NCBI RefSeq assembly: GCF_002162035.1
Contig: NZ_CP021138.1
Span: forward strand, 1 to 64,000
DNA: 64,000 nt
Direction: 5' to 3'
Source of the DNA: Sulfuriferula sp. AH1
GTDB taxonomy: Bacteria; Pseudomonadota; Gammaproteobacteria; Burkholderiales; Sulfuriferulaceae
Under the pieces are notes generated by a model. That model saw nothing but the letters and a program-made list of their open reading frames with translations, made no database searches and was not told where the DNA came from. The position numbers were made by a program, and so were the translations under genes. Position 1 is the first letter of the stretch. Each line of letters starts with the position of its first letter. Positions 1 to 64,000 of the stretch are shown one piece after another.

Positions 1-65
1 TTTTTCAAGTTATATAAAATAACTTTATATTTTATTTATTGGTTAACAAATTTTGAAATTACGTT

Positions 66-1403
66 ATGAATGAATTTTGGCAAGATTCCCTATCCAAACT
101 CGCCCATGAGCTCCCTGCTCAGCAATTCAACACTTGGATAAAACCATTAAAACCCATCGTAAATAATAACGAATTGAGCTTAATGGCCCCAAATCGTTTT
201 GTACTGGATTGGGTTAAGGATAAATTTTTAACGCGGATAGAAGAACTCGCACTGGATTATTTTGGCGCTTCAACAACCATCAATCTCGGAATTGATACCA
301 CCACCAAAAACCAGACTGATAATCCAAATAAATCCGTTGCCATTACAGTTGATTCGGTTATCGTCTCACCAAAAAAAGAACCGCCCAAACGCCTTAATCC
401 TGCATTCAGTTTTAATACACTGGTTACCGGTAAGGCCAACCAGTTAGCCCGTGCAGCGGCAATTCAAGTCGCAGAAAACCCCGGTACAGCCTACAACCCA
501 TTATTCATTTATGGCGGCGTTGGCTTAGGAAAAACGCACTTGATTCAAGCAATTGGAAATTATGTTCATGCGAATAATCCGGATGCGCGAATCAGTTACA
601 TACATGCGGAAAATTACGTTTCGGATGTTGTTAAAGCCTACCAGCATAAAACCTTTGATGAATTCAAGCGTCATTATCATTCTTTGGATTTGCTGCTGAT
701 CGACGATATCCAGTTCTTTAGCGGTAAAAACCGTACACAAGAAGAATTTTTCTACGCATTCAACGCCCTGATTGAAGCAAAAAAACAATTAATCATTACC
801 TGCGATACCTACCCCAAAGAAATTGCAGGCATGGAAGACCGCTTGAAATCACGTTTTAGTTGGGGATTGACTGTATCAATAGATCCTCCCGAACTGGAGA
901 TGCGAGTCGCCATCCTGTTAAAGAAAGCGATGGCTGAAGGCATTGCGTTAGAAGAAAATATTGCTTTTTTTATTGCAAAACAGGTACGTTCAAACGTTCG
1001 AGAACTTGAAGGCGCGCTTAAACGCGTCTTTGCGTATGCCCGGTTTTCCAATAGACCAATTACATTGGAATCTGCAAAAGAAGCGCTCAAGGATTTGCTC
1101 GCCGTACAAAGCCGCCAGATATCAATTGAAAACATACAGAAAACCGTTGCTGATTTTTATAAAATAAAAATTATCGATATGCATTCCAAAAAACGCACAC
1201 GTGCGCTAGTACGGCCAAGACAAATTGCCATGTCCCTGGCCAAGGAATTAACCAGTATGAGTTTGCCTGATATTGGCTCTTCCTTTGGCGGCCGAGATCA
1301 CACTACCGTATTACACGCCTGTCGCAAGGTAACCGAATTAAAAGAAGAAGATGCCAATATAAACCGCGAATATGCTTTATTACTTCAAGTACTTACAAGT
1401 TAA
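66..1403 (+). CDS. dnaA: Chromosomal replication initiator DnaA
   Basis: Binds DnaA boxes at oriC and melts the origin to load the replicative helicase. The 445-residue protein has the usual layout: an N-terminal helicase-interaction domain starting MNEFWQDSL, a low-complexity linker, an AAA+ core with Walker [10 protein letters not shown] near residue 150 and Walker [10 protein letters not shown] near 213, and a C-terminal DNA-binding domain with the signature [11 protein letters not shown] near 412. Length is normal for the family. It is first in the order dnaA-dnaN-gyrB, and the DnaA-box cluster lies immediately downstream, as in many bacterial origins. Base composition is clearly more AT-rich than the nif genes further on. 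Confidence 0.98.
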
Positions 1404-1625
1404 TATGTACATAATTGGAATTGCAACTCAAAATACGTATAACCTGAACATATAATGTGGATAACTGCAAAGTTATACACTTTTGAAAAGTTATCCACAA
1501 TTACTTAACATTGCTATCGCACTTTATCAACATATTAAAAATACAAATAAAGTATTGTTTATAAAGTTAAATAATGACTTGTCATTAAAAATTGAACTCT
1601 CTTATTATTGTTATTAAGGTTATAT
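1404..1625. other. Putative replication origin (oriC) between dnaA and dnaN
   Basis: Very AT-rich spacer with DnaA-box matches to TTATNCACA: TGTGGATAA (reverse) at 1456-1464, TTATCCACA at 1491-1499, a one-mismatch TTATACACT at 1473-1481 and TTATCAACA at 1524-1532. An AT-rich stretch at about 1531-1590 could be the unwinding element. Position between dnaA and dnaN is typical. Function is inferred from motifs and context. Confidence 0.8.
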
Positions 1626-2732
1626 ATGTTATTACTAAAAACTAATCGAGATGCTTTGCTCAATCCTTTGCAAACCGTTACTGGGGTAGTTGAAAAAAGA
1701 CATACCTTGCCCATTCTTTCGAATGTACTGATTGAAAAAAATCACAATCAGTTATCAATGTTGGCTACGGATCTTGAAATCCAGATAAAGATGATTACAG
1801 AAACGACTTCAACTGAAGGTGATTTCGCAATTACAGTAGCGGCCAAAAAAATGGTAGATATTTGTCGTGCATTTAACGATAAAGCAATTATTTCGTTGGA
1901 AGCCAACGATAATCAGCTGCAAATTAAATCCGGTAAAAGCCGATTTAACCTGCAAACATTGCCTGCTCAGGATTTTCCAACCATCGAAACCGGTGTTGAT
2001 GCAGATAACCATATAAAAATCGCCCAAAAAACATTGAAAAATCTGATTTCCATGGTTCAATACGCAATGGCACAGCAAGACATCCGGTATTATTTAAATG
2101 GCATGTTATTGGTATTGGAAAACAATGCAATTACGGTAGTTGCCACAGATGGACACAGATTATGTCTGGCAGCTGATACTTTGAATGAATCGGCAAGTAA
2201 ACAGGAAATTATAATTCCGCGTAAAACGATATTGGAATTGACGAAATTACTGGTCGACACTGAGGAATCGGTCACCATTACCATTTTCAAAAATCAAATT
2301 AAATTTGATATTGGTAATATCCAGTTGATTTCAAAAGTAATTGATGGAAAATTCCCGGATTACAATCGCGTCATTCCGACTACGCATACCAATATTCTGA
2401 CTGCAGACAGATTGCCATTACAGCAAGCATTACAACGCGCGGCCATTTTATCCAATGAAAAATTCCGTGGCGTACGATTGGTTCTGGGACACAATGAGCT
2501 GAAGATCGTTTGCAACAATAATGAACAGGAAGAAGCTCAGGATGAAATCGAAGTCGATTATCTGGGTGCCCCATTGGACATCGGCTTCAATGTATCGTAT
2601 TTGCTCGATGCATTAAATCATCTCACTACCGAAAAGATAAACTGTCATTTTGGAGACGCCAGCAGCAGCATGCTAATGACGGTTCCTGATAATGCGAATT
2701 ACAAATACGTTATAATGCCTATGCGTATTTAA
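1626..2732 (+). CDS. dnaN: DNA polymerase III beta subunit (sliding clamp)
   Basis: Ring-shaped clamp that tethers DNA polymerase III to DNA. The 368-residue protein begins MLLLKTNRDALL, runs through the family block RHTLPILSNVL near residue 24 and ends in the conserved YVIMPMRI tail used in clamp-partner contacts. I chose ATG 1626, which has AAGG at 1616-1619 in front of it; an upstream in-frame TTG at 1608 would add six unlikely residues. It follows the oriC spacer and precedes gyrB by about 75 bases. Confidence 0.97.
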   Translation: MLLLKTNRDALLNPLQTVTGVVEKRHTLPILSNVLIEKNHNQLSMLATDLEIQIKMITETTSTEGDFAITVAAKKMVDICRAFNDKAIISLEANDNQLQIKSGKSRFNLQTLPAQDFPTIETGVDADNHIKIAQKTLKNLISMVQYAMAQQDIRYYLNGMLLVLENNAITVVATDGHRLCLAADTLNESASKQEIIIPRKTILELTKLLVDTEESVTITIFKNQIKFDIGNIQLISKVIDGKFPDYNRVIPTTHTNILTADRLPLQQALQRAAILSNEKFRGVRLVLGHNELKIVCNNNEQEEAQDEIEVDYLGAPLDIGFNVSYLLDALNHLTTEKINCHFGDASSSMLMTVPDNANYKYVIMPMRI

Positions 2733-2791
2733 CTTTTAATAATTATCGCAGCTTGTTGTTATCTAATGTTTCACGTGAAACATAATCATGA

Positions 2792-5203
<2,412 letters not shown>

Positions 5204-5301
5204 AACTGTAGGTTCCCATCAGAGTTTAGATTTTTCCCATTCGTTTAGATTTTGTGGGAATTTTAGTGGTTTATCATTTTGGAGTGGCAGAAGCTTCTTA
5301 G

Positions 5302-5320
5302 GCCCCATTATTTATGGGGC
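5302..5320 (+). terminator. Stem-loop after gyrB
   Basis: GCCCCAT and ATGGGGC form a 7-bp perfect stem around a 5-base loop about 100 bases after the gyrB stop. It lacks a strong T-run, so termination is only suggested. Confidence 0.4.
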
Positions 5321-5390
5321 TATTCCCGGTGAGATGCGGTTTGTTGTTTCTTAACTAGTCGATACCCAAAGATACTGTTTCAATCAAGTG

Positions 5391-5416
5391 GTATGGCAAT
5401 CCTAAAATTGCCATAC
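5391..5416. repeat. Perfect 10-bp inverted repeat
   Basis: GTATGGCAAT and ATTGCCATAC pair exactly around the loop CCTAAA. It could be a second terminator or a repeat remnant; no T-run follows. Confidence 0.4.
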
Positions 5417-5601
5417 TGATCTTTAAAGATTTGAATTATAACCATTGAACGCATTGCTTGTGAGTTAGGCTTGGTTATTGCCATAATTCAAAGGTTCGCG
5501 TACTTCTTGGCTTATTGTTCCATATTAGAAGTGGTCCAGAAAGTCTGAACAGTATGTTAAGTGGATGAACTGCTGACATACAATGCCCGAAAGGGCAAAG
5601 A

Positions 5602-5922
5602 ATGGAGCAGGCCATGGTAAAGAAAACGAGACGAACGCACTCACCGGCATTCAAGGCCAAGGTGGTACTGGCAGTGCTGGCAGGCGATAAGACGCTGGCC
5701 GAACTGGCGCAGCGATTTGAAGTGCATCCCAACCAGATCACGGAGTGAAAGCGCCAGCTTGGCGAACGGGCTGCCGATGTGTTTGGCGGCGCTGCCGGCG
5801 CAACGGCTGAACCCGTTGTCGATCTGAAGGTGCTGCATGCCAAGATCGGGCAGCTGACACTGGAGAATGATTTTTTAGACAGTACGCTCACCAAGGCGGG
5901 ATTGCTGAGCGCAAAACGATGA
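5602..5922 (+). pseudogene. IS3-family OrfA, interrupted by a stop
   Basis: Encodes the small DNA-binding protein of the element (helix-turn-helix region AELAQRFEVHPNQITE). It reads from ATG 5602 or 5614 with an in-frame TGA at 5746-5748, where relatives have tryptophan before KRQL; a TGG-to-TGA change is the simplest explanation. Beyond it the frame continues through LHAKIGQLTLEND to the normal end, about 106 codons in all. The end overlaps the OrfB start, as needed for programmed frameshifting in intact elements. Confidence 0.75.
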
Positions 5923-6594
5923 TCGCCGCCAATCACAAACTATCGATCAGCCGTCAGGCCAGGCTGCTGATGAAACGCATGAGCATGGAAGCCCTCTACT
6001 AGAAACCCGGCACCAGCAGGAAACATCCCGGTCATCAGGTTTATCCCTGCCTGCTGCGCAAACGGGATATCCGGCATGCTAATCAGGTGTGGACGCTGGA
6101 TACGACCTATATCCCATGGCGGGCGGCTTCGTGTATCTGACTGCCGTACTGGATTGGGCTACCCGCAAGGTCATGGCAGCCAAGGTGGCGATTACACTGG
6201 AAGCCTGCCATGCGGTAGATGTATTGCAAGAAGCTTTCAACAAGCTTTCAACAAGCATGGTACGCCGGAAATCGTCAACACCGATCAGGGCAGCCAGTTT
6301 ACCGCGCTGGAGTTCGTGCAGGCAGTCAAAGAACAGGGATGCAAACTGAGCATGGACGGGCGTGGCGCATGGCGGGATAATGTCATGGTCGAACGCCTGT
6401 GGAAGTCAGTCAAATACGAGCAGGTTTATTTGCATGCCTACGACTCGGTGAGTGATGCGAGATCGTCCATCATGCACTATCTGGACTGGTACAATCGGGC
6501 AAGACCGCATGCCAGCCTGGGCAGAAAAACGCCTGATGAGGTTTATGCCGTGATGCTGCCGACAGTTAAACTGGCACGTGAACGTCAGCAGTGA
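5919..6594 (+). pseudogene. IS3-family OrfB transposase (DDE integrase), multiply broken
   Basis: Remnant of the catalytic transposase. Recognisable pieces are the N-terminal SRQARLLMKRMSME, then TLDTTYIP with GGFVYLTAVLDWATRKV, and the C-terminal FNKHGTPEIVNTDQGSQFT and RGAWRDNVMVERLWKS blocks of the rve core. An amber codon lies at 6000-6002. One frameshift falls near 6113, and a second is made by a duplicated CAACAAGCTTT unit near 6237-6260. The last part, in frame from about 6254 to 6594, is well conserved. Decay appears old, because several independent lesions have accumulated. Confidence 0.8.
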
Positions 6595-6688
6595 TTCCAC
6601 TTAAAATCGCTGAAAAGTTGTTCAAATGAACTGAGCCACTTCTCTCAAACCCGAGCACTGATCCAGTTTTTTTACCTTATTCCAAACA

Positions 6689-7006
6689 TCACCCCACAGC
6701 TGCCTCAATCATCTTCTGCAACTCCTCCTGCTGAAACATCTCGCGCACGATATCGGCACCGCCGACAAACTCGCCTTTGATGTACAACTGCGGGATGGTC
6801 GGCCAGTTGGCATACGCCTTGATGCCGTCGCGGATTTCCGGGTCAGCCAGCACGTTCACGGTGACATAATCCTTCAGGCCACAGGCCTGCAGAATCTGCA
6901 CGGTGACGCCGGAAAAGCCACATTGCGGGAATTGCGGCGTGCCTTTCATGTACAGCACGATGGGATTGGCGGTGACTTGAGTGCGTATTTTTTCCTGTGT
7001 GCTCAT
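6689..7006 (-). CDS. grxD: Monothiol glutaredoxin, Grx4 family
   Basis: Binds a glutathione-ligated [2Fe-2S] cluster and passes it to target proteins. The 105-residue protein carries the CGFS active site at residues 29-32 in the stretch TPQFPQCGFSGV and the family block NWPTIPQLYIKGEFVGG near 68. It lies 15 bases downstream of ibaG on the same strand. Grx4 and BolA-type proteins form a known heterocomplex, so the pair is probably one functional unit for iron-sulfur delivery. Confidence 0.95.
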   Translation of the reverse strand: MSTQEKIRTQVTANPIVLYMKGTPQFPQCGFSGVTVQILQACGLKDYVTVNVLADPEIRDGIKAYANWPTIPQLYIKGEFVGGADIVREMFQQEELQKMIEAAVG

Positions 7007-7021
7007 TTTATTGCTCCTGAA

Positions 7022-7270
7022 TTAGCGGGTAGTCGATTGTGCCCAGGTTTCGGGCGTGAAGGTGCGTATGGCCAAGGCATGGATTTCCGCCTGCATGCGG
7101 TCGCCCAGCGCCTGATAAATCAGCTGGTGTTGCTGCACTTTGCTTTTGCCGGTAAATTGCGGGCTGACGATGATTGCCTCGAAGTGCTGGCCGTCGTCGC
7201 CCAGCACTTCAACGTGATCGCAGGACAGGCCGTTCATGATGTAACCTTTTATTTCGTTCGCTGTCAGCAT
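7022..7270 (-). CDS. ibaG: BolA/IbaG family iron metabolism protein
   Basis: Small BolA-fold protein, partner of the downstream monothiol glutaredoxin. The 82-residue protein begins with a short helix (MLTANEIKGYIMNGL), then VEVLGDDGQHFEAIIVS, and ends with HALAIRTFTPETW, which matches the IbaG branch better than BolA proper. It is probably cotranscribed with grxD, which follows 15 bases downstream. The exact partner role is taken from the family. Confidence 0.88.
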   Translation of the reverse strand: MLTANEIKGYIMNGLSCDHVEVLGDDGQHFEAIIVSPQFTGKSKVQQHQLIYQALGDRMQAEIHALAIRTFTPETWAQSTTR

Positions 7271-7304
7271 CTTGATCCTTTCAATTGGGTACGCTGTGGT
7301 AAAA

Positions 7305-7407
7305 CTACTCGTTCATATCTGGAAACAGTATCACCTCATCCGGCAAGCCATTGGTGTTCTTTTCCAGATTCATGCCGGCGACCAGCGAGTAACCGCCATC
7401 GCCTGTC
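7305..7407 (-). pseudogene. Possible C-terminal remnant of an unidentified gene
   Basis: Between ibaG and the FAH gene, the minus strand reads GDGGYSLVAGMNLEK and on to LPDEVILFPDMNE, ending at a TAG at 7305-7307. The frame has no start of its own except an internal ATG and runs back under the FAH gene end. It has protein-like composition but I cannot identify it. A chance open stretch is possible. Confidence 0.25.
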
Positions 7408-7413
7408 CTTTGA

Positions 7414-8097
7414 TTAACCTATGGTAACGATCAGCGGTTCCAGCCCGGCGACAGTAGCTTCGATGACGTCACCATTGACCACGGCGCCGACGCCCGCCGG
7501 CGTGCCGGTAAAAATCAGATCGCCGGGAAACAGCTCGACCTGTTGCGACAAATAGTTGATGATTTCAGGAATTTTCCAGATCATGTCGCCGACATCGCTG
7601 CTCTGGCGTACCTGACCGTTCACTTTCAGTTCGATTTTGCCTTTGGCAATCACGCCCGTGTAGAACTCCGGCGTGATCGCGGAGCAGGGTGCTGAATAAT
7701 CGAAGCCTTTGCTGATGTCCCAGGGCCGTCCCTGCCCACGTGCGACGCGTTGCACGTCGCGTTTGGTCATGTCGAGGCCGACGGCGTAGCCGAAAATATA
7801 ATCGTTGGCTTTTTCCAGCGGGATATTGCGGCCACCGATAGCCATGGCGACGACCAGTTCGACTTCGTGCTGCAGGTCGCTGGTGCCAGGCGGGTAAGGC
7901 ATCACCGAGTTGTTGGGCAGGATGGCCTGAGCCGGTTTCGTAAAGAAAAACGGCACTTCACGCTCGGTATCGCCGCCCATTTCCTGCATATGCGCAGCAT
8001 AATTCTGGCCGATGCAATAAATGCGACGCACCGGGAACGGATCGCTCGACATGGCCGGAATACTGACGACGGGAGCGGGGGTGAAAGCGTAATTCAT
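7414..8097 (-). CDS. Fumarylacetoacetate hydrolase (FAH) family protein
   Basis: Metal-dependent C-C bond hydrolase or decarboxylase of the FAH/FAHD fold. The 227-residue length fits single-domain members acting on fumarylpyruvate- or oxaloacetate-like beta-keto acids. Conserved blocks are [16 protein letters not shown] near residue 28, [11 protein letters not shown] near 75 with metal-binding glutamates, [10 protein letters not shown] near 125 and [11 protein letters not shown] near 197. It sits between the grxD-ibaG pair and the 91-aa/AAA+ operon on the same strand. The exact substrate cannot be read from the sequence, and a link to nitrogen fixation is not evident. Confidence 0.88.
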
Positions 8098-8134
8098 TTA
8101 ATCCAACCTCTTAAATAATCATTTCGAAAGCAGT

Positions 8135-8410
8135 TCACATCAGCCTGTCATTGCCGCGATAACCTGCATCCATGTCGAATTCCAGATAATAGATACGGAA
8201 ATGCTGTTCCATTTTGCCGGCTTCCGGTATGGAAGCGGTGCGTTCCGGATATTGTGCCAGCAAAGCGGTACGGTGTGCCGTCCACGCATTCAGCAACGCC
8301 GTCCTCGCATCTTCCTTGTTGCGATCTACGCCTTTGAAGATGAAATTATGGGTAATCATTTCCGCGACGTAAAAGCGCGACGCTGCTGTCGCTTCATTTG
8401 CCGGCTTCAT
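8135..8410 (-). CDS. Unknown 91-residue protein, last gene of the AAA+ operon
   Basis: I do not recognise a family. The protein starts MKPANEATAASRFYVAEMI, contains a charged alanine-rich helical stretch (RTALLNAWTAHRTALLAQ) and ends with an acidic aromatic segment (YYLEFDMDAGYRGNDR). The start ATG at 8408-8410 overlaps the stop of the AAA+ gene in an ATGA arrangement, so translation is probably coupled. This start is chosen over an upstream in-frame one that would run deep into the AAA+ gene. A role as a small partner of the ATPase is inferred only from coupling. Confidence 0.7.
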   Translation of the reverse strand: MKPANEATAASRFYVAEMITHNFIFKGVDRNKEDARTALLNAWTAHRTALLAQYPERTASIPEAGKMEQHFRIYYLEFDMDAGYRGNDRLM

Positions 8411-10029
8411 GCCTGCGCCGCAACCCGCCCGAAATCCATGCCCCGGAATACCGAACAGCGCATGAAGGCTTCCGCGCTCGGTGCGACCTGTTTCTGGTGG
8501 CAGAATTTGGCGGTGAGCTTGGCCAGGCCCTTGATGTCGCGACCGGTGGCGCACGGGAACATGTCGACCAGCGCGTCGATCAAGGCGGCATCCACGTCCA
8601 GCCCGAACTGTTCGGTCATCATTTGCCAGATCTTGCGCCGCGCATCGCTTTGCGGCGGGTAAAACTTGGTCATGGCGATGCAGCGCGAGACGATGGCTTC
8701 GTAGATGTCGTCGACACGGTTGGTGGTCAGGAACAGCAGACCGTTGAAATACTCCTGCACGCGCAGGAATACGCTGACCACCGCATTCATGGTCATATTG
8801 TCGTCGCGGCGCTTGATATAGACGTCGGCTTCGTCGATCAGCATTACCGCGCCCAGCGCTGGGGCGCGGGTCAGCACTTCCTTGAGCGCGGTTTCCATCG
8901 ATGCGACGTTCAGCCCGAGCTGGCCGGAGTGTACCCAGTGCAGCGGGCGCTGGATGATTTCGGAATACACTTCAGCAGTCAGCGTTTTGCCGACTCCGGC
9001 AGGCCCGGCGCACAGCACCGTAGTACCGCCCGATTTGCCGGCAACGATATCGTCCATGAGCACGTCCATTTCGGCGGTCAGTATGTCGATGAGGTCGGTC
9101 TGTTCCTGCGGCAGGATCAGCTTCTGTTTCAGCGCGGGCTGGTACTGGTAGGGCATCATGTCGTCGACATGTACCCACAGATAATGGTGCAGTTCGAGAT
9201 GGAACATGAGGATGTAGGCGTGTACCGGGAGCTGGCAAAACAGGCCCTTGGGTATCGCCGCCTGCGATTCCCTGGCTTCATCTTCAGCTTCGTACTTGTT
9301 GCTCTTGGCCGCCTTGTTCAGGTACGAGCCCAGTATGTCGCCCGTGACTTCCAAAGTTAAAATACGCGAAGTGAGTATGCTTTCGTCGTTGACCAGCCGC
9401 GCCGTGCCGCCGCTGCTTGACAGCACTACCACGTCCTTGCGTGACCAGTCGGTATTGCGGCGCGAGGAATTCGGATCGTCGGTATAAAAGCCGGTGCCCT
9501 GACCGGAAAACTGCGCACCGTATTGCGCGCGCCAGTCGAAATAGCGCGCCGCCGTTTCATTATAGGCATCGACGAGTTCGGGCGTTTCTTTCAGGTAACC
9601 TTTACTGGCAAAAATTTCAGCTATGGTTTTGCCGTCGATATCGCCTGCGCCGATGCGAAACGTCGCCATGGTGATGGTGCCCTTGGTATTGGCTTTCAGT
9701 TCGACCATCACTTTGCCGGTCTCGTCGTTCGATGACGGCGTAAAGTCGAGACGGGTAACCACGTACGGCAACGGTTTACTGGTGGCGTTGGCAGTAAACA
9801 GCCAGCCGCGTATTGCATTCGTCATCAGGTAATCGGCAATCGCCGGTATGAGCATTTCCAGCTCCGCCGCCTGGTACAGATTGCCGAGGAAACCCAGTTC
9901 GGTATCCGATAATTGGCTGAACAAGACCTCGACCTTATTACCGAACTTGAGCTGCCCTTTCAGCGGTTCCAGCCCGGGAAAGGCATCGATCATGGCCTCG
10001 ATGTAAGGCCGCTCTATCTGCAGCTTCAT
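8407..10029 (-). CDS. AAA+ family ATPase with uncharacterised N-terminal half
   Basis: ATP-driven remodelling protein of 540 residues. The C-terminal half is a clear AAA+ module: Walker A GPAGVGKT at 342-349, Walker B VMLIDEAD at about 395-402, sensor 1 TTN at 435-437, a candidate arginine finger in SRC near 449, and a sensor-2 GRDIK at 496-500. The N-terminal 300 residues match no domain I can name and may bind the substrate. Its start shares one base with the stop of the upstream 160-aa gene, and its end overlaps the 91-aa gene. It belongs to a four-gene operon with a predicted NifA/sigma-54 promoter. MoxR-like or CbbX-like activase roles would be analogies only. Confidence 0.85.
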   Translation of the reverse strand: MKLQIERPYIEAMIDAFPGLEPLKGQLKFGNKVEVLFSQLSDTELGFLGNLYQAAELEMLIPAIADYLMTNAIRGWLFTANATSKPLPYVVTRLDFTPSSNDETGKVMVELKANTKGTITMATFRIGAGDIDGKTIAEIFASKGYLKETPELVDAYNETAARYFDWRAQYGAQFSGQGTGFYTDDPNSSRRNTDWSRKDVVVLSSSGGTARLVNDESILTSRILTLEVTGDILGSYLNKAAKSNKYEAEDEARESQAAIPKGLFCQLPVHAYILMFHLELHHYLWVHVDDMMPYQYQPALKQKLILPQEQTDLIDILTAEMDVLMDDIVAGKSGGTTVLCAGPAGVGKTLTAEVYSEIIQRPLHWVHSGQLGLNVASMETALKEVLTRAPALGAVMLIDEADVYIKRRDDNMTMNAVVSVFLRVQEYFNGLLFLTTNRVDDIYEAIVSRCIAMTKFYPPQSDARRKIWQMMTEQFGLDVDAALIDALVDMFPCATGRDIKGLAKLTAKFCHQKQVAPSAEAFMRCSVFRGMDFGRVAAQA

Positions 10030-10511
10030 TACTCTATGCCTTCCAGTATTTCCAGCGCGACCAGTTGACCACGCAATGCGTCTCGCGCCCAGTATCCGGC
10101 AGAACCGTCGAACACCGGGTCGCTTTCCAGCGCTGCGGTAGCTTGCGTGTCCGACCAGTAAATCTTGTACGCCTGTGTGCGTCGCGCCAGCGCAGCAACG
10201 CAGGCATCGGTTTCAGTGATGGCCTCGGCCTGGAATACGCCGTCGCCGAGCAGATAGTCCGCCCGGTACAGCGGCGTATCCCAGCCGTGTTCGTCGCCCA
10301 GGCTGCAAATTGCCGGGAACTCGTCGCGTGCATCGGGCGTGTCTGCCGTCTTGCCCAGCAGTTCGATCAATTCGCGTGCGGTTACCACGTCGAATATTTC
10401 CCATTCCTTGCGCGTATCGGTCGCATAGATTTTGTGCAGCAGATCCTGCTGTTCGAAGGCGAACCACGCATGGGCTTTTCCCTGCTCGGGAAATTCGACG
10501 ACGTAAATCAT
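10029..10511 (-). CDS. Unknown 160-residue acidic protein in the amine oxidase-AAA+ operon
   Basis: I cannot assign a family. The protein begins MIYVVEFPEQGKAHAWFAFE, has an acidic composition and ends with GQLVALEILEGIE. Aromatic residues recur (AWFAF, YKIYWSD, GYWARDAL) and there is no signal peptide or membrane segment. Its start overlaps the amine oxidase stop by four bases and its stop abuts the AAA+ start, so the three genes are translationally coupled. That implies a constant stoichiometric relation with its neighbours, which is inference. Confidence 0.75.
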   Translation of the reverse strand: MIYVVEFPEQGKAHAWFAFEQQDLLHKIYATDTRKEWEIFDVVTARELIELLGKTADTPDARDEFPAICSLGDEHGWDTPLYRADYLLGDGVFQAEAITETDACVAALARRTQAYKIYWSDTQATAALESDPVFDGSAGYWARDALRGQLVALEILEGIE

Positions 10512-11632
10512 AAACTTCTCCCGTATGTGCTTGGTGATGATTTGTATGCGGCATTGTTCTCGGCGTTAAGCATGTATGCGACACGCTCGCCTGCCTCCAG
10601 CGCGCCTTCCATGTATCCGGCGGCATAACTCGCCGTCTCGGAACCGCAGAAATACAGCCTGGCATCCCAGCATGACCGGCGCAGCGCCGGGTCGTCGTAG
10701 GCCGGATGTCTGCCGGGCGGGACTTGATCCAGCGTGCTGCTGGTATAAACCTCGGTGGCCCAGTCCTGTACATGCTGGGTACCGTCATCGGCTTCGCGGC
10801 CGAACAACTGCACCAATTGACTGGAAATCAATATTGGCATGCCTGCCTGAAACGATAGGCGCAGCGCCGGTGACAGCGCTATGAAACCGCCCAGTGCAGC
10901 CTTGTCGCCAGCAGCGTCGCAGGCGTCGAAAGTTTCGTACAGCATCGCCTGTTCATGTTCAACGAAAGCATTGCCGGCTAGGCCTGCGGCACGCCAGAAC
11001 GGTTGCGCATAAGTGACCAGCACTTTGGCCTGATCGGCCATCCAGGTATAGGTCGCACGCATGCTCTGGCGCAGCGCTTCGTCCAGTGGCGGCTCGAAGC
11101 ACACCCGCTCTTCCAGCAAGCGTGGGGGCACGGCCAGCACCACCCGGCGCGCCACAATCATCTGCACGCTGTCACCGCAACGAAAATGCAGCTCGACGTG
11201 GTCGCGATGCCGAATCACGGCGATCAGCGTATGCCCCAAGTGCAGTACATCGGCGGGCAAGGTGGCGGCTAGCGCCTCTATCAGGCTGCCCATCCCCCCT
11301 GCGAGACGCTGCGCGCCATCGTGGATGCTGCCGGTCGAATACGGCTGTGGCGCCTTGTCGGGATCGCTCAGGTTTAATACCGTCCCCTGATCGTGCTGCG
11401 CATAAGCTTCCAGTCCCAGCTCCGCTACCAGACGATGAATGCGCGGCTGCGTTTTGGGCCAGAACCAGGCCGGGCCGAGATCCAGCGCCATATCGTCGAC
11501 TGGTACGCTCAGGATGCGTCCGCCGAGCCGCTCGCGCGCTTCGAACACGGCGAAGTCGCGCCCCTGCTGTTGCAGATTGCGGGCCAAAGCCAGCCCGCTC
11601 AGACCGCCGCCTATGATTGCTATCCCCAGCAT
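10508..11632 (-). CDS. FAD-dependent amine oxidase family protein
   Basis: Flavoprotein of the amine oxidase/protoporphyrinogen oxidase superfamily, 374 residues. The N-terminus holds the FAD-binding Rossmann motif IIGGGLSGLALARNL (residues 6-20), followed by FEARERLGGRI, which is diagnostic of the family. A second FAD-contact region near the C-terminus reads LYFCGSETASYAAGYMEGALEAG. The substrate is unknown. It is the first gene of the leftward four-gene operon, with a GG-N10-GC promoter motif only about 37 bases from the start and a TGT-N10-ACA site about 140 bases upstream. It is divergent from the 99-aa gene at 11934. Confidence 0.87.
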   Translation of the reverse strand: MLGIAIIGGGLSGLALARNLQQQGRDFAVFEARERLGGRILSVPVDDMALDLGPAWFWPKTQPRIHRLVAELGLEAYAQHDQGTVLNLSDPDKAPQPYSTGSIHDGAQRLAGGMGSLIEALAATLPADVLHLGHTLIAVIRHRDHVELHFRCGDSVQMIVARRVVLAVPPRLLEERVCFEPPLDEALRQSMRATYTWMADQAKVLVTYAQPFWRAAGLAGNAFVEHEQAMLYETFDACDAAGDKAALGGFIALSPALRLSFQAGMPILISSQLVQLFGREADDGTQHVQDWATEVYTSSTLDQVPPGRHPAYDDPALRRSCWDARLYFCGSETASYAAGYMEGALEAGERVAYMLNAENNAAYKSSPSTYGRSL

Positions 11633-11668
11633 GGTTCGTCCCCGGATATCGAATATATGAGAGCGTCA

Positions 11669-11682
11669 GCAAATATCGTTCC
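11669..11682 (-). promoter_or_regulatory. Predicted sigma-54 promoter for the amine oxidase operon
   Basis: On the minus strand the sequence GGAACGATATTTGC has the required GG-N10-GC spacing and the TTTGC -12 element. The -12 element lies about 37 bases before the amine oxidase ATG. The -24 element is GGAAC rather than GGCAC, so the match is moderate. Confidence 0.55.
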
Positions 11683-11772
11683 CCGTTGCAGCGTTACGCC
11701 GCGAAGTACGCGGTTTGCTGGTTTGAAGCGGCGATTTGCCTCGCGCCACGCAAAATGCAGCAACGCTGCAGC

Positions 11773-11788
11773 TGTAGCCTTTACGACA
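11773..11788. promoter_or_regulatory. NifA-type upstream activator site in the divergent spacer
   Basis: TGTAGCCTTTACGACA is an exact TGT-N10-ACA match. It lies about 85 bases upstream of the rightward -24 element and about 90 bases upstream of the leftward one, so a single palindromic site could serve both directions. A 6-bp inverted repeat (GTTGCA, TGCAAC) lies nearby at 11815-11830. Confidence 0.65.
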
Positions 11789-11873
11789 AAACATACAGGA
11801 TAGATGCGGCAATTGTTGCATCGTTGCAACGCGTAGACCGCCATTCTCCGCCATGCATGGGATCTGCCGTTAA

Positions 11874-11889
11874 TGGCATGGTTTATGCT
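11874..11889 (+). promoter_or_regulatory. Predicted sigma-54 promoter for the 99-residue protein gene
   Basis: TGGCATGGTTTATGCT matches the -24/-12 consensus with exact GG-N10-GC spacing. The -12 element is 45 bases before the ATG at 11934, and AGGAG at 11922-11926 provides a ribosome site. Confidence 0.7.
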
Positions 11890-11933
11890 GTTGCGCCAGG
11901 CATGCATACGCATGTTGACCCTAGGAGATTAAA

Positions 11934-12233
11934 ATGCAAGCCACTCTTGAAAAACCAGCAATGATCCGTATCGAAGGCCAGGACGCCTGGATTGCCTCGC
12001 CGGAAAGTATAGACAGCGGAATTGTCGCTGCCACCATCGTCTTTGCCCGCCACGGCGTTGATCCGCAGGATTGCGCAAAGGCCAGCGAAAAACTGTTCCG
12101 CGGCGTCGAATTACTCAGCGAACGGGAAGCGCTGCTGTGCCTGATCTGGGATGAAGCCGATTACGCGGCATTCCACGCCATCACGGTAGGCTGGTTAAGC
12201 CGGGATATCGACATCCAGATCGTCGTACGCTGA
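11934..12233 (+). CDS. Unknown 99-residue protein under a predicted NifA/sigma-54 promoter
   Basis: No family recognised. The protein starts MQATLEKPAMIRIEGQDAW, has a central helical part (EKLFRGVELLSEREALLC) and ends with DIDIQIVVR; it is soluble and mildly acidic. The start is supported by a good Shine-Dalgarno sequence AGGAG eight bases upstream. It stands alone, divergent from the amine oxidase operon, sharing the TGT-N10-ACA site. Co-regulation with nitrogen fixation is inferred from the promoter only. Confidence 0.75.
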   Translation: MQATLEKPAMIRIEGQDAWIASPESIDSGIVAATIVFARHGVDPQDCAKASEKLFRGVELLSEREALLCLIWDEADYAAFHAITVGWLSRDIDIQIVVR

Positions 12234-12357
12234 ACGCAGCACTATGTCGGCATGAAGTCGGCAGGCACGCCTTCGGCCAGTTAAACATCGCCGGAAATGG
12301 GCACCGGACACATATGCGCTATATACTTTGCATATAGGCTGAAGCTGGAGATGTACG

Positions 12358-13611
12358 ATGCATGTCGTTATCCTTGGGAGCGGAGTAGTCGGTGTAACCA
12401 GTGCTTATTATCTGGCTCGCGCCGGGTTTCAGGTAACGGTTATCGACCGTCAGCCGGGCCCGGGGCTGGAGACCAGTTTCGCCAACGCAGGACAGATTTC
12501 ACCGGGCTATTCGACCCCCTGGGCTGCGCCGGGAATTCCCCTGAAAGCGCTTAAATGGCTGACCCAGCGCCATGCACCGTTGTCTATCCGTCCCGACGGC
12601 TCGTTGTGGCAACTGCAATGGATGGGCCAGTTGCTGCAGAATTGCACGCTCAGTCGCTACCTCGTCAACAAGGAACGCATGGTGCGGCTGGCCGAATACA
12701 GCCGCGATTGCTTGCACGACCTGTGCATGCAAACCGGCATCACCTACGAAGAACGCAGGCTAGGGACACTGCAGGTTTTCCGTACCCGGCAACAACTGGA
12801 CGCAGCGAGCAAGGATATCGTTGTGCTCGAACGCCAGGGCGTACCCTACCAGTTGCTGAACCCGAACGACTGTGCGAGGGTGGAACCGGCACTGGCTGCG
12901 GTCAGCCACAAACTCACCGGCGGACTGCATCTGCCCGGCGACGAAACCGGCGACTGCATGCTGTTTACCAGCCGGCTGGCGGAAGCAGCACAAGCGCTGG
13001 GCGTGAACTTCCGCTACAACCTGCCGATCACCGGCCTGATTAGCGAGCATGGCCGTATTGCCGGCATAACGGCGGGGGCCGAACACATAACCGGCGATCA
13101 TTACGTAGTCGCGCTGGGCAGCTATTCGCGCAACCTGTTGCGGCAAGTCGGCCTGGACATCCCGGTCTACCCTGTCAAAGGCTATTCGCTGACCGCCTCG
13201 GTCACCGCCGCGCCCGCCGCGCCTGTTTCCACCGTGCTGGACGAAACCTACAAAATCGCCATCACCCGTTTCGACCAGCGTATCCGCATCGGCGGCATGG
13301 CCGAACTGGCCGGCTTCAACCTGACCCTCAACCCTCGACGTCGGCGCACGCTGGAGATGGTGATGCACGACCTGTTCCCGCACGGCGGCGACATACCCGA
13401 AGCGACGTTCTGGACCGGGCTGCGCCCGATGACGCCGGACGGCACGCCCATCATCGGCGCTACCCGCCACCCCAACCTGTGGCTCAACACCGGCCACGGC
13501 ACCCTGGGCTGGACCATGGCGTGCGGCTCGGCGCAGATACTTGCCGATCTGATCGCACGGCGCGACCCGTCGATCCGTGTGGACGATCTGGGTATCGGAC
13601 GTTATGGCTGA
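12358..13611 (+). CDS. dadA: D-amino acid dehydrogenase
   Basis: FAD flavoprotein that oxidises D-amino acids to 2-oxo acids, passing electrons to the respiratory chain at the inner membrane. The 417 residues match the family length. The N-terminal dinucleotide motif [16 protein letters not shown] (5-20) is followed by [13 protein letters not shown] near 41, a DadA signature. The C-terminal part includes [17 protein letters not shown] and [16 protein letters not shown] near 375. It is a single gene between the 99-aa gene and the DsrE-like gene, and does not look part of the nif regulon. Confidence 0.94.
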
Positions 13612-13687
13612 GCACGCAGCCACCATAAATTTCAGGTTTTAGCCAAGCCGCCCTGCCAAATCACGACAGATTTATTCCGCAATAACA

Positions 13688-14308
13688 TTAAATATATAAA
13701 CAAATATCCGCTTTGGCAGCTAATGGGAGAAAGCTGGCTGCACCTACCCATTCAGCCACTTCCGGCACAAAATCAGTTTTCTCGTATCCGAATAAATCAA
13801 CCGTCATCTGGCATGCCACCAGTTTTACCTCGGCTTCAATACAGGCTGAACGCAATTCTTCAATACTCGCAACGCCTTTTTGCTTCAAGGTGCTGTTGAA
13901 CATGGATTTGGCCATCATCTCGAATCCAGGGACGTTCCCCATCACTGCATTTGGAATTTTCCAGTCGATTCCACGGAACCAGTCCGGTCCTATGGGCATT
14001 TTCATGGGCATGGCCGGGTTCCCCAGCGGGGAAACGCCTAACCGCAAATCTTTCTTTAACAATTCCAAACCGTAGAAACTGAAAAATATAGACACTTCCC
14101 AGCCTAATGCTGAGGCAGTGGACGCCAGGATAAAAGGCGGGTATGCCCAATCCAGCGTACCTTTGGTTGCGATGAGTGCCAAGGTATGGGTTTTAGTCTC
14201 GGCACGAACATTGGTCTCCTTTTCAAATTCTTCCTTGAACCACTGATTAAATCTGTTCCGCTCAAACTGAGCGGTTTCGTTTGCAATAGCTAATGATGTG
14301 ATATTCAT
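13688..14308 (-). CDS. DsrE/DsrF/DrsH-like family protein (DsrE2 type)
   Basis: 206-residue member of the DsrE-like sulfur-transfer superfamily. It includes LALIATKGTLDWAYPPFILASTA near residue 45 and the motif KLVACQMTVDLFG near 165, whose cysteine is the expected persulfide carrier. Such proteins work with rhodanese and TusA in sulfur oxidation or sulfur relay. I took the start MNITSLAIANET at 14308; an in-frame upstream start adds 26 unlike residues. The gene is divergent from the truncated LysR gene, but neighbouring tusA or rhd genes are absent here. Confidence 0.8.
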   Translation of the reverse strand: MNITSLAIANETAQFERNRFNQWFKEEFEKETNVRAETKTHTLALIATKGTLDWAYPPFILASTASALGWEVSIFFSFYGLELLKKDLRLGVSPLGNPAMPMKMPIGPDWFRGIDWKIPNAVMGNVPGFEMMAKSMFNSTLKQKGVASIEELRSACIEAEVKLVACQMTVDLFGYEKTDFVPEVAEWVGAASFLPLAAKADICLYI

Positions 14309-14439
14309 AATATGCACCTTTCTGATTGGATTGCGCCAAAGCCATGCATGCTGATTGGCAGAAACGTCATCATCCACTATTAACAAAAACTTGATAATTG
14401 ATTATATAATTGATTCACTTTCTCTTTTTTGTTAAATAT

Positions 14440-14730
14440 ATGCTGGTTGAAAATATTACTGATCTGCTTATTTTTGTTGCCGTGGTGAAAGCCGGGAGCT
14501 TGTCCGCTGCGGGGCGAGAGCTTGGATTTTCCAGCGCCGTGGTAAGCAAGCGATTACAACGCCTTGAAGAACAGCTGGGCGTTCGGCTGCTTAACCGCTC
14601 TACCAGACAACTGTGCACTACGGAAGAAGGGCGGCATTATCACGATTATTGTGTACGTGTGCTGGCCGAGCTGGATGAGGCGGAAACCCTGATAACGAGT
14701 GGGCATAGCCAACCTAAAGGTACTTTCTAA
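14440..14730 (+). pseudogene. Truncated LysR-family regulator (DNA-binding domain only)
   Basis: Encodes about 96 residues: the LysR helix-turn-helix (FVAVVKAGSLSAAGRELG, then SSAVVSKRLQRLEEQLG) and the linker helix, ending after SGHSQPKGTF at a TAA. Full LysR proteins have about 300 residues, so the whole effector-binding domain is missing. The cut falls about 25 bases before the hairpin that closes the nif operon, suggesting that arrival or rearrangement of that operon removed the rest. The fragment might still bind DNA, but loss of function is more likely. Confidence 0.8.
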
Positions 14731-14753
14731 GAATTTCCACTTTGCCCAAATCA

Positions 14754-14779
14754 ACGGCTACCGGCTTGCCGGTAGCCGT
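14754..14779 (-). terminator. Strong hairpin at the end of the nifB operon
   Basis: ACGGCTACCGG and CCGGTAGCCGT form an 11-bp perfect stem around the loop CTTG, just after the last gene of the leftward nif operon. No long T-run follows on either strand, so it may also stabilise the mRNA end. Confidence 0.6.
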
Positions 14780-14787
14780 AACTTGGC

Positions 14788-15084
14788 TTAAACGAAACTG
14801 AGCAATTCCACCGTCACGTTTTCAGTGCCAAGTAATGCCTGACAAGCCAGGCGCGAACTGGAACTGACGCCGACGATGCTGTCGAGTTTTTCGTTTTCCA
14901 GACGCTGGGTTTTGGACAAGGTTTTACGGCCTTCCTTGACATAGATGTGGCATGAACCGCATTCGGCTTTGCCTTCACATTTATGTGCTATCGATTCGCC
15001 GGCTGCAAGAATAGCGGCAAGCAGGCTTTTACCGGCTTCGACTTCTACGATTTTTCCGCTGGGTTGTATGGTTAACATGGGCAT
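14788..15084 (-). CDS. Plant-type [2Fe-2S] ferredoxin of the nif operon
   Basis: Small electron carrier of 98 residues. The cluster ligands follow C36-X5-C42-X2-C45 with a fourth cysteine at C81 in RLACQALL. It lies last in the nifB operon, 28 bases after the SIR2-like gene, so it is probably expressed with nitrogen-fixation genes and may donate electrons to a nif maturation step or to nitrogenase reductase. The start could be the third codon (MLTIQPSG) rather than the first. Confidence 0.9.
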   Translation of the reverse strand: MPMLTIQPSGKIVEVEAGKSLLAAILAAGESIAHKCEGKAECGSCHIYVKEGRKTLSKTQRLENEKLDSIVGVSSSSRLACQALLGTENVTVELLSFV

Positions 15085-15112
15085 GATTTGAACTCCTGAT
15101 TTAGATTGTAAA

Positions 15113-15964
15113 TTACGAATGCACTTCCAGCTTTTCGCCGGTTAACAACGCGACGAATTGCTGCAGCGGCATATCTATGTGCTGAATATTTTGCTCTTCG
15201 AGAAAGCGCAGTTCGTTACGGGTCAGTTCGCCCGGCAATACTGCCCAGTGGTGATCCGACGAACGCTTCATCACCTGACGGGCGAAAGTGCGCTGCAGCT
15301 GGTCGTTGAAACGGCAGCCGAGGAACAGAAAATGCCGGCCGGTGCGGGTTTCCTGCACCTTGGGCGGAATCGGCGTCTGGATGTCGATCTCGGTAAGCAC
15401 TTCGACGTAATCGGTATCGGACACCAGGAAATTGGCCGCCGGACGTGCGCCGCCTATCGGTTTGTAGAGCATGGTGTTCCAGGCGGCGGCATTGTCTTCG
15501 ATAGTCGGCACGCCTAATGCATCGTAATATCCGGTCCAGGTGCCGAAATGTTCCGACTGCGACAAGCCTTGTACCTGCCCCCAGTCGCTACGCCCGGCCA
15601 GCGCATTTTGCGATGCGTCGTCGTACCAGGCATCAACCCACAGCGGCAGATTGGTCAACGAGGCAATGTAGGTATGCAGCGGCGACGGCGTCATCTTGGG
15701 CGCAAACGCCTCACCCATGTAAGTGGTAAGGGTTTTGCGGTGCTTGAAGTTCTCGATGAATTGCGCCGCTGCCGTCAGCCGGTTGCGGATCTTGTGGGGT
15801 ACGGTGACTTTGGATGTCAGTATCGCTGCCAGTGCCTCGGGGGCGGATGGCACCGGTGCACCGCCGGGAATCAGATCGAGTACGCCGGGCCCGAAATAAG
15901 GGATAACGCGACCGCCGACCAGGCCGTCGGTCAATTGCGGGGGGAGTGTCGTTTGTATGGTCAT
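15113..15964 (-). CDS. SIR2-like domain protein in the nif operon
   Basis: 283-residue protein resembling the SIR2-like NAD-binding family. The start region GGRVIPYFGPGVLDLI corresponds to the nucleotide-binding loop. An SDTDYVEVLTEI segment near 195 and RHFLFLGCRFNDQLQRTFARQ near 222 resemble the D-Y and FLG-S-D elements of SIR2-like proteins. Such domains usually act as NAD hydrolases or deacylases, often in defence systems. Here the gene sits inside the nif operon between the DegT-like gene and the ferredoxin gene, so a metabolic or regulatory task tied to nitrogenase is likelier. I chose ATG 15964, because an upstream in-frame start would overlap the DegT-like gene. Confidence 0.75.
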   Translation of the reverse strand: MTIQTTLPPQLTDGLVGGRVIPYFGPGVLDLIPGGAPVPSAPEALAAILTSKVTVPHKIRNRLTAAAQFIENFKHRKTLTTYMGEAFAPKMTPSPLHTYIASLTNLPLWVDAWYDDASQNALAGRSDWGQVQGLSQSEHFGTWTGYYDALGVPTIEDNAAAWNTMLYKPIGGARPAANFLVSDTDYVEVLTEIDIQTPIPPKVQETRTGRHFLFLGCRFNDQLQRTFARQVMKRSSDHHWAVLPGELTRNELRFLEEQNIQHIDMPLQQFVALLTGEKLEVHS

Positions 15965-15992
15965 GTCTAAATCCTCGATTGCTGATGGGGCT

Positions 15993-17141
15993 TCAGTAAA
16001 TCGCCGCTCCGGCACCAACGTTGATTGATGAGTCCTTGGTGGTAGTGACGATAAAATGCACCGTGTCGCTGTCCAGATGGGCATGGAACGGCAGCGCCAG
16101 CGAACGGTCTGCTACTTTTTCGGTGACGAACAGATCGCCTTTCCTGTGTCCCAGCATGCTGTAAAAATACTGCAAATGCAGCGGGTTGCAGTAAGCCAGC
16201 ACTTCGACCTGCTCAGTAGCGAGATCGTCGACTATCTGGTTGCGCCCGCTGCGCGTGAAGCGGGTGCCAAGGTGAACGACAAAGCTCATCCAATGCACTT
16301 CATCCACTTCGGGTGCGACATAGGACGGCTTGATGCCTTCAAACGCAAGGATGTGTTCCTCGTAAAAGCTTTCGACCCGCTTGCGCCGTGCCAGGATTTC
16401 ATCCAGCCGGTCGAGTTGCGCCAGACCGAGCGCCGCTGTCATATCACTGATGGAGGCCTGAAACGGCACCCGACTGGCAATGGCGATGGAGAAGCGTTCG
16501 TCCAGACCGCGGCTGCGGTGGTAGCGTAACTCACTGGCGAGGTCGTGATCGTCAGTCACGATCATCGCGCCCTCGCCGCAACACAGCGCCGAGGGCTGGG
16601 AAAAATCGAATATCGCCACATCGCCGAAAGTGCCGACCAGCTGACCTTTATATTGCGAACCGATGGCCTCGGTAGAATCTTCGATCAGCTTGATACCGTG
16701 CACATCGGCCAGTGCGCGAAACGGCTCCCATGCTGCCGGGTGACCGTTGGTATTGCCGGCCACGATAGCGCGAGTTTGCGGCGTGATTTTGGCTGCGGCC
16801 TTCTCTACCGACAACGTACCCGACCAGTAGTCGATATCGGCAAATACCGGCGAGGCCCCGACCAGCACGATGGCATGCACAATCTGATGCCAGGAGTAAG
16901 CGCTGGCTATCACTTCGTCGCCAGGGCCAATGCCCATTGCTCGCAGGCTGACCATCAAGCCTATGGTGCCGCTGGATACCGCAACGGCATAACTGCGCCC
17001 CAGGCTTTCGGCAAAGGCATCTTCAAATTTTTCCACCACCGGCCCCGCAGACAGGCGCGAGGATTTCAGCACATTGGCGACAGCAGCCAGTTCATGCGTG
17101 CTGATATCGGGGTCGGTTAACGGAATCCAGTCGTCTTCCAT
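15993..17141 (-). CDS. DegT/DnrJ/EryC1/StrS-like protein lacking the PLP lysine
   Basis: 382-residue fold-type I protein of the DegT sugar-aminotransferase family: VSSGTIGLMVSLRAMGIGPGDEVI near 55 split over two motifs, then HGIKLIEDSTEAIGSQYKG near 148 and FSQPSALCCGEGAMIVT near 180. In active members the last block reads with a lysine that forms the Schiff base with pyridoxal phosphate. Here the aligned position is Ser184, with Ala185 where Asn is usual. Ordinary transamination therefore seems impossible unless another residue substitutes. It is part of the nif operon, 21 bases after the 90-aa gene. Function is unknown. Confidence 0.82.
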   Translation of the reverse strand: MEDDWIPLTDPDISTHELAAVANVLKSSRLSAGPVVEKFEDAFAESLGRSYAVAVSSGTIGLMVSLRAMGIGPGDEVIASAYSWHQIVHAIVLVGASPVFADIDYWSGTLSVEKAAAKITPQTRAIVAGNTNGHPAAWEPFRALADVHGIKLIEDSTEAIGSQYKGQLVGTFGDVAIFDFSQPSALCCGEGAMIVTDDHDLASELRYHRSRGLDERFSIAIASRVPFQASISDMTAALGLAQLDRLDEILARRKRVESFYEEHILAFEGIKPSYVAPEVDEVHWMSFVVHLGTRFTRSGRNQIVDDLATEQVEVLAYCNPLHLQYFYSMLGHRKGDLFVTEKVADRSLALPFHAHLDSDTVHFIVTTTKDSSINVGAGAAIY

Positions 17142-17162
17142 GATTGCTTTCTGTCAGCTTGA

Positions 17163-17435
17163 TTAGCTGCGCGCGGCGAGTATCACGCCGGTCGCGACAG
17201 CAGGTTCGTCGATAATGCGCCAGCAATGGCTGCTGGTATCGACCAGGAATACGTCGTAATCACCGACGCAGCGGAACGGAGCTTCATCGCGCATGTCGTC
17301 AGCCGAACAGCGCGATACCGACAGCTCCGGAAAACCGGCGCGCACTGCCGGCACGGGGTTTTCCCCGCTCGGCAATGCCACCAGCATGCCGGTCAGGTTT
17401 TCAACTTGTTCGAGCGAGATAGCCATGTCAGTCAT
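17163..17435 (-). CDS. Small nif-operon protein, possibly DUF6129-like
   Basis: 90-residue soluble protein: MTDMAISLEQVENLTGML, a central FPELSVSRCSADDM and a C-terminal YDVFLVDTSSHCWRIIDEP followed by ATGVILAARS. The pattern resembles small uncharacterised proteins placed next to nifT and nifZ in other diazotrophs (DUF6129 by memory, not checked). The start overlaps the nifT stop by eight bases. It may be an accessory factor for nitrogenase assembly, but nothing in the sequence shows the mechanism. Confidence 0.65.
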   Translation of the reverse strand: MTDMAISLEQVENLTGMLVALPSGENPVPAVRAGFPELSVSRCSADDMRDEAPFRCVGDYDVFLVDTSSHCWRIIDEPAVATGVILAARS

Positions 17436-17643
17436 TCACTTTGCGTGCATCAACAGTAATCGGCAATCGGGTATCCGCCGCCATTTCCGGCAGCTCCAGT
17501 TGCCAGCCATTCGCCAGCGTAATCATGCCACCCCACATATCCGGTTTTTCCATTATGGAAATCGGCTCTTCCAGATCCTTCTTGGGGACGTAGGCGGATA
17601 ACTCGCCTGCTGCATTCTTGCGGATCATGATTTTCATGTTCAA
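17428..17643 (-). CDS. nifT: Nitrogen fixation protein NifT (FixU)
   Basis: 71-residue protein with the strongly conserved core ELSAYVPKKDLEEPI, then WGGMITLANGWQLELPEM and the tail TRLPITVDARKV, which identifies NifT/FixU. The family is expressed with nif genes but has no firmly established biochemical role, and mutants often have mild phenotypes. It lies 25 bases after nifS and overlaps the next small gene. NifT more often follows nifHDK, so its place in a nifB operon is a variation. Confidence 0.95.
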   Translation of the reverse strand: MNMKIMIRKNAAGELSAYVPKKDLEEPISIMEKPDMWGGMITLANGWQLELPEMAADTRLPITVDARKVND

Positions 17644-17668
17644 ATTCCAGTAAAGTTAAATTGTTACG

Positions 17669-18820
17669 TTACGCGACCATTCCGGCCAGCGGTCGCACGA
17701 TGTCCGGCAAAACCTTGAGGATGCGGTCTACCTCAAGCACGGTGTTGTAACGGCTCAGCGAAAACCGCACCGCAGCCAGTGCTTTGGCCCGCGATTGCCC
17801 CATCGCCAATAAAACATGTGATGGCTCGGTGCCGCCCGCAGTACACGCCGAGCCGCTGGAGGCGCAGATGCCCGCCTTGTCGAGCCGGTCCAGCGTGATC
17901 TCGGCATCGATTTCGCCGAAACCGATATTGCTGGTATTCGCCAGACGCTGCGCGCCGCTGCCGTTGACGCTGGCAAAGGGCAGTTGCTGCAACAGCCCCT
18001 GTTCCAGCCGGTTGCGCAATGCAGCCACATAAGCGCTATCGGACGCCATGTGTGCCAGCGCGAGTTCGGCAGCCACGCCCAACCCGGCAATCGCTGCGAC
18101 ATTCTCGGTGCCGCCGCGCCGGCCGCGTTCCTGATGCCCCCATAACAGCGGCGGCAACTTGCAGCCCTTACGCATAAAAAGCACACCGATGCCCTTGGCT
18201 GCATGCAATTTGTGACCCGACAATGACAGCAAATCCGCCGGCACGTAGCGCATATCCACAGGCATGCGGCCGACCGCCTGCACTGCATCGGTGTGAAAAA
18301 GTACACCATGAGCGGCAGTCATCGCCGCCGCCTCGGCCACCGGTAACACTGCGCCGGTTTCGTTATTCGCCCACATCATGCTGACCAGTGCGGTGTGTGG
18401 TGTGATCGCTGCCTGCAGTGCGGCCAGATTAGGCAGGCCATCACTGTCAACCGGGAGCTCGGTTACTGCCACCCCCTGCCCCGCCAGCCTTGCCAGCAAC
18501 AAGCGCGTGGCAGGATGCTCAACCGCCGTCGTCACCACATGGCGCCGCGACGCATCCCGGCCCAACGCGCCGAGTATCGCCAGATGATTACTTTCGGTAG
18601 CACTGCTGGTAAACACAATTTCTGCCGGTGATGCGCCGAGCAGCGCAGCCACCTTGCTGCGCGCGTCCATCACCATCTGCTTTGCCAGCGCCCCGACACG
18701 ATGCAGGCTGGACGGGTTGCCGTAACACTCGGCCAGGCACGCTGTCATCGCCGCCAGCACCTCCGGCGCGAGCGCTGTGGTCGCGTTGCTATCAACATAG
18801 ATCGGGGCGGCGCTGCTCAT
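17669..18820 (-). CDS. nifS: Cysteine desulfurase NifS
   Basis: PLP enzyme that takes sulfur from cysteine for nitrogenase Fe-S clusters. The 383-residue protein starts MSSAAPIYVDSNATTAL and has the PLP-lysine motif LSLSGHKLHAAKGIG near 200 and the catalytic cysteine in ASSGSACTAGGTEPSHVLLA near 325, typical of NifS-type class I desulfurases. The chosen ATG at 18820 overlaps the upstream DUF3024-like stop as ATGA; a longer reading would run into that gene. The genome also has an IscS-type enzyme at 30593, so two desulfurases serve the same cluster. Confidence 0.95.
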   Translation of the reverse strand: MSSAAPIYVDSNATTALAPEVLAAMTACLAECYGNPSSLHRVGALAKQMVMDARSKVAALLGASPAEIVFTSSATESNHLAILGALGRDASRRHVVTTAVEHPATRLLLARLAGQGVAVTELPVDSDGLPNLAALQAAITPHTALVSMMWANNETGAVLPVAEAAAMTAAHGVLFHTDAVQAVGRMPVDMRYVPADLLSLSGHKLHAAKGIGVLFMRKGCKLPPLLWGHQERGRRGGTENVAAIAGLGVAAELALAHMASDSAYVAALRNRLEQGLLQQLPFASVNGSGAQRLANTSNIGFGEIDAEITLDRLDKAGICASSGSACTAGGTEPSHVLLAMGQSRAKALAAVRFSLSRYNTVLEVDRILKVLPDIVRPLAGMVA

Positions 18821-19215
18821 TGCCAGAACACCCGTAACGGGTCCTCGTTCAGTTGCGAAATCAGCATGTGCAGCAGCGGCGATAGCGCGTACATTTTCCA
18901 GACGTCCTGCCCGTGATCCTTGTGATACAGCCGCCACAGCCCTTCCGGATGGGCATATTCCAGCCGGGCGATGTCTATCGTGCCGCCACTAACATCGATG
19001 TTGCGCGAACAGCACGGACTGACTATCCGGTAACCGCCGGCAACCGCCTGCACTTCCGGTTCGACATAACGGTAGCGCACACGTAACGCTAGCATGCGGG
19101 TTATGCGGCGCAGATCGAATTCGTTGGGATGCGGGTTGGCCGCATCAGACACGTGATAATTTGCCCTGGATACCTTTTTTGTCTTCGTATGCCTTGCCAC
19201 CTGTCGGTTACTCAT
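18817..19215 (-). CDS. DUF3024-like protein in the nif operon
   Basis: 132-residue protein of unknown function. A basic N-terminus (NRQVARHTKTKKVSR) precedes NEFDLRRITRML and RYRYVEPEVQAVAGGY. The C-terminal GLWRLYHKDHGQDVWKMY with the ending EDPLRVFWQ resembles DUF3024 proteins, which usually finish with a D-P-x-x-x-F-W motif. Two cysteines in SPCCSRNID could bind metal. It sits between nifZ and nifS, its stop overlapping the nifS start by four bases, implying coupling. The family match is from memory of the motif pattern. Confidence 0.65.
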   Translation of the reverse strand: MSNRQVARHTKTKKVSRANYHVSDAANPHPNEFDLRRITRMLALRVRYRYVEPEVQAVAGGYRIVSPCCSRNIDVSGGTIDIARLEYAHPEGLWRLYHKDHGQDVWKMYALSPLLHMLISQLNEDPLRVFWQ

Positions 19216-19231
19216 GACGACCTCCGCACCA

Positions 19232-19483
19232 TCAGGCGGGCAGAATTTCTTCTTCCATGCAGCCGACCACGCAACCGCTCCGCGCATCTTCTCCAAATTC
19301 CACCAGATAGATGGGGGTATCGGAATCAACGTGATGGCCGATTTGCACCACCTCCCCTATGCTGCCCTGGGCAACGAGCAACGCATTGGCTTCGCGTTCC
19401 GGATAAGAACCGTCATTAACCAGATCAATCCCGGCGACTACGCGCTGACCCCACTGAAATTTGGCTGCTCTGGGCTCTATCAT
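19232..19483 (-). CDS. nifZ: NifZ family protein (second copy)
   Basis: 83 residues with the NifZ pattern: FQWGQRVVAGIDLVNDGSYP, then GSIGEVVQIGHHVDSDTP and YLVEFGEDARSGCVVGCMEEE. NifZ acts as a chaperone in P-cluster maturation of the MoFe protein. It lies 11 bases after the other NifZ-like gene. Two adjacent NifZ-type genes of different length suggest duplication and divergence; this copy carries two cysteines near its C-terminus that the other lacks. Confidence 0.9.
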   Translation of the reverse strand: MIEPRAAKFQWGQRVVAGIDLVNDGSYPEREANALLVAQGSIGEVVQIGHHVDSDTPIYLVEFGEDARSGCVVGCMEEEILPA

Positions 19484-19494
19484 GATGTTCTCCC

Positions 19495-19797
19495 TTAAAC
19501 CTGGACTTCCTGATCATGTGGCTTCATTTCCTCCATAGCCGCCAGTTCCTTGCCGCGCATGCCGACACGGTAGCCATGTTCGACAAACTCAACCGCATAG
19601 ATATAGAACTGCTGCAAGAAAGTGCCTATGCTGGTGACATAACCGATATCGCCCTTGTTGACGAGTATGTCGCCGATTTCTCTGCCTTGAAAAGTGCCGT
19701 CATTGCGCACGGTTTTCAGACTTCTGACTTTCTGCCCGTAATTGAAATCGGGCGGCCCGCTTAATTCGACTATGCTGTCATCACGACTGATTTTCAT
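19495..19797 (-). CDS. nifZ: NifZ family protein (first copy)
   Basis: 100 residues from ATG 19797 (MKISRDDSIVEL). NifZ features are PPDFNYGQKVRSLKTVRNDGT, then GDIGYVTSIGTFLQQF and YAVEFVEHGYRVGMRGKEL. It probably helps P-cluster formation during MoFe protein assembly. Its start overlaps the stop of the LRV gene by four bases. An in-frame codon at 19812 is an alternative but less likely start. Compared with the second copy it has a longer N-terminus and an acidic C-terminal tail. Confidence 0.9.
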   Translation of the reverse strand: MKISRDDSIVELSGPPDFNYGQKVRSLKTVRNDGTFQGREIGDILVNKGDIGYVTSIGTFLQQFYIYAVEFVEHGYRVGMRGKELAAMEEMKPHDQEVQV

Positions 19798-20600
19798 AGC
19801 GGCGCTCCACATTGAATTAATTTCTTGGCCGATATCGGCACGGCTATACGCTGACGAGCCTGCGCGATTTCGCGCACTGCCTCATCCTCATCCATCAGCA
19901 ACGCCTGGAGCTGTCGCTCATCGATACGCTGCGCCACTTCGTAACGCACGCGCCAGTCTGCATCACGCAGAAACATGCTTAATTGTGCTGCCGGCAAGCG
20001 CCGCACCACCACCAGCCGCACCTGCACTTCGGGGTCTGACGCCATCTGTCGCAAACCACTCAGTGCAATACGCTTGGCGACTTCCGCCCGCACCTCACGA
20101 TCGGCATCATGGATCATCAACGGCAGCAAACCTATGGGTATGCGTCGCGCCACGATAGTCCGCACATAATAATCAGCATCATGAATCATGCTTTTCAATT
20201 CATTTTCAGGCAGTCGGGTCGCAACCCGGATACGCACTTCCCTATCCGGATCCTGACACAACAACCTTAACTGCGTTAGCGTCAGGCGTTGTGCGGCACT
20301 CCAGCGCACTGTCTCGTCCTCATCAGCCACCAGCTGCGGCAGATAAAACACTTCAACGTATTTCGCCGCAATGGCGCGTACTTCAAAATACGGGTGCTTG
20401 AGATATTCCTTGGCCAAGTCCGCATTCCAGCGGAAGAAACGGTCTATGCGCAGCGCATAGCGATCAAACACGCAGGCATGTTGCGCTTCGCATTTCCCAA
20501 TCGTGCTCATGACAAAATGCGGGCAACTTGCACAATCTATCGGCTGTGCCTGCCAGTCGAGCGCTTCGAAAGCTTCAACAACGTCATTCGTCATCATCAT
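19794..20600 (-). CDS. LRV (leucine-rich repeat variant) Fe-S protein
   Basis: 268-residue protein with an N-terminal four-cysteine cluster (C23, C26, C37, C43) expected to bind a [4Fe-4S] centre. It is followed by about eight helical repeats of roughly 24 residues with the pattern D-x-(D/E)-x-x-V-R-x-x-V-A-x-R-(L/I), for example DPDREVRIRVATRLP and DADREVRAEVAKRIA. This matches the LRV protein known from the Azotobacter nif region. Its function is unproven; a scaffold or redox-sensing role is proposed. Three consecutive ATG codons begin it, overlapping the upstream gene by up to 17 bases. Confidence 0.9.
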   Translation of the reverse strand: MMMTNDVVEAFEALDWQAQPIDCASCPHFVMSTIGKCEAQHACVFDRYALRIDRFFRWNADLAKEYLKHPYFEVRAIAAKYVEVFYLPQLVADEDETVRWSAAQRLTLTQLRLLCQDPDREVRIRVATRLPENELKSMIHDADYYVRTIVARRIPIGLLPLMIHDADREVRAEVAKRIALSGLRQMASDPEVQVRLVVVRRLPAAQLSMFLRDADWRVRYEVAQRIDERQLQALLMDEDEAVREIAQARQRIAVPISAKKLIQCGAPL

Positions 20601-21171
20601 TTAGCCCCACTCGATCAAGTATGCCTTGCAACACTGCGCCGCCCAGTTTGTTGCTCGGGTCCAGCGCCATTAATTTGGCGACCAGTGCCGCCCCCTGCTC
20701 CAGATCGCCCAGTCGCATATGCAGATAAGCGCAACCTTTCAGGGTGAACAGATAAAATCGCGGTGCGGGGGCGTAACTGTCTGCATGTTCTGCAAATACA
20801 GCATGATCCAGAGCCACTTCGCGCCAATCAACCGGCAAACCCAGATCGACCGCTGTCTTAATCAGGCAACGTTGCGCCACGGCCAGTGCCTCGCTCAAAC
20901 GGTTTTTATAGAAATAGAAACGGTAGAGCGCGATATGCACCGCCGGATGCTCCGGAGCGCGGGCATAAGCCTGCGTCAGATAGCTTTCGGCGACCTCATC
21001 CAGATGGTAAGCCGCTGCCGCACTTTGCAAATCAGCCGCTACTGCCGGAGGTAACGCGCCGCCGAGACAGGCGCTGCCCAGCCAGTCGTCGAAATCCGCC
21101 AGCGCAGCATCACCGCCACTTGACGGCAGTGCCGGTGTTGCGGAATACTGGCTGGAGGCGGCGGGTGGCAT
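20584..21171 (-). CDS. YFYK-type TPR-like nif-associated protein (copy 1)
   Basis: 195-residue protein with TPR-like helices: a proline- and alanine-rich N-terminus, then ESYLTQAYARAPEHPAVHIA, the striking LYRFYFYKNRLSEAL and RFYLFTLKGCAYLHMRLGDLEQG. A paralogue of 163 residues lies at 43809-44300 with the same blocks, so the two form a small family present twice in the nif region. Such TPR folds mediate protein contacts; the partner is unknown. The start ATG 21171 follows the iscA-type gene by 10 bases, and its end overlaps the LRV gene. Confidence 0.75.
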   Translation of the reverse strand: MPPAASSQYSATPALPSSGGDAALADFDDWLGSACLGGALPPAVAADLQSAAAAYHLDEVAESYLTQAYARAPEHPAVHIALYRFYFYKNRLSEALAVAQRCLIKTAVDLGLPVDWREVALDHAVFAEHADSYAPAPRFYLFTLKGCAYLHMRLGDLEQGAALVAKLMALDPSNKLGGAVLQGILDRVGLNDDDE

Positions 21172-21181
21172 GGCGATACGC

Positions 21182-21553
21182 TCAGGTGCGCTTGATGTCA
21201 GCGATGCTGACAGTAGTCTGGGCGGGCTTGGCGGATTCAGCCGAGCTGCAACCGCAGGATGCGGCATTCGGGTTGATGAAACTCAACCCGGATTCCAGCG
21301 TGGTATCGACAAAATCGATGGTGACGCCATCCAGCAATAAACGGCTTTCCGCCGACAAGAACACCTTGAGACCGTTCCAGTCCAGCGTCGCATCGCCATC
21401 CTTGGGCGCAGCTTCTGCCGAAAACTCGGAAGCCAGACCGGAACAGCCACCGGCCGTAACCGTAAGCCGGAAACCTGAATCGGCCGGGCCGCCGCCGAAG
21501 CGAACGATACGGCGCATGAATTTTTCGGCCTTGGGGGTGATAGTGATATTCAT
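21182..21553 (-). CDS. HesB/IscA-type Fe-S carrier of the nif operon
   Basis: A-type iron-sulfur carrier of 123 residues, analogous to the nif-specific IscA of Azotobacter. The three conserved cysteines occur in TAGGCSGLASEF near 36 and in NAASCGCSSAES near 97-105. A short C-terminal extension after the CGC motif (KPAQTTVSIADIKRT) is unusual for housekeeping IscA. It lies between fdxN and the YFYK gene, and probably delivers clusters to nitrogenase components or NifB. Separate IscA and ErpA genes exist at about 32.3-33.0 kb. Confidence 0.9.
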   Translation of the reverse strand: MNITITPKAEKFMRRIVRFGGGPADSGFRLTVTAGGCSGLASEFSAEAAPKDGDATLDWNGLKVFLSAESRLLLDGVTIDFVDTTLESGLSFINPNAASCGCSSAESAKPAQTTVSIADIKRT

Positions 21554-21577
21554 TGCAAAACTCCTCTTAAGACGACT

Positions 21578-21802
21578 TCAGGCAGGCGCTACGTAACGTG
21601 GAAAGGCGTTGTCGATAACGCAAGTCAGATCGACCGGACACACCGCTACACACTGCGGTTCATCAAAATGACCGAGACATTCAGTGCATTTTTTCGGATC
21701 GATAATGAACACGCCGTTCTTTTCGCGGATAGCGACGTTAGGGCACTCGGGTTCGCACGCGGAACAACCGGTGCACTGGGAAGCTACGATTTTGTAAGCC
21801 AT
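21578..21802 (-). CDS. fdxN: 2[4Fe-4S] ferredoxin next to nifB
   Basis: 74-residue bacterial-type ferredoxin. The first cluster motif is [12 protein letters not shown]. The second half has [18 protein letters not shown], where a longer loop separates the cysteines, typical of nif-linked ferredoxins. It is 28 bases downstream of nifB; FdxN proteins support NifB radical chemistry or electron supply to nitrogenase. The symbol follows position and type. Confidence 0.92.
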
Positions 21803-21830
21803 GATTTTTCCTTAAATATAAATTCAGCAA

Positions 21831-23392
21831 CTAGGCGGCAGAGATATAGGCGCCCTGACGGATGTCCGCATCGCCGCGCACTTCATGCATAATCTCGTGA
21901 CTGCGCACCTTGGCCAGGTATTCCTTGAAGTAGGTGATCGCCGACTCCTCGATAAACTCGTGCGCGAAACGATCGACCGGGTCGATACCTGCCGCCTTCA
22001 ACTCGTCGCGCGGGCAGCCGCCGATCTTGGCGACAAACACCGCGTGACAGTCATTGATCGCGCGTACCACCGATGGCAAGGTTTCTTCCTCGCCGAAGCC
22101 ACCCTGGCAATACAGATCGACGCGACGGTGACCGACAAACTTGGAACCGGCCGAACCCACTTCGTAAATCTGGAACTCGGTCGCGTGGCCGAAATGCTCG
22201 TTGACCCGACCCTGCCCTTGGTGGCGACGGCGATCATGATCTTGATGTCGGACACTTCTGCGTCGGACATGTCTGCCAGCGCAGCTTCCTTGGCGGCAAC
22301 CTTTTCCAGACGCTCGGCTTCCACCAGCTCCTGATAGGCCTTGCGCGTGGCGGCGTCATAGACCACTTCGCTCATCTCGTCGATTTTCTCGGTGGTGAAT
22401 TCCGCACTGCGGTCTTCGCCCAGCAGACCCACTGCATCGGCACGGCACTGACGGCAATGGCGCATCATGTTCATGTCGCCTTCACATGCATCCTGCAAGG
22501 CTTTCAGCTCCTGCGCGCTGGGACCGCGCTGGCCGTTAAGGCCGAAAACGGTACCATGCTCAGGTGCCGAAATCAGCGGCATGATGTTGTGCAGGAAAGC
22601 GCCCCGCGATTTGACCGCCTTGTTCACTTCCACCAGATGCTTGTCGTTGATGCCCGGAATCATTACCGAGTTGATCTTGGCCAATACACCAGCAGCAGTC
22701 AGCATTTCCAGACCCAGCAACTGACGCTCGGTCAGGATGCGCGCCGCCTCGATACCGGTGTAGCGTTTGTTCTTGTAGTAAATCCACGGATAAATATGCT
22801 GTCCGACTTCCGGATCTACCATGTTGATGGTAATGGTCACGTGATCGACATTAAACGACTTGATGGTATCGACGTGATCAGGCAGCGCCAGGCCATTAGT
22901 GGAAAGGCAAAGCTTGATGTCCGGCGCAGTCTTGGCTATCAGTTCAAATGTTTTGAAAGTTTTGGCGGGGTTGGCCAGGGGGTCGCCAGGGCCGGCAATG
23001 CCGAGCACCGTCATTTGCGGAATCGCAGACGCTACCGCCAGCACTTTTTTCGAGGCCTGCTCAGGCGTCAGCTTCTCGCTGACCACACCCGGACGCGATT
23101 CGTTGGCGCAATCGTATTTGCGGTTGCAGTAATTGCACTGAATGTTGCAGGCCGGCGCGACCGCCACGTGCATACGCGCGTAATGGTGATGCGCCTCTTC
23201 GCTGTAGCAGGGATGGTTCTTGACCTTTTCCCATACTTCCGGCGCCATGTCCGCCGGACCATCCGACGAACCGCAACTCGCCTTGCCGCCATCGCTGGAC
23301 GTACCACAACCCTTGTGGTCGGCAATCTTCTCAAGCAACTGTTTTAGTGGCTTGCCCTTCTCGATACCGATATGTTCCGAATTTGCATGCAT
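21831..23392 (-). pseudogene. nifB: NifB (FeMo-co biosynthesis radical SAM enzyme), frameshifted as sequenced
   Basis: NifB builds the NifB-co precursor of FeMo-cofactor. The N-terminal part reads from ATG 23392 and has the radical SAM motif C82-X3-C86-X2-C89, the [10 protein letters not shown] block near 133 and the SPAM-type cysteines CRQCRAD near 317. Near 22214 one base is missing where relatives have [15 protein letters not shown]. The frame then diverges into nonsense to 21998, while the true NifX-like C-terminus continues in another frame ([18 protein letters not shown]) to 21831. Either a sequencing error or a real mutation removes the C-terminal domain; some natural NifB lack that domain, so partial function is conceivable. 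It heads the 14-gene operon. Confidence 0.9.
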
Positions 23393-23434
23393 GAATCGCC
23401 CCTGATTAAAAGTTGCGGAAAAAACAGCTTTACG

Positions 23435-23450
23435 AGCAACCTATTAGCCA
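23435..23450 (-). promoter_or_regulatory. Predicted sigma-54 promoter of the nifB operon
   Basis: The minus strand reads TGGCTAATAGGTTGCT, with exact GG-N10-GC spacing and a good TTGCT -12 element. The -12 side is about 43 bases upstream of the nifB ATG. Confidence 0.8.
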
Positions 23451-23517
23451 GAACCATGCCAACAAATATTTTATATTTAAATCAGTTAATTACAGAAAAA
23501 TTTAGGGATTTCTGAGA

Positions 23518-23533
23518 TGTAGCAAGTGCGACA
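23518..23533. promoter_or_regulatory. NifA-type activator site, nifB promoter (proximal)
   Basis: TGTAGCAAGTGCGACA is an exact TGT-N10-ACA match, about 70 bases upstream of the -24 element. Confidence 0.65.
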
Positions 23534-23557
23534 GGAAGGAGATGGCATGTGCGGATT

Positions 23558-23573
23558 TGTCGCAAATCTGACA
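23558..23573. promoter_or_regulatory. NifA-type activator site, nifB promoter (distal)
   Basis: TGTCGCAAATCTGACA is an exact TGT-N10-ACA match, 40 bases from the first one, almost four helical turns, so both could lie on one DNA face. A palindrome (TGACAT, ATGTCA) follows at 23582-23596. Confidence 0.7.
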
Positions 23574-23655
23574 AACAAAACTGACATAAAATGTCACGAT
23601 TAAACGCCGGGATTAACCCCGATTGAACTGGTTGGTACAACGCCAGCGAGTGCGT

Positions 23656-24051
23656 TCAGATCCACACACCGTCATGCGACAATTGTAACGGCGGCGCGCC
23701 GCCAATCAGGAATAAACCAATCAGGAAACTGATTATGGAGATAAAAATACTGGCGAATAACGCCGTCCAGAACCCGGACACGCTGAAACCGCGCACCAGT
23801 GACGACACCAGCAAAATCATCAGCGCATTGATCACCAGCAGGAATAATCCGAACGTGACCAGAGTCAACGGCAGCGTCAGAATAATCAGCAACGGCTTGA
23901 TAATGGCATTCGCAAAACCGAGCAGCAATGCGGAGATGATGAGCGAGGAGGCATTTGCGAATTTGATGTCGCTGAATACATAGCTGGCCACCCACAGCGA
24001 CAGCGCCATAATGCCCCAGTGCAGGAAAAATGGCGTCAGATTATTTAGCAT
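23656..24051 (-). CDS. YvlD/phage holin 4_2-like small membrane protein
   Basis: 131-residue integral membrane protein with four hydrophobic segments: about 10-25, 33-55, 60-85 and 92-118. The motif LLLGFANAIIKPLLIILTLP is typical of the PF04020 family, annotated as phage holin family IV although most members are chromosomal membrane proteins of unknown role. It stands upstream of nifB in the same orientation but about 260 bases away and beyond the nifB activator sites, so it is probably not in the nif operon. Confidence 0.85.
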   Translation of the reverse strand: MLNNLTPFFLHWGIMALSLWVASYVFSDIKFANASSLIISALLLGFANAIIKPLLIILTLPLTLVTFGLFLLVINALMILLVSSLVRGFSVSGFWTALFASIFISIISFLIGLFLIGGAPPLQLSHDGVWI

Positions 24052-24080
24052 AGCGGAACCTTTGCGAAAACCGTTGATGG

Positions 24081-24456
24081 TTATTCATCATACAGATCAA
24101 TGGAGACAGCGAACAGACGGTTCTGTTCCAAACAGCTGCTCGTTAAAGACAGTAACGGCAGTGTGTGGAAGCCCCCTATTTCTACGCGATGGCGATGGCC
24201 ATGATCCAGATAGTCGTGGATTTCCATGTAGCGCAGCGTGGCAAAGCGACCAGGTGTAGGCGACGGCATCCACCGTCTTGATGTGCTTGATCAGGCGGTC
24301 GCGTTGCTCATACACCTTAACTGGCCATTCCCGATCAGCGACGATGGCGATGTCGCCTTTTTTTTCGCCAGGTGCAACTTCGAGCGTGCCACCGGCTTCC
24401 GACAAGCCGAGCAAGTTGGCGCGGGCGGTAACGGCAGCGATAAAGTCCTTGCGGGC
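24081..24456 (-). pseudogene. Remnant of a PglX-like adenine-specific DNA methyltransferase
   Basis: Two frames together resemble the N-terminus of PglX/BREX-type or Eco57I-like N6-adenine methyltransferases: ARKDFIAAVTARANLLGLSE, then IAIVADREWPVKVYEQRDRL and DAVAYTW in one frame, then FATLRYMEIHDYLDHGHRH in another. The junction near 24245 looks like a 5-base loss, because intact relatives read W-F-N-R-F-A there. Nothing of the catalytic domain remains. Upstream, a triplicated 9-base unit (GGGGCTTAC type) at about 24452-24478 marks the break. It is probably debris of a defence gene in the mobile interruption. Family assignment rests on motif memory. Confidence 0.5.
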
Positions 24457-24508
24457 TTACGGGGCTTACGGGGCTTAGGTCTTGAGTTTGGATTTATTCA
24501 TCGCTTGA

Positions 24509-25780
24509 TTACATTTTCCGACTGCTAGCGAGGGTGGCAATGGGCATCGCCCACAACGGACGGTCATTGGCTCGGCCGAGGGGCAGCGTTTCGGTTCCAT
24601 CATAAAGGATGATGCCTGCTTTGAAATTCTGGGGCGCAACGCTGGCCAGCCGCTTTAATCCGGCGAGGTCGCTCAAGGAGACACTGGCGGCGGCTTTAAC
24701 TTCGATGCCGATAATTCCCCCCGAGGCATTCTCCACGACGAAATCGACTTCGTAATGGTCTTTGTCGCGGTAGTAGAAAAGTCCATATTCACCTTCTGAC
24801 CAGGTGATTTGTTTGCGTAGCTCGGCGTACACGTAGCTTTCCAGCAATTGACCAAACAGATTGCGTTGGCGCATCGGATCGGAAAAATCCAACAACACGC
24901 TCAACAGGCCAGAATCATTAAATTGCAGCTTGGGGGTTTTAACCAAACGCGATAGCCGGTTCCTCGACCACGGCTGCAGCCGCTGCATCAAATACATTTG
25001 CTCGAAGATGGCAATGTATTTGCTGGCAGTCTTATGGTCGATGCCGACTTGTCCGCCCAGCTGGCTATAGTTGCAAAGCCGCCCTGCAGTGTGCGCCAAG
25101 GCGCGCATCAGACGGGGCACCTGATCGAGTTTGTCGATGCTGGCGATGTCTTTGATGTCGCGCTGGATTAGCGAGTCGATGTATTGTTTTGCCCAGGTTC
25201 TGCGGCGACGATTATCCTTACGCGATAACGCTTCGGGATAGCCGCCTCGAATCACTTTATCTACCAGCGCCTCGCCCACCGCAGGCTGTGTTGCCGCCAA
25301 TATGCCATCGGCAAATAAAGTGTCTAGCCATGTGCGTGAAGATTCAGGATTGGCGGTGATCTCGCACTGCGCGAGAGGCAGCAACACCAAGGTTTCCATT
25401 CGCCCTGCGAGCGAGTCGGCAATACTGGGCAAAGCCATTAGATTAGCCGAGCCGGTGAGCAAGAATCGACCCGCACGGCGATCTTCGTCGACCGCTTTTT
25501 TTATTGCCAAGAGCAAGTTGGGTGCGCGCTGTACTTCGTCTATTACGGCACTATCAAGACTGCGAATCACCCCAACCGGATCTTCCTGCGCTGCAAGTCG
25601 TGTGAGCTCATCGTCAAGCGTGAGGTAACGCCGCTCACTCCCAGCCAACTGCCGCACCAAGGTGGTTTTACCCGCCTGGCGCGGGCCGCTCAACAACACG
25701 ACTGGCGTGTCAGCCAGCGCAGCCGTCACGCGTGACTGGATGTATCTGGGATAGATTGATGTTGCTTCAGTTTCAAGCAT
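24509..25780 (-). CDS. AAA ATPase with DUF4143 (AAA_14 family)
   Basis: 423-residue protein of the AAA_14/DUF4143 type. The ATPase domain has Walker A LSGPRQAGKTTLVRQL near residue 30, YLTLDD near 52 and Walker B AVIDEVQRAPNLL near 80, with the LLTGSANLM sensor near 107. The C-terminal DUF4143 domain includes DHKTASKYIAIFEQMYL and the nuclease-like YRDKDHYEVDFVVE and IGIEVKAAAS motifs, resembling a PD-(D/E)XK fold. These proteins are common in genomic islands and have no defined function. Flanked by a methyltransferase remnant and IS110 debris, it belongs to the insertion that splits the nif region. Confidence 0.9.
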   Translation of the reverse strand: MLETEATSIYPRYIQSRVTAALADTPVVLLSGPRQAGKTTLVRQLAGSERRYLTLDDELTRLAAQEDPVGVIRSLDSAVIDEVQRAPNLLLAIKKAVDEDRRAGRFLLTGSANLMALPSIADSLAGRMETLVLLPLAQCEITANPESSRTWLDTLFADGILAATQPAVGEALVDKVIRGGYPEALSRKDNRRRRTWAKQYIDSLIQRDIKDIASIDKLDQVPRLMRALAHTAGRLCNYSQLGGQVGIDHKTASKYIAIFEQMYLMQRLQPWSRNRLSRLVKTPKLQFNDSGLLSVLLDFSDPMRQRNLFGQLLESYVYAELRKQITWSEGEYGLFYYRDKDHYEVDFVVENASGGIIGIEVKAAASVSLSDLAGLKRLASVAPQNFKAGIILYDGTETLPLGRANDRPLWAMPIATLASSRKM

Positions 25781-25910
25781 GCTTGGCCGCCTCGTCTATT
25801 TGGGATTTAAGTATAGCCTAATTGGGATTATTGTTATTTTATTTTGGGATTATAGCGAGCGAGAATGTGCATGAGCCAATAATCTTTTTCAACCAGGTAG
25901 AACTTCGGGG

Positions 25911-26012
25911 TCAGATACCGTCTTGAATAGCAAGCCTGCTGTGAACGAAATTGGCATCAAACGGCCTGCCTGACTTCACCACACCATAGATGATATGGAC
26001 GAGTTTACGCAT
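25911..26012 (-). pseudogene. IS110-family transposase fragment (C-terminus, reversed)
   Basis: On the minus strand this reads MRKLVHIIYGVVKSGRPFDA to a TGA at 25911-25913, the usual end of an IS110-type transposase. It is back to back with a second, longer fragment on the other strand. Confidence 0.7.
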
Positions 26013-26016
26013 TGCC

Positions 26017-26269
26017 AACGGCAAGGCACTGGCAGCCTTCATCGGCGTATCGCCACGTCAGCGGCAATCCGGTAGTTCAGTCAAGGGTCGCACCATGATT
26101 TCCAGAACCGGCCATGCGGACTTGAGGAAAGCCTTGTATATGCCAGGCATGGTGGCGTTACGTCACACACACGGTGCTACAGGCGTTTGGGGAAAGAATG
26201 GAAGCCAACGGCTTGGTGCCGAAGGCGGTCATTGGGGCAGCCATGCGTAAGCTCGTCCATATCATCTAG
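26017..26269 (+). pseudogene. IS110-family transposase fragment (Transposase_20 region)
   Basis: The plus strand reads NGKALAAFIGVSPRQRQSGS, then GHADLRKALYMPGMVALRH, a clear Transposase_20 domain. A one-base shift in a CA run near 26165 moves the frame to LQAFGERMEANGLVPKAVIG and then MRKLVHII. Reading stops at a TAG formed exactly where the IS256 element begins, so that insertion cut the gene. The same C-terminal sequence appears reversed at 25911-26012. Confidence 0.75.
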
Positions 26270-27598
26270 AGGGTGTCCTAAATTTTGTGTAAACGGGATT
26301 TCGCTATTGTTGCGGCAGCCGGTCTTCGAACTGAATATTAAACCGGTTTAATGCTGCGTTCCAATCACGGATCGGCATCGTCCATTTTTTGCTGATGTTG
26401 AGCAGCGCCAGATAGAACAATTTTAGCAGGGCTTTATCACTGGGGAACGCGCCCCGGTTCTTGGTGATTTTGCGTAGACTCATGTTTACCGACTCAATGG
26501 CATTGGTGGTATAGATCACTTTCCTGATCTCGGGCGGGTAGTCGAAGAACGGGATGATGCGTGCCCAGTTACTGCGCCAGGATCGGACGATAGACGGGTA
26601 ATCTGCACCCCATTGCTGCTCGAATTCATCCAGCCGCTGTTCGGCCTCTTCGACAGTGGCTGACGTGTACACGGCACGCAGCGCATCAGCGACTTCCTTG
26701 CGCAGTTTCCACGAGACGTAGTTCAAGCTGTAACGCACCATGTGTACGATGCAAAGCTGCACGGCAGTCTTGGGGTAGATCGTCTCGATGGCTTCAGGGA
26801 AACCCTTCAACCCATCCACGCAGGCGATGAAGATGTCCTGTACCCCGCGATTCTTCAGCTCGGTCACCACCTGCAGCCAGAACTTGGCACCCTCGGTCTG
26901 GGCGATCCAGATACCCAGCAATTCCTTCTCGCCGGCCAGGTTGATGCCGAGCGCCAGATACACGGCTTTGGTGCGCACGGCACCCATATCGCGCACCTTC
27001 ACATGGATGCAGTCCATGTACACGATCGGATACAGTGCATCCAGCGACCGCGATTGCCACAGTTTCACTTCGTCAGACACGGCATCGGTGACGGATGAAA
27101 TCAGGCTGGGCGACACTTCGGCACTATACATTTCTTCCAGGTGGCTTTGTATCTCCCGTACGGTCATGCCACGGGCATACAGCGACACTATCTTCTCGTC
27201 GAAGCCACTCCAGCGCGGCTGATGTTGGGGATCAGTTGCGGCTCAAAGCTGCCGTGGCGATCCCGGGGGATGTCAATGGGCAGTTCACCGAATTCACCTT
27301 TGAGCGTCTTGCTGCTTTTGCCATTGCGGGGGTTCTTGGCTGGGTTGGTGACGGCTTCATGTTTACCATGGCCGAGATGGGCTTCCATCTCGGCTTCCAG
27401 GGCGCGTTCAACCAGCGCCTTGATCAGCTGCTTGAGCAGGCCGTGTTCGCCAATCAGGTCTTCAGGTTTCTGGTAACCCGATAACAGGCTATCAATCAGG
27501 TCATTGGGTAGTGCTTTTGCTGCGGTCATTACAACTCCTTTCAAAGTAGTAGCAGTTTCCTGCTTAATGACCGTTTACACAAAATTTCTTACGCCCTC
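26269..27598 (-). mobile_element. IS256-family insertion sequence
   Basis: The ends are imperfect inverted repeats of about 28 bases: GAGGGTGTCC plus AAATTTTGTGTAAACGG at the left, and GAGGGCG plus AAATTTTGTGTAAACGG (complement) at the right. It holds one transposase gene in two frames. No 8- to 9-base target duplication is visible in the flanks, suggesting recombination after insertion. It lies inside IS110 debris. Confidence 0.88.
26304..27544 (-). pseudogene. IS256-family transposase (Mutator type), one-base frameshift
   Basis: DDE transposase of the Mutator class. The N-terminal part (27188-27544) runs through LIGEHGLLKQLIKALVERAL and FEPQLIP. The rest (26304-27188) continues with VSLYARGMTVREIQSHLEEM, the catalytic DCIHVKVRD, a second acidic CVDGLKGFPEAI and VIYTTNAIESVNMSLRKIT. 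Near 27224 one base seems missing between Q-L-I-P and H-Q-P-R-W. Joined, the protein would have about 410 residues, the family length. With the shift it is inactive; without it the element would look complete. Confidence 0.88.
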
Positions 27599-27634
27599 CA
27601 ACGTGAATACGCGCACAGTGAATGCCACGGCATT

Positions 27635-28072
27635 TCAGCCACCACTCATCACCAGATCAAACGCTCGGCGCAGCAGGTTAAGCTCCTGAATCGGGGTACC
27701 GCGCATTTCACTGATGGGTTTGAACACGCCGCCATTGGGTTCCAGTGCGGCCTTGGGTGCATCCAGCGTAGTAAAACGCAGCAAATGAATGCGAATCGGG
27801 CCGGTGGGACTGTCCATCCATTCCTGAAACCCATCGGCATGCGTCAATACGGTCGGGGAATAACCATACTGCGCGGTCATGGCCGCCATCACGGTATCGG
27901 CATCATGCTGTTCACTGGTTTCTGCTGGTGCAGCCATCGCGCTGGCTTCTTCCGGCAACGGGGTGGGCGCCAGTACGCTGGTGCCGTAGCGCGCAAACAC
28001 CGAGGCGGCGCTGTAGCTGTCGAAGTGGCACAGGATCACACGATTACGATCGAAAATATTGGCACTCTCCAT
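27635..28072 (-). CDS. Unknown 145-residue protein downstream of nifA
   Basis: No domain recognised. The N-terminus (ANIFDRNRVILCHFDSYSAAS) is followed by an alanine- and proline-rich linker (residues 33-55), then YGYSPTVLTHADGFQEWMDS and RIHLLRFTTLDAPKAALEP, suggesting a compact alpha/beta C-terminal domain. It lies 32 bases after nifA on the same strand and is probably cotranscribed. The IS256 right end is only 36 bases beyond its stop. A nitrogen-fixation role is inferred from position only. Confidence 0.7.
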   Translation of the reverse strand: MESANIFDRNRVILCHFDSYSAASVFARYGTSVLAPTPLPEEASAMAAPAETSEQHDADTVMAAMTAQYGYSPTVLTHADGFQEWMDSPTGPIRIHLLRFTTLDAPKAALEPNGGVFKPISEMRGTPIQELNLLRRAFDLVMSGG

Positions 28073-28104
28073 TGACTATCCTTTGTCTGCTTTCTCTCTG
28101 ACTA

Positions 28105-29742
28105 TCAAAATTTTTTCACCTCAATGTTGTATTTCAGCAATGCGTAACCCATCTGCCGTGGCGAGATATTAAGCAATCGGGCGGCTTTGGCCTGTACCCA
28201 GCCGCACTGTTCCAGCGCCCAGATCAGCCGTTCGCGCTCGGTGGAGGGTGGGGCGGGGTGTTCAACGGCTGATGGCGCGACGTGCTCGCGCTGGTTGCTC
28301 TCTGCCGCCGCAGGCGGCTTCTCGACGTGAGCTGGCTGAATCACGGTGACGGGGATGGTGTCACCGTGCAGCATCTGGGTAAGGCATTTGGCATGCTGAC
28401 AGGGAAAGTCGAATTCCCGGATGACGTTGGTTCGCGTCATGGTTGCAGTGCGCTCGACGCAATTTTCCAGCTCGCGCACATTGCCCGGCCAATAGCAGTT
28501 GACCAGCACCTGCATGGATTCCGCCGACAAGGTCAGCTTGCGCTTGTTTTCCAGATTGAATTTACTGAGGAAACGCTCCACCAGATAGGGAATGTCTTCG
28601 CGTCGGTCACGTAGTGGCGGCAGGAAAATGCTGACCACGTTGATGCGGTAATACAGATCGGCGCGAAACTCGCCCTTGGTGACGGCTTGCTCCAGATTCC
28701 TGTTGGTGGCAGTAATCAGGCGCACATCGACTTTAATGGAACGATTGCCGCCAACGCGTTCGAATTCGCGCTCCTGCAGCACGCGTAACAGTTTGGCCTG
28801 GAACGCCGGGGAAATATCGCCGATCTCGTCCAGGAACAGGGTGCCGCCGTGCGCCTGCTCGAAGCGGCCCTTACGCTCGGCCTGCGCGCCGGTAAACGCG
28901 CCCTTTTCGTGGCCGAACAATTCGGATTCCAGCAGAGTTTCGGTCAATGCGGCGCAATTGACCTTGATGAACGGGCCGTTCTTGCGCGAGCTGAGAAAAT
29001 GGATGCCGCGGGCGATGACTTCCTTGCCGGTGCCGCTTTCGCCACGCAACAGCACGGTGGCGTGCCCCGGTGCAGCCATGTGCGCCTGCGCGAACACCTC
29101 CTGCATGGGCTTGGAATAACCGACCACATTGTCCAGGCTGTATTTGCCGTGCAATTCGCTTTTTAGGCGCCGCTGTTCCTGCATGAGCAGGGTGCGCTCG
29201 GCAGTGACGCTCTGATGCAAGCGCACGGTCTGGCCGATCAGGTTGGCGACCATCGTCAGCAACAGCACATCATTCTGGAATTTGCCGCTGCGTCCTTCCG
29301 CCACACGGTCTATGCTCAATACGCCGATGGTTTCGGTGCCATGCTTTATCGGTACGCCGATAAAGGCGATGGGCTGCTCCGCGATCTCATCCAGCGAACC
29401 GGTACGGTTGAGAAACAGCGGTTCCTTGGCAATATCGTGCACGACTACCGGTATGCCGGTTTGCAATATGCGTCCGGTCACACCTTCACCTGACTGGAAC
29501 CGCCCGCGCTTGAACTCTTCTGCCGACAAGCCACTGGCACCAACCAGGTGCAACTCGCCTGACGCCTGTAACAAACTGATCATGCCGCGTCGCGAGTCCA
29601 GATTAACGGACAACAGGTTCAACACCTCGCGAAAGGTTTTCGGCAGGTTGAGCGACGAGCTCAAGATTTTGCCAACTTCATAAATGGTGACCAGCTCCAG
29701 GCTCCTGCTCTGCTCTGCTGTTTTAGCCATTTGGCTCTCCAA
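28105..29742 (-). CDS. nifA: Nif-specific transcriptional activator NifA
   Basis: Sigma-54-dependent enhancer-binding protein that turns on nif operons. The 545 residues comprise an N-terminal GAF domain (about 20-180), an AAA+ domain with Walker A GESGTGKE (234-241) and the sigma-54 contact GAFTGA (281-286), and a C-terminal Fis-type helix-turn-helix (QAKAARLLNISPRQMGYALLK). The interdomain linker holds C416-X11-C428-X19-C448-X4-C453, the four-cysteine pattern of oxygen-sensitive NifA proteins, which work without NifL. MAKTAEQS at 29730 is an alternative start. No nifL is in the window. Confidence 0.97.
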   Translation of the reverse strand: MESQMAKTAEQSRSLELVTIYEVGKILSSSLNLPKTFREVLNLLSVNLDSRRGMISLLQASGELHLVGASGLSAEEFKRGRFQSGEGVTGRILQTGIPVVVHDIAKEPLFLNRTGSLDEIAEQPIAFIGVPIKHGTETIGVLSIDRVAEGRSGKFQNDVLLLTMVANLIGQTVRLHQSVTAERTLLMQEQRRLKSELHGKYSLDNVVGYSKPMQEVFAQAHMAAPGHATVLLRGESGTGKEVIARGIHFLSSRKNGPFIKVNCAALTETLLESELFGHEKGAFTGAQAERKGRFEQAHGGTLFLDEIGDISPAFQAKLLRVLQEREFERVGGNRSIKVDVRLITATNRNLEQAVTKGEFRADLYYRINVVSIFLPPLRDRREDIPYLVERFLSKFNLENKRKLTLSAESMQVLVNCYWPGNVRELENCVERTATMTRTNVIREFDFPCQHAKCLTQMLHGDTIPVTVIQPAHVEKPPAAAESNQREHVAPSAVEHPAPPSTERERLIWALEQCGWVQAKAARLLNISPRQMGYALLKYNIEVKKF

Positions 29743-29865
29743 AAATCAATACTGGCTACGGTTAAAATACAAACCCTTGTTCCCCTATATTTTTGATATT
29801 GAGATAATAAGATCGTTAAATTGCCGGGATGACGGACGCAATAATTTTCCTGTAAACGTATTTCA

Positions 29866-29881
29866 TGCAAAAAACGTACCG
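29866..29881 (-). promoter_or_regulatory. Possible sigma-54 promoter upstream of nifA
   Basis: The minus strand reads CGGTACGTTTTTTGCA with GG-N10-GC spacing, about 125-140 bases before the nifA start. Without a clear activator site it stays tentative. Confidence 0.4.
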
Positions 29882-29893
29882 GTAACGCATCGC

Positions 29894-29925
29894 ACCCGGA
29901 TCGGCAACCGCCCCGCGATCCGGGT
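29894..29925. repeat. 10-bp inverted repeat upstream of nifA
   Basis: ACCCGGATCG and CGATCCGGGT are perfect arms separated by 12 bases, directly upstream of the possible nifA promoter. It could be an operator for a dimeric regulator or a hairpin; nothing in the plus direction needs a terminator here. Confidence 0.5.
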
Positions 29926-30029
29926 TTCCCCGTTTATCATTTGCGATAACCGCGTTGTGACGCGATTCGCAGCCGGACACGCCGGATACATATTTCGCTT
30001 ACAGCCGCAGCCAGGTGCCGGAATTCATC

Positions 30030-30045
30030 AGGCACTTATTTTGCT
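30030..30045 (+). promoter_or_regulatory. Predicted sigma-54 promoter of the FmdB-like gene
   Basis: AGGCACTTATTTTGCT has exact GG-N10-GC spacing with strong GGCAC and TTGCT elements, about 50 bases before the ATG at 30095. No exact TGT-N10-ACA site is nearby. Confidence 0.7.
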
Positions 30046-30094
30046 AATACCTTCCATAACGCGCATTTTTGTAAGTAACCCTACAGGAGGATGT

Positions 30095-30325
30095 ATGCCT
30101 ATCTACGATTATCGCTGTAATAATTGCGACAAAACTTTCGAACTTCTGGTCAGATCAACCACCGTGTTCGCTTGTCCACAGTGCGGCAGCCTGCAACTGG
30201 AAAAACTCGTGTCGATGCCGGCACCCAAGAGCAAGATCGATGTCCTGCGCAAACGCGTACGCAGCCAGGCCGCCCGCGAAGGCCATTTCAGCAACTACAA
30301 GCCTTCGGAAATACCGCGCAATTGA
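30095..30325 (+). CDS. FmdB-family zinc-ribbon protein
   Basis: 76-residue small protein with an N-terminal zinc ribbon: MPIYDYRCNNCDKTFE gives the first C-X2-C, and FACPQCGSLQLEK the second. This is the FmdB/CxxC_CxxC_SSSS family, thought to be regulatory or metal-binding. The tail is basic (DVLRKRVRSQAAREG). An AGGAGG ribosome site at 30085-30090 supports this start. A sigma-54 promoter directly upstream, and its place between nifA and the isc operon, point to expression with nif genes. Confidence 0.87.
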   Translation: MPIYDYRCNNCDKTFELLVRSTTVFACPQCGSLQLEKLVSMPAPKSKIDVLRKRVRSQAAREGHFSNYKPSEIPRN

Positions 30326-30416
30326 TGTCGCAGGCACCGGCGGGCACGTAGTCTGCACGCCGCGCGGCTCATTACGCCAGCGGCTACCCCACGCTCCGGG
30401 ACTACGCTCGGGTTTT

Positions 30417-30432
30417 TGTACCGATCCCTACA
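30417..30432. promoter_or_regulatory. NifA-type activator site upstream of the isc operon
   Basis: TGTACCGATCCCTACA is an exact TGT-N10-ACA match about 77 bases upstream of the iscS -24 element, a usual distance for NifA. Confidence 0.7.
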
Positions 30433-30508
30433 AAAACGACAATCAAGATCACCTTGAATTTATATTTTTATTCAATAAAACCATAAAGTTACAAAACCAA
30501 ATCAATAT

Positions 30509-30524
30509 TGGTACGCTACTTGCT
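30509..30524 (+). promoter_or_regulatory. Predicted sigma-54 promoter of the isc operon
   Basis: TGGTACGCTACTTGCT matches the -24/-12 consensus with exact spacing, about 60 bases upstream of the iscS start. No IscR-type promoter or iscR gene is present. Confidence 0.75.
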
Positions 30525-30583
30525 GATAGCAGAATGTACCGACTGTCAACCGACAAACATTACTCGCGATACTTAAAGACACC

Positions 30584-31795
30584 ATGCTCAAGTCACCTAT
30601 ATATCTCGACTATTCTGCAACCACCCCGGTCGATCCGCGTGTGGCACAGAAGATGATCCCTTATCTGACAGTGATGTTTGGCAATCCGGCCAGCCGTTCG
30701 CATGCCTACGGCTGGGATGCCGACAAGGCTGTCGAAGAGGCGCGCGAACACGTTGCCAAGCTGGTCAATGCCGACCCCAAGGAAATCGTGTGGACGTCCG
30801 GCGCAACCGAGTCCAACAACCTGGCACTGAAGGGCGCGGCGCATTTCTACAAAGCCAAGGGCAAACATCTGATTACGGTGAAAACCGAACATAAGGCGAT
30901 TATCGATACCTGCCGCGAACTCGAACGCGAGGGTTTTGAAGTCACCTATCTGGATACGCGTGAAGACGGTCTGCTCGATCTGGAAGTCTTCAAGCAGGCG
31001 ATCCGCCCCGACACCATCCTGGCATCGGTGATGTTCGTCAATAACGAGATCGGCGTGATCCAGCCGATTGCCGAGCTGGGTCAGATCTGCCGCGACAAAG
31101 GCATTATTTTTCATGTGGATGCTGCGCAGGCGACCGGCAAGGTCGAAATTGATCTCGGCAAACTCAAAGTCGATCTGATGTCGTTCTCCGCCCACAAGAC
31201 CTACGGCCCCAAAGGCATAGGCGCACTGTACGTGCGCCGCAAGCCGCGGATACGGCTGGAAGCGCAGATGCATGGCGGCGGTCACGAACGCGGCATGCGT
31301 TCCGGTACGCTGGCTACGCACCAGATCGTCGGCATGGGTGAAGCCTATCGTATCGCCGCCGAGGAAATGGCTGCCGAAAACGAACGCATCCGCCAGCTGC
31401 GCGACCGTCTGCTGGCGGGTTTCATGGCGCTGGAAGAGGTCTACGTCAACGGCGATATGACCCGGCGCGTGCCGCACAATCTCAACATCAGTTTCAACTA
31501 TGTAGAAGGCGAATCGTTACTGATGGCGATCAAGGACATTGCGGTCTCCAGCGGCTCGGCCTGCACCTCGGCCAGTCTGGAGCCATCCTACGTACTGCGC
31601 GCACTGGGCCGCAACGACGAACTGGCGCACAGCTCGATCCGCTTTAGCCTGGGGCGCTTCACCACGGTCGAAGAAGTGGATTTCGCGATCGAGCTGATCA
31701 AGGAAAAAATCGGCAGGCTGCGCGAGCTGTCTCCGCTGTGGGATATGTACAAGGATGGCATCGACATCAACTCGGTGCAATGGGCTGCACACTAA
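30584..31795 (+). CDS. iscS: Cysteine desulfurase IscS
   Basis: PLP enzyme supplying sulfur to the IscU scaffold. The 403-residue protein has the IscS-type start [16 protein letters not shown], the PLP-lysine block [18 protein letters not shown] near 203, the catalytic cysteine in [18 protein letters not shown] near 328 and the IscS C-terminal [18 protein letters not shown], which NifS lacks. It heads an operon with iscU, erpA, iscA, hscA and fdx. The upstream NifA-type site and sigma-54 promoter suggest this is a nitrogen-fixation copy. A further in-frame ATG does not follow closely, so the start is reasonably sure. Confidence 0.96.
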
Positions 31796-31810
31796 ATTCA
31801 GGAGAACACT

Positions 31811-32236
31811 ATGTCATACAGCGACAAACTCATAGATCACTACGAAAACCCGCGCAACGTCGGCACCTTCGACAAGGACGACGACAGCGTCGCCACCGGC
31901 ATGGTCGGCGCACCGGCATGCGGCGATGTGATGAAGCTGCAGATCAAGGTCAATGCCGACGGCGTGATCGAAGATGCCAAATTCAAGACCTACGGCTGCG
32001 GCTCGGCGATTGCATCCAGTTCGCTGGTGACCGAGTGGGTCAAGGGCAAGACGCTGGAACAGGCGCTGGATATCAAAAATACCGCCATTGCCGAAGAGCT
32101 GGCATTACCGCCGGTAAAAATCCACTGCTCCATCCTCGCCGAAGACGCGATCAAGGCCGCCGTGGCGGATTACCGTTCCAAACACGAAACGGGCGAAGCC
32201 GGCTATCCGATCTGTGCACCCGTCGCTGCCCATTGA
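31811..32236 (+). CDS. iscU: Fe-S cluster scaffold IscU with extended C-terminus
   Basis: Scaffold on which IscS-derived sulfur and iron form [2Fe-2S] and [4Fe-4S] clusters. Ligands are C37 and D39 in [11 protein letters not shown]63 in [11 protein letters not shown]105 and C106 in KIHCSILA; the LPPVK motif that HscA recognises is at 99-103. At 141 residues it is about 13 longer than usual IscU, with a tail [16 protein letters not shown] bearing an extra cysteine, C135. It follows iscS by 15 bases. No nifU is in the window, so this may serve as the nif scaffold. Confidence 0.95.
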
Positions 32237-32267
32237 TGTCCCAACCTCTGATAAACAGGAGCTGACC

Positions 32268-32648
32268 ATGTTAGAAACCATGTCTGAAACCACCCAAACG
32301 GCAACCATCACCGATTTTTCCAGCCCGATACAGTTCTCCGAGAGCGCGGCGCTGAAAGTGAAGGACATGATCGCGGAAGAAGGCAACCCGAAATTGAATT
32401 TGCGTGCTTATGTCACCGGCGGCGGCTGTTCCGGCTTCCAGTATGGTTTTGCCTTTGACGAAACCATCAATGAAGACGACACCTGCATCGCCAGGCATGG
32501 CGTCAATCTGATCGTGGATGCGGTGAGTTTCCAGTATCTGGCCGGTGCCGAAATCGATTATGAAGACGGCCTGGAAGGCGCCCGCTTTCTTATCAAGAAC
32601 CCGAATGCTGCCTCTACTTGCGGTTGCGGCAGCTCGTTCTCGATGTAA
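32268..32648 (+). CDS. erpA: A-type Fe-S carrier, ErpA-like
   Basis: 126-residue A-type carrier that transfers clusters to apo-proteins. The conserved cysteines are in [16 protein letters not shown] near 67 and [11 protein letters not shown] at the end. The ErpA-like features are the start [21 protein letters not shown] and the end GCGSSFSM. I chose ATG 32268 because the upstream in-frame codon would overlap iscU. Its placement between iscU and iscA is unusual, as erpA is normally a stand-alone gene; it could also be called a second iscA. Confidence 0.85.
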
Positions 32649-32671
32649 TCACCCCTGCTGAGGAGAGCATC

Positions 32672-32995
32672 ATGACTGTCACCCTGACTGAGAGCGCGGC
32701 TAAACGCGTCAGCAGTTTTATCGAAAAACGCGGCAAGGGCGTAGGTTTACGTCTGGCGGTTAAAACCAGCGGCTGCTCCGGCCTGGCCTACGCCATCGAA
32801 TTTGCTGACGAAACTGCAGAAGACGACCTGCTGTTTGAAAGCCACGGCGTGACCGTATTGGTAGATCCGAAAAGCCATGTTTTTCTGGCTGGCACCGAGC
32901 TGGATTTCGTACGCGAGGGGTTGAACGAGGGCTTCAAGTTCAACAATCCCAACGTCAAGGACTCCTGCGGCTGCGGCGAGAGTTTCAAGGTCTGA
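32672..32995 (+). CDS. iscA: A-type Fe-S carrier IscA
   Basis: 107 residues, the standard IscA length, with ligands in [15 protein letters not shown] near 35 and [11 protein letters not shown] at the C-terminus. It is preceded by a good AGGAGAG ribosome site (32660s) and follows the ErpA-like gene by 23 bases. It accepts iron or clusters from IscU and hands them on. In ordinary isc operons the next gene is hscB; here hscA follows at once, 33 bases later. Confidence 0.94.
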
Positions 32996-33028
32996 CCCTT
33001 TTATTGACGCATAAACCGGCAATCTATT

Positions 33029-34909
33029 ATGGCACTGCTACAGATATCCGAACCCGGCCTGTCCGCCGCACCGCACCAGCATCGCCTGGCAGTCGGTATT
33101 GATCTAGGTACCACCAATTCGCTGGTAGCCAGCGTCATCAGCGGCTCCGGCACGGTCATCCGCGACGAATTTGAACGCAGTCTGCTGCCGTCCGTGGTGC
33201 GTTATCTGGCTGATGGCAATATCGAGACCGGCCATGACGCACTGGCGCATCAAAGCTGCGACGCACTCAATACCATCGCCTCCGCCAAACGCCTGATGGG
33301 ACGCGGACTCGCCGATGTGGCCGACATACACCAGATACCTTACCGCCTGATCGACTCCCCGGGCATGGTCAGCATCGCCACCGCGGCGGGAGCCAAAACA
33401 CCGGTCGAAGTCGGTGCAGAAATTCTGCGTACGTTGCGCCTGCGTGCCGAAGCCGCATTGGGCGGCGAACTCACCGGCGCCGTCATTACCGTGCCCGCCT
33501 ACTTCGACGACGCGCAGCGCCAGGCCACCAAGGATGCTGCGCGACTGGCCGGACTGACTGTATTGCGGCTGCTCAACGAGCCTACCGCTGCCGCAATCGC
33601 TTATGGCCTCGACAATGCCGCCGAAGGTATCTATGCGGTCTATGATCTGGGTGGCGGCACGTTTGATATTTCCATCCTCAAACTGTCGCAGGGTATCTTT
33701 GAAGTACTCGCCACCAACGGCGATTCCGCACTGGGCGGCGACGATTTCGATCGCGCCATCGCTGGCTGGGTCAGCGCACAACTCGCGCTGCCAGCGCTGG
33801 ATGCGTACGACATGCAACAATTGCTGACTCAGGCTCGAGTTGCCAAGGAAGCCCTGTCGGTTGAGCCCATCGCCCGCATCAACACCACGCTGTGCGACGG
33901 TCGCGCCATCGATGCACTGCTGTCGCGTGAAACGTTCGAGAGCATCACCGCCGAACTGGTGGCACGCACCCTCAAACCTACACGCAAAGCCTTGCGCGAC
34001 GCCAAATTGGGCGTAGAAGAGGTCACCGGCGTGGTGCTGGTGGGCGGTTCTACCCGCATGCTGCATATACGCCAGGCCGTAGCCGACCATTTCCGGCAGA
34101 CCCCGCTGACCAATGTCGACCCCGATCAGGTCGTCGCCCTCGGCGCAGCCATGCAGGCCAACGTACTGGCAGGCAATCGCGGCAACGACGACTGGCTGCT
34201 GCTGGATATCAATCCGCTGTCGCTGGGCATCGAAACCATGGGCGGGCTGGTGGAAAAGATCATCCCGCGCAACGCCGGCATACCGGTAGCGCAGGCGCAG
34301 GAATTCACCACCTTCAAGGATGGCCAGACCGCCATGAGTTTTCACGTGCTGCAAGGTGAACGCGAATTGGTGGCAGACTGTCGCTCGCTGGCGAGGTTCG
34401 AGCTGCGTGGCATCCCGCCCATGGTGGCGGGCGCGGCACGCATCCGGGTGACGCTGCAGGTGGATGCCGACGGACTGCTGAGCGTTAGCGCCCGTGAACA
34501 GAGTACCGGGATAGAAACATCGGTCATCGTCAAGCCCTCATACGGGCTGAGCGATACCCAGGTCGCAGAAATGCTGCAGGATGCTTACGGTAAAGCCGAC
34601 AGCGACATGCAGGTACGCATGCTGCGCGAAGCACAGGTAGACGCCCGGCGCCTGCTCGATGCCACCTACGCCGCCATCGAACAGGATGGCGAAATCCTGC
34701 TCGCGCCCGGCGAGCGTGCGGTACTGACGAAGGCCATGTACGCATTGGCTGAAGTCATCGAAACCAGCGATGCGGACAGTCTGCGTGCGCTTAAACAGGC
34801 CAGCGAGGCGCTCAACCGCGCCACTCGGAATTTTGCCGCCCGGCGCATGGACGCCAGCATACAGCGCGCCCTGGCCGGACATAAACTGGCCGACCTGGCA
34901 CAGGTTTAA
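33029..34909 (+). CDS. hscA: Fe-S chaperone HscA (Hsp70 family)
   Basis: Specialised Hsp70 that promotes cluster transfer from IscU by binding its LPPVK motif. The 626-residue protein has the ATPase domain signature [15 protein letters not shown] near residue 22, [13 protein letters not shown] near 206 and [16 protein letters not shown] near 335, then the substrate-binding domain from about 390 ([14 protein letters not shown]). Length and sequence fit HscA rather than DnaK. Its J-protein partner HscB is not encoded beside it, which is exceptional for this operon. Confidence 0.95.
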
Positions 34910-34934
34910 TCCGCCACTTTCCGGAGAGATCACC

Positions 34935-35297
34935 ATGCCACGCATTATCGTTCTGCCCCATGACACGCTCTGCCCGCAAGGCGCGACCTTTGATGCCAAA
35001 GCGGGGGGCTTTCTGTGCGACGCACTGCTCAAGAACAGCATTGCGCTGGAACATGCCTGCGAAAAATCCTGCGCTTGCGCCACGTGCCACGTCATCATCC
35101 GCGAAGGCTACGCTTCGCTGACGCCCGCGGGTGAAGATGAAGAAGATCAGCTCGACAAAGCCTGGGGGCTCAACCAGCATTCACGTCTGGCCTGCCAGGT
35201 AGTTGTGCGTCAAGCCGACCTGCTGGTGGAATTGCCACGCTATACCCTGAATCTTGTTCAGGAAAAGCCTGAACCAGGGTTGCCCCATGAACCATGA
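34935..35297 (+). CDS. fdx: Isc-type [2Fe-2S] ferredoxin
   Basis: Adrenodoxin-like ferredoxin that supplies electrons for cluster assembly. The 120 residues include the ligand loop EHACEKSCACATCHVI (C-X5-C-X2-C near 45-54) and the fourth cysteine in SRLACQVVV near 91. The start ATG 34935 follows a GGAGAG ribosome site and hscA by 25 bases. The C-terminal tail after NLVQEKPEPG is slightly longer than in common Fdx. It ends the isc operon. Confidence 0.93.
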   Translation: MPRIIVLPHDTLCPQGATFDAKAGGFLCDALLKNSIALEHACEKSCACATCHVIIREGYASLTPAGEDEEDQLDKAWGLNQHSRLACQVVVRQADLLVELPRYTLNLVQEKPEPGLPHEP

Positions 35298-35328
35298 CTA
35301 TTAACAATCACCGTGCAAAGTTGTATTT

Positions 35329-35349
35329 GCATGGTACTCCACACCATGC
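35329..35349 (+). terminator. Hairpin after the isc operon
   Basis: GCATGGT and ACCATGC form a 7-bp stem with a 7-base loop about 30 bases after fdx. There is only a weak following T content, so termination is tentative. The rest of 35350-35537 is AT-rich and shows nothing clear beyond the ribosome site GGGGGAG before the next gene. Confidence 0.45.
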
Positions 35350-35537
35350 GCTCTTTGCATTCAAGTAAATTCCTCCTTATTCAATCATTCTTGGTATAAA
35401 GGCATTCCCGATTTAAACAGTGCGGACTTATTCCAAATATGTTCCAATTAACTTACTAATTCCTTACAATATTCTAAAAAATCACAATAACTAACCGATC
35501 CGTCTCACAACCACCATTATTAACAACGGGGGAGATT

Positions 35538-37235
35538 ATGCGAAACAACATGCCCGTCACAGGCACAGAATACATTTTGAGCGAATCCGAAACCATCGTC
35601 TCAAAAACCGATCTGCACGGCAACATTACTTACATTAACCAGGACTTCATCAATATCAGCGGGTTCTCCGAAGAAGAGTTGCTGGGCGCGCCGCAAAACA
35701 TAGTGCGCCACCCCGACATGCCGAAAGAGGCCTTTGCCGATTTCTGGCGCACACTGCAAAGCGGCAAGGCCTGGACCGGCCTGGTAAAGAACCGCTGCAA
35801 GAATGGCGATCATTACTGGGTGGAAGCCAATGCTGCGCCCATGTTCGAAAACGGTCGGATCGTTGGCTACACCTCCATACGCGTCAAGCCCGACAGAGGC
35901 CAGGTCCGCGATGCCGAGAACGCTTACCGGGAAATAAGATCGGGTAGTAAAAAACTGGAAATTGCCGAAGGCGAAGCCGTTCGGCGCTCGCTGCCCCAGC
36001 ATCTGGACATCCTGAAGAATGCATCCATCAAGAGCAAACTGATCATGTCCTCGGGCTTGTTGGCGCTGCTGTTCACAGCCAATCTGATCGCAACCGTAAA
36101 CAGCAGCAAGCCGTATGATAATTGGTCGGTAGCCGTTTCCGTTATCGGCATGCTGTTGTCCGCCTTGTTCGGCTTCATGTTCTACCGCAGCATCGTGACG
36201 CCGCTGGAACGTGTTCGCCGCGATATTGAGCGCATGAGTGCGGGGGATCTTTCCGGAAAAATCATATCGGATAGAGACAATGAGCTGGGTAAAGTCATCC
36301 AGTCGTTACGCATTTTACAAATCAATGTGAAATTGCTGGTCGGGCAGATCAAGGAAGCCACCGATCTGGTCAATACCGGCGCGAAGGAAATAGCTGCGGG
36401 CAATGCCGATCTCTCTGCACGTACCGAATCGCAGGCCAGTTCGCTGGAAGAAACCGCTTCTGCGATGGAGCAACTGACCAGCACCGTAAAACAGAATGCA
36501 GACAATGCCCATGAAGCCAACAAACTGGTTGCGACAACCTCCGACATCGCAGTCAAAGGCGGAACCGCTGTAGGCAATGTCGTCAGTACCATGAGTTCAA
36601 TCCAGGACAGTTCACGCAAGATCGCCGATATTATCGGCGTCATCGACGGTATTGCATTCCAGACCAATATTCTGGCCCTCAATGCCGCTGTAGAGGCGGC
36701 GCGCGCTGGAGAACAGGGTCGCGGCTTTGCGGTGGTAGCGACCGAAGTGCGCAGTCTGGCGCAACGCTCGGCGGCAGCTGCCAAGGAAATCAAGGCATTG
36801 ATCGACGACTCGGTGGAGAAAGTCGGACTGGGCAGTAAGCTGGTCGACGCCGCAGGCAAGACCATGGATGAGATTGTAAGCTCGGTCAAGGGCGTGGCTG
36901 GCTACATGAATGACATCACCGCTGCGAGCCAGGAACAAAGCGCAGGCATAGAGGAAGTCAATCAGGCGGTTATGCAGATGGATGAAACGACCCAGCATAA
37001 TGCAGCATTAGTCGAACAGGCCGCAGCAGCGGCAGCGACCATGCAGGATCAGGCAGGCAAGCTGGCGCATCTGGTTAGCGCATTCAGACTGGTCGCCGGT
37101 GCGCAAACACATTCAGTCGAACATAGCGCCGTTCCGGTACAAACTGCGGTAATACGCGTACTGCCAACCCGAATCAAGCCAAAGCCTGCTCCGGCCAGAC
37201 TGGCTGTACCGATTGCCAATAGCAACAGAAAATAA
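35538..37235 (+). CDS. Aer-like PAS-domain methyl-accepting chemotaxis protein
   Basis: Redox or energy-taxis receptor of 565 residues. A PAS domain at about 15-120 (YINQDFINISGFSEEELLG and VRHPDMPKEAFADFW) matches the FAD-binding PAS of Aer. Two hydrophobic segments at about 168-185 and 190-213 are followed by a HAMP domain. The signalling hairpin IAFQTNILALNAAVEAARAG and GRGFAVVATEVRSLAQRS is near 370. It has no obvious periplasmic domain, as in Aer, so it senses from the cytoplasm. It sits between the isc and nifV operons, possibly guiding cells to low oxygen. Confidence 0.93.
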   Translation: MRNNMPVTGTEYILSESETIVSKTDLHGNITYINQDFINISGFSEEELLGAPQNIVRHPDMPKEAFADFWRTLQSGKAWTGLVKNRCKNGDHYWVEANAAPMFENGRIVGYTSIRVKPDRGQVRDAENAYREIRSGSKKLEIAEGEAVRRSLPQHLDILKNASIKSKLIMSSGLLALLFTANLIATVNSSKPYDNWSVAVSVIGMLLSALFGFMFYRSIVTPLERVRRDIERMSAGDLSGKIISDRDNELGKVIQSLRILQINVKLLVGQIKEATDLVNTGAKEIAAGNADLSARTESQASSLEETASAMEQLTSTVKQNADNAHEANKLVATTSDIAVKGGTAVGNVVSTMSSIQDSSRKIADIIGVIDGIAFQTNILALNAAVEAARAGEQGRGFAVVATEVRSLAQRSAAAAKEIKALIDDSVEKVGLGSKLVDAAGKTMDEIVSSVKGVAGYMNDITAASQEQSAGIEEVNQAVMQMDETTQHNAALVEQAAAAAATMQDQAGKLAHLVSAFRLVAGAQTHSVEHSAVPVQTAVIRVLPTRIKPKPAPARLAVPIANSNRK

Positions 37236-37339
37236 GCCCCTATCCAGCAGGCGCAAGTACGCTCTTGCGTCTGCAAGCTGCACTCATTCAAAATAGTTCA
37301 GCCAGCGTTGCCGAACGCGACATCCGGCGCCAGCTCCCC

Positions 37340-37355
37340 TGTTACAAAAACGACA
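37340..37355. promoter_or_regulatory. NifA-type activator site upstream of nifV
   Basis: TGTTACAAAAACGACA is an exact TGT-N10-ACA match, about 95 bases upstream of the nifV -24 element. Confidence 0.7.
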
Positions 37356-37449
37356 AACGCGACATTGGGTCTGCTTCGCCCATTTCGATGGACCGCCGAA
37401 ATTCCCGCAACATCATGAAAAATATAACATAAATTTCCATATCGTCAGC

Positions 37450-37465
37450 TGGCACAGCTATTGCT
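37450..37465 (+). promoter_or_regulatory. Predicted sigma-54 promoter of the nifV operon
   Basis: TGGCACAGCTATTGCT is a near-perfect -24/-12 element with GG-N10-GC spacing, about 35-50 bases upstream of the candidate nifV starts. Confidence 0.85.
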
Positions 37466-37517
37466 GAATAGAGACTGAAACCCTATTCAGTACACGCCAA
37501 TGGAAGCCACTGACATC

Positions 37518-38648
37518 ATGATCACGATTAACGACACCACTCTGCGCGACGGCGAGCAAACCGCCGGAGTAGCGTTCAGTGCAGACGAAAAAATCGCCAT
37601 CGCCAAGGCGTTGTCGAGCGCGGGTGTGCCGGAGATGGAAATCGGCATCCCGGTGATGGGCGACGCCGAAATCGAATTGATTCAGGCCATTGCCGATCTG
37701 CACCTGCCGTCCAGACTCATGGCGTGGGGCCGCATGTGCGAGACCGACCTGCTCGCCATCGCCTATTGCAATGTCGATATCGTCAATCTCTCCATCCCGG
37801 TTTCCGATGTGCAAATCAAGCACAAGCTGGGGCGTGATCGCAACTGGGTGCTGGCGCAGATACAGACATTCGTGCCATGCGCGCTGGATCTCGGGCTGGA
37901 GGTATGCGTCGGCGGCGAAGATGCTTCACGTGCCGATGTCGAGTTCCTGCTCACCGTCGCTGAAACCGTGCAAGATGCCGGTGCCCAGCGCTTCCGTTTT
38001 GCAGATACGCTGGGCTTGCTGGATCCCTTCGCCACCTACGGCCGCATCAGCATGTTGCGGCAGGCCGTTGATATCGATCTGGAAATGCATGCCCACAACG
38101 ATCTGGGGTTGGCTACCGCCAATACGCTGGCCGCCATCCGCGCCGGGGCCAGCCATGTCAATACCACGGTCAACGGACTCGGCGAACGCGCAGGCAATGC
38201 CCCGCTGGAAGAAGTGGTGATGGCGCTGCGTCACCTCTACGGCATCGAAAGCGCCGTCGATACCCTGCATTTTCCCCACATCTCTCAACTGGTGGCCGCG
38301 GCTTCCGGTCGGCCTGTCCCACCCAATAAAAGTATCGTCGGCGATGCCGTATTCACCCACGAATCCGGCATCCACGTGGATGGGCTCATCAAGAATCCGC
38401 GCAACTACGAAGGTTTCAGCCCTGCCGAAGTCGGTCGTGAACATCGCACGGTGCTGGGCAAGCATTCCGGGTCGCATTCAGTCATGGATGCCTACGCCAA
38501 AATCGGACTGGTGCTCACGGATCTGGAAGCGCACTCCCTGCTCAGCATGATCCGCATACACGCCATATTGACCAAAAGCACGCCAAGCATAGACGACCTG
38601 AAACGTTTCTACCTTGAAAATGCGGCGTGCACAGGCACGCCGTCGTGA
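37518..38648 (+). CDS. nifV: Homocitrate synthase NifV
   Basis: Condenses acetyl-CoA and 2-oxoglutarate to homocitrate, the organic ligand of FeMo-co. The 376-residue DRE-TIM metallolyase begins [17 protein letters not shown], the HMGL signature, with metal-binding [14 protein letters not shown] near 190 and the [16 protein letters not shown] block near 220. I prefer ATG 37518 because GGAAG lies suitably upstream; ATG 37500 would add six residues. It starts the operon nifV-cysE-nifW-fixABCX and overlaps cysE by one base. Confidence 0.95.
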
Positions 38649-39487
38649 TGAGCGAGAAACCTGCGATGACTACCACATTGACCGACAAGCATATTGACCA
38701 TCAGGCGCGAGCCGGGACAACGCCTTCAGGTTTGTGGGCCATGGTGCGCGAAGACATTGCCTGCGTATTCGAACGCGACCCGGCGGCCCGCAACACGCTG
38801 GAAGTGGTCAGCATCTATCCCGGCGTGCATGCGCTGGTGCTGTACCGTCTTGCTCACGCGTTGTGGCGGCGCAAGCTGCGCTACGGTGGACGCCTGATCA
38901 GCTTTATTGCGCGCATGTTGACGCAGATAGACATCCATCCGGGGGCCACCATAGGGCGGCGTTTCTTCATTGACCACGGCTGTGGCGTAGTCATCGGCGA
39001 AACGGCGGAAGTGGGTAACGATGTTACGCTCTATCACGGCGTAACGCTGGGCGGCACCACATGGAATCCCGGCAAACGCCACCCGACGCTGGGTGACGGG
39101 GTGGTGGTCGGGGCTGGTGCAAAAATACTCGGCCCGGTGAGCATAGGCCGCAACGCCCGCATCGCCGCCAATTCCGTGGTAATCGAGGACGTCACCGCAG
39201 AAATGACCGTAGTCGGCATCCCCGGTCGCATGGTGCTGCCCAGGCATCAGCGCCGCATCACCGCTGACGGTATCGATCTCGACCATCACCGCATGCCCGA
39301 CCCCGTGGGCAAGGCGATTGCCTGCCTGCTCGACCGCATCGCCGATCTGGAACGGCAGGTGACAACGCTTGCAGGCGATGATAGCAGTACTGGCATTTGC
39401 CAAACCTGCGATAGCGATGCCTGTGCGCAGCCTATTTTTGACGGCAGCCTGAAAACTGATGCCGTTGCAACACCCAAGCATTCCTGA
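38648..39487 (+). CDS. cysE: Serine O-acetyltransferase, nif type (CysE/NifP)
   Basis: Makes O-acetylserine for cysteine synthesis, raising cysteine supply for nitrogenase clusters; such nif-linked copies are called NifP. Of 279 residues, about 40-215 match Cys[21 protein letters not shown], then a left-handed beta-helix with [20 protein letters not shown] and [16 protein letters not shown]. The C-terminal 60 residues are atypical, with [13 protein letters not shown] holding three cysteines. The ATG at 38648 overlaps the nifV stop; ATG 38666 is possible too. Lies between nifV and nifW. Confidence 0.92.
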
Positions 39488-39500
39488 GGAGAAACGCAAT

Positions 39501-39830
39501 ATGAATGCCATGATCAAACAACTGACCCAGTTTTCCGCCGCCGAGGAGTTCCTCGATTATTTCGGCATCCCCTACGAAGAAGCGGTGGTCAACGTGAACC
39601 GTCTGCACATCCTCAAACGTTTCTATCAATACATGCGCCAGGAAAAAGGCCTGGCTGCGCTGGACGAAGTCGCCATGTTCAAACAGTACCGTGCATTGCT
39701 GATGCGTGCTTATGAAGACTTCGTGCACTCCAATGCAGCGCAGGAAAAGGTCTTCAAGGTATTCCAGGATGCAGAAGCCAAAAGCTTCGGCCTGGACAAA
39801 CTGAAATCCACGCTGCCTACGCTCAGCTAG
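39501..39830 (+). CDS. nifW: Nitrogenase stabilising/protective protein NifW
   Basis: 109-residue NifW: LTQFSAAEEFLDYFGIPYEE, then VNRLHILKRFYQYM and MFKQYRALLMRAYEDFVHS, the family core. NifW binds the MoFe protein and helps its late maturation or protects it from oxygen. The start MNAMIKQLT is supported by GAGGAGA eight bases upstream, and the stop is 9 bases before fixA. Confidence 0.95.
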   Translation: MNAMIKQLTQFSAAEEFLDYFGIPYEEAVVNVNRLHILKRFYQYMRQEKGLAALDEVAMFKQYRALLMRAYEDFVHSNAAQEKVFKVFQDAEAKSFGLDKLKSTLPTLS

Positions 39831-39839
39831 GAGATAGCC

Positions 39840-40685
39840 ATGCATATCGTCGTCTGTATCAAGCAGGTTCCAGATAGCGCACAGATCCGCGTGCATCCAG
39901 TGACCAACACCATCATGCGTCAGGGTGTACCTGCCATCGTCAACCCTTATGACCTGTTCTCGCTGGAAGAAGCGCTGCGCCTCAAAGACAAACACGGCGG
40001 CCGCGTCACTGTGATCAGCATGGGGCCGCCGCAGGCAGAAGGCGCATTGAAGAAATGCATCGCCTTCGGTGCCGACGCCGCCATCCTCGTCACCGACCGC
40101 GCTTTTGCCGGTGCCGATACGCTGGCGACCTCGTTTGCGCTGGCCTCGGCCATCCGGCAGATCGAAAAGGACATGAAGGTCGACATGGTGTTCGCCGGCA
40201 AACAGACCATAGACGGTGACACCGCGCAGGTTGGCCCCGGCATTGCCAAACGCCTGAACATGCAACTGCTGACTTATGTTTCGCAGATTGACGCACTGGA
40301 TCTGGACAAGGGCGAAATCCAGGTACAACGCCGTGCCGAGGGCGGTGTGCAGGTGCTGCAGACCAAACTGCCGTGCCTCATCACCATGCTCGAAGGTACC
40401 AACGAGATGCGCTTTGCCACTATGGAAAACATGTTCCGTGCTGCGCGTTACCCGGTCAATTTCTGGAACAAGGATACCGCCGGTATCGAAGATATCAGCA
40501 AAATCGGGCTAAAGGGTTCACCCACACTGGTAAGCAAAGTGTTCGCGCCACAGCCCAACACCAAACCGGCAGAAATAATCGACACGGAAAGCCACGAGCC
40601 GCGCGACATTGCGCTGACTCTGATAGGCAAGCTGTTCACGCAGCACCCGAAACTGCGCGACAGCATCGTCAAGCAGGCTGCCTGA
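39840..40685 (+). CDS. fixA: Electron transfer flavoprotein beta subunit FixA
   Basis: Beta subunit of the electron-bifurcating FixABCX complex, which uses NADH to reduce quinone and a low-potential ferredoxin or flavodoxin for nitrogenase. The 281 residues have the ETF-beta fold: MHIVVCIKQVPDSAQIRVHP, then NPYDLFSLEEALRLKDKHGG and GKQTIDGDTAQVGPGIAKRL. The last part (GSPTLVSKVFAPQP) is typical of FixA rather than housekeeping EtfB. First of four consecutive fix genes in the nifV operon. Confidence 0.96.
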   Translation: MHIVVCIKQVPDSAQIRVHPVTNTIMRQGVPAIVNPYDLFSLEEALRLKDKHGGRVTVISMGPPQAEGALKKCIAFGADAAILVTDRAFAGADTLATSFALASAIRQIEKDMKVDMVFAGKQTIDGDTAQVGPGIAKRLNMQLLTYVSQIDALDLDKGEIQVQRRAEGGVQVLQTKLPCLITMLEGTNEMRFATMENMFRAARYPVNFWNKDTAGIEDISKIGLKGSPTLVSKVFAPQPNTKPAEIIDTESHEPRDIALTLIGKLFTQHPKLRDSIVKQAA

Positions 40686-40718
40686 ACGGTAAGCTGCAAT
40701 ATTTAAGCGAGGTAGATC

Positions 40719-41825
40719 ATGAGCGAAGCAAATGCACCATCTGCAACACCGGCCAAGAAACCCGCCGGACGCGGTAATTTCGAACTCGACGAACGGCTGA
40801 AGGCCTATAAGGGCGTCTGGGTCTTCATCGAACACGAACGCGGCGAAGTCCATCCGGTATCCTGGGAGTTGCTGGGAGAAGGCCGCAAACTCGCTGACAA
40901 GCTCGGTGTTGACTTATCCGGCGTGGTCATGGGGCCGCCGGGACTGCCGACGCGGCGTTTCTGCGAAGAAGCTTTCTTCCACGGTGCTGATAATTGCTAT
41001 CTGATCGAAGATACTGTTCTCAGCAATTATCGCAATGAATCCTTCACCAAAGGGCTCACCGATCTGGTCAACACCCACCAGCCGGAGATACTGCTGCTCG
41101 GCGCCACCACTCAGGGCCGCGACCTGGCCGGTAGCGTGGCCACCACACTGCAAACCGGACTTACCGCCGACTGCACCGAGCTCAATATCGACCCGGACAA
41201 TCGCGGTCTGGCTGCAACGCGCCCCACTTTCGGCGGCAGCCTGCTGTGCACCATCATCACCAAGAATTACCGGCCCCAGATGGCGACCATCCGCCCGCGC
41301 GTAATGGCCATGCCCGACCGCGACGGCAACCGTAGCGGCCGCATCATCGAGCACTCGCTGGGCCTGATAGAAACCAGCATCATCACCAAAGTGCTGGAAT
41401 ACATCCCCGACGAAAATCAGGACAAACCGCAACTGCCCTTTGCCGACATCATCATTGCCGGCGGGCGCGGCATGAAGAAACCGGAGAATTTCCAGTTGAT
41501 CTGGAATCTGGCTCAGGTACTCGGTGCCGAAGTCGGCGCAACGCGGCCCGTAGTGCAGGCCGGCTGGGTGGATGCCGAACGCCAGGTCGGTCAATCCGGC
41601 AAGACGGTGCGGCCCAAGTTGTATATAGCCGCCGGCATTTCCGGCGCGATCCAGCACCGCGTCGGCATGGAAGGTGCGGACGTCATCATTGCCATCAACA
41701 ACGATCCGAACGCAGCCATTTTCGATTTTGCCACCTACGGCATCGTCGGCAACGCCATGACGGTGCTGCCGGCATTGACGGAAACATTCAAGCAACAGCT
41801 CGCAGTCGCACGCATGGCGGGCTAA
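40719..41825 (+). CDS. fixB: Electron transfer flavoprotein alpha subunit FixB
   Basis: FAD-carrying ETF alpha subunit of the FixABCX complex. The 368 residues begin with a lysine-rich head ([13 protein letters not shown]), then the N-terminal domain [20 protein letters not shown], and the C-terminal FAD domain with [18 protein letters not shown] near 245 and [18 protein letters not shown] near 302, including the SGA-x-QH contact motif. It follows fixA by 33 bases and precedes fixC by 11. Confidence 0.96.
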
Positions 41826-41836
41826 AGGAGAAAATC

Positions 41837-43135
41837 ATGGCTGAGAAATTTGATGCTATCGTAGTCGGCGCAGGCCCTTCCGGCAATGCCGCCGCTTACA
41901 CCATGGCGAAAGCCGGGTTGAAAGTGCTGCAACTGGAGCGCGGCGAATATCCCGGCTCGAAGAACGTGCAGGGCGCGATCCTGTACTCGGATGCGCTGGA
42001 AAAAATCATCCCCGATTTCCGTTATGACGCGCCACTGGAACGCCACATCATCGAGCAGCGCATGTGGGTGCTGGATGACGAATCCTACATCGGCACGCAC
42101 TATCGCTCGGACGAGTTTAACAAGCCGCCGTACAATCGCTACACCATCATCCGCGCACAGTTCGACAAGTGGTTCTCCGAGAAGGTACAGGAAGCCGGCG
42201 CAATGCTGATCTGCGAAACCACGGTGTCCGACCTGCTGATGGATGGCAAGCGCGTCATCGGTGTACAGACCGACCGCCTCGGTGGCTCGATCTATGCTGA
42301 TATTGTCATTCTCGCCGATGGCGTCAATTCGCTATTGGCCACCAAAGCCGGATTTCACCCCGAGCTGGAACCTAAGAATGTGGCGCTGGCTGTGAAGGAA
42401 ATCCACTTCATGCCTCAGGAAACCGTGGAAGCCCGTTTCAACGTCAACGGCGATGCCGGCGTGGTGATCGAAATGGCGGGCAAGATAACCAAAGGCATGA
42501 TGGGCACCGGCTTCCTCTACACCAACAAGGAATCGCTGACGATCGGCGTAGGCTGCATGCTCTCCGACCTCAAGCAGCAAAGGATTTCGCCGTATCAGTT
42601 GCTGGAGGAAATGAAAGCGCATCCGTCCATAGCACCGATCCTGGATGGCGGCGAAATGAAGGAATACACCGCGCATCTGATACCCGAAGGCGGTTACAAG
42701 GCGATCCCGGAACTGTGCGGCGACGGCTGGATGATCGTCGGCGATTCCGGCATGTTCGTCAACGCCATGCACCGTGAAGGCTCCAATCTGGCGATGACTA
42801 CCGGCTGCTTTGCCGCGGAAACGGTCATCGAACTCGCCGCCGAACAGAAGCCATTTACGGCAAAGAATCTGGCACGCTATCGCGAAAAACTGAACGAGTC
42901 CTTCGTCATCAAGGATCTGAAGAAATACAAGAACATGCCCGACGTATTCCATGCCAATCCGCAATTCTTTACCGCCTATCCGGAAATGCTGAATCAGGCA
43001 GTGCACAAAATGCTGCGGGTTGACGGTGTCGACAAGAAGACCAAGGAAAAGCAGATCATGGCCAATTTCAAACAGCGGCGTTCACTGTTCGGCCTGATGG
43101 GCGACGCTTACAAACTGTGGAGGGCTTTCGAATGA
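41837..43135 (+). CDS. fixC: Flavoprotein FixC (ETF-quinone oxidoreductase-like)
   Basis: 432-residue flavoprotein that passes electrons from FixAB to quinone. The FAD-binding N-terminus is [20 protein letters not shown] (5-24), with [14 protein letters not shown] near 45 and the C-terminal FAD block [20 protein letters not shown] near 294. It lacks a transmembrane segment, as expected for a peripheral membrane protein. Its end overlaps the fixX start by four bases. Confidence 0.96.
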
Positions 43136-43428
43136 GTGCCAACGCAAAAGTCGAAGAAAAACTGTTCCAGAACCGTTACCGCGTCGATTCCGGACATCCG
43201 CACATCCAGATCAAGGACGAAGAGTTGTGTGCATCGCAATGCGAAACCCGGCAATGCACAGTATGCTGCCCGGCCGGCTGTTACACCCTGGAAGGCAATG
43301 GCCGCATCGTGCTCATCACCGACGGCTGTCTGGAATGCGGAACCTGCCGCATCATCTGCGATGATTACCGCAATGTGGCATGGGAATATCCGCGCGGCGG
43401 CTATGGCGTACTGTTCAAGTTCGGTTAA
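43132..43428 (+). CDS. fixX: Ferredoxin-like protein FixX
   Basis: 98-residue Fe-S subunit of FixABCX. The cysteine motif [14 protein letters not shown] binds one [4Fe-4S] cluster, while earlier cysteines in [20 protein letters not shown] include the remaining ligand. The C-terminus [15 protein letters not shown] is the usual FixX ending. The ATG overlaps the fixC stop, consistent with coupled translation and stable complex formation. Confidence 0.95.
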
Positions 43429-43485
43429 TCCCGAAATCAGTGCATCAAACGCCCGACCAACATTTAACTTATCAAGGAAAGCAAC

Positions 43486-43809
43486 ATGAGCAAGCCCGTC
43501 AAACACGTATTCGTCTGTTCACAATCCCGCCCTGACGGTCATCCGCGCGGCTCATGCTCGCATAAGGGCTGCAAGGAAGTATTGCAGACCTTCTGGCAGG
43601 AACTGCAACAACGCAATGCCTATGACCGTATCGCCGTTACCTACTCAGGCTGCCTCGGCCCCTGCGATCAGGGTGCCAACGTGCTGGTCTACCCGGAAGG
43701 CGTACTCTACGGTCACGTCACCAAGGAAGATGTAGCAGAGATTTTCGACTCGCATCTGGTGGATGACGTGCCGGTCGAGCGCTTGCGTGTACCTGCCGGA
43801 AGCTGGTGA
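43486..43809 (+). CDS. Thioredoxin-like [2Fe-2S] ferredoxin
   Basis: 107-residue ferredoxin of the thioredoxin-fold [2Fe-2S] family, related to the Clostridium pasteurianum and Azotobacter proteins expressed with nitrogenase. Candidate ligands are C11 (HVFVCSQSRPDGHP), C24 and C29 (GSCSHKGCKEVL), and C56 with C60 (YSGCLGPCDQGANVL). It ends with VPAGSW. It lies 57 bases after fixX and overlaps the YFYK paralogue start, so it is probably in the nifV operon. Confidence 0.9.
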   Translation: MSKPVKHVFVCSQSRPDGHPRGSCSHKGCKEVLQTFWQELQQRNAYDRIAVTYSGCLGPCDQGANVLVYPEGVLYGHVTKEDVAEIFDSHLVDDVPVERLRVPAGSW

Positions 43810-44300
43810 TGCAGGGCCTGGATAGCGCCGGCGATCCGCTAGCCTTGTTCGGTGGCGAGGCCAGCCCGGTGATCGCGCAATTGCTGCACGATGCCGCGGC
43901 AGCTTACCAGCACACCAGTCGCGCCGAGGCGATACTGTGGAGTGCACAGGCCATCAATCCTGCCTGCCTGCCGGTGTATTTTGCGTTGTACAAATTTTAT
44001 TTCTACAAATTCCGGCTGGCAGACGCAGAAAAAGTGGCATTGATGGGATTGGAGACGGCTGCGCGTCAAGGTGGTTTTGCTTCAGACTGGAAGCAATTAT
44101 CACCGCTTTCCGTAAATTGGGGCCTGACCGACAGGCCCCAGCATTTTTACCTGTTTACCCTCAAGGCGCTGGCCTTCATACGCCTGCGCCTGGGACAGCA
44201 CACGGACAGTCTGGCACTGCTCGACAAGTTGCAGGAGCTGGATCCCGGCGATTCGGTAGGCAGTTCAGTGATACGCGATCTGGCCACTGAACTGATCTAG
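43809..44300 (+). CDS. YFYK-type TPR-like nif-associated protein (copy 2)
   Basis: 163-residue paralogue of the protein at 20584-21171, sharing DAAAAYQ, ALYKFYFYKFRLADAE and QHFYLFTLKALAFIRLRLG blocks and a C-terminal KLQELDPGDSVGSSVI. The helices look TPR-like. It begins at ATG 43809, one base inside the ferredoxin stop (a GTG at 43806 is the alternative), and closes the nifV operon. Keeping one copy in each large nif operon argues for a real role, perhaps binding an assembly protein; the function is unknown. Confidence 0.75.
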   Translation: MQGLDSAGDPLALFGGEASPVIAQLLHDAAAAYQHTSRAEAILWSAQAINPACLPVYFALYKFYFYKFRLADAEKVALMGLETAARQGGFASDWKQLSPLSVNWGLTDRPQHFYLFTLKALAFIRLRLGQHTDSLALLDKLQELDPGDSVGSSVIRDLATELI

Positions 44301-44324
44301 CAGTCTTGTTATCCTGAAACCAAA

Positions 44325-44597
44325 TCAGTTGCTGGGCGGTACGTAACCTTGCACCTGATCCGCACCTTCCCCGAAGAAATACTTTTCCACCTGTTCCATC
44401 AGGTATTTCCGCGCTTTGGCATCGGCCAGATTCAGGCGATTTTCGTTCACCAGCATGGTCTGCTGACGCAACCAGCCTGCCCATGCCTCCTTGGACACAT
44501 TGGCATACAGCCGCTGTCCCATTTCACCCGGCAATGGCGGGAAATCCAGACCTTCGGCTTCACGCCCCAGTTTGATGCAATTAACCATTCTAGCCAT
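44325..44597 (-). CDS. yggX: Probable Fe(2+)-trafficking protein YggX
   Basis: 90-residue protein linked to iron trafficking and protection of Fe-S enzymes from oxidation. The family core is [20 protein letters not shown] with the conserved cysteine, then [19 protein letters not shown] and the C-terminal [16 protein letters not shown]. It is slightly downstream of purM on the same strand. The second ATG (MVNCIKLG, 44588) is an equally good start. Confidence 0.95.
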
Positions 44598-44620
44598 GTT
44601 TCATCACTCCAATTGTTGAA

Positions 44621-45667
44621 TTAAATATTGACGATGGTTTGGTCTTCACCTTCACCACGTGTACGAATTGTGCCGATACGATGCACGGTCTCGCCGGCTG
44701 TCGTCAGTTGCTGCATCGCGGCGGCAGCATGTTCCGCGGCAACGATGACCACCATGCCGATACCGCAGTTGAATGTGCGGTGCATTTCCGCATCGGCGAC
44801 GCCGCCTTGCTGTTGCAGCCAGCGGAAGATGGCGGGCATTTCCCAGCTGTTGGCGTCAATCTCGGCGGTCAGGTTTTCTGCAAGGATGCGCGGCACATTG
44901 CCGGTCAGGCCGCCGCCGGTGATGTGCGCCATGCCCTTGACTGGCATGCTCGCCATCAGCGCCAGCAACGGTTTGACGTAAATGCGGGTCGGAGTCATCA
45001 GCACATCGGCCATTTTGCGGCCATGGAAATCGGCGTTCACATCGACGCCGCTGACTTCGATGATCTTGCGGATCAGCGAATAGCCGTTGGAATGCGGGCC
45101 GCTGGAAGCCAGACCCAATACCACGTCGCCGGGGAAAATGGTGCTGCCATCGATAATCGCATCGCGTTCCACCACGCCGACCGCGAATCCGGCCAGGTCG
45201 TACTCGCCTGGCGGATACATGCCCGGCATTTCCGCGGTCTCGCCGCCGATCAGCGCGCAGCCGGCCTGTTCGCAACCGAGCGCGATGCCCTTGATGACCT
45301 GCTCGGCGACATCGACATCGAGCTTGCCGCAGGCAAAGTAATCCAGAAAGAACAGGGACTCGGCGCCTTGCACCAGTATGTCGTTGACGCTCATGCCGAC
45401 CAGGTCGATACCCACGGTGTCATGCTTGCCGAGCATGAACGCGAGCTTGAGCTTGGTGCCGACGCCATCGGTACCGGAAACCAGTACCGGATTCCTGTAT
45501 TTGGCAGGCAAGCCCATCAATGCGCCAAAGCCGCCGATACCACCCATCACTTCCGGACGCATGGTGCGCTTTGCCCACGGCTTGATACGGTCAACTAGGG
45601 CGTCGCCCGCGTCAATGTCTACGCCGGCATCACGATAGGAAAGAGAGGGTTTGATTGGGCTGGTCAC
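44621..45667 (-). CDS. purM: Phosphoribosylformylglycinamidine cyclo-ligase
   Basis: Fifth step of purine synthesis: closes FGAM to AIR with ATP. From GTG 45667 ([21 protein letters not shown]) the protein has 348 residues, the PurM length. Motifs are [18 protein letters not shown] near 36, [17 protein letters not shown] near 63 and [18 protein letters not shown] near 140. The GTG start is preferred because upstream in-frame codons lie in the spacer before the divergent permease gene. It is divergently arranged with that gene. Confidence 0.95.
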
Positions 45668-45711
45668 GATAAGCTCATTTCGATTAAGTAATTTGTGGTA
45701 TTTTACCGCAA

Positions 45712-46779
45712 ATGAACACATCACGATTAAACACTGAATGGATTTGGGCAATTATTGCCGTCGTCGCCTTTATCGGCATGCTGTATCTGCTTGCACCGAT
45801 ATTGACGCCGTTCCTTATTGCGGGGATTCTGGCGTATATTTGCGACCCCTTGGCTGATCGGCTGGAACGCCTGAAATTCTCGCGTACGCTGGCCACGTTG
45901 GTGGTGCTAATGGGCGTCTCACTGATCTTTTTATTTCTGGCGCTGCTGTTATTGCCTGTGGTACAGAATGAAACCGCGCATTTCATCGGGCGCCTGCCTG
46001 ATTATCTGATCTGGATACAAACCCGGCTGGCGCCGATGTTGCATGACAATCTGGGTTTAACCTTGCCTGGCGTGGCAGATCTGCAAAATATGGCTAAAAA
46101 TCATATGCAGGGTGTTGGCAATGCGGCCGGGGCATTATTACCCACCCTCAAAAGCGGCACGCTCACAGCACTGAACATCCTCGTCAATGCATTACTGATC
46201 CCGGTTGCGCTCTTTTACATGCTGCGCGACTGGGATAGCTTCATGCTCAAACTCGGTGAGCTGGTACCGCGCCGCTGGCACGAACAAACACTGAGCATTG
46301 CGCGCGAAATCGACAGCATCCTCGCTCAATTTTTACGCGGCCAAATACTGGTCATGCTGATCATGGCGGCTTTTTATGCCACCGCATTGTGGGCCGTCGG
46401 TCTGGAATATGCGCTGCCGATAGGCATGCTGGCAGGGCTGCTGATCTTCATACCTTACGTCGGTGCGACGCTTGGTCTGGGACTGGCCTCGCTGGCCGGT
46501 CTGGTGCAGTTTAATGATATTGCCGACCTGATCCCCGTATGGGTCGTGTTCGGTGCCGGACAGGCGATAGAAAGCATGGGCATCACCCCCTGGCTGGTCG
46601 GTGAGCGCATCGGCCTGCATCCGCTGGCCGTCATCTTCGCGCTGATGGCATTCGGCCAGATTTTCGGTTTCTTCGGCATCCTGCTCGCGCTCCCGATTTC
46701 GGCAGCATTATGGGTAGGCTTGCGTCATGTCAAACTCACCTATCAACGCAGTAACCTATACCGGCATCCAAAGGTATAA
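45712..46779 (+). CDS. AI-2E family transporter (PerM-like permease)
   Basis: 355-residue polytopic membrane protein, inner membrane. Hydrophobic segments at about 10-45, 60-85, 150-170, 205-235, 240-265, 270-290 and 305-335 give the seven- to eight-helix topology of the family. The typical stretch [20 protein letters not shown] and [19 protein letters not shown] are present. Members export signal molecules or act as Na+/H+ antiporters; the substrate is not predictable. It is 29 bases upstream of purC. Confidence 0.9.
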
Positions 46780-46808
46780 TACTGATTTTAATTAAAAGAA
46801 ACCCGCAA

Positions 46809-47690
46809 ATGACTGCCGCGCTCCTCGAATCCCACATCCCATCGTTGCAACTCCTGTCGCGCGGCAAAGTCCGCGACCTTTATGCCGTGGACGATCAGCG
46901 CCTGCTTATCGTCGCGACCGACCGTCTGTCGGCGTTCGACGTCGTGCTGCCGACCCCGATCCCCGGCAAGGGTGTGGTACTGACCGAGATTTCGCATTTC
47001 TGGTTCAGGCAATTGGCGGATGTGATCCCGAATCATCTTACCGGCGACACGCCCGAATCGGTGGTGCAGGCCAACGAGCGCGATCAGGTCAGCGGGCGCG
47101 CAATGGTGGTCAAGCGTCTCAAGCCGTTACCGGTAGAAGCCATCGTGCGCGGCTATCTGGTCGGCTCGGGCTGGAAGGAATACCAGAGCAGCGGCAGCGT
47201 ATGCGGCATCCCGCTGCCTGCCGGTCTGGCGCAGGCGGCACAGCTGCCGCAGCCCTTGTTTACGCCGTCGACCAAGGCGGAAGTCGGCGCGCATGACGAA
47301 AACATCGATTTCGCTCGCGCCGAGGAACTGCTGGGTGCTGACATCGCCGCGCAAGTGCGCGACGCCAGCCTTGCGCTTTATACCCGGGCTGCCGCCTACG
47401 CTCTCACGCGCGGCATCATCATCGCCGACACCAAGTTCGAATTCGGCCTGGACGACACCGGCAAGCTGTATGTGATCGACGAAGTGCTGACCCCCGACTC
47501 ATCCCGTTTCTGGCCCGCCGACGAATACAAAACCGGCAGCAATCCGGCCAGCTTCGACAAGCAGTTCGTGCGCGACTGGCTGGAAAGTTCAGGCTGGAAC
47601 AAACAGCCGCCGGCACCTGAATTGCCGGCCGGGATCGCAATAAAGACCGGCGAAAAATACCGTGAGGCGGTTGCGCGGCTGATGGGCTAA
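46809..47690 (+). CDS. purC: SAICAR synthetase
   Basis: Purine pathway enzyme joining CAIR and aspartate. The 293 residues are of the longer eukaryote-like class, starting [19 protein letters not shown] (ATP-binding loop), with [20 protein letters not shown] near 37, [16 protein letters not shown] near 112 and [17 protein letters not shown] near 222. It is convergent with ntrC, with a shared hairpin between. Confidence 0.96.
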
Positions 47691-47709
47691 CTACTGCCAA
47701 AGCGGCACT

Positions 47710-47736
47710 GGAAGCCTGAACGCCATTCGGGCTTCC
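47710..47736. terminator. Bidirectional hairpin between purC and ntrC
   Basis: GGAAGCCTGAA and TTCGGGCTTCC form an 11-bp stem with one G-T wobble and a 5-base loop, followed by ATTTT on the plus strand. Confidence 0.7.
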
Positions 47737-47745
47737 ATTTTCATC

Positions 47746-49146
47746 TCATTCCGCCGCCAGCCCCAGCTCCTGAATCTTTCGGGTCAGGGTATTGCGCCCC
47801 AGTCCCAGCAGATTCGCTGCCTCGATACGGCGTCCGCCGGTGTGCTTGAGCGCGATGTTGATCAGGGTCTTTTCAAAATCCTGAGTCAGGCCTTCGATAA
47901 TCCCCACTTCGCCGCGATTCAATGCCGCATCCGCCGTATGGGCCAGGGCCTGCAACCAGTCGCCGCTGACCTGTTCAGAGGGGCTGGCATTCAGTATCTC
48001 GGGCGGCAGGTCGGACACATCCACATTGTTGCCCGGCGCCATCACGGTGAGCCAATGGCAGACATTCTCCAGCTGGCGCACGTTGCCGCTCCAGGCAAAC
48101 TGGCTCAGATGCCTGATCGCTGCTTCGGACAGCTTCTTGGCTTCGACCCCCTGTTCCTGTGCGCTCTTCTGCAGAAAATGCTTTGCCAGCAGCGGAATGT
48201 CTTCGCTGCGTTCGCGCAGTGCAGGCAGGCGCAAGCGGATCACATTCAGCCGGTGATACAAGTCTTCACGGAACAGACCCTCCTTCACCCGCGTTTCCAG
48301 ATCCTGATGCGTCGCTGCGATGACGCGCACATTGACCTTGATCGGCTGATGTCCGCCGACACGGTAAAACTGGCCGTCTGCCAGCACGCGGAGCAGGCGC
48401 GTCTGTAATTCGGCCGGCATGTCGCCTATTTCATCCAGAAACAGCGTACCGCCGTCAGCCTGTTCGAAGCGCCCGCGGCGCTGCACCGCCGCGCCGGTAA
48501 AAGCGCCGCGCTCGTGGCCGAACAATTCGGATTCCAGCAGATCCTTGGGGATCGCTGCGGTATTCAATGCGATAAACGGCTTGCTGGCGCGCGGACTGTG
48601 GCGATGCAATGCCGAGGCGACCAGTTCCTTGCCGGTACCGGATTCGCCGGTAATCAGTACCGTGGTGTGCGATTGCGACAGGCGGCCGATGGCGCGGAAA
48701 ACTTCCTGCATCGCCGGGGCCTGCCCCAGTATCTCGGGTACGCCTTCCACCTGCACTGCGGCAGCAGCCTCATCCACCCGCATGCTTTCATCAACGGCAC
48801 GACGGATCAGCTCGATGGCGTGATCGACGTCAAACGGCTTGGGCAGATATTCGAATGCACCGCCCTGAAATGCCGCTACAGCGGATTCCAGATCGGAATA
48901 GGCCGTCATGATGATCACCGGCAATTTGGGAAAACGCGCCTTTAACTGCTGCAGCAGATCCAGCCCGGAACCACCCGGCATGTGGATATCGCTGACCACC
49001 ACTTGCGGCATGCCGTGTTCCAGCGCCGCTTCGACTTCCGGCACGGAAGTAAAGCTGACGAAGTCTATGCCCTCGCGCTGCAAGGCCTTCTCAAATACCC
49101 ATCGAATGGAGCGGTCGTCATCAATAATCCAAACTGGTTTCATCAT
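47746..49146 (-). CDS. ntrC: Nitrogen regulation response regulator NtrC
   Basis: Sigma-54 enhancer-binding protein activated by NtrB phosphorylation under nitrogen limitation. The 466 residues have a receiver domain with phospho-acceptor D53 (VVSDIHMPGGSGLD), an AAA+ domain with ITGESGTGKELVASAL near 168 and the GAFTGA loop near 218, and a C-terminal Fis helix-turn-helix (GRRIEAANLLGLGRNTLTRKI). It is 10 bases downstream of ntrB. It probably acts at the NtrC-type sites before glnA. Confidence 0.96.
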   Translation of the reverse strand: MMKPVWIIDDDRSIRWVFEKALQREGIDFVSFTSVPEVEAALEHGMPQVVVSDIHMPGGSGLDLLQQLKARFPKLPVIIMTAYSDLESAVAAFQGGAFEYLPKPFDVDHAIELIRRAVDESMRVDEAAAAVQVEGVPEILGQAPAMQEVFRAIGRLSQSHTTVLITGESGTGKELVASALHRHSPRASKPFIALNTAAIPKDLLESELFGHERGAFTGAAVQRRGRFEQADGGTLFLDEIGDMPAELQTRLLRVLADGQFYRVGGHQPIKVNVRVIAATHQDLETRVKEGLFREDLYHRLNVIRLRLPALRERSEDIPLLAKHFLQKSAQEQGVEAKKLSEAAIRHLSQFAWSGNVRQLENVCHWLTVMAPGNNVDVSDLPPEILNASPSEQVSGDWLQALAHTADAALNRGEVGIIEGLTQDFEKTLINIALKHTGGRRIEAANLLGLGRNTLTRKIQELGLAAE

Positions 49147-49156
49147 GATATTTCCG

Positions 49157-50215
49157 TCATGTATATGCAGGAAGCTGGCCTAACGGCAGCAATAAGGTAA
49201 AACAGGTACGCCCCGGCTGGCTTTCCACTTCTATGGTGCCATGGTGCTGATGCACGAAGGTCTGGGCCAGCGTCAATCCTAGTCCGCTGCCACCTTCGCG
49301 CGCAGAGACCAGCGGGAAGAAAATACGGTCGCGCACCGATTCGGGAATGCCGGGACCATTATCGATAATCTGGATTTGAGCCGCTAACGGGTAGCGCTTC
49401 ATCGCCAGGGTCACCTGCCGCGCGATCCGTGTGCGCAAACATATTTCACCCTGCCCATGCAATGCCTGCACCGCATTGCGCACAATGTTGAGAACCACCT
49501 GAATCAGCTGTTCACGGTCCCCCACAATATCGGGAATGCTGGTGTCGTAGTCACGGCGGATAATCAGGCCTTTCGGCGTTTCAGCCAGCGTGACGCTGCG
49601 CACCCGCTCCAGCACTTCATGAATGTTCAGCGCATTGATCTGTGGCAGGCGATGCGGCGTCAGCAGTCTGTCCATCAACGACTGCAGGCGGTCGGATTCC
49701 TGAATGATGACCTGGGTATATTCACGGGTCTCGGTAGATAATTCATGCTCGAGCAATTGCGCTGCGCCGCGAATACCGCCCAGCGGATTCTTGATTTCGT
49801 GCGCCAGATTGCGCACCAGCTCACGATTAGCCTGTTGTTGCAACAGCATATGCTCGTCGCGCGCGATTTTCAATTGCTGATCCATCGCGTGAAATTCGAG
49901 CATGAATGCCGCAGCAGAACCTTCAACCGGCGTAAAGGTGGCGCTCACCTGTAACGCGATGTCGCCAACCTGGACATGCAATTCATGCTCGGTGAAACTG
50001 GCGTTATGCGCGACCGCGTAATCCAGCGCAGCATTAAGCTGGGCTGGCTGGCGGAAAATCTCGTTGAGCGGCAAGCCTTTGACTTGCACTGCGCTCAACC
50101 CCAGCAAATTCTCCGCGGCCGGGTTGATATAACTCACGCAGCGATGCTCATCCAGTGCCATCACGGCTGTCGCCAACCACTCCAAGCCTGCGAAATAAGG
50201 ATTCATCTGTTCCAT
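49157..50215 (-). CDS. ntrB: Nitrogen regulation sensor kinase NtrB
   Basis: Cytoplasmic histidine kinase and phosphatase controlled by PII, partner of NtrC. The N-terminal PAS domain (LLGLSAVQVKGLPLNEIFRQ) precedes the phospho-acceptor H-box LAHEIKNPLGGIRGAAQLLE near 137, the N-box NIVRNAVQALHGQ near 248 and the ATP-binding IDNGPGIPESVRDRI near 287. From ATG 50215 it has 352 residues; a GTG at 50251 would add 12 and is less likely. It forms an operon with ntrC. Confidence 0.95.
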   Translation of the reverse strand: MEQMNPYFAGLEWLATAVMALDEHRCVSYINPAAENLLGLSAVQVKGLPLNEIFRQPAQLNAALDYAVAHNASFTEHELHVQVGDIALQVSATFTPVEGSAAAFMLEFHAMDQQLKIARDEHMLLQQQANRELVRNLAHEIKNPLGGIRGAAQLLEHELSTETREYTQVIIQESDRLQSLMDRLLTPHRLPQINALNIHEVLERVRSVTLAETPKGLIIRRDYDTSIPDIVGDREQLIQVVLNIVRNAVQALHGQGEICLRTRIARQVTLAMKRYPLAAQIQIIDNGPGIPESVRDRIFFPLVSAREGGSGLGLTLAQTFVHQHHGTIEVESQPGRTCFTLLLPLGQLPAYT

Positions 50216-50330
50216 GCCATGCACTACGAGGGATAAAATGAAACGATGCACCGAAATAGGACGTTACTATCGTTTAATATACAATTCAATTCATAGTAAG
50301 CAAATAGTAAGCCAGATACGCTAGCTGATG

Positions 50331-50807
50331 TTATTTGACGCTGCTTAGTTCTTTCCTGAGCGCATTAATATTGTCCCGGTGCAATTTGATGTTGCTATCC
50401 AGCCTCTCGGTGCGCGTTATGTAGCCTGGACTGGTGGCCTTTTCACCGGGGCGCAGCACTTCGCCATCCTTCTTTGCCGTCACGGCATCTGACAAGGCCT
50501 GTTCTTCGACATGCAGTTCGTCTTCCAGCACATTGCGCCGCACGTTATCCCGCTTGCGCTGAATATCACTATTCACACGCGGGAAATTAAGTGGCGTCGT
50601 ACTCACAGATTCGTTTTTGCGCGCTGGATTACCGTTATTCGCATTACGCGTTATCGGTGTAGCTACCGGCCCAAGATCCAGGCGTTTGGCGCCTTTGACC
50701 GGCCGATCGGTATAAGTCACCTGGCCTGAGGCATCAATGTGTTTATAAATATCGGCATGTGCAGGCACGGCCAAGCATAAACCCAATACCAAAATCGATA
50801 ATTTCAT
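50331..50807 (-). CDS. DUF4124 domain protein, exported
   Basis: 158-residue protein with a signal peptide (MKLSILVLGLCLAVPAHA) and the DUF4124 core DIYKHIDASGQVTYTDRPVKG directly after it. The rest is polar, with a coiled-coil-like part (SDIQRKRDNVRRNVLEDEL). These periplasmic proteins are often encoded next to glnA and ntrBC in proteobacteria, as here, but their role is not established. Confidence 0.9.
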   Translation of the reverse strand: MKLSILVLGLCLAVPAHADIYKHIDASGQVTYTDRPVKGAKRLDLGPVATPITRNANNGNPARKNESVSTTPLNFPRVNSDIQRKRDNVRRNVLEDELHVEEQALSDAVTAKKDGEVLRPGEKATSPGYITRTERLDSNIKLHRDNINALRKELSSVK

Positions 50808-50874
50808 TTGTGAACCATATCAGAATGATAGCCCGAGTTTAGGGCAAGCCCAATGGGGTTGCAAGCCCATAAAA

Positions 50875-50898
50875 AAAGGGGCGGAAATCCGCCCCTTT
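50875..50898 (-). terminator. Rho-independent terminator of glnA
   Basis: GGGGCGG and CCGCCCC form the core stem, extended by A-T pairs, with a run of seven A on the plus strand at 50871-50877 that gives a U-run in the leftward transcript. It lies just after the glnA stop. Confidence 0.9.
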
Positions 50899-50915
50899 CA
50901 GTTCGCTGTTGAATC

Positions 50916-52325
50916 TTACAGCGAGTAATACATTTCAAACTCAACCGGATGGGTGGTCATCCGGAAGCGGGTGACTTCTTCCATCTTCAGTTCGATATAA
51001 GCATCGATCATTTCGTTGGAGAACACACCGCCGCGGGTCAAAAACTCGCGGTCTGCATCCAGAGCCTCGAGCGCCATTTCCAGAGAGTGGCAAACTTTAG
51101 GAATCTTTGCTTCTTCTTCAGGCGGCAAATCATACAGATTCTTGTCCGCGGCATCGCCAGGATGAATCTTGTTCTGGATACCGTCCAGACCAGCCATCAT
51201 CAAGGCGGTGAAAGCCAGGTATGGGTTAGCGGAAGGATCCGGGAAACGCACTTCGATACGACGGCCTTTTTCGCTGGCAACGTGCGGAATACGAATCGAT
51301 GCGGAACGGTTTTTAGCCGAGTAAGCCAACATCACTGGCGCTTCAAAGCCTGGCACCAGTCGCTTGTAGGAGTTGGTGCCCGGATTGGTGATCGCATTCA
51401 GCGCCTTGGCGTGCTTGATGATGCCGCCGATGTAATACAGCGCTGTTTCGGACAGGCCGGCATAACCATTGCCTGCAAACAGGTTTTTGCCATCTTTCCA
51501 GATCGACTGATGCACGTGCATGCCGGAACCGTTATCGCCAACAATAGGCTTGGGCATGAAGGTCGCGGTCTTGCCATAAGCATGAGCGACATTGTGCACC
51601 ACGTATTTCAAAGTCTGGGTCCAGTCAGCACGCTTGACCAGGGTGCTGAACAAGGTACCGATTTCACATTGACCAGCGGTTGCCACTTCATGGTGATGCA
51701 CTTCAACTGGCACACCCATGTCTTCCAGCGCCAGGCACATTGCCGAACGGATGTCATGCAGGCTATCGACGGGAGGAACCGGGAAATAGCCGCCTTTTAC
51801 ACCGGGACGATGACCCATGTTGCCGCCTTCGTATTTCTCATCCGAGCTCCAGGCTGCTTCTTCGGAATTGATTTTGACCGAAGTACCGGACATGTCGGTT
51901 TTCCAGCTTACGGAATCAAACACGAAGAATTCTGGTTCAGGACCAAAATAGGCGGTATCACCGATACCGGTGGATTTAAGGTAAGCTTCGCCGCGTTTGG
52001 CGATGGAGCGCGGGTCGCGATCATAACCTTTCATATCGGAAGGCTCGATTACGTCGCAAGTCAGAATCAGAGTGGACTCATCCATGAACGGATCCATGCG
52101 GGCGCTTTCAGCATCCGGCATCAGGATCATGTCTGAAGCCTGAATGCCCTTCCAGCCAGCGATGGAAGAACCATCAAAAGCATGGCCATCGGTAAATTTG
52201 TCATTGGTGAACTGCTTAACAGGCACAGTCACATGCTGTTCCTTACCGCGGGTATCGGTAAAACGAAAATCAACGAATTTGACATCGTTGTCTTTAACCA
52301 TTTGCATTACGTCGGCGACCGCCAT
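50916..52325 (-). CDS. glnA: Glutamine synthetase, type I
   Basis: ATP-dependent ammonium assimilation to glutamine. From ATG 52325 the protein has 469 residues, the GSI length. It shows the beta-grasp [16 protein letters not shown] near 47, the ATP-binding [16 protein letters not shown] near 258 and [10 protein letters not shown] near 340. The adenylylation loop NLYDLPPEE near 397 marks the regulated GSI-beta class. A sigma-54 promoter and NtrC-type sites lie upstream, and a terminator follows. Confidence 0.97.
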
Positions 52326-52388
52326 CAAGTTCTCCTAACTAAAAAGTACGTGCAGAATTAAATCAAAATTATATTATTCGCCTAATCA

Positions 52389-52404
52389 AGCATGATATAT
52401 GCCA
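52389..52404 (-). promoter_or_regulatory. Predicted sigma-54 promoter of glnA
   Basis: The minus strand reads TGGCATATATCATGCT with exact GG-N10-GC spacing, about 65 bases upstream of the glnA start. Confidence 0.75.
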
Positions 52405-52514
52405 GGATCAAGCTTAACCCGGGTATTCATATATTTCATGATTATGCTTGTTTAAGTTGCCACGTGTAAAGGGTATCCATCAATAAACCTATTTGGTGCA
52501 TAATTTTAATATAC

Positions 52515-52529
52515 GCACCAAAATGGTGC
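52515..52529. promoter_or_regulatory. NtrC-type enhancer site 1 upstream of glnA
   Basis: GCACCAAAATGGTGC is a perfect palindrome matching the NtrC consensus GCACC-N3-GGTGC, about 110 bases upstream of the -24 element. A half-site TGGTGCA lies at 52494-52500. Confidence 0.8.
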
Positions 52530-52543
52530 TTATATTAAAATAA

Positions 52544-52560
52544 TGCACCAATATTGTGCA
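52544..52560. promoter_or_regulatory. NtrC-type enhancer site 2 upstream of glnA
   Basis: TGCACCAATATTGTGCA is a near-perfect match, 30 bases from site 1 (about three helical turns), the usual paired arrangement for NtrC oligomers. Confidence 0.75.
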
Positions 52561-52637
52561 TAATCTGTCTGTGGCTACCAAAGTTATAAACACCATCTAT
52601 ACTAAATTGACCACCCGGATTAAAACGGAGCGACAAA

Positions 52638-53090
52638 ATGCCTACTCTTAATAATATTTTGCATACGGCTCAAGAGCGAGCAGATGCAGCCAATCTGCCC
52701 TATGCCGGCGCGCTCACTCCAACTGAAGCCTATTATCTTAGCCAGCATGCTCCGGGAGCGATATTGGTTGATGTGCGCAGCCAGGCCGAACGCGATCTGG
52801 TCGGCACGATTGAACAGGCTGTCACGGTAGAATGGCAGACCTATCCGGGCTGGCAACCCAATCCCTATTTCATTACGCAACTCAAGGCGGCCGTCGACCC
52901 GGAAGCGCTGGTTATGTTTTTCTGCCGGAGCGGCAACCGCTCCAGCCAGGCTGCAGTAGCCGCCTACAGAGCAGGCTATAGCGAAGCCTATAATGTGCTG
53001 GAAGGCTTGGAAGGCGATAAAAACGATCTCGGACAGCGCGGACATAAAAACGGCTGGAAATTTGCAGGTTTGCCCTGGCAGCAGAAATAA
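52638..53090 (+). CDS. Rhodanese-domain protein
   Basis: Single rhodanese domain of 150 residues. The persulfide-forming active loop is CRSGNRS with C96, and GAILVDVRSQAERDLVGTIE near 40 is the characteristic CH2A-like block. It probably moves sulfane sulfur in the cytoplasm; no signal peptide is present. It is divergent from glnA, so the NtrC sites lie between both, but it has no clear sigma-54 element of its own. Confidence 0.9.
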   Translation: MPTLNNILHTAQERADAANLPYAGALTPTEAYYLSQHAPGAILVDVRSQAERDLVGTIEQAVTVEWQTYPGWQPNPYFITQLKAAVDPEALVMFFCRSGNRSSQAAVAAYRAGYSEAYNVLEGLEGDKNDLGQRGHKNGWKFAGLPWQQK

Positions 53091-53147
53091 AGGCATAGCC
53101 CGGTTTTTGCAGTAGAATTCCATTTTTTAGCATGAACATGACTTCCT

Positions 53148-53963
53148 GTGACTGACCGCTATGCAGTAATCGGCAATCCCATTGCCCACTCCAAATCGCC
53201 GTTCATACATACTGCGTTTGCCCAACAAACCGCACAAGATATCACCTACGAGCGCCTGCTCGCGCCGCTGGACGGCTTCGCCGTCACCTTGCAGCAATTT
53301 CAGGATGCAGGCGGATGCGGCGTCAATATCACCGTCCCGTTTAAAGAAGAAGCCTGGCAACTCGCCGACAAATTCACTGCACGGGCGCGGCTTGCGCGCG
53401 CAGCCAACACATTGATGTTTACCGAATACGGCATCCTCGCTGACAATACCGACGGCGCGGGCCTGGTCACTGACATCCGGCAAAATCTGGGCTATGCATT
53501 GGCTCATCGGCGCATTCTGGTAATGGGCGCGGGTGGGGCCGCTCGCGGCGTCATCGCGCCGCTGCTGGCTGAACTGCCTGCATTTGTGGTAATAGCCAAC
53601 CGCACCGTCAGCCGGGCAATTGAACTCCAGCGACAATTTTCGCCTTATGGCGTGGTAGAAGCCTGCGATTACGATGCATTGAAGAACATGCAATTCGATT
53701 GCGTCATCAACGCCACTTCGGCCAGCCTGTCTGGCGAGCTGGCGCCCCTGCCAGCCGATGTGTTCGCTTCCGGCAGCCTTGCCTACGACATGATGTACGG
53801 CACCGAACCCACTCTCTTCCTGCGTTTTGCCGCTGCTCATGGCGCCGGCCGCTGTGCCGACGGCCTCGGCATGCTCGTCGAACAGGCCGCCGTGGCTTTC
53901 GAGCTGTGGCGCGGTATACGCCCCGACACCCGCTCCGTCATTGCCGAATTGCGCTCATTATGA
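53148..53963 (+). CDS. aroE: Shikimate 5-dehydrogenase
   Basis: NADPH-dependent step of aromatic amino acid synthesis. The 271 residues start at GTG 53148 with [20 protein letters not shown], the substrate-binding block. [11 protein letters not shown] near 63 has the catalytic lysine, and the nucleotide motif [15 protein letters not shown] is near 126. Its stop overlaps the mtgA start by four bases, an arrangement common in betaproteobacteria. Confidence 0.96.
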
Positions 53964-54652
53964 TTTTAAAATTAATACGCCGCGGGGTTTTCGCCCTGCT
54001 GGCCGTTATTGTGCTCTATCAATTCTGGCTGTTCGTCCATGTCTGGTGGTGGGTAGATCACAATCCGGCAAACAGCGCATTCATGGACGAGCGCCTGAAT
54101 ATCCTCCAGCAAAAAAATCCGGATGCGCAACTGCGCTTCAAGTGGGTGCCTTATAACCGGATTTCCGGCAATCTCAAACGCGCGCTGATTGCCGCCGAAG
54201 ATGCCAAATTTTTAAGCCATGACGGCTTCGACTGGGAAGGCATGCAAAGTGCCGCCGAGAAAAACCTGAAAAAGGGCAAGATCGTCGCCGGCGGGTCGAC
54301 CATAAGCCAGCAACTGGCGAAAAACCTGTTCCTGTCCGGACAACGCACACCGTGGCGCAAGGGGGAAGAAGCCATCATCACGATCATGCTCGAGCAAATG
54401 ATGAGCAAGCGCCGCATCCTGGAAATCTACATGAACGTGATTGAGTGGGGCAACGGCGTATTCGGCGCGCAGGCCGCATCGTACTATTATTATCGCACCT
54501 CGCCCGCCAACCTGTCCGCCAGCCAGGCTGCCAAACTCGCGGCCATGGTGCCCAACCCGCGCTATTACGACACTCACCGCAATGCGCGCGGCTTGCTGCA
54601 TCGCGCCGCAATCATACAGGCGCGCATGAATCAGGTTACCGCACCGAGATGA
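53960..54652 (+). CDS. mtgA: Monofunctional peptidoglycan glycosyltransferase
   Basis: Polymerises lipid II into glycan strands. The 230 residues start at ATG 53960 inside the aroE end, with one N-terminal membrane anchor (about 8-30), then the GT51 motifs [18 protein letters not shown] near 73 with the catalytic glutamate, [20 protein letters not shown] near 103 and [19 protein letters not shown] near 152. No transpeptidase domain follows. Confidence 0.96.
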
Positions 54653-54699
54653 AAATCCTTGACCCCACTTCCTTTTTGGAGTTTAATAGCGGGCTTCGT

Positions 54700-54775
54700 G
54701 GCTGGGTAGCTCAGTTGGTAGAGCAGCGGATTGAAAATCCGCGTGTCACAGGTTCGATTCCCGTCCCAGCCACCA
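54700..54775 (+). tRNA. tRNA-Phe (GAA)
   Basis: A 76-base cloverleaf with acceptor GGCTGGG/CCCAGCC, D-arm TAGCTCAGTTGGTAGAGC, anticodon GAA at 54733-54735 in loop TTGAAAA, T-loop GGTTCGATTCC and an encoded CCA at 54773-54775. It is followed by its own terminator. Confidence 0.97.
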
Positions 54776-54784
54776 AATAAACCA

Positions 54785-54811
54785 GGCTTTCAGCGATGAA
54801 AGCCTTTTTTA
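54785..54811 (+). terminator. Terminator after tRNA-Phe
   Basis: GGCTTTCA and TGAAAGCC pair around GCGA, followed by TTTTTT. Confidence 0.9.
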
Positions 54812-54821
54812 TTGCCTGCCG

Positions 54822-55196
54822 TTAACGGCCTAACAGTATCAGACCCCATACCACGCATACATTCAGCAACGACACCAGCACGGCGGCGCTACCCATATCC
54901 TTGGCACGCTTGATGAGATGATGATGCTCGAACGAAATACGGTCAACCGCAGCTTCCACCGCAGAGTTAAGCAGCTCCACGATCAATACCAGCAGCACCG
55001 ACGCGATCATCAATGCCCGCCCAACCGCACTCGGCTCCAGAAAAATTGCCAGCGGAATCAAAATCACCGCCAGCAGCATCTCCTGGCGAAACGCATCCTC
55101 ATGGCGCAAGGCCGCTTTCATGCCATCTATCGAATAGAATAAAGCGTTAAGCACCCGCTTGGGGCCGGTTTTACCTTTGAACGGAGATTCTTGCAC
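54822..55196 (-). CDS. dgkA: Diacylglycerol kinase
   Basis: Small inner-membrane kinase recycling diacylglycerol to phosphatidate. The 124 residues carry three hydrophobic segments (about 43-60, 64-80, 103-122). The catalytic stretch VLIVELLNSAVEAAVDRIS with the glutamate near 75-80 is present, and the N-terminal amphipathic part (GMKAALRHEDAFRQEM) fits the family. It is convergent with the tRNA-Phe gene. Confidence 0.95.
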   Translation of the reverse strand: MQESPFKGKTGPKRVLNALFYSIDGMKAALRHEDAFRQEMLLAVILIPLAIFLEPSAVGRALMIASVLLVLIVELLNSAVEAAVDRISFEHHHLIKRAKDMGSAAVLVSLLNVCVVWGLILLGR

Positions 55197-55320
55197 AGTG
55201 AACTACCTCAAAAATTTGAGCATAGCCGAGGCCGGCCCGGTTTGAATAGCCATTACAGATGAAGTTTTTGCGTCAGATTGATGACAATACGACAAAAATA
55301 CGGTGCGAACCTAAGGCGGG

Positions 55321-55397
55321 TGGTGGTGATGGGCGGAATCGAACCGCCGACCTATGGGTTATGAATCCATCGCTCTAACCGTCTGAGCTACATCACC
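55321..55397 (-). tRNA. tRNA-Met (CAT)
   Basis: A 77-base cloverleaf on the minus strand: acceptor GGTGATG/CATCACC, D-arm GTAGCTCAGACGGTTAGAGC, anticodon CAT in loop TTCATAA, T-arm GGCGGTTCGATTCCGCC and encoded CCA. The last anticodon-stem pair is A-C rather than Watson-Crick. Acceptor and D-arm suggest elongator Met, although Ile2 (modified CAT) cannot be excluded. Confidence 0.93.
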
Positions 55398-55561
55398 AAC
55401 ATGATACGAAGCCCGGTATTATCCTGGTTAAGCATACGAACTGTCAAGATAACAATTATCGTCCCGCCAACAATATTGAGCCAACACCTTGCGCAGACAG
55501 ATATTTTACTGGATAATAATGTCCTTTCTGCGTACACGCCGCAGCACCTTAGGAAAAAATC

Positions 55562-55765
55562 ATGAAAACTGATATTCACCCAAAATATGAAGACATCAAT
55601 GTCACTTGCAGCTGTGGCAATAAATTTGTCACCCGCTCAACCATGATCAAAGATCTGCACGTTGAAGTTTGCTCGGAATGCCACCCATTCTATACCGGCA
55701 AGCAGAAGATCGTTGATACCGCTGGTCGCGTTGAGAAATTCCGTCAGAAATACGGCATGAAATAA
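55562..55765 (+). CDS. rpmE: 50S ribosomal protein L31
   Basis: 67-residue zinc-containing L31: [20 protein letters not shown], with C16, C18, C37 and C40 as zinc ligands ([14 protein letters not shown]). The presence of all four cysteines marks the zinc form. A single gene with its own strong terminator 26 bases downstream. Confidence 0.97.
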
Positions 55766-55790
55766 TATTTCATCCGAATTGAGACAGCGA

Positions 55791-55820
55791 AAAGGCAGCC
55801 ATGGCTGCCTTTTTTATTTT
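55791..55820 (+). terminator. Terminator of rpmE
   Basis: AAGGCAGCC and GGCTGCCTT form a palindromic stem followed by a T-rich run. Confidence 0.9.
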
Positions 55821-55865
55821 TTGGAGTAAAATCGGCTGTCACGTTTTAATTATACTAGGCGCTTC

Positions 55866-57508
55866 GTGTCCAATTTATTCGCAATTCGTCCCTATCGCTT
55901 CGTTCCCAGCCTGCTGACAGTGGTGCTGTGTCTGGCCTGGCTGCTGCCGGGCCTCATCGGGCATGAACCATGGAAAGGCGATGAAGCGGAAACCATGGGA
56001 TTGATACACAGCGTATTATCCGGCGCACCGACTGCAATCCCTACCTTGGCCGGCGAACCCTGGCTGGGGCACCGCCATTATACAGCCTGATCGGGGCAGC
56101 ATTTGCCGAGATGTTTTCTACCTGGCTGCCTGCGCACGATGGCGCACGCCTGGCTGGCGGCTTCTTTATCCTGATCACATTATTTTTTACCGGTTTTGCC
56201 GGGCGCGAATTATACGGCAGCGAGCATGGTCGTTTGACGGCGCTTGTGCTCATAGGCAGCGTCGGATTATGGGTGCGCGCGCATGAGTCCATTCCGCAGA
56301 CAGCATTATTAGCTGGCGTAGCCATGGTAGGTTATGGTGCCGCCCTAGCGGTGCGGCGCGCTTATGTCGGCGGTGCGCTCGCCGGTACCGGACTCGGCAT
56401 CAGCTTCATGAGCATAGGTGTCGCCGAAACGCTCGCATTGGGCATGACCTTGCTTGCGTTACCGATATTCAGCCCCTCCTGGCGACAAAGAAGCACGCTT
56501 AAAGCTGCGGCCATGACTGTGCTGTTTGCCGCGCCCTGGCTGCTGATCTGGCCGCTGGCGTTATATCAGTCGGCCCCGGGCTTGCTGGCCGATTGGTGGC
56601 ACAGCCAGATACAGGCGCGTTTCGTATTCTGGTCAACACCCCCGGGCATGGGCACGCTGTATTACTTCAAATTCTTGCCCTGGTTCGCGTGGCCGGCATG
56701 GCCGCTGGCATTATGGACCGTATGGCGCGCACGACGCGGACAGCTGACCTCGCCCGGCATCGTATTGCCGATGGCAATGTGGCTGAGCCTGACTGCCGTG
56801 TTAAGTTTCACTACCGAATCCAGTCCCGACCAGGGCTTGCCACTATTGCTCCCGCTTGCCTGGCTGGCTGCGGGTAGTACCTACACCCTGCGCCGGGGAG
56901 CTGCCAACGCGCTGTACTGGTTTGCGATCATGACCTTCGCCGTAGTCGCAGCGACGGCATGGGTGTACTGGAGCGCGCTGGATCTGGGCATACCGACGAA
57001 ACTAGCGCATCATCTGGACGATATCCAGCCTGGTTATCAAGGTGAATTTCATCCTTTCATGGTCAGCATGGCGGTATTGTATTGTGTGGGCTGGGCGCTA
57101 TTGGTGCTGCGCCTGCAGCGCTCGCCGCAACGCCCGCTGATTGTATGGGCGGCCGGCATGACGCTGGCGTGGGGGCTGGCAGCCAGCCTGTTCGAGCGCC
57201 CCATGGACGAACGCATGAGTTACGAGGCCGTGATGAAATCGATGCGACCACATTTGCCGGCAACCGCCTGCATTGCCAGTCGCGGCGTATCGGATGGCGC
57301 GCGGGCGATGCTCGATTACTATCTGGGCGTACAGACTCTGCGTGAGGAAAACACGACCGCCACCACTTGCCCCTTCCTGCTGGTGGAAGACCATAGCGAA
57401 ACCGCCACTTTGCCCAAGCTGCACGGCTGGCGCATCAAATGGAGCGGCAATCGCCCCGGCAACCGTACGGAACGCTATATCCTGTACCGCCGGCTAAAGC
57501 ATGGTTAG
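55866..57508 (+). pseudogene. ArnT-like membrane glycosyltransferase (GT-C), frameshifted as sequenced
   Basis: Polytopic glycosyltransferase that would transfer a lipid-linked sugar at the outer face of the inner membrane. The first part (GTG 55866) has a membrane helix and the GT-C motif GHEPWKGDEAETMGLIHSV with the catalytic DE, then breaks at a G-run at 56066-56069. One more G would continue as APPLYSLIGAAFAEMF. The second part, in another frame from about 56070, has roughly ten hydrophobic segments and a soluble C-terminal domain. Joined length is about 547 residues, as in the family. The stop overlaps mobA by eight bases, so they form an operon. Confidence 0.85.
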
Positions 57509-58079
57509 CGGCGTCATTCTGGCTGGTGGCGAATCGCGCCGTATGGGCGGGCTCGACAAAGGCCTGCTCATGTTCGACGGCCAGCCGCTAATACAACACG
57601 TGATCCAGCGTATTGCCTCGCAAGTGAATGAATTGCTCATTAACGCCAATCGGCATCCGGCCGCTTATGCCGCATTCGGCTATCCGGTCGTGCGCGATGA
57701 CGGCACCGATTTTCTGGGGCCGTTAGCGGGCATGCTGGCCGGATTAAAAGCAGCGCAGCATGAATGGGTGCTCACCGTACCGTGCGACACTCCATTCCTG
57801 CCCGCGGATCTTGTCAGCCGGCTGTCTCTGGCAGCGACTGCCGAGGTCGACATAGTAGTCGCCAGCGCAGCACGGATACACGCAACCGTCATGCTGTGCC
57901 GCCGCAGTCTGGCGCCGAATCTGGCCAACGCGCTGGCTCAGGATGAACGCAAAGTACAGCACTGGCAGGCATTGCAACGACGTGCATTCGTTGAATTTGC
58001 CGACGAATCGGCCTTTGCCAATCTCAACACGCCGCAACAACTGGCAGGAGCAGGACACGATGGACAGCACCCCGACTGA
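57501..58079 (+). CDS. mobA: Molybdenum cofactor guanylyltransferase
   Basis: Attaches GMP to molybdopterin to give the guanine dinucleotide cofactor. The 192 residues have [19 protein letters not shown] near 5 (nucleotide loop), [19 protein letters not shown] near 65 and [12 protein letters not shown] near 93 with the metal-binding aspartate. It overlaps the glycosyltransferase end and the copA start. It serves molybdenum oxidoreductases, not nitrogenase, whose cofactor is made by Nif proteins. Confidence 0.95.
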
Positions 58080-60446
58080 GCACAAACTCAAAATCGAAGG
58101 CATGACCTGCGCCTCGTGCGTAGCCCGTCTGGAAAAGGCGCTGCATAAGGTCGAAGGCGTCAAGGACGCCAGCGTCAATCTGGCGACCGAGTTTGCTACC
58201 CTGCACACCCGTCCCGAAGTCAAGGTCGAAACGCTGATCAATGCGGTAAAATTGGCCGGGTTCGATGTCGCGCAGCAACCGATCGATGTCGGCATCGAAG
58301 GCATGACCTGCGCCTCATGCGTGACGCGGGTGGAAAAAGCCCTGAGCAAAGTACCGGGGGTGAGTGCAGTCTCGGTGAATCTGGCCACGGAGCACGCTCA
58401 TATCGAAACCGCATCTCCTGTCAGCATCGGCGACCTGCAAAAAGCGGTCGCTGCAGCCGGATATACCCTGACTCCGTTAACCGACATACCCGCCTCCGCA
58501 ACAAACAAGCCAAAACGGCCGGACTGGCTGCCAGTCGCCCTCGCGACTGCATTCAGTTTGCCGTTGGCGATACCCATGCTAACGATGCTATTCGGTCTGG
58601 ATATCAGCCTGCCCGGTTGGCTGCAATGGCTGCTGGCAACACCGGTGCAATTCTGGCTGGGGGCGCGTTTTTATCGTGCCGGCTGGAGCGCCGTAAAAGC
58701 GGGCACAGGGAATATGGACCTGCTGGTCGCACTGGGGACTTCCGCCGCCTACGGCCTGTCCCTGTATTTGCTGGTACATGGTAATACCCATCATTTGTAT
58801 TTTGAAGCATCCACCGCCGTCATCACCCTGATATTGCTTGGCAAATGGCTGGAAACTCGCGCCAAACGCGAAACCACTGCCGCCATTCGCGCACTCGGCG
58901 CGCTGCGGCCTGATGTCGCCAGAATCAGGCGCAATGGTGAAGACAGCGAAGTAGCACTGGCGGAAGTCCGCATCGGTGATATCGTGATCGTGCGTCCGGG
59001 GGAGCGGATCGCCGTCGATGGCAGCGTGCGCGAAGGGCAAAGTCAGGTCGACGAATCCATGCTTACCGGAGAAAGCGTACCAGTGCACAAAACCGTCGGC
59101 GACCGCGTCATCGGTGGTGCGGTCAATTACGACGGCCTGCTCGTCGTCGAAACCACAGCCATCGGCAGCGAAACCATGCTCGCCCGCATCATCCATCTGG
59201 TGGAAAGCGCCCAGGCCGCCAAAGCCCCGATCCAGCACCTGGTGGACAAGGTCAGCGCGGTGTTCGTGCCCGTGGTGCTGGTCATTGCATTGATAACCTT
59301 ATTGGGATGGGGGCTGGGGGCGGCGACTGGCAAGTCGCCATCCTCAATGCGGTCGCAGTGCTGGTGATCGCCTGTCCGTGCGCGCTCGGCCTTGCTACGC
59401 CCACCGCGATCATGGCGGGTACCGGCGTCGCCGCGCGCTTCGGCATACTGATCAAGGATGCCGAAGCGCTGGAAATCGCCCACAGCGTCAATTGCGTCGC
59501 CTTCGACAAGACCGGCACGCTTACCGCCGGCCATCCCGTTCTCCTTGCCAGCGTACCGCAACAAATATCCGAAGCAGCATTATTGCAGCTCGCCGCCGGC
59601 GTGCAGCAAGGCAGCGAGCACCCGCTGGCGCGCGCCGTGATGCAGGCCGCGACAGCACGAAACATTGCGCCTGCCGCCGTCAGCAACATCCAGGCCCGGC
59701 CCGGACTGGGTATCTCGGCACAGCAGGAAAATACGACCCTGTATCTGGGTAATAACGCCCTAATGCAAAGCCTGACGGTGTCTACGGCAGCGCTGTTACC
59801 CGCAGCCACGCCGTTTATGCAGCAGGGCCGCACCATCTCCTGGCTGGCTCAGGAGCAAAACGGCCGGCATGAGTTGCTCGGCATGCTGGTGTTCGGCGAC
59901 GATATCAAACCCGCTGCGGCTGCCGCAATCGCCCAGTTGCGTAATCAGGGCGTGCGCACGGTGATGCTCACCGGCGACAATCCGACCAGTGCTGCCGCAG
60001 TGGCCGGAACACTCGGCATAGACGAGTATTACGCCGAAATCCTGCCCGCCGACAAAACCGCCAAGGTGCTCGAACTCAAACAGAACGGCGCGATCGTCGC
60101 CATGGTCGGCGACGGTATCAACGATGCGCCGGCACTGGCGGCGGCAGATGTCGGCATCGCCATGGCCACCGGCACCGATGTCGCGATGCATGCCGCCGGC
60201 GTCACGCTGATGCGCGGCGACCCGATGCTGGTTGCCGATGCCATCAGCATCTCGCGCCGCACCTATAACAAGATACGCCAGAACCTGTTCTGGGCGTTTA
60301 TCTATAACCTCATCGGTATCCCGCTCGCCGCCGCTGGTTTGCTCAATCCGGTGATAGCAGGCGCTGCGATGGCGTTCAGCAGCGTGAGCGTCGTCAGCAA
60401 TGCACTGCTGCTGAAACGTTGGCGTCCCAAACAAGCGGCCGATTGA
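58060..60446 (+). pseudogene. copA: Copper-exporting P1B-ATPase CopA, frameshifted as sequenced
   Basis: Cu(I) efflux pump. It starts at ATG 58060, 20 bases inside mobA. Two N-terminal metal-binding domains each have GMTCASC (near residues 14 and 82), followed by membrane helices and the actuator motif MLTGESVP. In the G-rich stretch at 59306-59325 the frame shifts by one base; one extra G would join GWGLG to [15 protein letters not shown]. The second part has the CPC motif [34 protein letters not shown] and [16 protein letters not shown]. Joined length is about 796 residues, normal for the family. Confidence 0.9.
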
Positions 60447-60520
60447 CTGCGGCGTTATGCCGCACGGCAACTGCGCAATGTTTGGGTAAAATTTCGCCAC
60501 TTTCATAAAGAGGCGATACC

Positions 60521-61480
60521 ATGACGGCAACACGTTTACTGATAGCAGCGACTTTACTGATTCCTGCGCAGGTACTGGCCTGCTCCAGCTGCGGCTGCAC
60601 CCTGAGCCCGGTCTGGGAGAATCAGGGTATGTCCACGCAAGCGGGATTGCGAATGGATCTGCGCTACGATTACGTCAACCAGGATCAGCTGCGCCACGGC
60701 AGCGGCGTTGCCAGCAGTGCGGATATCGCCACTGCGCTGGCTAACGGCACAGCAGGGGAAACCGAGCAATACACTGAAAACCATTATTACACCCTGGGGG
60801 CCGATTACATGCTCAATCGCTACTGGGGAGTCAATCTCCAGCTGCCTTACATCGACCGCGACCACAGCACTCTCGGTGCCGGCGATACCGACGCCAGCTC
60901 TTCGCATACTCAAAGTCCGGGCGACATCAAGCTGATCGGGCGTTACCAGGGATTTTTCCCCGATGCCAAAACCGGCATGATGCTGGGATTGAAACTGGCT
61001 ATAGGCAAACAGGATTACAATTTCAGCAGCGGGCCGATGGCGGGCATGCCGCTGGATCGCAGCCTGCAGCCGGGCAGCGGCAGCACCGACCTGATCGTGG
61101 GCGCCTATCATTTCGATACGCTCACGCCCGTAGTGGACTGGTTCGCACAAGGCCTGTACCAGAGTGCGATGAGCACGCAAAACGGCTATCGGCCCGGCGA
61201 TGCGCTGAACCTGAATTTGGGCGTGCGCTATACGGCTTTCGGCAATATCATGCCGCAGCTGCAAATTAACGCGCAAACGCGCAACAGCGACAGCGGCATC
61301 AATGCCGACCCCACCAATACCGGCGGCAAGCTGGTTTATCTTAGTCCCGGCGTCACCGCCATCATCAGCGACAATGTAAAGATCTACAGCTTTATTCAGT
61401 TGCCGGTGTATCAATACGTAGAAGGCCTGCAACTGGCTCCGCGCTGGAATGCATCGTTCGGTATCAACTTCGGGTTATGA
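60521..61480 (+). CDS. Outer-membrane beta-barrel protein, MetA-deg/transporter-like
   Basis: 319-residue exported protein with a signal peptide (TRLLIAATLLIPAQVLA), then a cysteine-rich mature start CSSCGCTLSPVWENQ. Alternating strands such as GLRMDLRYDYVNQDQLRHG, YYTLGADYMLNRYWGVNLQL and a terminal phenylalanine-containing strand (NASFGINFGL) suggest an outer-membrane barrel of the phenol-degradation MetA/transporter type. The N-terminal cysteines could bind copper, in line with copA upstream, but this is inference. The convergent gene after it is the RND-type exporter. Confidence 0.75.
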   Translation: MTATRLLIAATLLIPAQVLACSSCGCTLSPVWENQGMSTQAGLRMDLRYDYVNQDQLRHGSGVASSADIATALANGTAGETEQYTENHYYTLGADYMLNRYWGVNLQLPYIDRDHSTLGAGDTDASSSHTQSPGDIKLIGRYQGFFPDAKTGMMLGLKLAIGKQDYNFSSGPMAGMPLDRSLQPGSGSTDLIVGAYHFDTLTPVVDWFAQGLYQSAMSTQNGYRPGDALNLNLGVRYTAFGNIMPQLQINAQTRNSDSGINADPTNTGGKLVYLSPGVTAIISDNVKIYSFIQLPVYQYVEGLQLAPRWNASFGINFGL

Positions 61481-61536
61481 CAAAAAACGGGCAGCGCATG
61501 AACTTCCACACGCTACCCGGTCGCTCCAGCGGGGCT

Positions 61537-63843
61537 TCAGATTTTCTGTTTACGGTCTACCAGCAAGATCAATCCCGGCAACATGAAGGCCTCGGTCAAA
61601 GCGGCAAAGGTAATGGTGATCGCGGTGACGAGTCCGGTATCGGAATTCATCGCGAAATGCGATGAAGCCAGCACCAGGAAGCCGCATACCAGCGTCAGCG
61701 TCGAAATCCACGTGGGTATGCCCGCCATGTCGAAGGCGTAGCGCAATGCATCTTCCGGAGTCTGACCCATCTCGCGCCGTGCGGTCAGGTATTTGCTGAG
61801 GAAGTGCATGGTGTCGTCGACCACGATGCCCAGCGAAATGATGCCGACCATGGCCACGCCCATATTGATCTGACCCACCGCCATACCCCACACGCCATAA
61901 GCGAGCAAGGCGGGGGTGATATTGGGGATCATGCTGACTATGCCCAATTTCAGCGAACGGATGGCAAGCATGATCAGTACCGAAATCTGCAATATCTGCA
62001 CCACTTCGCCTTCCAGCATGCTCTTGCCATTCTCCTGCCCGACATGGGCGAACATCAGGCCCGCACCGGTACCGCCGCTGGATTTGATAATGCCATTACC
62101 ATGCGTCTTGAGCCAGGCATTGGCGCGATCTTCCAGGGCGATCATCTGCGTCGAATGCACGGCATGCAGCGTAGCGGTAAGCTTGGTCGCCGATTTGTCG
62201 ATGTTGATCTGGTTGGTGAGATCCAGACCGTAAGGCAGCGACAGTTCGTACATCAGCAGATACTGCGCCGCCAGATCGCGCGATTCCGGTAGTTTGTACT
62301 GCGCCGGGTCATCCGCATGCATGTTCTTGTTCAGCCGTTTCATGATATCGGTGAACGTATTGACGTGCAGCACTTCCGGCTGCTGGCGCAGCCAGTTGGA
62401 GAACTCGTCGGTCTTCTGCAGAAATGCGGGTTCGTTGATGCCGCCGGGCTTGCTCGCTTCGATGGAGAAATCCATCAGATACACGCCAGTGAGATGCTGC
62501 AATGTGAAATCGGTGGCCTGGCGGAATTCGGTGGTCTGATCGAAATACTCGTGGAACGAGTCGTCGAACTTGTTATGCGTCACAAACGAGCCTGCCACTG
62601 CGGTAAACAGCAGGCTGCCAAACAGCATTTTGTAACGGTGGTTGAGGAAAAACGTCTGATAGCGTTCCATCAGCTTGAATTTGCTTTCTTCCTGGGAATG
62701 CACCTTGCCGCCCGGCAATATCAGCATCAGCGCCGGCACCAGTCCCACCGTAATGAAAAACGCCACCATGATGCCGAAAGCCACGACATTGCCCAGCGTC
62801 TGAAACGGCGGCACATCCGACATGTTCATGGTCAGATAACCCAGTGCGGAAGTGACATTGGTAAATAGCATCGGTGCGAAATTGGACTGGATGCTCTCCT
62901 TCATCGCCTCCACCCGCGGCACGCCGTGGCGCACATTGTGACCATAATGCGACAGCATGTGTACGCCATCGGCAATCGCCATGATCAGGATGGTCAGCGG
63001 CGCGGTGGCGACGGGTGCGGACAGAATCACGTCAGTCCAGCCCGCCGCGCCCATCGCGGCGGCAATCGACAGCACGATGCTGAGGAAAATCAGGCCGGTG
63101 GCCTGGAAACTGCGCAACGACAGCAACAACAGCAACGCCAGTATCCCCATCATGTAAGGCACCAGATGTTTCATGTCGTTGCGGGTCGCTTCGAGGAAAG
63201 CGTAATTCATCATCACCACGCCGGTCATGTATACCTTCATGCCCGGATGCCTGGCTTCGAATTTGGCTTTCAGCGCATTCGCAAATTTGACCGCTGTCTG
63301 TATTTCCCTGACCTTGTTTTTACCCGGCATTTGCAACGTGATGTTAATGCCGGTCACTTCGCCATTTTCCGCAATCAGGCGCTTGGCCAGCAACGGGTCA
63401 TGTACCGCAATATTACGGATTCTGGCCAGATCGGCATCACTAAGCGTTTGCGGATGCCTGACCAGATCATCCACGTGCAGAGTATCGCCGTCAGCCACCG
63501 AATTCTGATAGTTGCTGATCGAATCGACGCGTATCGAATACGGGGTTTGCCAGGCCGCATCGGTCAGCTCGATCAGCGCTGCCAGATTATTGCGGGTAAA
63601 GACGTTTTTATCCTTGGGCGCCAGCGTCAGCAGTATGTTGTCGCTTTTGGTATATGTTTTCTGCATAGACTCAAAGGCTTGCAACTGGGGATTGTCCGGC
63701 TTGAAGAAAATCCGGTAATCGCCGCTCATGGTAAGGCGATGTGCGCCCAATGCGGCCGCGATAATCAGTGCCAGCGTCAGCAGGGTGATCAGCCATTTAT
63801 GGGTCACGACCCAATTGGCGTAATGGCGCGTAAAAGCATTCAC
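61537..63843 (-). CDS. RND superfamily (MMPL-type) exporter
   Basis: 768-residue polytopic protein with two similar halves. Each has an initial helix (VVTHKWLITLLTLALIIAAA at 13-32; MLFGSLLFTAVAGSF near 400), a large periplasmic domain and a cluster of five helices. The GDYRIFFKPDNPQLQAFE stretch and GIVVDDTMHFLSKYL are typical of the RND predicted exporter family that moves lipids or hopanoids. The aspartate pair in IVVDD could belong to the proton relay. No membrane-fusion protein accompanies it here, and the substrate is unknown. Confidence 0.9.
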   Translation of the reverse strand: MNAFTRHYANWVVTHKWLITLLTLALIIAAALGAHRLTMSGDYRIFFKPDNPQLQAFESMQKTYTKSDNILLTLAPKDKNVFTRNNLAALIELTDAAWQTPYSIRVDSISNYQNSVADGDTLHVDDLVRHPQTLSDADLARIRNIAVHDPLLAKRLIAENGEVTGINITLQMPGKNKVREIQTAVKFANALKAKFEARHPGMKVYMTGVVMMNYAFLEATRNDMKHLVPYMMGILALLLLLSLRSFQATGLIFLSIVLSIAAAMGAAGWTDVILSAPVATAPLTILIMAIADGVHMLSHYGHNVRHGVPRVEAMKESIQSNFAPMLFTNVTSALGYLTMNMSDVPPFQTLGNVVAFGIMVAFFITVGLVPALMLILPGGKVHSQEESKFKLMERYQTFFLNHRYKMLFGSLLFTAVAGSFVTHNKFDDSFHEYFDQTTEFRQATDFTLQHLTGVYLMDFSIEASKPGGINEPAFLQKTDEFSNWLRQQPEVLHVNTFTDIMKRLNKNMHADDPAQYKLPESRDLAAQYLLMYELSLPYGLDLTNQINIDKSATKLTATLHAVHSTQMIALEDRANAWLKTHGNGIIKSSGGTGAGLMFAHVGQENGKSMLEGEVVQILQISVLIMLAIRSLKLGIVSMIPNITPALLAYGVWGMAVGQINMGVAMVGIISLGIVVDDTMHFLSKYLTARREMGQTPEDALRYAFDMAGIPTWISTLTLVCGFLVLASSHFAMNSDTGLVTAITITFAALTEAFMLPGLILLVDRKQKI

Positions 63844-63920
63844 CCTGCTTGTCTCCCCTGGATAACAATTCCGAATAAGTTATTGGCATTATCAGGGCAT
63901 ACAAATCACCCCATTTTAAT

Positions 63921-64000
63921 TTACGGCTTCTGTCTTACAGTACCACCCGGGGGCTGACGGAATGCTGACGCCGGGATTGTCGTCCGCCCTTCACTTGCCT
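63921..64000 (-). CDS. Possible C-terminal end of a gene running in from the right
   Basis: The minus strand is open from the window edge to a TAA at 63921-63923, ending RQPPGGTVRQKP. It would lie just upstream of the RND exporter gene in the same direction. The stretch is too short for recognition and may be chance. Confidence 0.3.
   Translation of the reverse strand, partial: ASEGRTTIPASAFRQPPGGTVRQKP

Follow-up and report, generated by a model that had tools for sequence, protein, structure and literature searches.

A leftward operon encoding an AAA+ ATPase, a flavin amine-oxidase-type protein and two small proteins, together with a divergent gene for a third small protein, is predicted to belong to the NifA/sigma-54 nif regulon of Sulfuriferula sp. 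AH1. The locus lies in the first 64,000 nucleotides of contig NZ_CP021138.1, the whole stretch of DNA that was analysed (hereafter the window). Membership in this regulon had been proposed in the first-pass annotation, and the proposal is supported at the sequence level by the geometry of the promoter motifs, their alignment footprint in five genomes, the co-occurrence of the AAA+ gene with nifH and nifB, and synteny with nif genes in part of the loci. The uncharacterised genes probably assist in producing nitrogenase or its helper proteins, or in keeping them functional. They would most likely encode a remodelling ATPase of the AAA+ type that is dedicated to nif and works with small partner proteins, aiding nitrogen fixation without being essential for it. 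No description of the operon was recognised in the open-licence papers searched.

Gene content of the operon

The genes of the locus and its immediate neighbours are as follows.

7414–8097, minus strand: fumarylacetoacetate-hydrolase-family gene (Pfam PF01557), separated from the 91-aa gene by a 37-base gap
8135–8410, minus strand: 91-aa protein of no known family
8407–10029, minus strand: AAA+ ATPase of 540 aa, AAA domain at about residues 338–450, N-terminal half without Pfam match
10029–10511, minus strand: 160-aa protein of no known family
10508–11632, minus strand: flavin amine-oxidase-type protein of 374 aa with a FAD motif, the MAO-type lysine K203 and a shortened substrate domain
11934–12233, plus strand: divergent gene for a 99-aa protein of no known family
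12358–13611, plus strand: D-amino-acid-dehydrogenase-type gene (dadA; NCBIfam NF001933), downstream of the 99-aa gene

The ORF coordinates confirm that the four genes from the oxidase to the 91-aa protein overlap by 4, 1 and 4 bases; the 91-aa frame is the in-frame portion of a longer GTG-start ORF in the ORF list. The fumarylacetoacetate-hydrolase gene is probably the last gene of the operon and directly follows the 91-aa gene in two other genomes (G013 and G014) and on the nif plasmid of Methylococcus sp. EFPC2. The dadA-type gene is possibly co-transcribed with the 99-aa gene, an order that is the same in the relatives G004 and G009. Nif-linked copies in Methylococcus sp. EFPC2 had suggested grxD (6689–7006) and bolA (7022–7270) as further members, and both were rejected because their identity to those copies is just 49% and 26%, respectively. 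An anti-phage defence function was also rejected: the only PADLOC models that matched were IetA and TRIP13, which hit the AAA domain with 38 bits at best, and a desaturase-type model that hit the oxidase weakly.

As had been claimed for three of the five proteins, the 91-, 160- and 99-aa products have no Pfam or NCBIfam match at E ≤ 1. Profile searches of the PDB with the three families gave nothing below E 0.3, and the 91-aa family had no PDB match at E ≤ 1.

The oxidase matches PF01593 with 166 bits and resembles the flavin monoamine oxidases (MAO-B and the bacterial enzyme 8p84) in its FAD motif, its C-terminal FAD segment and K203, which is invariant in ten oxidase sequences and aligns with the MAO lysine (residue 296 of MAO-B). 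It differs from them in that about 90–100 residues of the substrate domain, as compared with 8p84, are absent. Its score against VioA, the violacein tryptophan oxidase, is 58 bits against a cut-off of 600.

The AAA+ protein matches PF00004 with 50.4 bits (cut-off 21.2), and its Walker A (GPAGVGKT), Walker B (DE), sensor (TTN) and SR arginine are conserved across 37 sequences. It is without 28 residues (84 bases, in frame) that its relatives have. In profile searches its nearest relatives of solved structure are Rix7, p97/Cdc48 and NVL; a first structural model reached a pLDDT of 56.8, and a second, made with more diverse relatives, reached 83.3 and matches proteasomal Rpt, Msp1, FtsH and Rix7/NVL domains. 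An activity as a threading unfoldase is doubtful because the HMMER alignment to Rix7 shows no clear counterpart of the usual aromatic pore loop 1.

Over most of its length the protein shares its architecture with the DUF7025/AAA_lid_13 ATPases, a group whose lid is labelled fungal in Pfam and which has phage and giant-virus relatives. It differs from them in having no DUF7025 match at E ≤ 0.01, a domain matched by 5 of the 37 aligned relatives, and in belonging to a nif-associated clade that forms a separate supported branch (100/99). The earlier description of an N-terminal half of unknown fold is partly wrong: Pfam matches nothing in this half of the window protein, yet the two-part architecture recurs in plasmid, phage and giant-virus ATPases. 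Full-length relatives occur on plasmids and in phages, and over most of its length the structural model aligns with giant-virus ATPases; the six best viral models align over 468–574 columns with a TM of about 0.6.

Full-length homology was discarded as a nif marker by itself: 201 plasmid records match, 200 of them at less than 60% identity, and two such records that were inspected have no nif gene annotated within 6 kb. Judging from these comparisons, only the close clade appears diagnostic for nif. It was delimited post hoc by a gap in score (above 600 bits against at most 307). The AAA+ set A3 comprises 27 of the 32 named loci: L025 was dropped because of an internal stop and L036 and L038 because contig ends truncate them, and L021 and L028 are also absent. 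Set A6 comprises 19 of the 32; the tree was built without L025, L036 and L038.

Promoter elements and predicted NifA control

Three predicted elements occupy the spacer between the divergent genes.

11668–11683, minus strand: -24/-12 sigma-54 element of the leftward operon, GGGAACGATATTTGCT
11773–11788, no strand assigned: NifA upstream activating site (UAS), TGT-N10-ACA, common to both promoters, TGTAGCCTTTACGACA
11874–11889, plus strand: -24/-12 sigma-54 element of the 99-aa gene, TGGCATGGTTTATGCT

All of the elements named in the first-pass annotation, sigma-54 elements facing outward both ways and one exact TGT-N10-ACA site between them, were thus located. The UAS lies 101 and 105 bases from the two -24/-12 elements, each of which has two mismatches to TGGCACG-N4-TTGCW. 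Each motif by itself is weak and common. TGT-N10-ACA occurs 330 times genome-wide against 355 for a reversed control, and the -24/-12 pattern with up to two mismatches has 21 matches in the window, where shuffled sequence gives 18 on average. The motifs alone were rejected as proof of regulation, and the case therefore rests on geometry, conservation and controls.

The combination of the motifs is not accounted for by chance, because the divergent arrangement arose in 0 of 100,000 simulated 301-base spacers and because a combined rule (a -24/-12 element with up to two mismatches and a UAS 60–160 bases upstream) found only six sites in the 164 kb scanned, namely the two promoters of this spacer and the upstream regions of nifB, nifH, nifV and an iscS gene. 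All three elements align in five of five genomes (AH1 and four relatives), with three mismatches to the consensus in the -24/-12 elements of G004 and G009.

A looser rule (up to three mismatches, a UAS 40–200 bases upstream, within 350 bases before the gene) was applied to the AAA+ loci of other genomes. It picked out the AAA+ gene in 15 of the 32 named loci, each of these 15 being of the Rhodocyclales type, as opposed to 9 of 543 other ORFs. These nine were nifH, nifL, nifV, nifU, iscS, an etfB/fixA-type gene, a ferredoxin-type gene, a 99-aa family member and one unnamed ORF. The Rhodocyclales type denotes 13 loci of one tree clade together with L025 (named Azonexus) and L038, the latter named only as Betaproteobacteria and counted here by its neighbours. 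In 15 of 15 such loci the AAA+ gene is preceded by a NifA-type promoter of its own, although searches of the surrounding stretch detected no nif-type gene in 14 of them. No match was obtained directly upstream of the AAA+ start in the remaining 17 named loci. In several of these 17 the AAA+ gene is not the first gene. The Acidithiobacillus loci carry both a UAS and a -24/-12 element, in an order other than expected.

Association with nitrogenase and with nif genes

Co-occurrence with nitrogenase was assessed in three overlapping genome samples, all of which include AH1, so that the Fisher values are descriptive and are uncorrected for relatedness; a limited number of candidates was scored per genome. 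All eight carriers of the AAA+ clade were nifH-positive in a sample of 369 genomes (32 with nifH; Fisher 1e-9, or 2e-8 with AH1 excluded), as were eight of nine in a sample of 100 (21 with nifH; 9e-6 and 4e-5) and four of five in a sample of 398 (39 with nifH; 4e-4 and 3e-3). Among 32 named genomes found via the AAA+ gene, 27 have nifH and three more have nifB. Most sampled diazotrophs are without the clade, its carriers making up 8 of 32, 8 of 21 and 4 of 39 nifH-positive genomes, respectively.

G001, of the same genus and assembled as one contig with a stated completeness of 100%, has the genes and the NifA-type promoter, and neither nifH nor nifB was found in it. The carriers G102 and G109 likewise gave neither gene, and no nifH was found in G554 and two named MAGs. 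Equal spread among non-diazotrophs, which would have spoken against the first-pass proposal, is not seen for the close AAA+ clade, which tracks nitrogenase, though more distant full-length relatives are common elsewhere. The clade is, as far as sequence searches indicate, diazotroph-associated, though not absolutely so, and is the most widespread part of the operon.

The AAA+ gene lies inside nif clusters in G013 and G014, in three Acidithiobacillus loci and on the Methylococcus sp. EFPC2 plasmid. Such linkage to nif genes is far from universal. When 11 nif-type queries were run against the surroundings of 23 named loci, 22 gave no match and L032 proved to be nif-linked; nine further named loci, nif-linked ones among them, were outside this test.

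Partner genes vary between lineages. The operon genes are not one obligatory set. In Rhodocyclales-type loci the AAA+ gene is the only one of the five present, and the oxidase and 160-aa genes occur both in G009, a diazotroph of the same genus with only fragments of the AAA+ gene, and in G004, a nifH-positive relative in which no AAA+ gene was found; both of these genomes also have the 99-aa gene. The 99-aa protein was present in 15 of 49 AAA-bearing genomes searched and had no match in any of the 15 Rhodocyclales-type genomes. Among 72,556 plasmids the 91-aa family occurs on one, a nif plasmid, in the nif cluster, and the 160-aa family on two, in nif clusters on both. On pBN1 of Paraburkholderia aromaticivorans the 160-aa gene is flanked by nifK and nifE, and in Methylococcus sp. 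EFPC2 it adjoins nifL.

Proposed function and related systems

The locus as a whole is best explained, with what we would call an even chance, as a NifA-controlled operon whose AAA+ protein remodels a nif protein and is accessory to fixation. NifA at 11773–11788 would turn on both transcripts under N2-fixing conditions, and the AAA+ protein would form a ring and act through its N-terminal domain. In genomes that have them, the 91-, 99- and 160-aa proteins would serve as its adaptors or clients. The target would be a nif protein, either nitrogenase components or cofactor or Fe-S assembly proteins, kept assembled or active, and the oxidase would supply a separate redox step turned on simultaneously. 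Such a system would improve or protect fixation and would not be required for it. The first-pass suggestion that the oxidase and the ATPase repair, mature or protect a nif component is, like this scheme, hypothetical. A bolder proposal, which we regard as quite unlikely, is that of a nitrogenase 'activase', in which a diazotroph-dedicated AAA+ ring and lineage-specific adaptors (91, 99 and 160 aa) would physically remodel nitrogenase or its cofactor-assembly scaffold and so rescue stalled, oxygen-damaged or mis-metallated complexes. If true, this role would be comparable to that of Rubisco activase, which has no known counterpart in the nif system.

It is also conceivable, if rather unlikely, that the substrates of the AAA+ protein are folded iron-sulphur or zinc-ribbon proteins and that it inserts, extracts or recycles [2Fe-2S] electron carriers for nitrogenase, by analogy with Bcs1, which acts on the Rieske protein. 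Neighbouring genes that encode Rieske, 2Fe-2S ferredoxin, FmdB-like zinc-ribbon and GST proteins point this way, as does the lack of an evident aromatic pore loop. The three Acidithiobacillus loci share the order AAA+, 99-aa protein, Rieske protein and then nif genes, and in Methylococcus sp. EFPC2 the AAA+ gene of the nif plasmid comes after grxD, bolA and a zinc-ribbon gene, with 2Fe-2S and Rieske genes near. However, the Pfam matches include no Bcs1 N-terminal family, and most Rhodocyclales-type loci have unrelated genes around the AAA+ gene.

Two flavoproteins predicted to oxidise amines or amino acids flank the one NifA site, and this, with the recurrent order of the 99-aa gene and dadA, would suit a nitrogen-scavenging side branch of the nif regulon. 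In nitrogen-starved cells the amine oxidase and DadA would then break down amines and D-amino acids to yield ammonia or keto acids, and the AAA+ protein and the small proteins would be mere passengers of the operon. This is improbable, as Rhodocyclales-type loci have the AAA+ gene under its own NifA-type promoter with no oxidase relative in the stretch around it, dadA does not adjoin the operon in G013 and G014, and the 160-aa gene sits among nif genes in Paraburkholderia. Least probable is a role in regulation or turnover, in which the AAA+ protein would remove NifA, NifL or inactive nitrogenase for a separate protease in the manner of ClpX2, an AAA+ unfoldase linked to nif in Azotobacter vinelandii. 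The window protein has an AAA+ domain of the remodelling type, and clpP, clpX and lon are on the Methylococcus sp. EFPC2 nif plasmid, but Pfam and NCBIfam matched no protease domain in the operon proteins, no ClpX model is among the ten NCBIfam matches at E ≤ 1, and the likeness to ClpX2, likewise an AAA+ ATPase tied to nif, is one of description.

An accessory remodelling function would matter since the maturation and protection of nitrogenase are a bottleneck in the transfer of nitrogen fixation to new hosts. The AAA+ clade accompanies nitrogenase in Alpha-, Beta- and Gammaproteobacteria and in Acidithiobacillus, which makes it a testable candidate for a missing accessory factor, and three families without Pfam or NCBIfam models acquire a predicted pathway.

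Two published cases are similar. One is azo3791 of Azoarcus BH72, described as a 'conserved hypothetical ATPase', which is encoded away from the nif cluster, has predicted sites for RpoN and NifA, and is among the genes whose expression changes with N2 fixation and with NifA (PMC3916325). Compared by description, it resembles the Rhodocyclales-type AAA+ arrangement, and orthology is a lead only. The PnfA-type genes of Pseudomonas stutzeri A1501 are described as NifA/sigma-54-dependent accessory genes with relatives described in diazotrophs only, and PnfA, a 31.7-kDa protein, is not described there as an ATPase (PMC2820453). Like the genes of the window, pnfA is, by that account, a gene of unknown function with a TGT-N10-ACA UAS, a -24/-12 promoter and an accessory role, whereas the window has an AAA+ ATPase, an oxidase and three small protein families.

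The operon and its divergent promoter

All five reading frames were found where the first-pass annotation had placed them, as were the overlaps of 4, 1 and 4 bases and the three promoter motifs:

8135-8410, minus strand: 91-aa protein
8407-10029, minus strand: AAA+ ATPase, 540 aa
10029-10511, minus strand: 160-aa protein
10508-11632, minus strand: oxidase, 374 aa
11668-11683, minus strand: -24/-12 element (sigma-54)
11773-11788: TGT-N10-ACA upstream activating site (UAS) for NifA
11874-11889, plus strand: -24/-12 element (sigma-54)
11934-12233, plus strand: 99-aa protein

The 91-, 160- and 99-aa proteins had been described as belonging to no known family, and searches of Pfam and NCBIfam indeed returned no model at E ≤ 1. 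The oxidase matches PF01593; its FAD motif and MAO lysine are retained, and its substrate domain is shorter by about 90-100 residues. The window, which begins at dnaA, includes nifB, nifA, nifV and a nifS-type gene that at 481 bits is under the NifS cut-off of 531; nifH and nifD are further along the contig, at 134-137 kb. The set of nif genes is split, with nifB and nifA within 30 kb of dnaA and nifH and nifD more than 100 kb from them; it is arranged more closely in two related genomes, G013 and G014.

The UAS motif alone occurs 330 times in the genome versus 355 for the reversed control, and sigma-54-like sites alone 21 times in the window versus a shuffle mean of 18; both are common singly and specific in combination. 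A combined rule (at most two mismatches, GG/GC fixed, UAS 60-160 bases upstream) was applied to 164 kb, comprising the window and five 20-kb stretches, and passes six sites: those before nifB, nifH, nifV and an iscS gene, and both outward promoters of the operon region. The latter share a single UAS at 101 and 105 bases, a divergent arrangement seen in none of 100,000 simulated spacers. In an alignment of the spacers of the window genome, G013, G014 and the congeneric G009 and G004, both -24/-12 elements and the UAS are in register in all five and much of the sequence outside them differs; the -24/-12 elements of G004 and G009 are three mismatches from consensus. Together with the co-occurrence with nifH described below, these motif patterns support the earlier prediction, and the operon is very probably a member of the NifA regulon.

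Promoters and neighbourhoods of related loci

In G013 and G014 this gene set has the nifS-type side on one flank, with nifB beyond it in G014, and nifH- and nifD-type genes on the other. Three Acidithiobacillus loci share the order AAA+, 99-aa, Rieske protein, followed by genes for a rhodanese-ankyrin protein, a nitroreductase-type protein, cysE, homocitrate synthase, a nifS/iscS-type protein and nifU. Elsewhere such linkage is the exception: 22 of the 23 other loci found through the AAA+ gene gave no match to 11 nif-type queries in the examined stretch around it. The gene is mostly unlinked to nif, and its promoters are therefore informative. In the 15 Rhodocyclales-type loci (13 from one tree clade, plus an Azonexus and a further betaproteobacterial locus), 14 of which have no nif-type gene in the examined stretch, the AAA+ gene often adjoins an RNA-methyltransferase-type gene. 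All 15 carry a -24/-12 element 41-53 bases before its start codon and a UAS 70-119 bases further upstream, with at most three mismatches. Of the remaining 543 ORFs in the 32 loci found through the AAA+ gene, nine pass the promoter rule; related loci are not independent of each other. The nine are nifH, nifL, nifV, nifU, an iscS, an etfB/fixA-type, a ferredoxin-type and a 99-aa family gene, and one without a name. These promoters argue against the view that the AAA+ gene simply rides along with the nif island. The Rhodocyclales-type pattern is also fitted by azo3791 of Azoarcus BH72, a candidate orthologue, which is described as a "conserved hypothetical ATPase" located away from the nif cluster and as one of eight genes that have both RpoN and NifA sites (PMC3916325).

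Among 72,556 plasmid records, the 91-aa protein matched one and the 160- and 99-aa proteins two each. A Methylococcus sp. EFPC2 plasmid encodes relatives of all five proteins with nifL, nifV, nifW, nifT and nifZ, and in Paraburkholderia aromaticivorans pBN1 nifK and nifE flank the 160-aa gene and one other small gene. The other plasmid with a 99-aa match, from Methylocapsa polymorpha, is matched weakly and has no annotated nif gene within 7 kb. The oxidase family is less specific, with 64 plasmid records at E ≤ 1e-20 (top three 56-59%); the one inspected, from Methylocella tundrae, has no annotated nif gene within 10 kb.

A 145-aa protein (27635-28072) beside nifA has no NCBIfam match at E ≤ 1e-6; its relatives occur in these accessory clusters close to Rieske or zinc-ribbon genes, and in locus L141 behind the 160-aa gene. 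A SIR2-like protein (15113-16084) in the nif region adjoins a DegT-type aminotransferase, with similar neighbours on the EFPC2 nif plasmid. A SagB-family dehydrogenase-type gene close to nifH (G000:C1 131058-132821; L061:1058-2821) recurs beside nif genes in loci L019, L022, L034 and L133.

Co-occurrence with nitrogenase

Three genome samples, each including the window's own genome, were searched for both the AAA+ clade (scores above 600 bits) and nifH. The co-occurrence that the first-pass annotation had proposed to check was observed: nifH is present in eight of nine carriers among 100 relatives, in all eight in the class sample (n=369) and in four of five in the phylum sample (n=398). The clade is a minority among nifH-positive genomes, at 8/21 (over cut-off), 8/32 (E ≤ 1e-100; 31 over cut-off) and 4/39 (38 over cut-off), respectively. 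Distant relatives of about 250-310 bits (G042, G088, G290, G723, G729), none of them in nifH-positive genomes, were dropped from the counts. A tree of 57 AAA+ sequences groups the 47 clade members at 100/99, with several outgroup branches long and flagged by a program warning. The AAA+ gene led to 32 genomes, of which 27 have nifH (26 over cut-off); nifB is present in three of the remaining five, leaving one Ferrovum and one Hyphomicrobiales MAG. The 160-aa family occurs in 10 of the 100 relatives, eight of them nifH-positive.

Within the genus, the nifH-positive G009 and G004 retain the oxidase, 160-aa and 99-aa genes, the AAA+ gene being in fragments in the former and not found in the latter. 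G001, a one-contig genome, carries an AAA+/99-aa/oxidase/FAH gene set with a NifA-type promoter and has no nifH or nifB, which would be explained by loss of nif or by an assembly that lacks a plasmid. Furthermore, none of the 15 Rhodocyclales-type genomes matches the 99-aa protein. The clade's absence from most of the sampled nifH-positive genomes and these patchy distributions say that the genes are accessory rather than essential. Accessory genes of this sort have a precedent in PnfA of P. stutzeri (PMC2820453).

Architecture and possible role of the AAA+ ATPase

The N-terminal half of the AAA+ protein had been described as of unknown fold. The PF00004 match is confined to the C-terminal part; the architecture is already known, because giant viruses and phages encode matching proteins and some relatives match DUF7025. 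A structure model built from 37 sequences (pLDDT 83.3) shows mixed helices and strands in the N-terminal half, followed by an AAA domain at the C-terminal end. Foldseek matched it in the PDB to proteasomal Rpt, Msp1, FtsH and Rix7/NVL, and its top viral matches are giant-virus AAA proteins (TM about 0.6 over 468-574 columns). Bacillus jumbo phages (PBS1, AR9 and vB_BsuM-Goe21) encode relatives that are 37% identical across 89% of the AAA+ protein and in some records carry the annotation ATP-dependent protease. DUF7025 is matched by 5 of the 37 aligned members and not by the window protein. We know of no function for proteins of this architecture.

Conserved positions include the Walker A, Walker B, sensor and arginine residues. 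Comparison systems for such an ATPase are ClpX2, Bcs1 and Rubisco activase; the chances that it remodels a nif protein are about even, and a nitrogenase activase is improbable. Compared with G013 and G014, and with the other clade members covering that place in an alignment including 19 of the 32 loci, the window gene is missing an in-frame stretch of 84 bases (28 residues), apparently a natural deletion in Sulfuriferula sp. AH1.
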